Source: Singulisphaera sp. GP187 (GTDB taxonomy: Bacteria; Planctomycetota; Planctomycetia; Gemmatales; Gemmataceae). Taken from it: a stretch of DNA of 38,695 bases. Positions 1 through 38,695 of this stretch are shown in pieces. Location: NCBI GenBank assembly GCA_945861245.1, contig CAMAUE010000037.1, positions 1-38,695 of the forward strand, in the 5' to 3' direction. The translations under genes and the position numbers were made by a program. How positions within the stretch are numbered: the stretch's first letter is position 1; every line of letters starts with the position of its first letter. The notes beneath the pieces are model-generated. The model had not been told where the DNA came from, made no database searches, and was given only the letters and a program-made list of their open reading frames with translations.

Positions 1-99
1 GTTGGCAAGGGCGAGACTACCCAAAAAAGCCCACGGCGCCCAGCCACGAATCACCCATGGCGAAAAGGGTTCAAGGAGAAGGAATAGGGAAATGGTTGC

Positions 100-140
100 G
101 GACATTTCTAATGCAACCAAAATGGGGACATTTCTATTGC
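100..140. repeat. Two imperfect 15-bp direct repeats, 26 bp apart
   Basis: The units GGACATTTCTAATGC (100-114) and GGACATTTCTATTGC (126-140) differ at one base. They lie in the non-coding left edge (1-231), where I see no convincing gene. Closely spaced repeats of this kind are often found at insertion-sequence ends, but no transposase is visible, so the origin is unknown. Confidence 0.45.
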
Positions 141-231
141 GTTGCGACAGGCTAAACAAACGGCCCTTGCCCCGGACAATCCATTTGCCGACAATACCTG
201 CATTCCCAGTAACTCGCGAAAGGACAAACCA

Positions 232-693
232 ATGCTCGCATTCGTTGCTACACTCTCCCTGATCGTCACGGTGTCGGCTCAAGACACCAAGAAGGACGCG
301 GAGCCCAAGATCTACGCCAAAACGTCCGCACGCACGGTAGCCGGGCCTGTCGTCATTCGTGGCGCGGAGCAAAAGGCATCAGCGAATTTCGCGAAGATGT
401 TGAAGGTGGACGCCATCGATTGGAAGACGCAGATGGTTGTCGTCATCTCCGGCGGCACGCAACGCACCGGCGGGTACAGCGTCAGCGCAACTTCGTTGGA
501 GGTGAAAGACGGAAAACTCACTGTCAACTGGAAGCTCAACAAACCCGCACCGGGTTCGATCGTCACGCAGGCCCTGACGATGCCGAGCTTGACGATCCTC
601 GTCGATCGCTTCGAGGGCGAGGTGCTGTTCAACCCGAAGTCGGCGCCCGGCGGTGTTGGCAAGAAGCTCGGGGCAGATGTGCAGCGCAACTAA
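232..693 (+). CDS. Small secreted PrcB_C-domain-like protein
   Basis: The product has 153 residues. The ATG at 232 is chosen because it opens directly into a hydrophobic signal sequence ending near VSAQ (about residue 17); longer in-frame versions would bury that signal. The segment at about residues 60-135 (VVVISGGTQRTGGYSV, then a K/P-rich strand and TQALTMPSL) matches my memory of the PrcB C-terminal domain, which has a conserved TGGYSV turn and is named after a subunit of a Treponema protease complex. The role here is unknown; a periplasmic or surface protein is inferred. The gene ends 11 bp before a family B inverted repeat and is followed on the same strand by the isochorismatase-family gene. 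Family call moderate, function open. Confidence 0.7.
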   Translation: MLAFVATLSLIVTVSAQDTKKDAEPKIYAKTSARTVAGPVVIRGAEQKASANFAKMLKVDAIDWKTQMVVVISGGTQRTGGYSVSATSLEVKDGKLTVNWKLNKPAPGSIVTQALTMPSLTILVDRFEGEVLFNPKSAPGGVGKKLGADVQRN

Positions 694-704
694 TTGGCCA
701 ATTT

Positions 705-758
705 GCCGCTTGCGGCTTAGCGCTCAAGACGGCCCATGCGAGCGCTAAACCGCAAGCG
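705..758. repeat. Intergenic inverted repeat, family B
   Basis: The left arm GCCGCTTGCGGCTTAGCGCT (705-724) pairs with the right arm AGCGCTAAACCGCAAGCG (741-758). Each arm contains its own palindrome (GCCGCttGCGGC and AGCGCT). It lies between two plus-strand genes and ends 10 bp before the ribosome binding site of the second. Confidence 0.85.
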
Positions 759-778
759 AAAACCCATTGGAGACCCAC

Positions 779-1435
779 ATGACCCCGCTGGAACATTTGC
801 AGATCGCCATGAAGGATACCGAGAACTACTACCGCGAGCGCGAAATATTTCAAGCGAAGTTTGAGTTCGGCATCAAGCCGGCGCTGGTCGTGATCGACAT
901 GGCCTACGGCTGGACCGATTCTGCGTATGCCGCCGGCACAGCGAGACAGGATTCGGCACTCGTCGCCATCGCTCGGCTGCTGCCCGTGGCTCGCGCCAAG
1001 AAAGTGCCGATCTTCTATACGACATCGCCGTATACAGAAAAGCCCGTATTCAAGTCAGCGATGGATTTCTCGCCGAAGTATCGCAAATGGGATCCGCGCG
1101 CCTGTGAGATCGATGATCGCGTGAAGCGGATGCCGGATGAACCGTTAATCTTCAAGGATTACGCCAGCGCCTTCGCGGGTACGTCGTTCGCTGGGAAGTT
1201 GATGGAGCACCGCATCGACACGCTGATTATTACGGGATGCTCGACGAGCGCGTGCGTGCGAGCCACGGCGACCGATGCGAAAACGTATCACTTGAGGCCG
1301 ATGATTGTGCGTGAGGGGGTGCAGGATCGCTCGGAGATCGCCCACGAATGGACGCTGTTCGACATCCAGGCTCGTTTCGCTGACGTGGTGAACCTCGAAG
1401 AGACGCTTCGCTACTTGCAGCAATTGGCGGGTTGA
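779..1435 (+). CDS. Isochorismatase-family cysteine hydrolase
   Basis: The product has 218 residues, a typical length for the family. The ATG at 779 has GGAG at 769-772, six bases upstream, and is preferred to an in-frame TTG at 767. The catalytic triad of the superfamily is visible: Asp40 in ALVVIDMAYGWTD, Lys126 in PLIFKDYASAF, and Cys159 in the ITGCSTSACVRATATDA motif. The fold is a cytoplasmic Rossmann-like alpha/beta hydrolase. Overall the sequence most resembles N-carbamoylsarcosine-amidase-like members, which cleave amide or carbamoyl groups, but the substrate cannot be read from sequence. The next gene is convergent and ends only 16 bp away, so no long terminator fits between them. 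Confidence 0.9.
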   Translation: MTPLEHLQIAMKDTENYYREREIFQAKFEFGIKPALVVIDMAYGWTDSAYAAGTARQDSALVAIARLLPVARAKKVPIFYTTSPYTEKPVFKSAMDFSPKYRKWDPRACEIDDRVKRMPDEPLIFKDYASAFAGTSFAGKLMEHRIDTLIITGCSTSACVRATATDAKTYHLRPMIVREGVQDRSEIAHEWTLFDIQARFADVVNLEETLRYLQQLAG

Positions 1436-1451
1436 ATGTAATTCGTAAGCA

Positions 1452-2483
1452 TCAAACCTTCAGCTTGTTTTCGTTCTTTTTCGGCTCTAGATTCTTTATC
1501 TTCAGCCGTTCGAGCAATGGCCTGATGGCTTCGGAGGGGATGGCATAGCTTTCGGTTCGGCCTGCGCGGGCGATGTTGATGCCGAGCACCTTACCGTCAA
1601 GGTTGACGAGCGGGCCGCCGCAATCGTTGGGTTTCAGGACGGAGTCGTGCTGAAGGATGATGGGGAATCCGGTTCGGCGATCGCTGAGTTTGCTGCCCAT
1701 GCTGTTCTGCACATCGCCGCGCGACTTGCCGCCTTTTTGGCCTGGCCGCGTGCCGAGGGTGATCTTGAGTTCTTGCTCTTTCTCGTTGCGGACGATTTTG
1801 AGATCGACGTTGTCGCCCGGTTTGCCCTTGGAAACGACGGCGAAAAATTCATCCGAGTTCTGGACCTCTTGGCCATTCACGCTTAGAATCTGGTCTTCGT
1901 TTTTCAAGCCCGATTTCTGCGCGGGCGTTCCCGGCAGAACCTCTTGGATCTTCACGCCGGCAAATTCAAAATCGAGCGCGATGCCCAAATATCCACCGCC
2001 CGTCACCGTAGGCGTTAACTTTGCGCCCTTCACCTCGCGGGCATTGACGCTGACGACGCCGATCGCAACTGGGTCCACCCCATCGCCAGGCGATGCCACG
2101 AAATGCCCGACGCGACTTACTTTGCTCTCGGTCCACACGATCGGCGTCAATTCTTTGGCGTCGATCTTGAGCATGACGAGGTCGAACGGCGTATCGTAGC
2201 CGAACATCTCGGCGTCGAGTTCGCGCCCATCGCGAAGCTTGCAGGTGATCTTGCCGCCTTGGAGTTCGCTGTGTTTCGAGAGGATCCAGCCGTCCGCGCT
2301 GACGATGACGCCAAGAGCCGCGTCCTTGTCGGCGGAGCGAACTCGCACGATGCTCTCGCTCGGCTTGGCGATGACCTCGCGAAACAGCCGGATCGTCTGC
2401 GGATTCTTGAGCGGCTGAGCGTGCAACGATGCCGACAGCGCGAGCAACGATGCCAGTGCAAAGAAAAACATGCGATGAATCAT
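1452..2483 (-). CDS. Secreted HtrA-like trypsin fold with PDZ inserted in the protease domain
   Basis: The product has 343 residues, with a signal peptide (about 1-22, ending ASLHAQ) and a ribosome site (GAGGAG) five bases before the ATG. Aligned by eye to DegP, His71 (ILSKHSEL) and Asp101 (FDLVMLKID) fit the catalytic positions. The expected GNSGGPLVN motif reads PNDCGGPLVN, so Cys288 (codon TGC) replaces the catalytic serine. The PDZ domain (about 164-244: GYLGIAL, LPGTPAQKSGL, GDQI-like loop) lies between the strand GVVSVNAREV and the Cys288 motif. In DegP/DegS it follows the protease domain. The protein may be a cysteine-nucleophile protease or an inactive binding protein acting outside the cytoplasmic membrane. 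Family B/A repeats flank the region. Confidence 0.85.
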   Translation of the reverse strand: MIHRMFFFALASLLALSASLHAQPLKNPQTIRLFREVIAKPSESIVRVRSADKDAALGVIVSADGWILSKHSELQGGKITCKLRDGRELDAEMFGYDTPFDLVMLKIDAKELTPIVWTESKVSRVGHFVASPGDGVDPVAIGVVSVNAREVKGAKLTPTVTGGGYLGIALDFEFAGVKIQEVLPGTPAQKSGLKNEDQILSVNGQEVQNSDEFFAVVSKGKPGDNVDLKIVRNEKEQELKITLGTRPGQKGGKSRGDVQNSMGSKLSDRRTGFPIILQHDSVLKPNDCGGPLVNLDGKVLGINIARAGRTESYAIPSEAIRPLLERLKIKNLEPKKNENKLKV

Positions 2484-2505
2484 GTGGCTCCTCGTTGTTC
2501 AAATC

Positions 2506-2586
2506 GTTTAGCCGCTCGCTTTCGGCGAGCGCGGATTCGGCGTGAACGTCGACAAGTCCGCGCTCGCCAAAAGCGAGCGGCTAAAC
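2506..2586. repeat. Intergenic inverted repeat, family A
   Basis: Arms GTTTAGCCGCTCGCTTTCGG and the matching ...CGAGCGGCTAAAC lie about 24 bp apart. Each arm also folds on itself (CGCTCGC/GCGAGCG). It sits between larB and the protease gene, both on the minus strand. The last six bases overlap the end of larB. Confidence 0.9.
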
Positions 2587-3336
2587 CTTAGCGCGTTTGG
2601 CGATGACAGCAGCAATGTAGCCCGCTTTGAAGCCGGCGTCGATGTTGACGACGGCGACGTTGGCGGAGCAGGCGTTGAGCATCGTCAGCAGCGCCGCGAC
2701 GCCGCCGAACGCCGCCCCGTAGCCGACGCTCGTAGGCACGGCAATGACGGGACAATCGACCAAGCCGCCGACGACGCTAGGCAGGGCGCCGTCCATTCCC
2801 GCGACGACAACGATGGCGTCCGAGTCGGCGAACTCCTGCCGATGCGCCAGCAGTCGATGGATGCCGGCGACACCGACATCGACGATGAGGTGTGTTGCCG
2901 TCCCGATCGCCTGGGCCGTTACTAATGCTTCACGTGCCACGGGGAGGTCGCTTGTCCCCGCCGTTAGGATTGTAACACGCCCCGCCGACTTTTCCAATGC
3001 TCCAGTCGACAACCAGAAGGTTCGCGCGAGGCGATCCTGCTGAGCCTGCGGAAATTGCTTGCCAAGATGTGCCGCCTGTTCATCGCTGACACGCGTGGCA
3101 AGGCAATGCTGTCCGGCCTCCATCAATTTGTGTACGACGCCTTCGATCCATTCGCAGGTTTTGCCCTGGCAGAAAATGACTTCGGGAAACCCGCAGCGTG
3201 CACGACGTTGCAGATCGACGTGTGCATAGCCGAGGTCCGCCATATCGGGATGGCGCAGATCCGCCAAAGCCGCGTCGATGGCGAGTTCGCCTGTTTGCAC
3301 CTGTTTAAGCAGATTGCGTAGATCAGCGTTGTTCAT
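2581..3336 (-). CDS. larB: LarB, nickel-pincer cofactor biosynthesis carboxylase
   Basis: The product has 251 residues, the usual LarB length. LarB belongs to the PurE/AIR-carboxylase fold. It carboxylates and hydrolyses nicotinic acid adenine dinucleotide to pyridinium-3,5-biscarboxylic acid mononucleotide, the first step of the nickel-pincer nucleotide cofactor of lactate racemase. Visible family signatures are the N-terminal LGYAHVDLQRRARCGFPEVIFCQGKT, then ILTAGTSDLPVAREA, VVVAGMDGALPSVVGGL, CPVIAVPTSVGYGAAFGG and the C-terminal NIDAGFKAGY. No larC, larE or larA lies in this window, so the partners must be elsewhere or the cofactor serves another enzyme. The ribosome site before the ATG is weak. 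The family call is strong; the cytoplasmic location is inferred. Confidence 0.93.
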   Translation of the reverse strand: MNNADLRNLLKQVQTGELAIDAALADLRHPDMADLGYAHVDLQRRARCGFPEVIFCQGKTCEWIEGVVHKLMEAGQHCLATRVSDEQAAHLGKQFPQAQQDRLARTFWLSTGALEKSAGRVTILTAGTSDLPVAREALVTAQAIGTATHLIVDVGVAGIHRLLAHRQEFADSDAIVVVAGMDGALPSVVGGLVDCPVIAVPTSVGYGAAFGGVAALLTMLNACSANVAVVNIDAGFKAGYIAAVIAKRAKV

Positions 3337-3354
3337 GCGGGGTTTCTCGAATTC

Positions 3355-3415
3355 GCCGCTTGCGGCTTAGCGCTCCGTTTCGCACGCCTGACGCGGGCGC
3401 TAAGCCGCAAGCGGC
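3355..3415. repeat. Intergenic inverted repeat, family B
   Basis: GCCGCTTGCGGCTTAGCGCT pairs with a GCGCTAAGCCGCAAGCGGC arm across a loop of about 22 bp. This copy lies between divergent genes (larB leftward, 3586 gene rightward), a position where a transcription terminator would not be expected. Confidence 0.9.
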
Positions 3416-3480
3416 AAAACGAAATGGGGTAACACCAGGCGTCCTTGAGCTTTTTTCATGACTTTGCGATTTTATTTCAA

Positions 3481-3495
3481 GTTCAGAAGCTGAAC
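3481..3495. promoter_or_regulatory. Possible operator palindrome in larB/3586 divergent region
   Basis: GTTCAG-AAG-CTGAAC is a perfect 6-bp inverted repeat with a 3-bp spacer, about 90 bp before the 3586 gene. A weak promoter-like pair (TTGAGC at 3445, TTTTAT near 3470) precedes it. Regulatory function is only a guess. Confidence 0.2.
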
Positions 3496-3585
3496 ATTCC
3501 GATTCCTCCCTATAACCGCTTCCCTCGGCAGCGGTCCGCGCCCGCGTTTTGTCGTTTGCCAGTGCCCCAGAAGGGGAGGTTTCAA

Positions 3586-5271
3586 ATGAACACAGGTTTC
3601 CTTGTCACTACTTGCCTATGTCTCGCGCTTGGCCAAGCGCCGGCGGATGCGGACTATTTTAATCAGCGAAACCTGAGCATCCCGATGGAGATCGACCCCG
3701 CCCTACGCGCCGACATTCGCGAGTTGCTGCTGTTCGCATCAAGCAATCAGGGCCGCGATTGGCAGCAAGTCGCCGGCCCGATCTTGGCGGAAAAAGGGGC
3801 GTTCGCCTTCTTCGCGCCGGCAGACGGCACGTATTGGTTGCGCGTCATCAAGATTAACCGACAAGGCAAAAAGGAACCGGATGAGATTTCTATTCTGCGT
3901 GGCCAACCCGATCGTATTATGGTGATCGATACGCTGAAGCCGATTGTCAAGTTGATTCAGGCGGTCCGCTCGGGCAGCGATGTTTACGTGACGTGGGATA
4001 TACAGGAAGACAATCCCGACCTGGGCAAGGACGGGTTTCGCGTCGAGTATCAGCCGAAGGGCGGCGATGTCTGGACACCTATTTCCGTTTCAAAAACGAT
4101 CAAGGGCAACGCCCAGTTTCGCCCAGGCAACAACTTCGCGCTGACGATTCGTGTGACGATCCGCGATTTGGCGGGCAATACCTCGTTTGCCTTGGCGGAT
4201 ATCCCCGGCACCATTGCGACGACCGGATTCAAGGAAGCGCCGACACCGGGCGCAAGCGGCGCCACGCTGCCAGCCGACCTTTCGTTCGGCGGCAAACCGA
4301 TAGAGACGCCGAAGGATCCGATTGGGCCGCCGCCAACATTCGAGGGGTTGAAGAAGCCGGACATTGCGCCGCCTCCAGTCACGATCAATCCGCCGGGCAT
4401 GGACGTGAAACCGCCACCGGGCATCGTCGAACCGCCGACTCCCGTTGCGGTGAAGGAAAATCCGAACGACCGCGTGATTGCCGACTCGCGGACGTTCGTC
4501 GATCCGTTGAAGTCGCCGACCGGTGCGTTCGAGCCGCGCACGACGAATGCGTCGCCCAACCGCCGACCGCTGCCACCGTTGCAGCATCTGAACCAGCATC
4601 AGGTGACGCTGGAGTATGAACTGAAGCGAGTTGGCCCGTCGGGCGTCGGCAGCATCGAGCTTTGGCTGACGAAAGACGACGGCGCGACCTGGGAGATTTT
4701 TGCCCGCGATGAGGACGTACAGAACACAGCCGTCAATCCACGCCAACAGCGTCGCTTCGAGTTTCGCACTGCCGACGGGACGCCGTTTCCCGACGCTATT
4801 TACGGCCTGACGCTGGTCGTCAAGAATCGCGCGGGCCTGGGCAAGGAGCCGCGCGCCGGCGATGTACCGGAAATGCGCATCGAGATCGACACGGTGAGGC
4901 CGATCTCGCAACTGTTCAAACCGATCCCGGACCCGAGTCGGCCCGACCAACTGCTGATCCGCTGGAACGCGCGGGACAAAAACCTGGGCGCGACGCCGAT
5001 CAATCTCGAATACGCTGCCAAGCCGGAAGGCCCATGGGTGCCGATCAAGGTTGACCTCGAGAATACCGGCCGATTTGCAAATGAACGAGTCAGCGGCGAT
5101 TTTTCGTGGAAGGTGCTGGCGGACACGCCGACACAGGTTTACTTGAGGCTGCGTGTACGCGATCGCTCAGGTAATGAAGGCATTGCCGTCACGTCTGATC
5201 CGCAGTTCGTCGATCTCACCGAACCCGAAGGGGCGCTCATTGGTATCCAGACAAACCCGAAAACGCCGTGA
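3586..5271 (+). CDS. Secreted protein with duplicated Ig-like modules and Pro-rich linker
   Basis: The product has 561 residues. The ATG at 3586 follows GGGGAGG (3573-3579) at good spacing and opens a signal peptide (MNTGFLVTTCLCLALGQAPA). I do not recognise a named family. The protein reads as two copies of a two-part unit. Part one is a beta-rich domain ending in a phrase like IDTLKPIVKL or IDTVRPISQL (about residues 20-110 and 345-445). Part two is an Ig/fibronectin-like domain (VTWDIQEDNPDLGKDGFRVEY; LIRWNARDKNLGATPINLEY), about residues 110-200 and 450-550. A proline-rich stretch of about 120 residues separates the copies. The design suggests an extracellular or cell-surface structural or adhesive protein. 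It converges on the SPFH operon across a family A repeat. Confidence 0.8.
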   Translation: MNTGFLVTTCLCLALGQAPADADYFNQRNLSIPMEIDPALRADIRELLLFASSNQGRDWQQVAGPILAEKGAFAFFAPADGTYWLRVIKINRQGKKEPDEISILRGQPDRIMVIDTLKPIVKLIQAVRSGSDVYVTWDIQEDNPDLGKDGFRVEYQPKGGDVWTPISVSKTIKGNAQFRPGNNFALTIRVTIRDLAGNTSFALADIPGTIATTGFKEAPTPGASGATLPADLSFGGKPIETPKDPIGPPPTFEGLKKPDIAPPPVTINPPGMDVKPPPGIVEPPTPVAVKENPNDRVIADSRTFVDPLKSPTGAFEPRTTNASPNRRPLPPLQHLNQHQVTLEYELKRVGPSGVGSIELWLTKDDGATWEIFARDEDVQNTAVNPRQQRRFEFRTADGTPFPDAIYGLTLVVKNRAGLGKEPRAGDVPEMRIEIDTVRPISQLFKPIPDPSRPDQLLIRWNARDKNLGATPINLEYAAKPEGPWVPIKVDLENTGRFANERVSGDFSWKVLADTPTQVYLRLRVRDRSGNEGIAVTSDPQFVDLTEPEGALIGIQTNPKTP

Positions 5272-5276
5272 TATTT

Positions 5277-5338
5277 GTTTAGCCGTTCGCCTTTGGCGAG
5301 CGCGCCCATTGGCGCTCGCTATAGGCGAACGGCTAAAC
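5277..5338. repeat. Intergenic inverted repeat, family A (convergent position)
   Basis: GTTTAGCCGTTCGCC...GGCGAACGGCTAAAC, the tightest copy of this family in the window. Both arms carry the same compensatory change (GTTCGCC/GGCGAAC), which keeps the pairing. It lies between two converging genes, so it could also act as a two-way terminator. Confidence 0.9.
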
Positions 5339-5350
5339 GGAGAAGGCGTT

Positions 5351-6295
5351 TTATTTTTTCCGCGGCGACAACGGAAACTGCGTGATCGTCAGGCCTTCGC
5401 TGGTCAGGTAATGGTCCAGTAGTTCGACGCGGCCTTCTTCGCGCATCTTTGCGTAGATGCGCGTCATGTCGTCGAGCCAAAGCGTGTTGAGATAATCCGC
5501 GTTCCTGCGCGACAGTTCGCGATACGAATCCAGCCGGGTCCGAAAGCTGGTTGCCTCCGCGCTGGCGCCAACGAGTTCCGTGCGGGCATAGGCCTCGGCT
5601 TTCACTTTCATGTCATGCATTTTGGAAGAGGCCGCCTCGCTTTTGCTGTTGATCTCGCGTTTGGCGTTGCTTAGCTTCGTCGGAATGCTCTGCTGGGCGT
5701 TGGTCAGTTTGCTGAACGCATCCTTGACCTGGTCCGGCGGGCTGAGATCGGTGATGCTGACGCGTTTGATATCGATGCCGAGGTCGTAATCCGCGAGCCG
5801 ATCTTGCATCTGCCCGACCAGCCAGCCGGCCAACTGACGCTTGCCGCGACGGAGCACGTCGTCGACGGTGCGGCCCGCAATCCATTCCGCGAGCAGCGAC
5901 TCGGCGGCACGCGCGACGAACGCGTCGATGTTGGGTTGTTGCAGCACGAACTTTTCGACATCCGCCTCGCGCACGCGGAAGTCAATCGATGCCTGCACAT
6001 TGACGAGATTGTGATCGCCGGTGACCATCTGCCCGAACGGGACGATGTTGTCGTCATCGTCCTTCTTCTCAACAAACCCGACCTTGATGCTGCGCTCCCG
6101 ACCCACAGGCGCGAGATCCACGCGGTCGATGCCCCACGGCCAGGAGATGTGCAATCCTTGGCCGGGCTTCGTGTCGAGGATTCGGCCAAAACGCCGAATC
6201 ACGGCACATTCATGCGATTGCACCTGCGTGAGTGCAGACGCGACGGTCCAGACGCCGAAGATGAGACTGAGTAGGTAAAACCCGTAGCGCCACAT
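5351..6295 (-). CDS. HflK-like SPFH/band 7 membrane protein
   Basis: The product has 314 residues. One N-terminal membrane segment (about 5-23) is followed by an SPFH domain: HECAVIRRFGRIL, PGQGLHISWPWGIDRV, and VTGDHNLVNVQASIDFRV, which matches the HflK strand pattern. LSPPDQVKDAFSKLTNAQQ matches the HflK region PPEEVKAAFD. A charged helical segment follows (about 210-275), ending with WLDDMTRIYAK, like the HflK C-terminus. In other bacteria HflK and HflC form a large membrane cage that modulates the FtsH protease. The start codon overlaps the stop of the upstream hflC-like gene (TGATG), so translation is probably coupled. It is the last gene of the operon that begins with the ATPase-SPFH fusion. 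No FtsH gene lies in the window. Confidence 0.88.
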   Translation of the reverse strand: MWRYGFYLLSLIFGVWTVASALTQVQSHECAVIRRFGRILDTKPGQGLHISWPWGIDRVDLAPVGRERSIKVGFVEKKDDDDNIVPFGQMVTGDHNLVNVQASIDFRVREADVEKFVLQQPNIDAFVARAAESLLAEWIAGRTVDDVLRRGKRQLAGWLVGQMQDRLADYDLGIDIKRVSITDLSPPDQVKDAFSKLTNAQQSIPTKLSNAKREINSKSEAASSKMHDMKVKAEAYARTELVGASAEATSFRTRLDSYRELSRRNADYLNTLWLDDMTRIYAKMREEGRVELLDHYLTSEGLTITQFPLSPRKK

Positions 6296-7287
6296 CAGTT
6301 CGCTCCTTTCTTTTCCTTGGCAGTATCGAGGTTGGGTCGCGGCGGCGTGAAGAGCGATTCAAAAGCGGGCCGATGCGTTGACAACAGCAGCATCGTCTTG
6401 GAATCGCCGAGGATGTTTTGCAGTTTTTCCATCTTCTTGAGGAACTCGTAAAACTCACGATCCTGGCTATAGGCGTGATTGCGAATCTTCATCGCCTCGA
6501 CGTCGGCTTCGGCTTTGATCCGTTCCTCTTCGGACTTCGCTTTCGCCAATTGCTCGCGAATGTCGGCATCGGCTTCGTTCTTTTTGTTGGCCGCCTGGCG
6601 CTCACCATCGGCGATGTATTTCGTCGCTTCGGCATTGCGTTCGGCCTTGATACGGGCAAAGATGGAATCGCGCACATTGCCCGGATGATTGAATCGTCGC
6701 AAGCGAATATCAATGACATCGATGCCATACTCGTCGCGCGCGGGGCCACGCAAAGCCGCGAGTAGACGTTGTCGAAGTTTGTCGAGTGCGACATCGACGC
6801 GCGTACGGCCGTCAGCCGGATCGGCGATGGTCGTGCTGATGAAATCGTCCATTGGCATTTCGCCAACGGCGGCGCCGAGCCGACTGCTGATGAGCGGTTC
6901 GAGAATCGTGCGAGCGCGATCTGCCGTGCCGATACGACGAACGAAGAGATCGACGCCATCGCGATCGATGATCCGCCAGCAGACGTAGGCCTCAAGCGAC
7001 AGGAGCTTGTCGATCGCCTTGCCCGCCGGGTCGTAGGTGAGCTGGTCTTGCGCGGGCAGATCGAATTGGTGCAGCCGACGATCGAGTCGTTGCACCTGCT
7101 GGATTGGCCAGGGCCAGCCGAACTTCAGGCCGGCCCCGTTGGCGGAATCGCTGCCGTCGTAGGTCACGCGATGCTCGCCGAGGACGGTGACGTAGGCATA
7201 TTCAGCCGCATCGACGGTGTACAGCGACCAGCGCGCGAGTGTGATGATTGCAATGATCGCCAGCGGCGTGAGGATGTGTTTTTTCAT
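6295..7287 (-). CDS. HflC-like SPFH/band 7 membrane protein
   Basis: The product has 330 residues, with one N-terminal membrane segment (about 5-24). The SPFH domain shows AEYAYVTVLGEHRVTYDG, GLKFGWPWPIQQVQRLDRR and YGIDVIDIRLRRFNHPGNVRDSIFARIKAERNAEA. The last is the HflC signature in which the domain runs into a long charged helix (about 215-285). The end (REFYEFLKKMEKLQNIL, then MLLLSTH) parallels the HflC end DPDFYAFIRSLRAYE. The usual role is partnership with HflK in the membrane complex around FtsH. AGGGA lies five bases before the ATG. A family B repeat (7305-7358) separates it from the fusion gene upstream, and its stop overlaps the next start. Family call is firm; FtsH partnership here is inferred. 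Confidence 0.88.
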   Translation of the reverse strand: MKKHILTPLAIIAIITLARWSLYTVDAAEYAYVTVLGEHRVTYDGSDSANGAGLKFGWPWPIQQVQRLDRRLHQFDLPAQDQLTYDPAGKAIDKLLSLEAYVCWRIIDRDGVDLFVRRIGTADRARTILEPLISSRLGAAVGEMPMDDFISTTIADPADGRTRVDVALDKLRQRLLAALRGPARDEYGIDVIDIRLRRFNHPGNVRDSIFARIKAERNAEATKYIADGERQAANKKNEADADIREQLAKAKSEEERIKAEADVEAMKIRNHAYSQDREFYEFLKKMEKLQNILGDSKTMLLLSTHRPAFESLFTPPRPNLDTAKEKKGAN

Positions 7288-7304
7288 GGTTTGTCCCTGG
7301 TCTT

Positions 7305-7358
7305 CCGCTTGCGGCTTAGCGCTCGCATGGCGTGCCCTGAGCGCTAAGCCGCAAGCGG
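7305..7358. repeat. Intergenic inverted repeat, family B (inside the SPFH operon)
   Basis: CCGCTTGCGGCTTAGCGCTC pairs exactly with GAGCGCTAAGCCGCAAGCGG across 14 bp. It lies between the fusion gene and the hflC-like gene, so a transcript through the operon would carry this hairpin just before the hflC-like start. Confidence 0.9.
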
Positions 7359-7365
7359 CGATTCG

Positions 7366-10300
7366 TCACGGCTCCTCGCCCTTGTGCTCCGGTTGACGTA
7401 TCGGCATCCGATTCTGTGGCATAAATATAGGCGGCGGGGTGCGGAATAGCTCCGGGTCGAACAGCATTAGGTTGCGCCTGCCTGCGACCTTATCACTGTC
7501 GATCAACAGCAATTCGCGGCCGTTCAGTGCCTTGCCCAGCGTCTCCCAGTAGACGCGAAACTCTACGAGCGAGGCTTGCAGGCCCAGCAGATCACGGCGA
7601 CGTTTCTTTGCGTTCACGGCAACATCGTCGATGCTGTTGCCCGTGAGCAGATCACTCGCCGCATCGAATGCCAACTCGAGTTCCGCCTCCGCGCTCAACT
7701 CCAATCGGGGACGATATTGCGCGAAGAATCGCTCTCGCTCCCGGCGGGCGTCCTCGATTTTTTCTGTTTTCGTGGCCCGAGCCTTTGTTAATATCTTGAC
7801 AACTTCGGCGTCAGCTTCCCGGCGTTTCTTCGTCACTTCCTCCTCGGCTTCGTTGATCTTGCGATCGCGATCTTCCATCGCATTGGCCACGGCGTAGTAG
7901 GCGGGTACGACTTCGCCCGGCGGATGCAGATCGATGACCGCCACGCTTTCGATCGCCACGCCCAGGCCGAGTTCGTCGCAGCGAGCGCGAATGCGAGTCA
8001 GCACATCCGCCTGGAATTTGCCGCGTCCTGCCGTCATCAGCTCCGGGAATGAGCGTCCTGCCACCATCGCCCGCAACTCTGACTCGGCGATCGTTTGGAT
8101 CGCGTTCTCCGGATTCGTAACAGCAAACAGAAAAACACGCGGCTTGGCCACGCTATAGCGAACGCTGACGAGCAGGTCAGCAAGGCTGTTGTCGCCCGTT
8201 ATCATCATTGCTTCCTCGCCGATGCGGGCTTCCTTGCGATGAGCGCTCGACCAGGTCAATACGCCCGTCGCGATCACTTTTTCGGGTTGCTCCCTGAAAC
8301 CGATGCTGATGGAGCGAATACGCTGCGACACGCGCGTGGTCGATTCAATCGGCCACGGCAGCTGGTAATACCAGCCGGGCTTCAGATCTTCGCCGACGGG
8401 ATTGCCGAAACGGCGGACGATGGCGACTTCGTCCGAGGCAACGATTGTAAGCCCAGTCGCGGCATATCCGAGCACCACCAACGCGACGGCGGCGAGTACA
8501 AGCCGCCGCCAATGATGCTCACACCAGTGGACCGCATGCGTGATATTGAAGTTGCGCCCGATCCAATCGTCGGTGCCTTTCAAACGCTGAGCCCACGCTT
8601 GCCAGGTCGGGCTATCCACGCTGCGCTCAAACCACAGAATTCGCAGCGAATTGAGCAGCACCAGAAACGAACCGAGCTGATGATAGATCACTGCGGCGAC
8701 GGGCGATTGCTCGTACCAATCCGCCGGTGCGAACAGAGGCCAAAGCCAGGCGGTGACGACGATCCCGACCGCGTTGACGACATACGCAAACCAGATGATA
8801 TTCTGATGGATGATCTTGACTGTCTCACGCGACAGCCTGACGAGGAACGGCAAATGCTTGAGCGGATCGCCCATAAGGACGATGTCGCCCGCCTCGGCCG
8901 CGATGTCGGTCCCGGTGCCGACGGCGATTCCGACATCCGCGCCAGCGAGGGCCGGCGCGTCGTTGATGCCATCGCCGACCATCGCAATCGGTGTGCCGGC
9001 GGCCTGCAATTTGGCGAGGAATTGAGCTTTCTGATCGGGCAAAAGCTCGGCGTGGATTTCGCTGAACGGCAGGTCGAGCGCTATCGCCTTGGCAGCGGCG
9101 GTGCGATCACCAGTGAGCAAGACGATCGGGTCGATGCCTATCTCGCGGAGATGATTAAGCAAACCGACACAGCCGGGCCGCAGTGTGTCGCGTGCACCGA
9201 TAACACCGAGCACGATGCCATCGCGGGCCACGAGCAACGCCGTTTGGCCGGTTGCGTCGAGCTTGGTTAGCGCTTCGTCAGCGGCGAGCGGGATGGTAAT
9301 GTTTCGTTCGGTGAGCAAGCGTCGCGTGCCGATTAGGATTTCGCCGTGCTCCGTGCGAGCGACGACGCCGGCGCCGGGTTGCGCTTGGAAGTCGGTGACC
9401 GGTTCAAGCGTCACGCCGCGTTTCGCCGCCTCGCCGACGATGAGCCGGGCGAGCGGATGTTCGCTGCTTTGCTCGGCACTGGCGGCGGTTCGCAGAACGT
9501 CATTCGCGTCAGCGCCATCGATCGGCACGATGTCGCCGATTGCGAGCTTGGCTTCGGTGATCGTGCCGGTTTTATCGAAGGCGAAGGCGCGCACGCTGGC
9601 CAAACGCTCCAGTGCGGCACCGCTCTTGATGAGCACACCGGTTCCCGCCAATCGCCCGAGCGCCGCGATGACTGCCGCAGGGGTCGCCAGAATCAATGCA
9701 CACGGGCAAGCCACGACCAGCACGGACAACGTCGGATACGCGCTGAACGTCAACACCTGGCGCAGGCTGAGCCGGTTCGCTCCGGTCGGCCGCAACCAGG
9801 TCGTGCCGAAATAGAACGCACACACGAGGAACGTCAGCAGGGCGATGCCGAGCACGGCCGGCAGAAACATTCGCGCGAGCCGATCGGCACTGCGTTCGAG
9901 GTTGCTCTTGTCCTTCAACGCCTTCGCCGTCAGTTCGATGACCCGTCCCGCCACGGTCTGTTGGGCGACGCGTTTCGCTTCGATCGTCATCGCCCCGGAT
10001 TGGTTGATCGAGCCGGCCAGCACCTCATCGCCGACCACCTTGTCGATCGGCATGCTCTCTCCAGTCAACGCGCTGGTATCGACGGTTGATCGGCCCTCGA
10101 GCACCACGCCATCGACGGGTACCTTCGCACCGGGCTTGACGACGACGCGGTCGCCGAGGATCACGTCCTTGGTGAAGACGCGCGTCTCCTGTCCGTCGCG
10201 CAACACCCAGCAGCGGAGCGGGAAAACTTCGACGAGCTTGCGAATCGCGTTCTTGGTGCGGTCGAAAGTAAATGCTTCGAGACACTCGCCGAACATGCCG

Positions 10301-10644
10301 ATGAAGACGACCTCGGCCGCGACGAGCCATTCTTGAATGAGGATTGCCGCGAGGAAGGCGATAGCGATGGCGATGTCCGCGCCGATCTTGCCATCCAAGA
10401 GGCCTTGCAAAGCGATGTAGACGACGCGAGCCCCACCGAGGATCGCCGCCACCATCGCGAAACCGAAGCGATACCCGAACGGGTCGCGAGGCCAGGCCGC
10501 GAACAGCGACCAGCCGGCCCAATCGCCCAGACGAGGCAGCAGCTCCAACGCCATCAACGCGGCCAGCAAGGCCGTCATCAGATAGAGCGGGCCGTTGCTT
10601 TCCTCGGCGAAAGCGTCATCGGTATGCGAAATTTCGCGATGCAT
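7366..10644 (-). CDS. P1B-type metal ATPase fused to an HflK-like SPFH domain
   Basis: The product has 1092 residues from the ATG at 10644; an in-frame TTG lies 24 bp upstream and neither has a clear ribosome site. Residues 1-670 are a complete heavy-metal P-type ATPase: actuator TGES (194-197), membrane CPC (313-315), phosphorylated Asp357 in DKTGT, SEHP (394-397), hinge GDGIND (557-562) and the last membrane pair ending LNSLRILWF. There is no N-terminal metal-binding HMA domain. After a linker of about 40 residues comes a membrane segment (714-732) and an SPFH domain (734-922: VAIVRRFG, LKPGWYYQLPWPIES, ITGDNSLADLLVSVRYSV, HPPGEVVPAYYAV). A charged helix (922-977) and an HflK-like end follow. 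There is no frameshift. CPC points to soft-metal transport (Cu, Ag, Zn, Cd), but the exact ion is unclear. Confidence 0.93.
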   Translation of the reverse strand: MHREISHTDDAFAEESNGPLYLMTALLAALMALELLPRLGDWAGWSLFAAWPRDPFGYRFGFAMVAAILGGARVVYIALQGLLDGKIGADIAIAIAFLAAILIQEWLVAAEVVFIGMFGECLEAFTFDRTKNAIRKLVEVFPLRCWVLRDGQETRVFTKDVILGDRVVVKPGAKVPVDGVVLEGRSTVDTSALTGESMPIDKVVGDEVLAGSINQSGAMTIEAKRVAQQTVAGRVIELTAKALKDKSNLERSADRLARMFLPAVLGIALLTFLVCAFYFGTTWLRPTGANRLSLRQVLTFSAYPTLSVLVVACPCALILATPAAVIAALGRLAGTGVLIKSGAALERLASVRAFAFDKTGTITEAKLAIGDIVPIDGADANDVLRTAASAEQSSEHPLARLIVGEAAKRGVTLEPVTDFQAQPGAGVVARTEHGEILIGTRRLLTERNITIPLAADEALTKLDATGQTALLVARDGIVLGVIGARDTLRPGCVGLLNHLREIGIDPIVLLTGDRTAAAKAIALDLPFSEIHAELLPDQKAQFLAKLQAAGTPIAMVGDGINDAPALAGADVGIAVGTGTDIAAEAGDIVLMGDPLKHLPFLVRLSRETVKIIHQNIIWFAYVVNAVGIVVTAWLWPLFAPADWYEQSPVAAVIYHQLGSFLVLLNSLRILWFERSVDSPTWQAWAQRLKGTDDWIGRNFNITHAVHWCEHHWRRLVLAAVALVVLGYAATGLTIVASDEVAIVRRFGNPVGEDLKPGWYYQLPWPIESTTRVSQRIRSISIGFREQPEKVIATGVLTWSSAHRKEARIGEEAMMITGDNSLADLLVSVRYSVAKPRVFLFAVTNPENAIQTIAESELRAMVAGRSFPELMTAGRGKFQADVLTRIRARCDELGLGVAIESVAVIDLHPPGEVVPAYYAVANAMEDRDRKINEAEEEVTKKRREADAEVVKILTKARATKTEKIEDARRERERFFAQYRPRLELSAEAELELAFDAASDLLTGNSIDDVAVNAKKRRRDLLGLQASLVEFRVYWETLGKALNGRELLLIDSDKVAGRRNLMLFDPELFRTPPPIFMPQNRMPIRQPEHKGEEP

Positions 10645-10799
10645 GGGATCGGATCGCGTTCGATCCAAAAAGGGTGTGCCGCTGGTTGGGAGTATACACC
10701 CATGCTACGAGGGCCGGCGCAGCTGTCAAGCCGCGCCCAACTTTCGTTTAGCACCCGCCGCATGCCACCCGATCGTAAGATTCTTTTTCGCTACCGACT

Positions 10800-10829
10800 T
10801 TGACAGCCCCGATGCCCGCGCGGTACGAT
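10800..10829 (+). promoter_or_regulatory. Candidate sigma70-type promoter upstream of proS
   Basis: TTGACA (10800-10805) and TACGAT (10824-10829) are separated by 18 bp. They lie about 250 bp before proS in the 435-bp divergent gap 10645-11080. Apart from this and the inverted repeat at 10979, I see nothing in the gap. The call rests on consensus matching only. Confidence 0.3.
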
Positions 10830-10978
10830 GCCGGACAGTACACAGCCCAAGCCTCACCATGATCCCAACGATCGGTTTGGGTGAATCGGCAACATGCCAA
10901 AATAATTCTGAAGATGATTTTTCTTATCGGCTGCGTAAGACAGATTTCCGGTTAGCCTCTCATACAATATCTCCAGTG

Positions 10979-11053
10979 CCCAGAGGGTGAGCGAAGCGAA
11001 CCCCTGGGATTATTTTGTCTCTATCCCAAGGGTTCACTTCGTTCACCCTTGGG
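10979..11053. repeat. Inverted repeat before proS
   Basis: The arm CCCAGAGGGTGAGCGAAGCG (continuing to 11010) pairs with ATCCCAAGGGTTCACTTCGT and its continuation to 11053, with a few mismatches over about 31 bp. It ends 14 bp before the proS ribosome site (GAGGGAG), so it would form a hairpin in the leader of the proS mRNA. Confidence 0.8.
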
Positions 11054-11080
11054 CTTGTTTGTTTATTGAGGGAGCCACGC

Positions 11081-12592
11081 ATGGCCGAGGTTATCACGCC
11101 GCGAGCTAAAGATTACTCGCAATGGTATTTGGACATCGTCAAAAACGCCGGCATGGCGGAGAACTCCGACGTGCGCGGCTGCATGGTCATCAAGCCGCAC
11201 GGCTATGCCATCTGGGAGCGGATGCAGCGAGCGCTCGACCGCATGTTCAAGGACACGGGACATGTGAATGCGTATTTTCCCTTATTCATCCCGAAGTCGT
11301 TCCTGGCCAAGGAAGAGCAGATGGCTGAGGGCTTCGCGAAAGAATGCGCGGTCATTACGCACTATCGCTTGAAGGTCGTGCCGGGCGAGGGCCTGGTCGT
11401 CGATCCCGATGCCAAGCTCGAAGAGCCGTTGATCGTCAGGCCGACGTCCGAGACGATCATTTGGCACACGTACAAGAACTGGATTCAAAGCTACCGCGAT
11501 CTGCCTTTGCTCATCAACCAATGGGCGAACGTCGTCCGCTGGGAGATGCGCACGCGGCTCTTTCTGCGCACGACCGAGTTTCTTTGGCAAGAGGGCCACA
11601 CTGCGCATGCGACGAAGCAGGAAGCCGAGGCCGAGGCGCATACGATTCTCGAAGTCTATCGCACTTTCGCTGAAGACTGGATGGCGATGCCGGTGCTGAC
11701 GGGACCGAAGACGGATGGGCAGAAGTTCCCGGGTGCCGACTACACGCTGTGCATCGAAGCAATGATGCAGGACAAGAAGGCGCTGCAAGCGGGCACGAGC
11801 CATTTCCTCGGGCAGAATTTCGCGAAGGCGTTTGACGTGCAATTTCAGACGCAAGCGGGCCAGCGCGAATACGCCTGGGCGACGAGTTGGGGCGTCTCGA
11901 CTCGGCTCATCGGCGGGTTGATCATGACGCACTCCGACGACGCCGGCCTGGTCTGTCCGCCGCGGCTGGCGCCGATTCATGTCGTCGTCGTGCCGCTGGG
12001 CAAGTCGGATGACGACAAGGCGAACTCGCTCAAGGCCGCCGAGCAACTCAAGGAATCGCTCGTCAAGTTGCCTCGCGATGAGTTTCTGGGCTATGAGCCG
12101 ATGGTCGTGGAGATCGACAAGCGGTTCAACCTTTCGCCGGGGCAGCGGTTTATCGACTGGGAGGTCAAAGGCGTGCCGATCCGCATCGAGATGGGACCAC
12201 GCGATCTGGCCCAACAGACGTGCGTGTTGGCGAGGCGAGACTTTCCAGGCAAGGAGGGCAAGACCGTCGGCGTGCCGTTGGGCGAGTTGCCGACGCGCGT
12301 GGTGGCATTGCTCAAGGAGATTCAGAAGAACCTGTTCGACCGCGCCAAGAAGTATCGCGACGCCGCCAGCTTTGAAGTCAACTCCTACGACGAGTTAAAG
12401 AAGAAGCTCGAGGATCCGGGCGGCTTCCTCTGGGCCCACTGGGATGGCACGCGCGAGACCGAGGAACGCATCGCCACCGAGACCAAGGCGACGATCCGCT
12501 GCATCCCGTTCAACCGCCCGAAGGAGACAGGCAAGTGCATGGTCACCGGCGCGGAGTCGAAAGGCCGAGTGGTCTTCGCGAAGTCGTATTAA
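11081..12592 (+). CDS. proS: Prolyl-tRNA synthetase, archaeal/eukaryal type
   Basis: The product has 503 residues. The ATG at 11081 follows GAGGGAG at about six bases. The enzyme joins proline to tRNA-Pro in the cytoplasm. The class II core is visible: motif 2 region [26 protein letters not shown], then [20 protein letters not shown] and the motif 3 region [29 protein letters not shown]. An anticodon-binding domain follows (about 290-390). The sequence lacks the editing domain inserted in standard bacterial ProRS (about 570 residues). It ends in the C-terminal zinc-binding-like extension with a terminal tyrosine (KSY), which is a mark of the archaeal/eukaryal (ProS type 3) form. That form occurs in scattered bacteria. 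It is probably the only proS of the organism, which cannot be tested here. Confidence 0.96.
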
Positions 12593-12602
12593 CGGTTTTT
12601 TA

Positions 12603-12692
12603 TAGCCGCTCGCCTTTGGCGAGCGCGGACGCTACGGATTTCCAAATCGCGGCAACGACACGTCCGCGCTCGCCAAAGGCGAGCGGCTAAAC
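12603..12692. repeat. Intergenic inverted repeat, family A
   Basis: The arms TAGCCGCTCGCCTTTGGCGA(GCGCGGAC) at 12603-12630 and 12662-12689 are perfect 28-bp complements with a 31-bp loop. It lies between proS and the methyltransferase gene, both plus strand. Confidence 0.92.
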
Positions 12693-12764
12693 AGTGATCG
12701 CAATTTGCCCTTGCCAACTTATCGCATTTCGGTTATCCCTCCGCGCATCACGGAGGATTTTATC

Positions 12765-13649
12765 TTGGCCAAGGCTCGTCTGGTACCTGCGTATTCCACG
12801 AGGATGGGGAACGCCTATTTGGGCGACGCGGTGGACGTTCTCGGCAAACTACCGGACGAATCCGTCTCCCTCGTCTTCACTTCGCCGCCCTTTGCGCTGC
12901 GTCGGCAGAAGGCTTATGGCAACGTCTCGGCAGATGAGTACATCGAATGGTTTTGGCCCATCGTCGAGCAGATTCGTCGCGTGCTGCGCAACGACGGCAG
13001 CTTCGTCATGGAACTGGGCGGAGCGTGGAACCCCGGCGGGACGCGGTCGATGTTGCCCTATGAATTGCTGATTAAGCTCGGCAAGATATTTCACCTTGCA
13101 CAAGATTTCTACTGGTACAATCCGTCGCGCCTGCCGTCGCCAGCCCAGTGGGTGACGATTCGTCGAACGCGCGTCAAGGAAGCTGTGACGCACATTTGGT
13201 GGCTGTCGAAATCGACGGAGCCGCAAGCCGACAATCGGCAGGTGCTGGTTCCGTATTCGAAGTCGATGAAGCGATTGCTCAAAGACGGGTATCAGCCTGC
13301 GATGCGACCATCGCAGCACGAGATCGGCCCGCATTTCCAGCGCGATAACGGCGGCGCAATCCCGCCAAACGTGCTGACAGTGGCGAATACTCGCTCGTAT
13401 GATGAATATCTGTTCAAATGCCGGGCAGCGGGTGTACAGATCCATCCCGCACGGTTCCCGCCCGAGTTGCCGGACTTCTTCATCCGATTCCTGACACGCC
13501 CCGGGCAAACGGTACTCGACCCGTTCGCCGGCAGCAATACGACTGGGCAAGTCGCCGAACAGCATGGCCGCAAGTGGATCAGCGTTGAAATCAACGCCGA
13601 TTACATTGCCGGTTCCAAGCTGCGGTTTGACGAGGCTGCGGCTGCATAA
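12765..13649 (+). CDS. DNA methyltransferase, N6_N4_Mtase family
   Basis: The product has 294 residues from a TTG at 12765, chosen because GGAGG (12752-12756) lies eight bases before it. A TTG at 12705 and an ATG at 12804 are alternatives. The catalytic motif IV is TSPPF (39-43), and the S-adenosylmethionine motif I is VLDPFAGSNTTG near residue 250. IV comes before I, which is the beta-class order. Members transfer a methyl group to the exocyclic amine of adenine or cytosine in a specific DNA site; SPPF is commoner among N4-cytosine enzymes, but this does not settle it. No restriction endonuclease is recognisable next to it. The convergent neighbour (13744-14430) is an unknown winged-helix-like protein. 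It may be an orphan enzyme or half of an unusual pair. Confidence 0.9.
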   Translation: MAKARLVPAYSTRMGNAYLGDAVDVLGKLPDESVSLVFTSPPFALRRQKAYGNVSADEYIEWFWPIVEQIRRVLRNDGSFVMELGGAWNPGGTRSMLPYELLIKLGKIFHLAQDFYWYNPSRLPSPAQWVTIRRTRVKEAVTHIWWLSKSTEPQADNRQVLVPYSKSMKRLLKDGYQPAMRPSQHEIGPHFQRDNGGAIPPNVLTVANTRSYDEYLFKCRAAGVQIHPARFPPELPDFFIRFLTRPGQTVLDPFAGSNTTGQVAEQHGRKWISVEINADYIAGSKLRFDEAAAA

Positions 13650-13651
13650 AA

Positions 13652-13737
13652 CGTCCGTAGTCCGTGGTCCGTAGTTCTTGGCAAAAAAACGTTGACACCG
13701 AATTTTGCCACGGACTACTGACTACTGACCACGGACG
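13652..13737. repeat. Inverted repeat between convergent genes
   Basis: The arm CGTCCGTAGTCCGTGGTCCG pairs imperfectly with the segment ending GACTACTGACCACGGACG. The arms are built of short CCGTAGT/ACTACTG units. It fills the gap between the methyltransferase and its convergent neighbour and may also end transcription both ways. Confidence 0.7.
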
Positions 13738-13743
13738 ATTTGG

Positions 13744-14430
13744 TTACTTCTTCACCGGCCTGCTTCGCAGCAGGTTGAGGTGCCGGTCAAACCGGTCCTC
13801 CATGTAGCGGTGAATATTTGTGAGCACACGAATATCGCCAGCCGTCACCACTCGACTGCTCGATGTTTCCGCATCCACGTCGGCGAGGATGCGGTCGAGT
13901 TCAGCGAGCGTCTTGGAAACTTCCTCGATCCTTTCGTCGAGAGCGTCGCCCTTCATGTTCTCCGTGACGCTCCAGTAGCGGCAGGCGTCAGCGAAGCTCA
14001 AGTCGGCTTTACGGTTGCCATCGAACTTTTGAAAAGCCGAGGAATCGAAAAGCACTTTGAGACATCGCTCCTGATCCCGCGTGAGGCGTCGCAGTGTCGA
14101 CGACGGCGCGGCTTCCTCCTCCTGCATCATCACGCGGCGGATGACATTCCGTCCGTCGCGCGTCAGGGCGTAAAGCTTCGCCCCCATTTTCACCAGCCAG
14201 CCTCGCCGGGCGAGTCCTTTTTCGCCCATGATGCTGCTGAGAATCTTGTTCGAGTCCGGGTGCTTTTCCGCGAATCCTTTCAGCCCGAAGGTTGCAGGAA
14301 ATCGCTGCCATGACGAGACAATCAGCGCTTCGGCAGTGAAAGGCGAATGTCCCTGTTTTTCGAGTTGGTCCGCGGCCAACAGAATCTTCTCGGGAACGGT
14401 GAAATCATCCACGTTCGGTTTCGCAGACAC
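13744..14430 (-). CDS. Unknown protein with winged-helix-like N-terminus
   Basis: The product has 228 residues from a GTG at 14430, with GGGGGA six bases upstream. I do not recognise a named family. The first 90 residues (FTVPEKILLAADQL, SPFTAEALIVSSWQ, then a GLARRGWLVKMGAKLYALTRDGR hairpin) have the look of a winged helix-turn-helix. The remainder is helical and charged (LDERIEEVSKTLAELDRILADVD), and may form a coiled coil. There is no signal peptide, no membrane segment and no recognisable nuclease motif. It converges on the DNA methyltransferase gene, so a regulatory or DNA-modification link is possible but unproven. 14431-14714 upstream holds nothing I can name. Confidence 0.7.
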   Translation of the reverse strand: MSAKPNVDDFTVPEKILLAADQLEKQGHSPFTAEALIVSSWQRFPATFGLKGFAEKHPDSNKILSSIMGEKGLARRGWLVKMGAKLYALTRDGRNVIRRVMMQEEEAAPSSTLRRLTRDQERCLKVLFDSSAFQKFDGNRKADLSFADACRYWSVTENMKGDALDERIEEVSKTLAELDRILADVDAETSSSRVVTAGDIRVLTNIHRYMEDRFDRHLNLLRSRPVKK

Positions 14431-14714
14431 AATGGTCCCCCAATCGTCTAAGGTTTGCCTGAACTGGATCCGAACCTCCTTTGGTTACGATCCTCCTTGA
14501 GAATTGAAACAGACTTACCCACCCTTCGTCAATTCAATTCGGGAAAGATTTTTGATTTGTTCTTCACGGAAAAATTCGGCGTGGTCAGCGTTCGGTTTTT
14601 CTAAGTCAGCTGCAAGCCTGTACCATCATGTCGCGCATGTCACGCAGCTGGCACAAGCGTTGGCTGATCGGTAAGTTGCGACAACGATATAGTTCACGCC
14701 TGGTGATTATTAAC

Positions 14715-15782
14715 TCATTCGCTTTCTTCAAGCAGTTCGTCGGCCTTCATTATTTCGCGCAAAAGTCCCGTCGCATAACTTCCGGCGGGAAGACGGAACG
14801 AAACCCGAACGCCGTCGGTTTCTGGGGCAGCTGTGAGGTCATCTGGATAAACGAGATTGTGCCGGCGCGTGCCCATTAGCATCTTGCCGAAGCCGTTGAA
14901 CATCGAGACGCTCAGGCCCATCCGTTCTAGTGCCGCCTGCTCGCGCTCCAAAGCTTGGCCTTGGGCCGCGAATGTCTTGCGTCCGGTGATTGGGCCAGCG
15001 TGAACGGTCTCGCGGGCCTCGAAACGCTGTTGCTCGGCGACGACATCCGCCGCGACGAACATGCCGCCGAACGGAATCTTGCACATCACGTCGCCAGCCA
15101 ACACCTGGCGAAACAATCCATCGCGAAATCGCGCGGCGAGGTAGTGATTGAAGAGTGCCGACTGCACGGCGGACAACGCCAGCTTTTTCAGAAAGGGATT
15201 GCGAACCGGCTTGCTCGGCGTCTCGCCTCGTAGCAGTGCCAGGCCGATCTGCAGCGTCTCGCCGTCGCGGCCGAAGCGTTGTGTGCCGTAGTAGTTGGGT
15301 AGCCCCAGCGTGCGAATGCGTTCGACAATTGGCGTGGCGCGAGCAATGGCGTCATCCGGCGCTGCTACGCGAATCAGCATGCGAAAGCGATTACCATGCA
15401 GATGCCCTGCTTTGAGCTTGTTGGAGTGCCTGCTGACACGCAACACGCGGATGCCGTCGCCGTCGACTTGAGCGAGGCTCGGTTCGACGTTCGCGGGTAC
15501 GGACACCCACTGCCGCGTGACGGCCCGGCGATCTTTCAATCCCGCCGTGCCAACTTCGCTGACGGGCAGGTTAAGGCGTTTGGCGATCTGGCGCTCGAAA
15601 TACTCGGCGCCCATATCGCGTTTCTCGATCCAGAGGTAAAGGAATTCTCCTACCCCGCTCGGTTCATACGCGGGAATTTCCTCGACTTCAAAATCGTCAG
15701 GCTCCACTTTGATCCGGCCGCCGATACCGGGCAGGTCCGCCGTCAGGCATGGGGGATGGATTACGTCGTCGGATGCGTTCAT
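14715..15782 (-). CDS. truD: tRNA pseudouridine(13) synthase TruD
   Basis: The product has 355 residues from the ATG at 15782. An ATG at 15818 and a TTG at 15824 would add 12-14 residues, but the shorter form begins close to the conserved LPGIGGRIKVEPDDFEVEEIP, and GAGAG lies about nine bases upstream. TruD converts uridine 13 of certain tRNAs to pseudouridine. Signatures: Asp84, the catalytic residue, in GTAGLKDRRAVTRQWVSVP; the RNA-binding region GNRFRMLIR; and PNYYGTQRFGRDG. The TruD insertion domain follows (about 150-290), then the C-terminal VRVSFRLPAGSYATGLLREIMK. The gene is divergent from the FHA-ABC gene, with a large inverted repeat between them. Length and motifs are all normal. 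Confidence 0.94.
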   Translation of the reverse strand: MNASDDVIHPPCLTADLPGIGGRIKVEPDDFEVEEIPAYEPSGVGEFLYLWIEKRDMGAEYFERQIAKRLNLPVSEVGTAGLKDRRAVTRQWVSVPANVEPSLAQVDGDGIRVLRVSRHSNKLKAGHLHGNRFRMLIRVAAPDDAIARATPIVERIRTLGLPNYYGTQRFGRDGETLQIGLALLRGETPSKPVRNPFLKKLALSAVQSALFNHYLAARFRDGLFRQVLAGDVMCKIPFGGMFVAADVVAEQQRFEARETVHAGPITGRKTFAAQGQALEREQAALERMGLSVSMFNGFGKMLMGTRRHNLVYPDDLTAAPETDGVRVSFRLPAGSYATGLLREIMKADELLEESE

Positions 15783-15884
15783 GTTGCGTTGCTCTCTTTC
15801 GTCAAACGGCAATGACATTACCAAGGTGAGATTCTAAGACAAATAGGGCAACCCGGATTGAAACAATATCAATGGCTGAAGCCC

Positions 15885-15968
15885 GTAGGGTGCGTCAATC
15901 GCTAGCGCCGACGCACCATGAACTCGCGAGGGCCTGGTGCGTCGGCGCTAGCGATTGACACACCCTAC
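15885..15968. repeat. Long near-perfect inverted repeat between divergent genes
   Basis: The arms GTAGGGTGCGTCAATCGCTA(GCGCCGACGCACCA) at 15885-15918 and 15935-15968 match at 33 of 34 bases. It lies between truD and the FHA-ABC gene, which diverge. Its sequence is unrelated to families A and B. Confidence 0.9.
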
Positions 15969-15991
15969 GAAATTGACTCGGAGCCGACGCA

Positions 15992-18082
15992 TTGAAGAAC
16001 CATCCGCCAACGAGTAACGCTGCTGCCGAGAATGGTCGTGACCTCGCCAGAAACCTGAAGCATATCGGGCGGGGCGAAGCTGCGTTTCCGGTGTTGCATC
16101 GCGAACCCGTGCGCTTAGTGCCGTTGGATGCAAACACGTTGACGATCGGCAGCGGCACGGATGCGGACCTGGTTTTGCACGACGCTACCGTTGGCAGCCA
16201 ACACGCACGCATTGAGTCGGACCAGGGGCAGTATTTTTTGCGTGACCTCCACTCCGAATCGGGCACGTTCGTCAATGGCCGGGCGGTGACGCGCGAAATG
16301 CTGACGGTGGGCAACCTTATCCATATCGGCTCATACCTGTTCCTTTTCAAAGGCACGCATCTCGTATGGATCAAGCAATCGTCCGCGCCAACGCTCGCTT
16401 GCTTGAATCTCTGCCAAAAAGCAAACGACATCGTGCTGCTCGACGATGTCACGCTCTTCTTCCAACCCGGTGAGTTCATCGGTTTGCTCGGCCCCAGCGG
16501 CGCCGGCAAGACGACGCTACTCAACGCCCTGCACGGATTTCACCCCGCGCAATCGGGCAAAGTCTATCTCGACGGCGAACCGCTCTACGAAAAATACGAC
16601 CGCCTTAGCCATCAGCTCGGCTTCGTGCCCCAGACCGACCTCGTACATCCCGAACTCAACGCCAGGCAGGCGCTCGACTTCGTTTGCAAACTTCGCCTGC
16701 CGAAGCTGTCGGCCATGGAACGCTTTCGTCTCGTTGAGGAAACGTTGAGCGTCATCGATCTGCAAGAGCGCGCGGACCTGACGATCGCGTTGCTCTCCGG
16801 CGGGCAGCGCAAGCGTGTCGCCGTCGGCGTGGAGTTGCTGTGCAAGCCGGGCGTTCTATTTCTCGACGAGCCGACCTCAGGGCTTGATCCTGGCACCGAA
16901 GCAAAGCTGATGGTCAAGCTCAAACAGCTTGCCGAGTTGGGCAAGACGGTCATCTGCACGACGCACATCATGGAAAATGTCGATCTGTTCGACAAGATTG
17001 CCGTGCTCGTGCCCGGCGGCAAGCTGGCGTTCTTCGGCACGCCCGCCGAGGCGCGGACCTTTTTCGATGTCGAGCATCCGATCGATCTCTACGATCGGCT
17101 CGAAGACAAAACGCCGGCGGATTGGCAGCAGCTTTATCGCAAAACGGAAGCCGCCCAGGCCGTCAAAGCCCAAGCCGCCAAGGAACGGCTGCCGAAACCG
17201 CTGAAGGAACAGATGCCGACCAAGCCGCCCGAACCGGCCACCGTGTTGGGCCAATGGGCGGTCCTGTCGCAGCGATTCGCGCAGATCCTGTTTTCCGACG
17301 CCCAGAACCTCGCCATCGCGCTTGTGCAGGCCGTGGTCATGAGCCACTTGATCTGCCTGGTGATGGGCGACATGCCGGCCATTTCGTTTCTGCTCGTCAT
17401 CTCCTCACTCTGGTTTGGCTGTAGCAGCTCCGCTCAACAACTGGTGCGCGAACGCTCGATCTATCGCCGCGAACGCATGGTCAACCTGCGGCTCGATTCG
17501 TACCTTTTCAGCAAATTTTGGCTGCTGGCGATCATCGGCGCCGTGCAATGTACGCTGATGCTCGCCATGGTACGGATGTGGAAGGATGAAATCGATTGGC
17601 CGATCATGCTGCCGGTGATGATCCTGGCGTCGTGGAACGGCATCGCCATGGGCCTGATCATCTCCGCGCTCGCCAGCACCGCCGACAAGGCGACGGCGAT
17701 CGTACCGATGATCCTGTTGCCCCAAATCATTCTCGCTGGCGTGCTGACGCCATTGGGCAACATGAGCCCGGCGATGTCGATCGGGTCGAAGGTCGTCGTC
17801 GCGCGCTGGGCCAATCAGGCGATGGAAGTGAGCCTGATGGAAGGCAAGACCATTAACGCCGACTTCCTCCACGACGAGGCGAATCTTCGGCCCTTGTGGA
17901 ATCTGTATCCCGAATTCAACCTGTGGAAAGACGATGGCCGTCGCGATTTCCTTCGCAAATACAACGATACGGTCGTGCGTCGGCAAAGCTGGCTGACCGG
18001 GGCATTCACGGCTTTGGTCGGATTCCTGATTGCTCAGATGATCGCTGCCGCGGTTGTGCTTCGTAAACAGGATGTGTTCTGA
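15992..18082 (+). CDS. FHA-domain ABC transporter, ABCG-like half transporter
   Basis: The product has 696 residues from a TTG at 15992, with CGGAG eight bases upstream. Three parts are visible. An FHA domain (about 45-120: IGSGTDADLVLHD, SQHARI, DLHSESGTFVNGR) normally binds phosphothreonine proteins. An ABC ATPase follows (about 135-360): Walker A GPSGAGKT (167-174), signature LSGGQ (268-272) and Walker B GVLFLDEP (287-294), then SGLD. The last part is an ABC-2 type membrane domain (about 430-690) with six likely helices. The order ATPase then membrane domain is that of ABCG proteins. The substrate is unknown. The FHA domain suggests control by a Ser/Thr kinase, which planctomycetes have in large numbers. 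The coiled-coil gene downstream may belong with it. Confidence 0.92.
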   Translation: MKNHPPTSNAAAENGRDLARNLKHIGRGEAAFPVLHREPVRLVPLDANTLTIGSGTDADLVLHDATVGSQHARIESDQGQYFLRDLHSESGTFVNGRAVTREMLTVGNLIHIGSYLFLFKGTHLVWIKQSSAPTLACLNLCQKANDIVLLDDVTLFFQPGEFIGLLGPSGAGKTTLLNALHGFHPAQSGKVYLDGEPLYEKYDRLSHQLGFVPQTDLVHPELNARQALDFVCKLRLPKLSAMERFRLVEETLSVIDLQERADLTIALLSGGQRKRVAVGVELLCKPGVLFLDEPTSGLDPGTEAKLMVKLKQLAELGKTVICTTHIMENVDLFDKIAVLVPGGKLAFFGTPAEARTFFDVEHPIDLYDRLEDKTPADWQQLYRKTEAAQAVKAQAAKERLPKPLKEQMPTKPPEPATVLGQWAVLSQRFAQILFSDAQNLAIALVQAVVMSHLICLVMGDMPAISFLLVISSLWFGCSSSAQQLVRERSIYRRERMVNLRLDSYLFSKFWLLAIIGAVQCTLMLAMVRMWKDEIDWPIMLPVMILASWNGIAMGLIISALASTADKATAIVPMILLPQIILAGVLTPLGNMSPAMSIGSKVVVARWANQAMEVSLMEGKTINADFLHDEANLRPLWNLYPEFNLWKDDGRRDFLRKYNDTVVRRQSWLTGAFTALVGFLIAQMIAAAVVLRKQDVF

Positions 18083-18085
18083 TTG

Positions 18086-18167
18086 CACGACACACCAACG
18101 AGCCGGAAGCGTGAGCGATGGTGTATTTCTTCCGTCGCTCACGCTTCCGGCGCGTTGGTGTGTCGTG
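18086..18167. repeat. Long near-perfect inverted repeat after the FHA-ABC gene
   Basis: The arms CACGACACACCAACGAGCCG(GAAGCGTGAGCGA) match at 32 of 33 bases with a 16-bp loop (18119-18134). It starts three bases after the FHA-ABC stop codon and would form a very stable hairpin. No T-run follows. Confidence 0.9.
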
Positions 18168-18301
18168 CCACCCGCACCGTTTTTGCCATATTTTTCATCT
18201 TCGCCGATTTTGCGAGCTATATTCCATTTGATAGTCGAAGTGGAATGTCTCGGATCCATTCCACTCTTCCCCGACCCATTCGTCGAAACGGAGACAGAGC
18301 G

Positions 18302-19078
18302 ATGGCACCCGTCAAACTACTCGACGCGCCACGCGCGGATTCCGCGCATTTCAGCGACGACAGTCTGAACTTCGACGACTTTGACGCTGAGTTGCGCCGA
18401 TTGTCGGCGGCGAATGATGAACTTCTCAACGAATTCCAAACCAACGATCACGATGCCGATCCTATCACGGACGACGCAGCTCTTGGCGCGGACGCCGACG
18501 CCGACGAAATGGAAATGCTCCGCATGGAAAACGCGGAGCTTCGATTGCGCGTCCAAGAACTTGAGGCATTGTCGTCCGGGCAAGGCGAAGAGCTTTGGTT
18601 GGAACGCCAGCGCGAGTACGAGATGCTTCTCGAAGAAAAATCGGAAGTCATTCGCACACTCCACGCGACGATGCAAGAACTGCAGGAATCCGCCGGACCC
18701 AGCACGCCGACCACGCCAAATCCGACTGCCGGCGTTGGGCAAGCCGAGGAAATCCTACGACTCAAACGCGAGCTTGAAGAGCGCGGCCGGCAAATGGATC
18801 AAGACGAAAACGACATGATGCAGCAGATGCGCCAAATGGAGGTGCAGACGGCCAAGGAACGTGCTGAAATGGGACGCCAACGGCAGGAGTTGCAGCGCCT
18901 CAAGTCCGACCTCGATCGCGAAATCGAAACCAACAGCCGCGACCCGCAACTGCGTGAACGGTTGCAGGCGCTCGCCCGTCCGAAGTCCAACGCATTAATT
19001 CCGCAGGGCGGCGCAGGACAGGCCACACCACCTGCCGAGCAACAGAGCAGCGGCTTCCTCCGCCGCATTTTCGGATAG
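18302..19078 (+). CDS. Acidic coiled-coil protein of unknown function
   Basis: The product has 258 residues. The ATG at 18302 follows GGAGACAGAGCG, with GGAG about eight bases upstream. I do not recognise a family. The first 75 residues are acidic and probably disordered. Residues about 75-145 and 170-235 are long charged helices typical of coiled coils (EMEMLRMENAELRLRVQELEAL; RQMDQDENDMMQQMRQMEVQ). A Pro/Thr hinge (STPTTPNPT) separates them. The tail is Gly/Pro-rich and ends in FLRRIFG. There is no signal peptide or membrane helix, so it is probably cytoplasmic. It follows the FHA-ABC gene on the same strand, about 220 bp away across a hairpin; scaffolding for that system is a guess. Confidence 0.75.
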   Translation: MAPVKLLDAPRADSAHFSDDSLNFDDFDAELRRLSAANDELLNEFQTNDHDADPITDDAALGADADADEMEMLRMENAELRLRVQELEALSSGQGEELWLERQREYEMLLEEKSEVIRTLHATMQELQESAGPSTPTTPNPTAGVGQAEEILRLKRELEERGRQMDQDENDMMQQMRQMEVQTAKERAEMGRQRQELQRLKSDLDREIETNSRDPQLRERLQALARPKSNALIPQGGAGQATPPAEQQSSGFLRRIFG

Positions 19079-19083
19079 GCTGT

Positions 19084-19150
19084 GTTTAGCCGCTCGCCTT
19101 GGGCGAGCGCGGCCTTGCGGCTAGCGCTCGCCCAAGGCGAGCGGCTAAAC
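19084..19150. repeat. Intergenic inverted repeat, family A
   Basis: GTTTAGCCGCTCGCCTTGGG pairs with CCCAAGGCGAGCGGCTAAAC across about 28 bp. It lies between the coiled-coil gene and the dehydrogenase gene, both plus strand, and begins five bases after the first one's stop codon. Confidence 0.92.
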
Positions 19151-19207
19151 GCACTTCTCCGATTGCGCATCATCGATTTCGCAATCGCCGTTTCATATCA
19201 TTTCTCG

Positions 19208-20020
19208 ATGGAACTCTTCCGCGACAAAGCTATTCTCATCACGGGCGCATCCTCCGGTATCGGCAAAGAAACCGCGCTACGGCTGGCCTCATACGGTGCT
19301 CGCCTCGGTCTCGCCTCACGCAATCGTGATGCGCTGGAAGATGTCCGCGCCGCTATTGTAAAGATCGGCGGCCAAGCCGTGGTTCTGCCAACGGATGTCA
19401 CTGTAGCCGACCAGGTGCGCGACGCCGTCGATGGCACAGTCCAAGCCTTTGGCAAGCTCGACATACTCATTTCGTCAGCCGGTCTTTCAATGCGAGCCTA
19501 CTTCGAATGCTCGCAGCTAGATGCGATGGAACGCGTCATGCGTGTCAACTTTTTCGGTACGCTCTATGCCACGCATTTCGCGCTGCCTCACATAATAAAA
19601 ACCAAAGGCTCGATGGTGGGCCTTAGCAGTATGACGGGCCAACGCGGCATCCCGTCTTACTCCATCTACGGCGCCAGCAAATTCGCCGTCCAGGGCTTTT
19701 ACGACGCCCTGCGGCTCGAAGTCGCTCGCCATGGCGTCCATGTCGGCGTCCTCGCTCCGGCGTTCGTTGATACGCCATTGCGTGATAACGTACTTGGCCC
19801 CGACGGCAAACCGTGGGACGTGCAACCGCCGCCGCCTTTCCGAATTTGGCCCGTTGCGAAATGCGTTGACTACCTCGTCCACTTGATCGTGAAACGGAAG
19901 CGTAAAGCCTTACTACCCCGATTCACCGGACCATTGTTAGTAATCGACGAAATCACGGGCCGCTGGATCGGCGACCGAATCGTGAAGCGGAGATTCCCAC
20001 CGGAAGGGAATATGAAATAG
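19208..20020 (+). CDS. Short-chain dehydrogenase/reductase
   Basis: The product has 270 residues from the ATG at 19208, which places the cofactor motif TGASSGIG at residues 12-19 as usual for the classical SDR family. Asn114, Ser141, Tyr154 and Lys158 (YGASK) form the catalytic tetrad. The common NNAG motif reads SSAG here. The fold is a cytoplasmic NAD(P)-dependent Rossmann oxidoreductase. Arg38 and Arg40 after the second strand (ASRNRD) favour NADPH over NADH, by family rule. The C-terminal 70 residues (PPPFRIWPVAKCVDYLVHLI, KRKRKALLPRF) resemble membrane-associated SDRs that act on lipids, but the substrate is not determined. The gene converges on the M24-like gene across a family B repeat. 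Confidence 0.92.
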   Translation: MELFRDKAILITGASSGIGKETALRLASYGARLGLASRNRDALEDVRAAIVKIGGQAVVLPTDVTVADQVRDAVDGTVQAFGKLDILISSAGLSMRAYFECSQLDAMERVMRVNFFGTLYATHFALPHIIKTKGSMVGLSSMTGQRGIPSYSIYGASKFAVQGFYDALRLEVARHGVHVGVLAPAFVDTPLRDNVLGPDGKPWDVQPPPPFRIWPVAKCVDYLVHLIVKRKRKALLPRFTGPLLVIDEITGRWIGDRIVKRRFPPEGNMK

Positions 20021-20052
20021 GGGCGAATTGCGTTCAGGAAATCCGAAATAAT

Positions 20053-20117
20053 AATTGGCCGCTTGCGGCTTAGCGCTCGCGTGGCACCTTGCGAGCGCTA
20101 AGCCGCAAGCGGCAATT
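20053..20117. repeat. Intergenic inverted repeat, family B (convergent position)
   Basis: AATTGGCCGCTTGCGGCTTA(GCGCTCGC) pairs with GCGAGCGCTAAGCCGCAAGC(GGCAATT), with one unpaired base, across about 10 bp. It lies between two converging genes. Confidence 0.92.
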
Positions 20118-20135
20118 CAAAATTCTGTACGTATT

Positions 20136-21299
20136 CTACCGCATCAGCACATCGGGCCGCACGAATTCGGCGCCCTGAATGCGGATGCGTTTCAGCGGCC
20201 AATTTTCGGCGGCGGTGATGGCACGCGGGCCTTCATCCGAGATGAGGAAGGTATCGCAACTCACTGCGGCGCCAACCGCGACACACCAGGTTATTGCCCA
20301 TTTCGATTGCAGGACCTGTTCGTCTTCGAGGCAAAGGTTCAACTCCACCGGTGCGTGTCCCGTAAGATGCCCTTGTGGCGCCAGGTAAAATTCGTGCTCC
20401 ACTCCCGTTAGCTGATAGATGCGCTGCCCCGCGAGCAGCACCTGGCGAGGCACGGAATCTGGCCAGCTGCACGCCACGTAGGTCGCGCTAATTTTACATG
20501 CCGCATCATGATCGCGGCGAAAATGCGCGTCCGGCGGACCGAAAGAGATCGAGCGGCTCGCCCGCGCACACAGGCCGTACTTCTTCGCCGCGACGGTTAT
20601 TACACAATTCTTCGTAATCGGCGTACTCGTGAATGACGCCTGACGGTACATGCGCCCGCGACTTTCCCCGGTTACCGAAATCAACAGCGGTTGCACGCCC
20701 CGGTGCAGCAATCGATGTGACAGTTGGCCGGCAACTTCGCGTTCCGTCTCGCCGACACTAAGCGTGCGGCCTGTCGCTTCAAGAGCGTGGCTCAGTGTCT
20801 GACCAAGTTTTCGGTAGCACGCGATCTCGTAATCGGTGAGCGTTCTGCGAAGCACGTCGATTCGCGGCCCGAGCTGTTTGCACGTGCCAAACGGTATATC
20901 GACGGCGACATTGCGGCTCTGCACGATATCACCAAGCAGCGCCTCACGCGATTGATGCCAGGGCCATTCTTTGAGTTGAAAGCCCAGTCCGTCGATTTCC
21001 TCATCGAAGATACGCTGCGAATCGGTATTGGCGCAGATTAACCACCGCGCCTCGGCGGTAAGGAAAAGTGCAGGATGCGTATTGGCATCGAGAAAGCCAC
21101 GTGACGCTCCGCCCGCAGTCAGCCAGGCGAAGTTATCGGGCGAAAGAACCAGCAGTCCATCACACCCGGCCGATTGCAGCAGTTCGGCGATGCGAGTTTG
21201 TTTCCACTCGATATCAGCGCGGCGGTCCATTGTGGTCGGAAGTTTTATATCCGCCACGCTCGCCGGCGCTACGACTCGGGTTTCTTCCGTCACGCTCAT
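20136..21299 (-). CDS. M24-peptidase-fold protein lacking the metal ligands
   Basis: The product has 387 residues. The N-terminal half (RIAELLQSAGCDGLLVLSPDNFAWLTAGGASRG...LFLTAEARWLICANTDSQRI) matches the creatinase-type N-terminal domain of Xaa-Pro aminopeptidases. The C-terminal half follows the M24 pita-bread pattern (YRKLGQTLSHALEATGRTLSVGETEREVAGQL). In active enzymes two aspartates bind metal in a motif like VDLGA...GYCSDLTR. Here the segment reads ITVAAKKYGLCARASRSISFG and both are missing. A His is kept (GHLTGH), but the two glutamate positions also appear lost. The protein is probably a non-peptidase binding protein or a decayed enzyme. The frame is intact, which argues for retained function. 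There is no signal peptide. Confidence 0.8.
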   Translation of the reverse strand: MSVTEETRVVAPASVADIKLPTTMDRRADIEWKQTRIAELLQSAGCDGLLVLSPDNFAWLTAGGASRGFLDANTHPALFLTAEARWLICANTDSQRIFDEEIDGLGFQLKEWPWHQSREALLGDIVQSRNVAVDIPFGTCKQLGPRIDVLRRTLTDYEIACYRKLGQTLSHALEATGRTLSVGETEREVAGQLSHRLLHRGVQPLLISVTGESRGRMYRQASFTSTPITKNCVITVAAKKYGLCARASRSISFGPPDAHFRRDHDAACKISATYVACSWPDSVPRQVLLAGQRIYQLTGVEHEFYLAPQGHLTGHAPVELNLCLEDEQVLQSKWAITWCVAVGAAVSCDTFLISDEGPRAITAAENWPLKRIRIQGAEFVRPDVLMR

Positions 21300-21804
21300 C
21301 GGACATTGCCCCTAGTGAACTGAACAACTCACCACGGAGAACACAGAGATAATTCAACAAGGAATCCTTGTAACAACCGTAAGCGACAACTCTGTTCTGT
21401 CTGAAATGATGATGCGATAGCCTTACCTGATTTCGCATCCTCCTCCGCTTCGCATTTCTCCGTGTCACCTACCTCCAAAATCTTTGCGAGCCGCGCAGAT
21501 TTCACTGTGCGAAAATTCAGGATGCGAATCACGAAAGCCCGAAAGTACGAATTAGAAACCCAACCCAAGCGATTTTTCCAACCGGACACCGCACTACCGG
21601 AAAATGCAAGGACGATAAGGAAGGCACGAAAGCAAGAATTGAATCAGCCCCTTTTTCCTGCCTTCCTGCTTTCCTTATCGAGAATTGCTTTGGCTTGTGA
21701 CTCGTCGTGAATGACTATGTCTTCCTTTCGTGTTTTCGTGTTTTCGTGATTCTGTATTTGTTGCGGCTTGTCCGCGCCGTGTACTCTGTGGTGAGTTTTT
21801 CTAG
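21300..21804. other. 505-bp intergenic stretch rich in nested repeats, no gene
   Basis: No reading frame here has a ribosome site or protein-like composition. Outer elements CTCACCACGGAGAACACAGAG (from 21331) and CTCTGTGGTGAG (to about 21797) are inverted copies. Inside, ATAAGGAAGGCA (21615-21626) pairs with TGCTTTCCTTAT (21667-21678), 11 of 12 bases. Short TTCGTG units are repeated near 21727-21749. The stretch looks like an accumulation of small repeat elements. Confidence 0.6.
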
Positions 21805-22320
21805 CTAACGCAGCCATGGCGGTGGGTAGGCGCCGTGGACATAACGTTGCGCCATCTCGATGTAATGGGCGCAGATCGTACGGGTCCGTTCAAGCTCCTC
21901 CGCAGTGATCGTTCGCACCACTTTGCCCGGCACGCCCATGACGACCGAGCGCGGCGGGATGCGTCGGCCTTCGGTGACAAGTGTGCCGGCGGCGATCAGG
22001 CATTCCTCGCCGATCTCGCAGCCCGATAGCAGCGTCGCCCCCATGCCGATCAGCGTGTCGCGGCCGATCGACGTGCCGTGCAGGATCGCGCCATGCCCCA
22101 CGACGACGCCCTCGCCGATCGTCAGCGCTGCATCGGAGTCCGTATGAACAATGCTGCCGTCTTGAAGATTGACGCGTGGGCCAATCGTGATCGTCGCCAA
22201 GTCGCCACGCACGATCGTGCCGAACCAGACATTGACGCCTGGACCGAGCACGACATTGCCTGTGACCACGGCGGTGCTGGCGACATAGTAATCCTTGATG
22301 GCGTGCATCGTTGGTGTCAT
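21805..22320 (-). CDS. Gamma-carbonic-anhydrase-family hexapeptide-repeat protein
   Basis: The product has 171 residues from the ATG at 22320, which has GGAGG ten bases upstream; longer in-frame starts are not supported. The chain is a left-handed beta helix of hexapeptide repeats (about 15-125: VVTGNVVLGPGVNVWFG, ITIGPRVNLQDGSIVHT, LTIGEGVVVGHGAILHG). His59, His76 and His81 match the three zinc or iron ligands of gamma carbonic anhydrases, with the conserved five-residue spacing between the last two. RGD at 38-40 is also conserved. The C-terminal helix (AEELERTRTICAHYIEMAQRYV) fits the trimer. Many relatives have no measured carbonic anhydrase activity, so the metal site is more certain than the reaction. 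It diverges from the arginase-fold gene. Confidence 0.9.
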   Translation of the reverse strand: MTPTMHAIKDYYVASTAVVTGNVVLGPGVNVWFGTIVRGDLATITIGPRVNLQDGSIVHTDSDAALTIGEGVVVGHGAILHGTSIGRDTLIGMGATLLSGCEIGEECLIAAGTLVTEGRRIPPRSVVMGVPGKVVRTITAEELERTRTICAHYIEMAQRYVHGAYPPPWLR

Positions 22321-22571
22321 CGGATCGTGGCCTCCGGTTTCGTTTAACCATGTCTCCCGCTCGTACGCGGCTAATTTACCCAGCGCAGTATATGATACAC
22401 CGCAGCGGACGTTTGTTGGAATTCGACTTGCGGCGTGGATCCGGGCATTTTGCGAAATATCAGGCGAATGTTGGGCCTTTTCTGAAAGTTGTGGACGTAT
22501 CGATAATTTCAATTTGCCTGATCGCACGCGGTTTTCGTTATTACCTTTTCGTTTCACTTCAGGTGGTTGGT

Positions 22572-23402
22572 GTGATTACACGGGCGATTTGCTTTCCTTT
22601 CGACCTGTTCGGCAATCCCGGCGCCAAGGCTGGCGCGGAGCTGCTGGGCGATGCCATCAAGGAACTTTTGGCCGACAACAGGCGTGAAACTGTCCCGACG
22701 CGGGCACGCGCCTACGCCAACAAAGTGCGCGTTGGCGAGCATGGTTTCACGACGCTTGACGACTATCGTGATTGGCGTGCTGCTGGTCGGACATTGATTC
22801 GCAAGAGTCTTGACGCAGGCGAGGTTCTTTTCTGGATCGCGGGCAACCACCTTGGCGCTTTGCCGCTCTACGATGAACTTGCCGGTACACGCGACGATAC
22901 GATCATCGTCCAACTCGACGCACACCTCGATATCTACAATCTCTCCGATTGCACCACCGATCTGTCACATGGGAACTTCTTGCTTCACGCCGAAAATCCG
23001 ATCCCGCGCGTTGTCAACGTCGGCCATCGCGAGTTGCTGCTGCGACCTGACCACATTGCGAAATATTACGACGCGACAATCTCCGCGGTCGAATTCAACC
23101 GCGACGAATCGGCAGCACTGACGCGCCTAAGCGATCTTTGCTCGTCGGCAGAGCGTGTGTTTCTCGATCTCGATTGCGACTTCTTCGACCCGGCGTATTT
23201 CCCGGCGACGGCCCAAGGGCGTCCGTTCGGCCTGGCGCCGCTCGTCATCCCGAAGTTGCTCGCCGCGATTGGAATGCAGCGCTTGGCCGGTTTCGCAATC
23301 TCAGAGTTCGATCCCGCGCGCGAAGCCGGCGACCGCTGTCTGGAGACCCTAATGTGGCTCATCGAATGGGTGTTGCTGGCGAAGTATGAAAAAACGGTTT
23401 AG
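22572..23402 (+). CDS. Arginase/ureohydrolase-fold metalloenzyme, substrate unknown
   Basis: The product has 276 residues from a GTG at 22572, with AGGTGG (22561-22566) upstream. Other start codons further upstream lack such a site and would add unconserved sequence. The manganese ligands of the arginase superfamily are all visible: His93 (GNHLG, in place of GGDHS), Asp116/His118/Asp120 (LDAHLD), and Asp201/Asp203 (LDLDCDFFDP). Glu245 in ISEFDPARE also fits. The protein is shorter than a typical arginase (about 300) and the GNH variant and LSHGNFLLHA segment recall the UPF0489/peptide-arginase branch. It may act on arginine in another molecule, an agmatine-like compound, or something else. 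The stop codon TAG lies inside a family A repeat, so the last residues (KTV) are repeat-encoded. Confidence 0.8.
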   Translation: MITRAICFPFDLFGNPGAKAGAELLGDAIKELLADNRRETVPTRARAYANKVRVGEHGFTTLDDYRDWRAAGRTLIRKSLDAGEVLFWIAGNHLGALPLYDELAGTRDDTIIVQLDAHLDIYNLSDCTTDLSHGNFLLHAENPIPRVVNVGHRELLLRPDHIAKYYDATISAVEFNRDESAALTRLSDLCSSAERVFLDLDCDFFDPAYFPATAQGRPFGLAPLVIPKLLAAIGMQRLAGFAISEFDPAREAGDRCLETLMWLIEWVLLAKYEKTV

Positions 23403-23488
23403 CCACTCGCCTCTGGCGAGCGCGGGCTTGGCGGACTGCACCGATTGAAAATCGGGGCATCCGCGCTTGCCCAAGGTGAGCGGTAAAC
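23397..23488. repeat. Intergenic inverted repeat, family A, partly degenerate
   Basis: GTTTAGCCACTCGCCTCTGG and the partner ...CAAGGTGAGCGGTAAAC carry several mismatches, so this is the most worn copy. It supplies the stop codon of the arginase-fold gene and ends one base before the stop of the convergent DUF1553 gene. Confidence 0.8.
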
Positions 23489-23489
23489 A

Positions 23490-25847
23490 TCAATTCCGCG
23501 TAATCGCCTCATCCAAATTCAGAACGACGCGCGTTACGATGGTCCACGCCGCCAATTCGCCGGCGTTCAATTTCGTATCGCGTGGCGTCAGGCCGATGGC
23601 GAGCAGTTTCGTTGCCGACGCGGGGTCTTTTGAAAACAGCGTGCGTGAACGTTCGAGTAAATTCGTCAGGGCGGCGATTTCGCGGTCTTCCGGTTCACGC
23701 GACAGGGCCTGGCGCCAAATCCAACGCAGGCGTTTCGCGTCGTCGAATCCAGTCTCCAAGAGTGAACGCTGAGCGAATAGCCGAGAGCTTTCGAGAAACG
23801 ACGGGTCGTTCAGCAATACGAGAGCCGCCAACGGGGTGTTGCTGATCGGGCGTTGCGCGGTGCATTCCTCGCGGGACGGAGCATCGAAGGCTCTGAGCAT
23901 CGGATGCAGGTACGTGCGCTGCCAATGCGTGTACACGCCGCGCCGATACTGGTCATGCGTTTTGTCCGCGACATAGCTTCGCTTCGGGAAGTTCAAAAAT
24001 GCGTAATACCCATCGGGTTGATACGGCTTGACGCTCGGTCCGCCAAGCCGATCGACGAACAGGCCGCTGACCGCCAACGCCTGATCGCGGATCATTTCAG
24101 CCGGCAGCCGAAAGCGAGATTGCCGGGAATAGAGCCTATTCTCTGGGTCAGTTTGCCGAAGCGTGGCAGATTCAAGCGATGTCTGCCGATACGTGTCCGA
24201 TGTCACCATGAGCCGAACGAGGTGCTTGACATCCCACGGGTGGGGCTTTCGCAACCCCGCTGTTTCGTGCGGCTGCACGAATTCACTGGCGAGCCAATCG
24301 AGCAGCTCGGGATGCGTTGGCCATTCGCCCTGGGAGCCGGCGTCCTCCAGCGTGCGTGACAGGCCATGCCCGAAGTAGAGATGCCAGAGCCGATTGACGA
24401 ACACGCGGGCAGTCTGCGAGTGATCGGGTGCCGTCAACCAGCGTGCCAAATCTAGCCGTGTTGCTCGCGTCTTGGCATCGACCTGCTTCATGAAATGCGG
24501 CACGCCCGGTTCGACGATCTCGCCTTTCGTGTCCATCCAGTCACCACGGTTCAACACACGCATGACACGCGGCTTGACCGATTTCGTAATCATCGTCAAT
24601 CGTTTGCGTTTCTCGATTTCAGTCAGCAACTTTCGTTGTGAAATGATCTCGTCAATGTTCTTCTCGCCACGTTCAAGCTCGGCGATGCGGGCACGCACGG
24701 CATCGGCTTGGGCGCGGTCGATCGGCGACAGCACCTCCAACTCCGGCGGTCGCTTTGTCGGCGATGCGTCCGGTCCCTTGTATGCGCCGCGCTCGTCAAT
24801 GTCGGCGAAGAATGCTGCGACACGGTAGAAGTCCTTTTGCGTATAGGGATCGTACCGATGATTGTGACACTGCGCGCAGCCGATCGTCGCGCCCATCCAG
24901 ACCGCGCCGAAGTTGCGCACGCGATCGGCCGAATAGATTGCGAGATACTCCTTGTCTTGGGCTCCGCCCTCGTGCGTCGTTTGCAGTACGCGGTTGTATC
25001 CGGTCGCAATCATCTGATCGGGGGTCGGCGCAGGCAGCAAGTCACCGGCGAGTTGTTCGACGGTGAAGCGATCGAACGGCATGTTGGTGTTGAACGCCTG
25101 AATCACGTAATCGCGGTACGGCGAGATGTGTTGCTCCTGATCGCCGTGATAGCCGACTGTGTCCGCGTAGCGAACGAGGTCGAGCCAGTACATCGCAAGC
25201 CGTTCGCCGAAATGCGATGATGACAGCAGCGTATCGACGAGCCGATCGTACGCATTCCGATTCTTGTCGTTGATGAACGCATCGACCTGCGCAGGCGAAG
25301 GCGGCAGGCCGATGAGATCGAAGTAGAGCCGACGGATCAACGTCACGCGATCGGCTGCGGGCGATGGCTGGGCCTTCGCGGTTTGCAGCTTGGCGAGGAC
25401 AAACTGGTCGATAGCATTTTGCCGTCCAGCGGAGATCGTCGCAGGTGGAATGTCTGGTCGCTTTACCGTGGCGAGTGACCAGTGTAAATCAAATTTCGCG
25501 CCTTGCTCGATCCAGCGGCGGATCAAATCGATCTCCACCTTCGTCAGCGTCTTGCCTGTTTTCTTCGGCGGCATATGCTTGTCGGATTCGTCAGATACGA
25601 TCCGCGCGAATAGCTCACTCTCGCCCGGTTTGCCCGGCACGATTGCCTTCCGCCCCGCATCGGTATCGAGCCGTAGCCCCGCCTTGCGATGCGTGGAATC
25701 CGGGCCGTGGCATTGAAAACACTTGTCGGAAAGGATGGGCCGAATGTCGCGATTGAAATCAACTGCCGACTGAGCCATCAGTGCCGATGAGACGAATGTG
25801 TGGATCGCAAGACATGCGAATGCGTGGAAGGCTGCGCGAGTTTTCAT
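23490..25847 (-). CDS. Planctomycete DUF1549/DUF1553 cytochrome protein
   Basis: The product has 785 residues from the ATG at 25847; this start begins the signal peptide (about 1-26, ending ALMAQ), and the extra 16 residues of a longer frame would hide it. Domains in order: a cytochrome-c-like region with CFQCH (43-47), in the typical context AVDFNRDIRPILSDKCFQCHGPD; DUF1549 (about 145-345), ending with a second haem-like motif CAQCH (324-328) in GCAQCHNHRYDPYTQKDFYRVAAFF; and DUF1553 (about 470-750). Such proteins are exported and occur in large numbers in planctomycetes. They are usually paired with a DUF1501 gene and are thought to serve redox steps of polysaccharide breakdown. The DUF1501 gene of this window is 11 kb away. 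Confidence 0.93.
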   Translation of the reverse strand: MKTRAAFHAFACLAIHTFVSSALMAQSAVDFNRDIRPILSDKCFQCHGPDSTHRKAGLRLDTDAGRKAIVPGKPGESELFARIVSDESDKHMPPKKTGKTLTKVEIDLIRRWIEQGAKFDLHWSLATVKRPDIPPATISAGRQNAIDQFVLAKLQTAKAQPSPAADRVTLIRRLYFDLIGLPPSPAQVDAFINDKNRNAYDRLVDTLLSSSHFGERLAMYWLDLVRYADTVGYHGDQEQHISPYRDYVIQAFNTNMPFDRFTVEQLAGDLLPAPTPDQMIATGYNRVLQTTHEGGAQDKEYLAIYSADRVRNFGAVWMGATIGCAQCHNHRYDPYTQKDFYRVAAFFADIDERGAYKGPDASPTKRPPELEVLSPIDRAQADAVRARIAELERGEKNIDEIISQRKLLTEIEKRKRLTMITKSVKPRVMRVLNRGDWMDTKGEIVEPGVPHFMKQVDAKTRATRLDLARWLTAPDHSQTARVFVNRLWHLYFGHGLSRTLEDAGSQGEWPTHPELLDWLASEFVQPHETAGLRKPHPWDVKHLVRLMVTSDTYRQTSLESATLRQTDPENRLYSRQSRFRLPAEMIRDQALAVSGLFVDRLGGPSVKPYQPDGYYAFLNFPKRSYVADKTHDQYRRGVYTHWQRTYLHPMLRAFDAPSREECTAQRPISNTPLAALVLLNDPSFLESSRLFAQRSLLETGFDDAKRLRWIWRQALSREPEDREIAALTNLLERSRTLFSKDPASATKLLAIGLTPRDTKLNAGELAAWTIVTRVVLNLDEAITRN

Positions 25848-25891
25848 GGAGGTGCCACCGGTTCTAACGCGACTATGAGCAATGAAAAAAG

Positions 25892-26281
25892 TCATGAGCG
25901 TCTGAGCTTGGGCTCGACGATAGCGGCGAGTCTCGCCAACAGATCGACTGTAAGCTGTCGATGTGTCTCCGAGAAAATGAAGGAAGCATCGTATCGTACT
26001 CGTTCGCTCAAATCCTTGAGCTCTCGAAAACGCTTGGGTGCATCACGCAGTTCGGGGCACTGCTTCATGGCTTGGCGACGGTCATCATGAATAACATTCA
26101 ACGGATCCAGGTTAACAATAGATTTGTCGATGAGGTAGGCATTCATGAGATGCAGCGCGGCGTAGAATTGCAACACACAACTCCAGTCGGCTCGGTCAGG
26201 AAACTGGACCGCCAACGCCGTGGCGAAGCTGGCATTTGCCAAGTATTTCTCGTAACAGAGTGCCGCTCTTGCGCTCATCAT
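25892..26281 (-). CDS. HEPN-like domain protein
   Basis: The product has 129 residues. The pattern of an aromatic, four-helix HEPN domain is visible: SFATALAVQFPDRADWSCVLQFYAALHLMNAYLI, HDDRR, and near the end LKDLSERVRYDASF. HEPN proteins are often RNases or the toxin half of two-gene modules. The catalytic R-x4-6-H motif is not obvious here, so activity is uncertain. The start overlaps the stop of the upstream gene by four bases (ATGA at 26278-26281), so the two proteins are probably made together from one transcript. The DUF1553 gene follows 44 bp downstream. Call rests on pattern reading. Confidence 0.75.
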   Translation of the reverse strand: MMSARAALCYEKYLANASFATALAVQFPDRADWSCVLQFYAALHLMNAYLIDKSIVNLDPLNVIHDDRRQAMKQCPELRDAPKRFRELKDLSERVRYDASFIFSETHRQLTVDLLARLAAIVEPKLRRS

Positions 26282-26610
26282 TTGATTAAGATCAGCTCTG
26301 GTCCATGAGGCACGGACTCCTGTGGCGGGCGACCCTGATGAACGCGTGTGTGGAAATCGAAAGCAAGACCGGGATGATCCGCTTCGACTCGTTCCTCCTG
26401 GCGCATCAGCGGGTCATAGGTACTGGATTCATGTTCGGCCATGACGGAGAAAACATGGATAACTAGACCGGAAGTAGCCGCGAACACGGCGTCAATTCCA
26501 GCGACTTTTCCCAGGCGGCGCCGAAGAGAAGCACGCCAATCGTCAGATGGCACGGCGTTTCGCGTTCGCAAGGGCTTTGTTGGCTTCTTGTGGGCTTTTT
26601 TTACAATCAT
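26278..26610 (-). CDS. Small partner protein overlapping the HEPN gene
   Basis: The product has 110 residues with a basic N-terminus. I do not recognise a named family. The core (about 36-85: IDAVFAATSGLVIHVFSVM, YDPLMRQEERVEADHPGLAFDFHTRVHQG) reads as an alpha/beta domain with two strands around an acidic helix. The FDFHTR strand recalls small proteins coded next to HEPN genes in other bacteria, which may be reduced nucleotidyltransferases; this is from memory and not proven. The four-base overlap with the HEPN gene suggests a two-gene unit, possibly toxin-antitoxin-like. The ribosome site is weak. Confidence 0.6.
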   Translation of the reverse strand: MIVKKAHKKPTKPLRTRNAVPSDDWRASLRRRLGKVAGIDAVFAATSGLVIHVFSVMAEHESSTYDPLMRQEERVEADHPGLAFDFHTRVHQGRPPQESVPHGPELILIK

Positions 26611-26771
26611 GGCAACAACTCAAAAAGAGACGGGCACCCATGTGTTGTTTGAATAGTAGCGGATATGAAGGTTGAGAACAATAGCTCAGCCCAAAGATCT
26701 GACTACAGCCGTCCTCCAAGGCTATGGAGAGAACTCACACAAAGACACAATTGGGGGTTGGGCCGCGCGGG

Positions 26772-27578
26772 CTACCGACCTTTGAGCAAGGCGATAACCT
26801 TGTCCCACCCGAGCGATTTGGCAAGCTGCAACGGTGTCATGCCGTTATCGGTCAGCGCTTTGGTGTCGGCTCCGAGTTCCAGCAGAATTTTGACGGAGGC
26901 CGTGCTTCCGGCAAGAGCTTGATGATGCAGAAACGTCCATCCTCGGTCGTCTTTTTCATTCAGCATGGCGGGGGCGTCAGTTAACTGTTCCTTCAGGGAC
27001 GGAGCCATTGCCTCGCTCATGGGATGTTCCTCGATGTGCGGATCGCTTTTTCCGCCGAACCATCCCTTGATCATACCGCCCCAGGTGTTCGTGACAGGCA
27101 TGATGCGGATGCTGTTCGGATCGCCGAAGTTCAGGCCCCAGGCACTGTCATGCTCGTTGCGTTCGCCTCGGCTCATGCGTGAGCGCATCAGATTTACCGT
27201 GTAGCCGCCAAATACTTTGGCGTCGATGGCGTACATCCAATCGGTGATCTCATTCAGCGTCAGGCGAACGGAATCGCCGGCCTTGACCGACTTCAGCCAG
27301 TTCGGAGCATTCAACAGCTCACCGCTGACAAATTGGCCGTCGAAATCGATTTCGCCGAGCCACATCTGTTCGACTTCGAGATTGTCCTTCGAAGAGGCCG
27401 TCCGTTTGCTGTCGGAGAAAGGTGCTTTGACGCAGGCCAGGTCCAGGCCAGGAATGATTCGCCGACGTTCCCAGGCGATTTCGCGCCAGAAATACTTGAA
27501 GGTTGAACGGGCCTCCTCGTAGGCCCGTTGCATAGCGGGATCGTCGGAATCGAACAGAAAGACTTTGGATTCACTCAT
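26772..27578 (-). CDS. DUF2314-ankyrin protein
   Basis: The product has 268 residues with no signal peptide. Residues about 10-165 resemble DUF2314 (MQRAYEEARSTFKYFWREIAWERRRIIPGLDLACVKAPF; EQMWLGEIDFDGQFVSGELLNAPNWLKSVKAGDSVRLTLNEITDWMY), found alone or in fusion in bacteria; its function is unknown. The last 60 residues form about two ankyrin repeats (GWTFLHHQALAGSTASVKILLELGADT; GMTPLQLAKSLGWDKVIALL), which usually bind proteins. It may be an effector, an immunity protein or a housekeeping binder. The gene is followed downstream by a 160-bp gap and the HEPN pair on the same strand; upstream is a short inverted repeat. Confidence 0.8.
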   Translation of the reverse strand: MSESKVFLFDSDDPAMQRAYEEARSTFKYFWREIAWERRRIIPGLDLACVKAPFSDSKRTASSKDNLEVEQMWLGEIDFDGQFVSGELLNAPNWLKSVKAGDSVRLTLNEITDWMYAIDAKVFGGYTVNLMRSRMSRGERNEHDSAWGLNFGDPNSIRIMPVTNTWGGMIKGWFGGKSDPHIEEHPMSEAMAPSLKEQLTDAPAMLNEKDDRGWTFLHHQALAGSTASVKILLELGADTKALTDNGMTPLQLAKSLGWDKVIALLKGR

Positions 27579-27614
27579 GGATGGATGGGTGCGGTGCTCG
27601 AATGCGCTTGAATT

Positions 27615-27652
27615 CGTTTAGCGCTCGCGAGCTGCCATGCGAACGCTAAACG
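27615..27652. repeat. Short inverted repeat, A/B hybrid
   Basis: CGTTTAGCGCTCGCG pairs with GCGAACGCTAAACG. The arm begins like family A (GTTTAGC) and continues like family B (AGCGCTCGC). It lies between the DUF2314-ankyrin gene and the propeller gene, both on the minus strand. Confidence 0.7.
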
Positions 27653-27664
27653 GGGACCCGAATC

Positions 27665-29179
27665 CTACTTCCGCTCCGGGATATAGTTCAGCGTGTAGTA
27701 CGCGATGTTGTGCAGCAGTTGTGAGCCTTCCTCGCTGCGTACGCCCGGGGCGGCGAGCTGGTGGATGTGGCCTTCCTCAAGTTTGCTGAGCTGGATGCGC
27801 ACGCTCTTGTTGTCGGGCGCGACGGTGATCTTGTCGATGCTCGGCATGGTGCGATCCACTTCCGGGCTGCCGTAGTCAGCTTGATAGATGTAGGTGTAGG
27901 TCTCGACTTTGTACGAAGCGACATCGCCGGCGGTCTTCGGATCGACCGGCTTCGTGAAGGTCAGCGTGAAGCCGTCGGGTTCGGCTTTCATTTCGTGGAT
28001 CTCGAAGGGAACCTTGCCGGTCCAGACGAGGCGTTCGAGGGCGAACGGCTTGCCGCCGCGCGAACCCCAACCGCGACTCGTGCCGCCGACGAAGAGCGAA
28101 CCGTCCGGTGCGAAACGAGCCGGGACGATGCCGCAGCTGAAGCCCTGGCGGAAGGGGTAGCATGCGCCCTGGTATCGGCCATTCACTTTTTCGAGACTGA
28201 CACGCATGATGGTGCTGTGCGTTTGGTCGCCGACGAAGAGTTGTTTCTCGAACGGGCCGAACTTGCCGGCGGAAAGATCGCATTCGATGCCGGCGGCGGA
28301 CTGGCCCATTTTGCCATAGGGGAAGAGGATGGCGGTGGGCGTGAATTGCGGGATGCGTTTGGCCTCGGTCATGATTCGGCTCTTGGTTTTCGGCACAAGC
28401 GGGGCGGCGCCGAGGTATTTGGCTTCGGGAGCGTCGTACCATTTGAACCCGCCGGGATGGCCGACGAAGCCGCCGACGGTCAGGTGCTTGAGACCGCAGG
28501 TGCCGTTCCAGGGGCCTTGGTTGTCCGTGTAGAAAACCTCGTCGTCCGCGTTGAAGCCGACGCCGCCGGGCGACCGCACGCCGCTGGTGGTGGGAACCCA
28601 TTTGCCATCGGGCGTGACCTTGCCCGCCCAGCCGCGGTACTTGCTGTTACTGTTGAACGAGCCCGTCAGGCAGAGCGTGATCCAGATGTTGCCCTGCTTA
28701 TCGAAGCGAGAACCGAAGGCGTATTCGTGGTAGTCGCCGTTGACTTCCCAGCCATCGGTGACGACCTCGAAGATGTCGGCTCTGCCTTTGCCTTTGGAGT
28801 CTTTGATACGCGTCACGTCGCAGCGTTGGGTGACGTAGAGCCAGCCGTCCTTTGGGTTGTAAGCGAGGCCGAGGATTTCGTGCATGCCGTGGGCGAAGCG
28901 AGTGAACTTAGCGTTTTTTGGGTCATCGGTGAGGCCGTTTTCGACGATCCAGATTTCGCCGCGACGTGTGCCGAACGCAATTTTGCCGTCGGGCAGCATT
29001 TCGAGCGCCCCGCCTTCGAGTACTTCGCCCTCGGGTATCGGCAAGGTCTGGAGTTTGTAGTAAGTATCCTCACTCTCGGTCGGTTTCGGTTCGCCGGCCT
29101 TTTTCTTCTGGGCATCGGCGGACGAACCCGACATCAGGAACGCAGCGACGATGACGGCGAGAGACAGTAAATATCGCAT
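27665..29179 (-). CDS. Secreted sorbosone-dehydrogenase-like beta-propeller protein
   Basis: The product has 504 residues, with a signal peptide (about 1-23, ending SSADAQ). The main body (about 40-400) is a propeller with repeated strand patterns: [69 protein letters not shown] and [21 protein letters not shown]. This matches PQQ-type sugar (glucose/sorbosone) dehydrogenase-like proteins of planctomycetes. No cofactor ligands can be assigned by eye. A C-terminal domain (about 405-500) is Ig-like. Such genes often stand next to PA14 cytochrome genes like the one at 30058-32844, a plausible electron acceptor. Here Uma2 lies between them. The reaction and substrate are not known. Confidence 0.85.
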
Positions 29180-29235
29180 TGAAAAACTCCTACGGTATCC
29201 AGAGTGAACGTGTGTTATTCGATGAAAATAGCTCA

Positions 29236-29297
29236 GGATGATCGCAGCAAATCCCAGCGGCCGATGTTATGAACCCCAGGGTTTGCTGCGATCATCC
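29236..29297. repeat. Inverted repeat upstream of the propeller gene
   Basis: GGATGATCGCAGCAAA (29236-29251) pairs with TTTGCTGCGATCATCC (29282-29297), perfect over 16 bp. It lies between the propeller gene and Uma2 (both minus strand) and ends 21 bp after the Uma2 stop. Confidence 0.85.
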
Positions 29298-29318
29298 CGG
29301 GGCTTTGCCGGAAATTTA

Positions 29319-29945
29319 TTACTCGTCGCTCTCAACCTCAGCGACCGCATCCATGATCGCCTTGATGGGTAGCATAAACCCGGGTAGCAGCTTGGTCGCG
29401 AGAACATCTTCAGCACCCAGGCGTTTCTCGATCCAGTCCGATTTACCACGCCGAAGAACGACGATCCGTTTACGTTTACCATCGACGATCCAGTATTCCT
29501 TGATGCCGAGCGTCCAGTATTCTTCTCGTTTCTCGATATAGTCGCGATCGGTGGAGCGTTCGGAAACCACCTCGATGGTCAGTTCCGGGATCCAGCGCCG
29601 CCACAATGTGTTATTCTTGGGCCCCTTCGGCTTCGTGAGGTAGACAGCAATATCGGGATGCCGCTCGCTCTCCCACTCTGGGATTAGGAGCTTGCATTCC
29701 ATGCTATTGAGGATCAAATCAAGGCGTTCTGGATTCAGTGTCTTGTATGCGCCCAATGAGTCTCGAATGAGTGAGACAATCAACGCGTGAAAATACTTGG
29801 CGACTTGTGACACCGTGATGTACCCGCGCGACAGTTCGTAGTGATAGTCTTCCTCGGTTTTGATGAATTCGAAGTCTTTGAGCGACATCTTTCGGCCATG
29901 ATCGTCCGGGCCGATCGTCGTTCTACGTTTGGTGATGGTGAGCAT
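29319..29945 (-). CDS. Uma2-family (DUF820) putative endonuclease
   Basis: The product has 208 residues from the ATG at 29945, with GGAAGG nine bases upstream. Uma2 proteins have a PD-(D/E)XK nuclease fold. The active-site pattern is visible: Asp in ERHPDIAVYL, Glu in PELTIEVVSE, and a Lys-rich YIEKREEYWTLGIKEYWIVDGKRKRIVVLRRG, which is the family's hallmark strand. The N-terminal part (KDFEFIKTEEDYHYELSRGYITV) is a recognised Uma2 start. Cyanobacteria, planctomycetes and chloroflexi carry many copies; the biological role is unknown. It is wedged between two genes of the same metabolic type and has inverted repeats on both sides (29236 and 29970), which suggests a late insertion. Confidence 0.88.
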   Translation of the reverse strand: MLTITKRRTTIGPDDHGRKMSLKDFEFIKTEEDYHYELSRGYITVSQVAKYFHALIVSLIRDSLGAYKTLNPERLDLILNSMECKLLIPEWESERHPDIAVYLTKPKGPKNNTLWRRWIPELTIEVVSERSTDRDYIEKREEYWTLGIKEYWIVDGKRKRIVVLRRGKSDWIEKRLGAEDVLATKLLPGFMLPIKAIMDAVAEVESDE

Positions 29946-29969
29946 GTTCGTGAACCTTCCACGTCCCGA

Positions 29970-30050
29970 GTTTAGCCGCTCGCCTTTGGCGAGCGCGATT
30001 AACCAAGGGGCGAGACACAAGTCGCGCTCGCCGAAGGCGAGCGGCTAAAC
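29970..30050. repeat. Intergenic inverted repeat, family A
   Basis: GTTTAGCCGCTCGCCTTTGG pairs with CCGAAGGCGAGCGGCTAAAC with one mismatch. It lies between the PA14 cytochrome gene and Uma2, both minus strand, ending eight bases before the cytochrome stop. Confidence 0.92.
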
Positions 30051-30057
30051 GATCTCT

Positions 30058-32844
30058 CTACCACGCATACTCCTGCACAAGCTTCGCGGTGTTGCCCTTG
30101 AAGCGGATCGGGACGAGCAGTTCCATGCCTTTGCCCGATTGCCGGATGATCGGCTGCCCCTCGGCTTCAATGCGGATGCGCATGTCGTTTACGCGATACC
30201 AACCGGCTTTCGCATCGGCTTCGATCTTGTTGCCGACCGCTGCACGGTAGTAGAGCTTGTCGATTGGGTTCTCGGTCGAGAGCGTGAACGTCCGCACGAT
30301 TGTGGGGCTTCCTTTCGACTCAACCGCGTTCGGCGTATCTTCGATTTTGATCCCGTTGAAGGAATAGTTGAACGTCGGGCGGCTGTCGTCGGTCAGACGA
30401 TAGCCGAGGAATTTGTAGCCGATGTCCTTTGCGGGCTTGGCTGTCCAGGCTTCATCGTTGGAGCCGAGCACGTAGAAGCTGACACCCGTTGGCAGCTGAA
30501 CGATGTTTTCGCCGAGCGGCGGTTCAAAGCCGACTCCGCGATCGGTCCAGTGGCGTTTGGCGTCCATGAACGCACCTTGCCAAATCATCGCGAGGGTGAT
30601 GTCGTTGGCGTCGAACACGTAATGCGCGCGTTCCGGGAAACCGACACCGATGGCACGCGAATAGTTAACATTGCCGACGCCTTTGATGAAGTTGCGGTAG
30701 ATGATCGCTTCCGCTACCGGCACGAGTGGGATCGATTTCTTGTCAAGTCCGGTGGGCGGTGTCGCGGCTTTGCCGTCGGCCAGGTAGACCCAGATCGCTT
30801 CGATCTGCGTGTCGGCCTTGCCATCGAGCACCTTGGTGAGCAGCGTCTTGCCATCTGGGAATGACGCCGGCATGCGTGTGCCGGGGCGGTACTTCGTTGG
30901 ATTGAGCATGTAGTTGTAGAACCAATCATGCTGTAATCGCTGCGTCAAAATCGCCAGGTCGATGCCCTGAACACCCTCGGCCTTTTGGCCCGCAAATGTA
31001 TGGCATTTGGTGCAGCCGAACGCCGTCGGCCCGACCATGTGTCTGGCTGCAAACTTGGTTTTGGTGATCGTCTCGGAGAGCGCGACCTTCGGCGCCTTCT
31101 CCGGCGTATCGATCGCCATGTAGGCTTCGACAAGCGATTGGGCGTGATTGGCGAACTTCGGCATGCGCGTGTGCATGTAGGGCCGATCGTGCGAACCTTG
31201 CTCGACGACTTTTTTCAAATAAGCATGATTGAGCTTAGCGCCGACGCCGTTGAGCGAGGGCGGCAGTCGGCCTTCGTCACCCATTTCGGGTTGAACGGTG
31301 AGGAAGAACTTATTGAGATCGTCCTCCGGGCCGCCGACTTTGTCACGTTCATGGCAGGCGTAGCAGTTGAGCGCGGTCATGCGTTGCTTCACGAGACTAG
31401 CGGGCGTTTCATCTTTGGGATTGGGGAACGGCTTGGCCAGCGCCGCCTTCAGCGCTGCCACCTGATTTGCCGCGAACCCGAATGACGGCACGCCTTTCTT
31501 CGGCTTGGCGGAAAGGCAGCCGCCGTCGCCATCGCCCTTCAGCTGGTCCAGTGCCAGCGTTTCCAGTTGCATTTTCTCTTTGCCCATCTGATGGCAGTTC
31601 GCGCAACCGATCGTGCCGAACAGCGTCTTGCCCTTGGCGGCGAGCGCGGCATCAACGGTGAACGGCGCATCCTTCTTGTCGCCAGTCGCTACGGGAACCT
31701 CGGTTTTCTCTGTGACATAAACGAACGGGCCGAGGTTCTGCTTCGCCAGGCCGCCGCCTTCAATCTCGGCCTTCAGCTCAACTCCGCCGCCGCCGTTGAA
31801 GAAGCCGACCGTGAGCTTGTGCATTCCCTTCGTCAGCTTGACGCCGCCGTTCTTGGTTGCTGGCGGATGAACGCCATCGTTGTTGACAACGACTTTGCCA
31901 TCGATCGACAAAATACTGCCATCATCACTTGTCGTGCTGAATGTGTATTTGCCGTCTTTCTCGATCTTCAAATAGCCGTCGAATTTGATCGCCCAATCGC
32001 TGCCTCGTTTGGCGACGCTGATGTCGAAATCGGTCGTCTCGCCCATGCTAACTGGCTTCAGCTTGGCGAAATCGGGCACGTTCTTGAACGCGCCCTCGTA
32101 ATACGAATACTTCATGTTGGTCGCAGACAGGCCGGGAACGCTGCCTTGCAACAAATAATTCGCGACATCGTTGGATTCCTTGATCGTGAGCAGCCCGGGC
32201 ATTCGGCCACTGGGCCGCGTGTCGTGCGGGTTTTCGAGGAAGGAACGCAGGCTGACGAGCGAGTACTTTTCTTTGAGATCGCCGAGCGGCACGTTGGTTG
32301 GGAATAGCTTGTCGGCATCACCCTTGGTGTCGCGCGTTCCGTGGCAGGCGACGCAGCCGACTTTGCTGTAAAGATCGCGTCCCTCGGCGATGCCCTTGCG
32401 ATCCGGCCGAGCCTGCGAGGGCGTGCCCGTCGAAGCGAGAAAATGCGTCAATGCGGTCGCCGTCGCTTTGCGTTCCGCGTCATCCAGGCCCGCGAGCAGG
32501 TTCGGCATCTTCGTGCCGGACTTCGCGCCATGTGGATCGGTGATGAATTTTTCGAGGTAGCCATGCTTGACGCGCGAGCCGATGCCGTCGAGGATCGGGG
32601 CCGACTTGATGTCCTTCGCCGAGGTAGCGTCGGTATGGCAACGAGCGCAATGCAACTCGCCGAACAGCAGTCGGCCACCCGTCGCGAGGTCGGCCTTGCC
32701 ATCGGCGTGGAATCGCGCGAACCCCGGCACGACGGGGCCGCTTGCAGCTTTTGTCGGTTGTGCCGTCGCAGCCGAAGCCCCGGCAAGAATTGTTGAAGTC
32801 GCAATGATTGAGGCAAGAACGAGAGATCCAGGCAGGAACTGCAT
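30058..32844 (-). CDS. Secreted five-haem cytochrome with PA14 domain
   Basis: The product has 928 residues from the ATG at 32844, with GGAG eight bases upstream; a GTG nine bases earlier is less likely. A signal peptide (about 1-28) is followed by five CxxCH haem sites: C66-H70 (CARCH), C164-H168 (CVACH), C414-H418 (CANCH), C494-H498 (CYACH) and C611-H615 (CTKCH). A PA14 domain lies between haems two and three (about 245-378: YEGAFKNVPDFA, FDGYLKIEKDGKYTFSTTSDDGS). PA14 domains often bind carbohydrate. The C-terminal 300 residues form a beta-rich domain of unknown role. The protein probably moves electrons in the periplasm, perhaps from the propeller gene product. It diverges from the 33164 gene. 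Confidence 0.93.
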   Translation of the reverse strand: MQFLPGSLVLASIIATSTILAGASAATAQPTKAASGPVVPGFARFHADGKADLATGGRLLFGELHCARCHTDATSAKDIKSAPILDGIGSRVKHGYLEKFITDPHGAKSGTKMPNLLAGLDDAERKATATALTHFLASTGTPSQARPDRKGIAEGRDLYSKVGCVACHGTRDTKGDADKLFPTNVPLGDLKEKYSLVSLRSFLENPHDTRPSGRMPGLLTIKESNDVANYLLQGSVPGLSATNMKYSYYEGAFKNVPDFAKLKPVSMGETTDFDISVAKRGSDWAIKFDGYLKIEKDGKYTFSTTSDDGSILSIDGKVVVNNDGVHPPATKNGGVKLTKGMHKLTVGFFNGGGGVELKAEIEGGGLAKQNLGPFVYVTEKTEVPVATGDKKDAPFTVDAALAAKGKTLFGTIGCANCHQMGKEKMQLETLALDQLKGDGDGGCLSAKPKKGVPSFGFAANQVAALKAALAKPFPNPKDETPASLVKQRMTALNCYACHERDKVGGPEDDLNKFFLTVQPEMGDEGRLPPSLNGVGAKLNHAYLKKVVEQGSHDRPYMHTRMPKFANHAQSLVEAYMAIDTPEKAPKVALSETITKTKFAARHMVGPTAFGCTKCHTFAGQKAEGVQGIDLAILTQRLQHDWFYNYMLNPTKYRPGTRMPASFPDGKTLLTKVLDGKADTQIEAIWVYLADGKAATPPTGLDKKSIPLVPVAEAIIYRNFIKGVGNVNYSRAIGVGFPERAHYVFDANDITLAMIWQGAFMDAKRHWTDRGVGFEPPLGENIVQLPTGVSFYVLGSNDEAWTAKPAKDIGYKFLGYRLTDDSRPTFNYSFNGIKIEDTPNAVESKGSPTIVRTFTLSTENPIDKLYYRAAVGNKIEADAKAGWYRVNDMRIRIEAEGQPIIRQSGKGMELLVPIRFKGNTAKLVQEYAW

Positions 32845-33163
32845 TGGGTTCACTCCGGAGCAACGTATGGTAAACTCAAACCGGTAAGCGTTTCAGGCAG
32901 GATTCGACAACGCACAACGCGTACGAACAGTGTTGGGGATTGTATGCCGAACGGTATTGGCTTGCAAGCGGCGTGAGTCGCGGATTTTCACGGTGCCTTT
33001 TCCCGAGCCTGAGCGCCAGCGAAGGGCCGTCGCACGTGCTTCGCAGGCGCTCAGGCTCGGAGCAATCAATCCAAAACAATTCTCGCCGCGAATGGAACTA
33101 TTTCGCTCCCCAAGAGTCCAATAGGGAGATAACCGTCCCCCTTTACAAATCAGGAGCATATCC
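32845..33163. other. 319-bp divergent gap with one inverted repeat
   Basis: The stretch separates the PA14 cytochrome gene and the small secreted gene at 33164 and must carry promoters for both. None is clear enough to call. Its one visible structure is the inverted repeat CCGAGCCTGAGCGCC (33004-33018) and GGCGCTCAGGCTCGG (33046-33060). Open frames here look like chance. Confidence 0.6.
33004..33060. repeat. Inverted repeat between divergent genes
   Basis: CCGAGCCTGAGCGCC and GGCGCTCAGGCTCGG are perfect 15-bp complements with a 27-bp loop. The sequence is unrelated to families A and B. Confidence 0.85.
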
Positions 33164-33523
33164 ATGTTTCGTCTGTTCGCACTTGCTTGCGTCATTGCTG
33201 GTCTCGCTTTCTTGGCTCACACGCCGTCCGCGGACGCACAAGCCAAGAAGAATCAGATGGTCAAGGGATCTATCAAGTCCGTTGACTCAGACACCAGGGT
33301 TCTGGTCATCAACCAAAAAGTCAAGAATGAAACGGTCGATCGCGAACTCAGCATCGACGAAAGCGTCGAGTTTGTCGTTACTCTGAAAGGTGGCGAGAAG
33401 AAGAAGGTGAATGGCCGAAGTGGCCTGATCCTCCTTGAACAGCAGAAAGCGGCCGGCTCCATGGCCCAGGTGAAGTGCGACAAGGACGTGAAAGTTATCT
33501 CGGTTACGGTAACGATCAAGTAA
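33164..33523 (+). CDS. Small secreted protein of unknown function
   Basis: The product has 119 residues. The ATG at 33164 follows AGGAG at seven bases. A signal peptide spans about 1-26 (FALACVIAGLAFLA, ending ADAQ). The mature part is Lys-rich (QAKKNQMVKGSIKSVDSDTRVLVINQK) and built of short beta strands, ending VKVISVTVTIK. It resembles small OB-like or single-barrel periplasmic proteins, but I do not recognise a family. It stands alone: divergent from the cytochrome gene, with its own terminator at 33548. Confidence 0.8.
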   Translation: MFRLFALACVIAGLAFLAHTPSADAQAKKNQMVKGSIKSVDSDTRVLVINQKVKNETVDRELSIDESVEFVVTLKGGEKKKVNGRSGLILLEQQKAAGSMAQVKCDKDVKVISVTVTIK

Positions 33524-33547
33524 CAACCAACTGCTGATTTCTAATGT

Positions 33548-33571
33548 CTGAACCATCCCGCGATGGTTCAG
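33548..33571 (+). terminator. Probable terminator hairpin after the 33164 gene
   Basis: CTGAACCATC and GATGGTTCAG form a perfect 10-bp stem with a 4-base loop, followed by GCATTTCATTTT. The T-run is imperfect. It sits between convergent genes and may serve both. Confidence 0.65.
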
Positions 33572-33582
33572 GCATTTCATTT

Positions 33583-34497
33583 TCACTTTGTCGCTACCGC
33601 AAGCAAACTCTCGGGCCTACCGCACAGCAATCCCGCCAAGCTGAACAGGCGCGATCCGAGGCGTGTTTGCAAGAATCGGCCCCCGCTGCCCACGATTTGA
33701 TTGGCGATCCTACGTCCAACGGAATGCCGCACCCAGCTTGCGTGCCGATCCGCGCGGATTTCGATCCGGCCGAACCCTGCTTTTTCCAACATCGCATGCA
33801 GCGTTCGCGGCGTGAAGTGCGATAAATGTCTCGGCAAATCGAGCGCAAACCAATCCGGCCCGAACCATTCCGCCGCCAGGCTATCGAAGTTCGGCACGCT
33901 GACCAACAACAGGCCGCCGGGAGTCAACAATTCCCTCGCCTCGCGCAACGTGTCCAGAGGCCGATGGACATGCTCCAGCGATTGCCGCATCGTGATCGCC
34001 TCAAGCCGCGGCGAGTTCCAGCGCGGGTGCGGCAGCGTTCCGAGTTCGACGGGCAGGCCTCGATCAATCGCACGCTCGGCGGTTTCGTCATCGGTGTCGA
34101 GTCCCGCAACATCCCACCCGCGTCGCCGCATCTCCACCAGGAACGCGCCGTCGCCGCAACCGAAATCGAGCAACCGCGCCGGGCGGTGTCGCGCGAGCCG
34201 TCGGGACATGGCGTCGCCACGACTAACGTGGTTCGTCGGCGGGGCGAGTCGATCGCGCATTGGATCATCGTAAAACGCCAGGATCGAGCCGGCATCGGGC
34301 CGTGGATTGGTGAACACGAAGTCGCAACGATCGCACCGCACGACGAGAAACCGCATGCCCGACCGCCGCGGGTCTGCCGCCTCCAAAATCGGTACGCAGC
34401 GAACGCCCTCGCACAGCGGACACGCCGTCTCCTCCCACGACACGCAAACAATATCGTGTGGCGATTGGTGCTCCAGCAATTCGGGATCAAACGACAT
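33583..34497 (-). CDS. SAM-dependent methyltransferase with N-terminal zinc ribbon
   Basis: The product has 304 residues from the ATG at 34497, which has GGAGG eight bases upstream. A zinc ribbon is formed by CPLC (26-29) and CDRC (55-58). A class I methyltransferase domain follows: motif I LLDFGCGDGAFLVEM (from 109), then a motif II-like VAGLDTDDETAERA, the MRQSLEHVHRPLDTL motif and LLTPGGLLLVSVPNFDS. The zinc ribbon plus this fold is common in genes for surface sugar or lipid modification. The acceptor is unknown. The gene converges on the 33164 gene and stands about 210 bp from RidA, which is divergent. Confidence 0.87.
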   Translation of the reverse strand: MSFDPELLEHQSPHDIVCVSWEETACPLCEGVRCVPILEAADPRRSGMRFLVVRCDRCDFVFTNPRPDAGSILAFYDDPMRDRLAPPTNHVSRGDAMSRRLARHRPARLLDFGCGDGAFLVEMRRRGWDVAGLDTDDETAERAIDRGLPVELGTLPHPRWNSPRLEAITMRQSLEHVHRPLDTLREARELLTPGGLLLVSVPNFDSLAAEWFGPDWFALDLPRHLSHFTPRTLHAMLEKAGFGRIEIRADRHASWVRHSVGRRIANQIVGSGGRFLQTRLGSRLFSLAGLLCGRPESLLAVATK

Positions 34498-34708
34498 AAG
34501 ACGAGCCTCCGTGCTCAAGCGAGTAGAACAGGACCGCGTTTCCATGCTCTGCGTGGGAACGTCTGAGCTCAAATGCCTATTTTGCCCAATTCGATGAAAA
34601 AGCGAAAGGCCAGTTTGTATTGACGTTGTCCAATGTTCAATATTTCCGCATCAATGATAAAGAAATGCGTCGCCTGTAATCGAATCCACCCCGAAAGGAT
34701 CCCAAGCC

Positions 34709-35146
34709 ATGGGCGTCACTCAACGAGCCAAAGACCTCGGCATCGCGTTCCTGAAAAAGGAAAAGGGCTACCTAAACCTCTGCGCCCGCACCGGCAATCT
34801 GCTGTTCACTTCCGGGCATGTCAGCGACATGAAGGGCAAGCTCGGCGCCAACCTCAGCGTCGAGCAAGGCGTGTTAGCCGCTCGCGAATGTGCCGTCAAG
34901 ATTCTGCAATCGGTCCACGATTCGCACGGCACCCTCGACGGACTGCGCGTCATCAAGCTTCTCGGCTGCGTCAACTCGACACTCGAATTCACCGATCAGC
35001 ACCTCGTCGTCAACGGTGCGTCCGACCTCTTCCACCAGCTTTTCGGCAAGGACGACCTCGGCTACCACGCCCGCAGCGCCCTCGGCTTCGCCAACCTACC
35101 GACGGGTGCCGCTGTTGAAGTCGAGGCGATATTCGAAGTCCTCTAG
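34709..35146 (+). CDS. RidA (YjgF/YER057c/UK114) family protein
   Basis: The product has 145 residues. The ATG at 34709 has GAAAGGATCC upstream. RidA family enzymes hydrolyse reactive enamine and imine intermediates left by PLP enzymes; this longer form belongs to a subgroup of about 145-155 residues rather than RidA itself (about 128). The family's key residues are present: Arg122 in ARSALGFANLP and Glu138 in VEVEAIFEV. LNLCARTGNLLFTSGHV is the conserved first strand pair. The next gene on the other strand is a PLP enzyme of the D-threonine-aldolase type, which would suit this role, though they converge and no operon is implied. Confidence 0.92.
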   Translation: MGVTQRAKDLGIAFLKKEKGYLNLCARTGNLLFTSGHVSDMKGKLGANLSVEQGVLAARECAVKILQSVHDSHGTLDGLRVIKLLGCVNSTLEFTDQHLVVNGASDLFHQLFGKDDLGYHARSALGFANLPTGAAVEVEAIFEVL

Positions 35147-35320
35147 CAAGCCCAAAGGTGAGGTACTCCGAACCCCATTGGCACCGACTTAAGGAAATCG
35201 TGTCGATCCAAAGCGGACTAACCACAGAGGCACAGAGAGCACAGAGGAAATGGCAGAATTGTGAATTAACTTTTTCACGATTGCGGGTGGTGATTCAGTT
35301 CCCTATTCTTTGCATTTTCT

Positions 35321-35360
35321 CTGTGTGCCTCTGTGTGCCTCTGTGTGCCTCTGTGTGCCT
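35321..35360. repeat. Four perfect tandem copies of a 10-bp unit
   Basis: CTGTGTGCCT is repeated four times exactly, followed by the partial copy CTGTGGTTCA. The reverse complement of the unit (AGGCACACAG) resembles the segment GAGGCACAGAG at about 35227-35237. Confidence 0.95.
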
Positions 35361-35413
35361 CTGTGGTTCAATTGTATTTGTTTGGTTCGCATTCCTTAAG
35401 TTGATGCCTATGG

Positions 35414-35478
35414 GGTGAGGTGCTCCGAACCCTTGTGGATCACCCACAGCGAGCCCAGAGGTTCGGAGTACCTCACCT
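35414..35478. repeat. Inverted repeat before the PLP-enzyme stop
   Basis: GGTGAGGTGCTCCGAACC pairs with GGTTCGGAGTACCTCACC with one mismatch. It ends eight bases before the convergent PLP-enzyme stop at 35486. A third copy lies at 35158-35175. Confidence 0.8.
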
Positions 35479-35485
35479 CTGGGCT

Positions 35486-36559
35486 TTAGTCGTACCGTCC
35501 GCTCGCCTCGATTGGCCAAACCGCCTCGACCTTGCCCGCGCGCACTGCGATACATTGGCGGTGCAGGTTCATCGTCGCACAGCAATGGGCGGGGATCACC
35601 TCGCGCAGATCGCCGACCTTCGCCAACATGCCCTCGCCTTCTACCTTCGTATGCTCCTCGGAGAGCCGGGTAACGGTTTCGCCGGCGTGGCCCTTTATCA
35701 TCGGCATGCCGAAATCTTTCGAGATCGCCTTCGAGCCGGCGTCGAGCACGTACCACTTCGGGCTGACGCTCATCACCATGGCGAGGATCGACAGCGAACA
35801 GCCGAACTCCGGTCGAACGGCGTGATACGCACAATCCATCAGCACGAACGAACCGGGCTGGATTTCGGTGACGCCCGGAAAGCCGGCGACGAACTCCCAC
35901 GTGCCCGTTCCCGCGCCGGTGACGGTGTTGACGGCGACGCCCGCCTTCTCGATCAGCCGCCGCGTGCCGATGAGTTGTTCCATGCCTTGCAAACATTTCG
36001 TGCGTTTCTCGCCCATGTCGGCCATCAGTTGCAGATGCCCGTCATAGCCCTGCAAACCCTCGAAGCGCAACCCGGGACTGCGGGCAATGCGTTGCGCCAG
36101 CCCGACCGCCGCCTCGCCGGGCAGCACGCCGCACCGGGCCATGCCGACATCGACTTCGATCAGCACGCCAAGCGTCACGCCGGCGGCACTCATCGCCTTG
36201 CTCAGTTGGTCGATGTTCGCTTCGGTATCCACGCACACCGTGAGCTTAACGCGCTTCGCCAACTCGGCCAGGCGTTGCATCTTGATAGGGCTGACGATCT
36301 GGTTGGCGATGAGAATATCGCGAATGCCAACCCCCGCGAGCACCTCGGCCTCGTTCAGCTTCGCGCAGAGAAACGTGGCCCCGCCGCGTTCGTGGATATA
36401 GCGTGCTAGTCCGCCGCACTTGAGCGACTTGAAATGTGTTCGCACATTGACGCCGCGCTCTTTGCCGGCGCCGAACATGCGTTTTAGATTGGCGTCGATG
36501 ACGTCGAGGTCGAGCAGAAGTTGTGGCGAATCGAGAGCAGTCAACGGTAAGCCGATCAT
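35486..36559 (-). CDS. D-threonine aldolase / D-serine dehydratase-like PLP enzyme
   Basis: The product has 357 residues and belongs to fold type III PLP enzymes (alanine racemase N-terminal domain). Lys44 in VRTHFKSLK is the PLP lysine, matching the RPHxKxHK site. The barrel continues through ATFLCAKLNEAEVLAGVGIRDILIANQI, VLIEVDVGMARCGV and GYDGHLQLM. The C-terminal metal site HCC with His325 and Cys327 (IPAHCCATMNLH) matches the divalent ion site of D-threonine aldolase and eukaryal D-serine dehydratase. The reaction is probably cleavage of a beta-hydroxy D-amino acid; which one is not readable. The start codon is preceded by a weak site. The nearest upstream gene is the transport-free DUF1501 gene about 310 bp away. 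Confidence 0.92.
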   Translation of the reverse strand: MIGLPLTALDSPQLLLDLDVIDANLKRMFGAGKERGVNVRTHFKSLKCGGLARYIHERGGATFLCAKLNEAEVLAGVGIRDILIANQIVSPIKMQRLAELAKRVKLTVCVDTEANIDQLSKAMSAAGVTLGVLIEVDVGMARCGVLPGEAAVGLAQRIARSPGLRFEGLQGYDGHLQLMADMGEKRTKCLQGMEQLIGTRRLIEKAGVAVNTVTGAGTGTWEFVAGFPGVTEIQPGSFVLMDCAYHAVRPEFGCSLSILAMVMSVSPKWYVLDAGSKAISKDFGMPMIKGHAGETVTRLSEEHTKVEGEGMLAKVGDLREVIPAHCCATMNLHRQCIAVRAGKVEAVWPIEASGRYD

Positions 36560-36869
36560 GATGATAATCCCGTGAAAATATTAATGCGTTCGGAAATAGG
36601 ATAGCCGACGACGGCCCATTCAGCCAAGCTTGAATTTGCATGGACGATGGATGAGCGGCAGAATTCGCCATGAGTACACAAAAAGCGAAGCACGAAACTC
36701 GCAGCGATTAGACCCAACATGCGAAGCGTGACCGCCTCAACATCGCTTTGAAATTTCATGCGTCGCTTTGTGTACTTCGGTTTAGCCGCTCGCCTTGGGC
36801 GAGCGCGATCTGCGTGTCGTGGGGAAATCGTTCGCGCTCGCCGATGGCGAGCGGCTAAACGAAAATCGC
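36560..36869. other. 310-bp gap with a family A repeat, no firm gene
   Basis: It lies between the PLP enzyme and the DUF1501 gene, both minus strand. A 67-codon frame (36556-36759) overlaps the PLP enzyme start by ATGA but has no ribosome site and no protein-like pattern. The family A repeat occupies 36780-36860. Confidence 0.6.
36780..36860. repeat. Intergenic inverted repeat, family A
   Basis: GTTTAGCCGCTCGCCTTGGG pairs with CCGATGGCGAGCGGCTAAAC with two mismatches. It begins nine bases after the stop of the DUF1501 gene (read leftward). Confidence 0.92.
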
Positions 36870-38279
36870 TTACAACAACCCTGGGATCGGCGTGCCTTCG
36901 CTGACGATATTCGCCACTCGGCCTAGTTCACGTTGCACGCGGACTTCGCCGATGTCGAGCAGGGTGTGCATGATCGTCGCCATCAGGTTCGGCGGACCGA
37001 AGCGTTCCGTCGCCGGCGCGGAGGCAATGCGATCGGATCGGCCGATGACTTGGCCCATGCGCAACCCGCCGCCCGCCAGGAGCAGCGTTGTCAGGTTGCC
37101 ATGATGATCGCGACCGCCGTTGCCATTGCGGCGAGGTGTGCGGCCCATTTCGCCAGTGACGACAAGTAGAATCTTTTCGCTCAAACCGCGTTCGTGGATG
37201 TCTTCCAAGAACGCCGACACGGCATGATCGACTTGCCCCGCCATCGCTGGCAGCGCTGCCAGGTTGCGCGGGCTGTTTTCATTGGCGTGCATGTCCCAAC
37301 CGCAATCGGACACGGTAACGAACCCGCAGCCCGCCTCGCACAGGCGACGCGCCATGAGCATTTGCTTGCCGAGAAGGTTCGATGCGCGACGCATGTCGTA
37401 ATAGCTCTGGACGTATTCGTTCGTGAAGTAACCGCTCGTGTCGTAGCGAGCGACGAGGCGAGGGTCTTCGCGCGACAGGTCAAACGACTGCGCCACACCT
37501 CGGCTAATCACGTCGAACGCTTGCTGTTGGAAGCGATCATTTCCCGCCATCGTGCCGCGGCTGTCGAGATCGGAACGCAGCGTGTCGAACGCGCCAAGCA
37601 GGTAGCGGCGATCCTCAAAACGATCCGGCGAAATCCGCATTTCCATGTTGCGCTGAATCTCACTCGACCCGCTCGGATCGAACGCGCGGTAACTGGCGCC
37701 AAGATCGCCCGGCGCGGTCAACGTCGGCAAGGCGCCGGTCTCAAAGTTGCCCTGCATGCGAAGGCCACGCTGCACCGCTTCGGGCAGCACGAGAATATTG
37801 TTCGGCATCCCAGTTTGCGGATGGTTGACGCCGGCGATGCGAGCATAGAGCGAACCCATCGACGCCTTCAGCGGGTTGCCGCCGCTCGCTGGGATGAGGT
37901 AGGTGTGGTCGGCCTGACCCGAAGCATACGACCGCACGATGCTGATCTTGTCCGTCATGCGTGCGAGCCGAGGAAACGACGCGCCGAACGTGATGCCTGG
38001 CAAGTCGGTCTGCACCTCGCCGTTCATGCTGCGAACCTCAACGGGTGCGTCCATCTTGGGGTCAAAGAACTCGATATGCGAAGGCCCGCCGTTGAGGAAC
38101 AAGAAAACGACTGATTTATCTTTCACCACGCGGCCCGTTTCAGCTGCATGAGCGCGAACACGGAGCAGGTCGGGCAGTGTTAGCCCGCCCAGTAAACCCA
38201 ACCCGCCAACTCGAAGAAATTCGCGACGGCTAAATCCCTGGCATGTACGATCTTTGCGATTGCTAAGAACTGAAAACAT
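36870..38279 (-). CDS. DUF1501 protein with Tat signal
   Basis: The product has 469 residues. A twin-arginine export signal is visible (SRREFLRV, 17-24, then GGLGLLGGLTLPDLL). The body has the DUF1501 pattern: SVVFLFLNGGPSHIEFFDPK, YASGQADHT, AGCGFVTVSDCGWDMHANE, and near the end VVTGEMGRTPRRNGNGGRDHHGNLTTLLLAGGGLRMGQVIG. These are marks of the alkaline-phosphatase/sulfatase-like fold seen in this family. The proteins are exported folded and are usually encoded beside a DUF1549/DUF1553 gene, which is not the case here. AAGGA lies eight bases before the ATG. The reaction is unknown; hydrolase or sugar-oxidation roles are suggested for the family. Confidence 0.95.
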   Translation of the reverse strand: MFSVLSNRKDRTCQGFSRREFLRVGGLGLLGGLTLPDLLRVRAHAAETGRVVKDKSVVFLFLNGGPSHIEFFDPKMDAPVEVRSMNGEVQTDLPGITFGASFPRLARMTDKISIVRSYASGQADHTYLIPASGGNPLKASMGSLYARIAGVNHPQTGMPNNILVLPEAVQRGLRMQGNFETGALPTLTAPGDLGASYRAFDPSGSSEIQRNMEMRISPDRFEDRRYLLGAFDTLRSDLDSRGTMAGNDRFQQQAFDVISRGVAQSFDLSREDPRLVARYDTSGYFTNEYVQSYYDMRRASNLLGKQMLMARRLCEAGCGFVTVSDCGWDMHANENSPRNLAALPAMAGQVDHAVSAFLEDIHERGLSEKILLVVTGEMGRTPRRNGNGGRDHHGNLTTLLLAGGGLRMGQVIGRSDRIASAPATERFGPPNLMATIMHTLLDIGEVRVQRELGRVANIVSEGTPIPGLL

Positions 38280-38333
38280 GGCTGGTGTCCTTGGTAGGTG
38301 GAACCAAAATAAACTGGCGGGGATAACGTGTAT

Positions 38334-38362
38334 ACATTAACAGGCGGACAGGCGTGCGTCAA
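38334..38362 (-). promoter_or_regulatory. Candidate promoter of the DUF1501 gene
   Basis: On the minus strand, TTGACG (38362-38357) and TAATGT (38339-38334) are separated by exactly 17 bp and lie 55 bp before the start codon at 38279. The sequence between holds the ribosome site AAGGA. The call rests on consensus matching. Confidence 0.45.
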
Positions 38363-38551
38363 GAAAGAACTGGCAGAATTTCGACTTCGGATAATCTACG
38401 CAACCTTCGCCGAATCGTCGCACAGGACGGTAACTCTGGCCTCATCAATCCGGTGAAGCCGACAGAATTCGCGAACACACGTAATCACCATTCAATTCTT
38501 GATTCGACCCTTCTCGCCCATCTCCATTCCAATCATTAACCACAGAGGGGT

Positions 38552-38695
38552 TCATCCGATTAATGCGTATTTTGTCGTATGTAGTGCCAATATCTTGAGT
38601 TTGAAGAAAGCAAGATCGCGGTAGCCATACGCTTGGCCGTTCATTTTGCGGATTTTGTTGTTGGTGCCTTCCAAGGGGCCGGTTGAGATGCGGTA
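38552..38695 (-). CDS. ISL3-family transposase, C-terminal end (cut by window edge)
   Basis: The last 47 codons are present and end in TGA at 38552. The peptide ISTGPLEGTNNKIRKMNGQAYGYRDLAFFKLKILALH is the typical C-terminus of ISL3-type DDE transposases (conserved GPLEGTNNKI and GYRD). The conserved Glu in LEGTNN is the catalytic third acid of the DDE triad. The remainder lies outside the window to the right. No terminal inverted repeat of the element could be recognised in the 38280-38551 gap. Confidence 0.9.
   Translation of the reverse strand, partial: YRISTGPLEGTNNKIRKMNGQAYGYRDLAFFKLKILALHTTKYALIG

Follow-up and report, generated by a model that had tools for sequence, protein, structure and literature searches.

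A P1B-type metal ATPase fused to an HflK-like SPFH subunit in Gemmataceae, one of several exporter associations at the HflK position

A metal ATPase and an SPFH subunit in one reading frame

The window (the whole stretch of DNA that was analysed, 38,695 nucleotides from Singulisphaera sp. GP187) contains a gene for a protein of 1092 amino acids (7366..10644, minus strand), in which reading-frame analysis, Pfam, alignment and a structure model place a P1B ATPase ahead of an HflK-like SPFH domain. All 1092 codons are free of stops from the ATG at 10644 to the stop at 7366, and this ATG is backed by a near-invariant MHREI.H start in an alignment of 56 rows. Three Pfam domains were found above cut-off in the encoded protein (E1-E2_ATPase, residues 142–333; Hydrolase, 351–570; Band_7, 734–936). 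Pfam and the translation agree with an earlier sequence-only reading of this DNA, which had described P1B motifs followed by a membrane segment and an SPFH domain with no intervening stop.

The ATPase part comprises residues 1–672 (8629..10644, minus strand). It holds the CPC metal-site motif in helix M6 (residues 313–315; 9700..9708, minus strand) and the DKTGT phosphorylation motif (residues 357–361; 9562..9576, minus strand), together with TGES (194–197), SEHP (394–397) and GDGIND (557–562); TGE, CPC, DKTGT and SEH are invariant across the 56-row alignment. The CPx motif in M6 and the catalytic motifs identify this part as a P1B ATPase, and it passes the P1B subfamily model TIGR01525 with 551.4 bits against a cut-off of 346.25. 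The predicted fold agrees with solved P1B structures (4bbj, 4umw).

A linker follows (residues 673–711; 8512..8628, minus strand), which is predicted to be helical at lower confidence (block pLDDT 57–74). Directly ahead of the SPFH domain lies an extra membrane helix (residues 712–731; 8452..8511, minus strand), placed by a hydropathy peak at 716–734 and a structure-model helix at 712–729. The SPFH/Band_7 domain itself (residues 734–936; 7837..8445, minus strand) was recognized by Pfam and by a profile match. It leads into a predicted long helix, probably a coiled coil, and the C-terminus (residues 937–1092; 7369..7836, minus strand), where the structure model contains a helix from 913 to 981 and further helices after it. 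Since fold searches with the full fusion returned P-type ATPases only, among the matches listed, the SPFH half was examined by sequence profile instead. A profile built from 13 relatives matched the E. coli HflK chain 7vhq_E at 2.4e-35, in keeping with the HflK-like character that had been proposed for this half. We refer to it as HflK-like because HflK is its best solved match and because it stands as the first gene ahead of an HflC-type gene; its score on the HflK equivalog model TIGR01933 (118.5 bits) lies under the cut-off of 159.4 bits.

Two further SPFH genes come directly after the fusion gene, as the sequence-only reading had it. The HflC-like gene (330 amino acids; 6295..7287, minus strand; TIGR01932 129.0 bits, cut-off 134.4) starts 78 bases past the fusion gene, and its product matches E. 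coli HflC (7vhp_G) at 6.2e-23. The ATG of the second HflK-like gene (314 amino acids; 5351..6295, minus strand; TIGR01933 113.8 bits; E. coli HflK match at 1.2e-13) overlaps the HflC-like stop by base 6295. The locus thus resembles the HflK/HflC/FtsH system of E. coli in its HflK-then-HflC order, in its best solved match and in the membrane helix directly ahead of the SPFH domain. It differs in that ordinary HflK has a short tail where the fusion has a whole transporter, and in the third SPFH gene.

The fusion shares its fold, the catalytic motifs and CPC in M6 with the P1B pumps CopA and ZntA, but carries a His-Gln motif in the last ATPase helix and the C-terminal SPFH extension. This motif (H655-Q656; 8677..8682, minus strand), predicted to be part of the metal site, has an invariant His and a near-invariant Gln. 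Aligning the M6, M7 and M8 columns with E. coli CopA and ZntA gave CPC, Asn624 (VN) and His655-Gln656 (HQLGS) for the window's ATPase, CPC, YN and MALSS for CopA, and CPC, Lys and Asp for ZntA; other fused ATPases have His-Gln or His-Glu in the M8 columns. Cu-type P1B-1 pumps are recognized by YN in M7 and MxxSS in M8, Zn-type P1B-2 pumps by Lys in M7 and Asp in M8. The VN and HQLGS of the window do not follow the first rule, and both Lys and Asp of the second are missing. As the predicted site departs from both the CopA and the ZntA pattern, we name no metal. The M8 motif HNxSS was sought in the open-access literature and gave no match.

Distribution of the fusion and its SPFH partners

The fusion is genuine, as its conservation confirms. 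Searched with the SPFH half, 84 of the 95 genomes of the window's family (f1, Gemmataceae; the window's genome counted) give a match at 1e-15, and 81 a strong one (4e-30 or better), 76 of these in a frame of at least 850 amino acids. Three family genomes match solely through a short HflK-like frame of 332–354 residues; one of them (G013) carries a fusion cut by a contig end, and copies ending at contig edges (e.g. G091, G030, G082, G013) were counted as they stand. Among 38 family loci that were read, the window included, the SPFH frame contains ATPase sequence in all 38; in 37 of them, single-contig genomes included, the frame runs unbroken through both halves, and the exception (L066, which is the named record L149) is in two frames in its assembly. 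Named planctomycete loci, several of which come from the same genomes as the family sample, gave ATPase sequence in the SPFH frame in 43 of 44 cases; the 44th starts at a contig edge, and two of the 43 (L149 and L159) are each broken into two frames in their assemblies. The joining error at the linker that the sequence-only reading had allowed for is excluded by the 37 unbroken family frames, and the absence from every close relative that it had considered is contradicted by the fusions in the other family genomes. The closest named relative (L133, Gemmataceae) is 96% identical over the SPFH half; its isolate name points to Lake Baikal.

Outside the family, the matches listed for a 392-genome phylum sample include fusions in G467 and G310 (f2), G471 (f6) and G254 (f80). 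Two further loci with the fusion are titled Planctomycetales (L192) and uncultured bacterium (L189). A database search for the same architecture, which had been suggested, found all three Pfam domains of the fusion in 66 of 71 proteins among the matches listed; these searches take only proteins of 0.55–1.75 times the query length, so ordinary HflK is absent from their lists and the frequency of the fusion cannot be measured there. Two family genomes, G052 (one contig) and G094 (estimated 100% complete), are without the fusion, and an HflK match sought in both at 1e-8 was not found. The system is therefore dispensable.

Of the 38 family loci, 24 have the HflC-like gene and 21 the second HflK-like gene adjacent to the fusion, while 14 have neither partner beside it. 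Six of the genomes with partnerless loci were examined; all six hold an HflK-like partner elsewhere, in four beside an HflC-like gene. The genomes G027 and G004 likewise carry an HflK-like/HflC-like pair, and the fusions of G467 and G310 also stand without SPFH neighbours. In six family genomes of 1–3 contigs (G010, G011, G012, G071, G074 and G087), the only matches to the HflK model of at least 98 bits were the fusion and one short HflK-like frame. The short frame outscores the fusion on TIGR01933 in G467 and G022, and in the window's genome the fusion and the second HflK-like gene are the best HflK matches. By these searches, the fusion-bearing genomes checked encode two main HflK relatives each, the fusion among them. 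The window's genome also encodes two FtsH genes over cut-off.

Other exporters at the HflK position

We selected 47 loci with an SPFH match in a long frame from the matches listed for the 392-genome sample in two search rounds (14 + 33), leaving out the fetched loci L125 and L126. At most 4 or 5 candidates were scored per genome, and the 47 loci are a long-frame selection, not a census: the presence of an extension was selected for, the identity of the extension and of any neighbouring ATPase was not. The first SPFH protein is fused to a P1B ATPase in 4 of the 47 (2 by Pfam, 2 by profile), to an ArsP_1 permease in 13 (6 by Pfam, 7 by profile; L103 included) and to a CDF cation-efflux domain in 3 (1 by Pfam, 2 by profile). 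The SO_0444 Cu/Zn efflux model of NCBIfam was applied to five ArsP-fused proteins: four pass, and the one that fails is a frame truncated at its start. The extensions of the other 27 loci match no transporter identity found here. All of these except L049 belong to one clade (NX) with a membrane extension, 10 by matching the NX profile and 16 by falling in the same clade. The first 50 PDB matches listed for an AlphaFold model of an NX-extension protein (mean pLDDT 70.7) were SPFH-type or vault proteins, and no further transporter-like fold appeared among these.

In the NX clade, 22 of the 26 loci have a P1B ATPase as a separate gene, placed downstream on the same strand. Such a gene also accompanies 2 of the 3 CDF-fused proteins, so that ‘one exporter per cassette’ is not a strict rule. 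None was found in the 17 P1B- or ArsP-fused loci within the flanks fetched, which are uneven (L103 has almost no sequence past its third SPFH gene). Among 22 separate cassette ATPases that were aligned, 12 have CPG, CPT or CPS rather than CPC, and their substrates may consequently differ from the expected metals. The HflK equivalog cut-off of TIGR01933 is reached by the relatives L040 (CDF), L045 and L048 (ArsP), and L049.

As controls we used 54 ordinary hflK-hflC loci, 20 of them planctomycete and 34 titled as other phyla or unnamed bacteria. Of the 47 selected loci, 41 have a third SPFH gene. Neither such a gene nor a P1B gene was found in the flanks fetched for any of the 54 controls; the control loci span 3.2–13.6 kb, which makes this a comparison with controls and not a census. 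Control HflK proteins have a median of 30 residues ahead of the model start, and no membrane segment was found in this N-terminal tail in the 54 loci.

Trees were built as quick searches with SH-aLRT support only. In the SPFH-half tree, for which 18 of 54 ordinary HflK rows were dropped for thinning, all extension-bearing subunits except L049 form one group within HflK (86 rows, SH-aLRT 89). Within it, clustering follows the type of extension for 43 of 44 P1B-fused, 12 of 13 ArsP-fused and all 26 NX-clade rows; the 3 CDF rows are split between two positions. The ATPase tree (19 of 66 rows dropped, 2 fused rows added) groups all 27 sampled fused ATPases (86) and sets the NX-cassette ATPases apart as a separate group (100), with two CDF-cassette ATPases joining ZntA (99). 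The fused P1B ATPases may therefore trace to one event, in a tree that samples other P1B ATPases thinly, by CopA and ZntA alone; the fused and the NX-adjacent pumps may represent either one recruitment or two. Across both trees, ArsP, CDF, ZntA-type P1B and other P1B pumps are each tied to the SPFH locus.

The window's fusion is thus part of a wider pattern of exporters at the HflK position in related bacteria, and the larger finding is likely a modular SPFH cassette that accepts interchangeable metal exporters, probably in an HflK/HflC-type cage. Among its closest counterparts are Cu/Zn efflux proteins of the SO_0444 family that carry an HflK tail, in which an exporter is joined to this SPFH subunit within an operon of this kind; their transporter is ArsP_1, not P1B, and they are represented here by database names alone. 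The sequence-only reading knew of no described fusion of the two parts. This holds for the titles and abstract starts listed from the open-access literature, mostly without subscription papers and bioRxiv, where we found no description of an SPFH–metal exporter fusion, but databases do contain many members, named Cu+-exporting ATPase, HflK protein or SO_0444 family Cu/Zn efflux transporter.

A proposed pump-bearing cage and its alternatives

We propose that the predicted P1B exporter with its HflK-like subunit forms a cage together with the adjacent HflC-like and HflK-like proteins and carries pumps on the cage rim, a reading to which we assign a probability of about 0.6. It starts from a single reading frame that is kept in the family and present beyond it, and from intact operons in which the SPFH half fills the place of HflK directly ahead of an HflC-like gene. 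P1B ATPases end in the cytosol. HflK/C face the periplasm, according to PMC2636767, and with one extra helix both halves would keep their usual sides. The extra helix would cross outward from the cytosolic end of the ATPase, which would substitute for the short cytosolic tail of HflK, and a periplasmic SPFH domain is consistent with this single helix and the known sides. In PMC13220708, E. coli HflK/C is described as an assembly of 24 copies (12 HflK) that surrounds FtsH and occurs in both a closed and an open form. By analogy, the fusion would alternate with the HflC-like subunit around the cage, and the transporter-free second HflK-like protein could serve as a spacer, so that only some rim positions hold the bulky pump. 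Such a cage could collect many exporters into one stable patch, where FtsH, the usual partner of HflK/C (PMC2636767, PMC13220708), could oversee or remove damaged pumps. All of this, from the assembly of the cage to the transport of metal and the binding of FtsH, is predicted.

The sequence-only reading had built the pump into an SPFH cage and linked metal export to membrane quality control. Comparative genomics supports the first part, since unrelated exporters occupy the HflK position, or a P1B gene lies in the operon, and the flanks fetched for ordinary hflKC loci are without them. A pump-bearing cage is the best-supported reading of the locus. Several observations count against it: the SPFH half scores under the HflK equivalog cut-off and, in G467 and G022, lower than a short HflK-like frame; some fusions have no SPFH neighbours; 27 of the 47 selected extensions match no transporter; some cassette ATPases depart from CPC; and two family genomes do without the system. 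The link to quality control fares less well and is possible but indirect. MgtA is a P-type ATPase. As mgtA is among the known FtsH substrates named in PMC13220708, turnover of caged pumps by FtsH is plausible. More tentatively, and at somewhat less than even odds, the HflK of Planctomycetota may act as a socket into which unrelated exporters (P1B, SO_0444/ArsP, CDF) are swapped. An HflC-type partner and a transporter-free spacer HflK would usually complete the cage, which would be an SPFH-built efflux machine policed by FtsH.

The SPFH half might instead only cluster or stabilize the exporter, with FtsH not involved. Such a scaffold would be in line with the constancy of the SPFH partners while the exporter varies, and with the mycobacterial PacL/CtpC metal efflux platform, later called ‘effluxosome’, in which PacL reportedly clusters and stabilizes P-type pumps (PMC9374683 and PMC13043812) and which is the nearest functional idea we found in print. 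Like the proposed cage, it combines P-type metal pumps with a dedicated membrane scaffold encoded beside the pump. In the PacL system, however, the scaffold is the small PacL protein (DUF1490), with foci reported as independent of flotillin, whereas here SPFH is fused to the pump; none of the three proteins of the window's operon has a PacL (DUF1490) Pfam match. Against a mere scaffold, both the SPFH half and its partners belong to the HflK/HflC type, a class reported to bind FtsH (PMC2636767), and FtsH is encoded in the window's genome. We regard this alternative as rather unlikely.

Improbable, in our estimate, is the reverse direction, in which the ATPase serves the cage and metal binding or pumping at the rim acts as a sensor that gates the cage and hence FtsH activity. 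The fusion does rank among the two best HflK matches of the genomes checked, and HflK/C is reported in open and closed forms (PMC13220708), but a sensor gives no reason for finding several unrelated exporters at one site, and the ATPase keeps the conserved catalytic motifs that a working pump requires. Still less probable is a historical fusion without functional coupling, in which neighbouring genes merged once and were then inherited. A single event would suit the quick trees, which group 43 of 44 P1B-fused SPFH halves and all 27 ATPase halves sampled, but this reading is already strained by the repeated exporter–SPFH associations suggested by these comparisons: ArsP and CDF exporters are also found joined to this subunit, and P1B genes occur separately within the operon, with no such association in the 54 control loci. 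An assembly or sequencing error that joined two genes has next to no chance and is rejected, even with the window in a 289-contig draft genome, as independent genomes, some of one contig, and named records share the architecture.

The purpose of SPFH cages, and what they contain beyond FtsH, is an open question in the field. An HflK-type subunit covalently tied to metal exporters more than once names a testable class of clients for them. If the pump-bearing cage is real, it would add another kind of metal efflux platform to that of the PacL system and would provide a covalent handle for locating a client within the HflK/C cage. If, in addition, the exporters of Planctomycetota are interchangeable at the HflK socket, the phylum would offer a natural experiment on how SPFH cages recruit their clients.

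Exporters and other extensions on the HflK-like subunit

An HflK-like subunit of the same kind as that of the ATPase fusion carries an ArsP_1/SO_0444 permease in 13 fetched loci (L042, L043, L045, L046, L048, L050, L094-L096, L101, L103, L106 and L124), and the same architecture occurs in database proteins from the protein search (P0072-P0191). By database names, the sources of such fusions also include Bradyrhizobium, a Gemmatimonadetes bacterium and a Tectomicrobia bacterium. In three further loci, a CDF cation-efflux domain is fused to the HflK-like subunit (L040:3971-5731, L121:3523-5088 and L122:5886-7433), with a ZntA-like P1B gene downstream of the fusion in two of them (L121 and L122).

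Another extension of the HflK-like subunit, found in L041:3409-4230 and its relatives, is ~270-340 residues long, and 4-6 membrane helices are predicted in it; Band_7 was the sole Pfam domain in the four whole proteins scanned that bear it. The HflK of L049 (5177-7471) has an N-terminal extension of 445 residues and groups in the tree among ordinary HflK.

Other genes in the window

The AIR-carboxylase-like gene at 2581-3336 (PF00731), presumably LarB-like, showed no tie to the fusion operon; LarB is a nickel-cofactor synthesis protein. Pfam returned no domain for either the 608-residue frame with a proline-rich middle (3445-5271) or the 228-aa frame (13744-14430) adjoining an N6/N4 DNA methylase gene (12705-13649), which follows prolyl-tRNA synthetase.

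N-terminus and metal site of the ATPases

The MHREI.H start of the fusion (window 10624-10644) is near-invariant in the alignment and is possibly a metal-binding or regulatory tail. Among aligned ATPases encoded separately within the SPFH cassettes, 12 of 22 replace the usual P1B CPC motif with CPG, CPT or CPS (L051, L092, L093, L097, L098, L104, L108, L109, L112, L114, L115 and L123). Judged from these sequences, the metal site may have changed or the substrate may be a different one.
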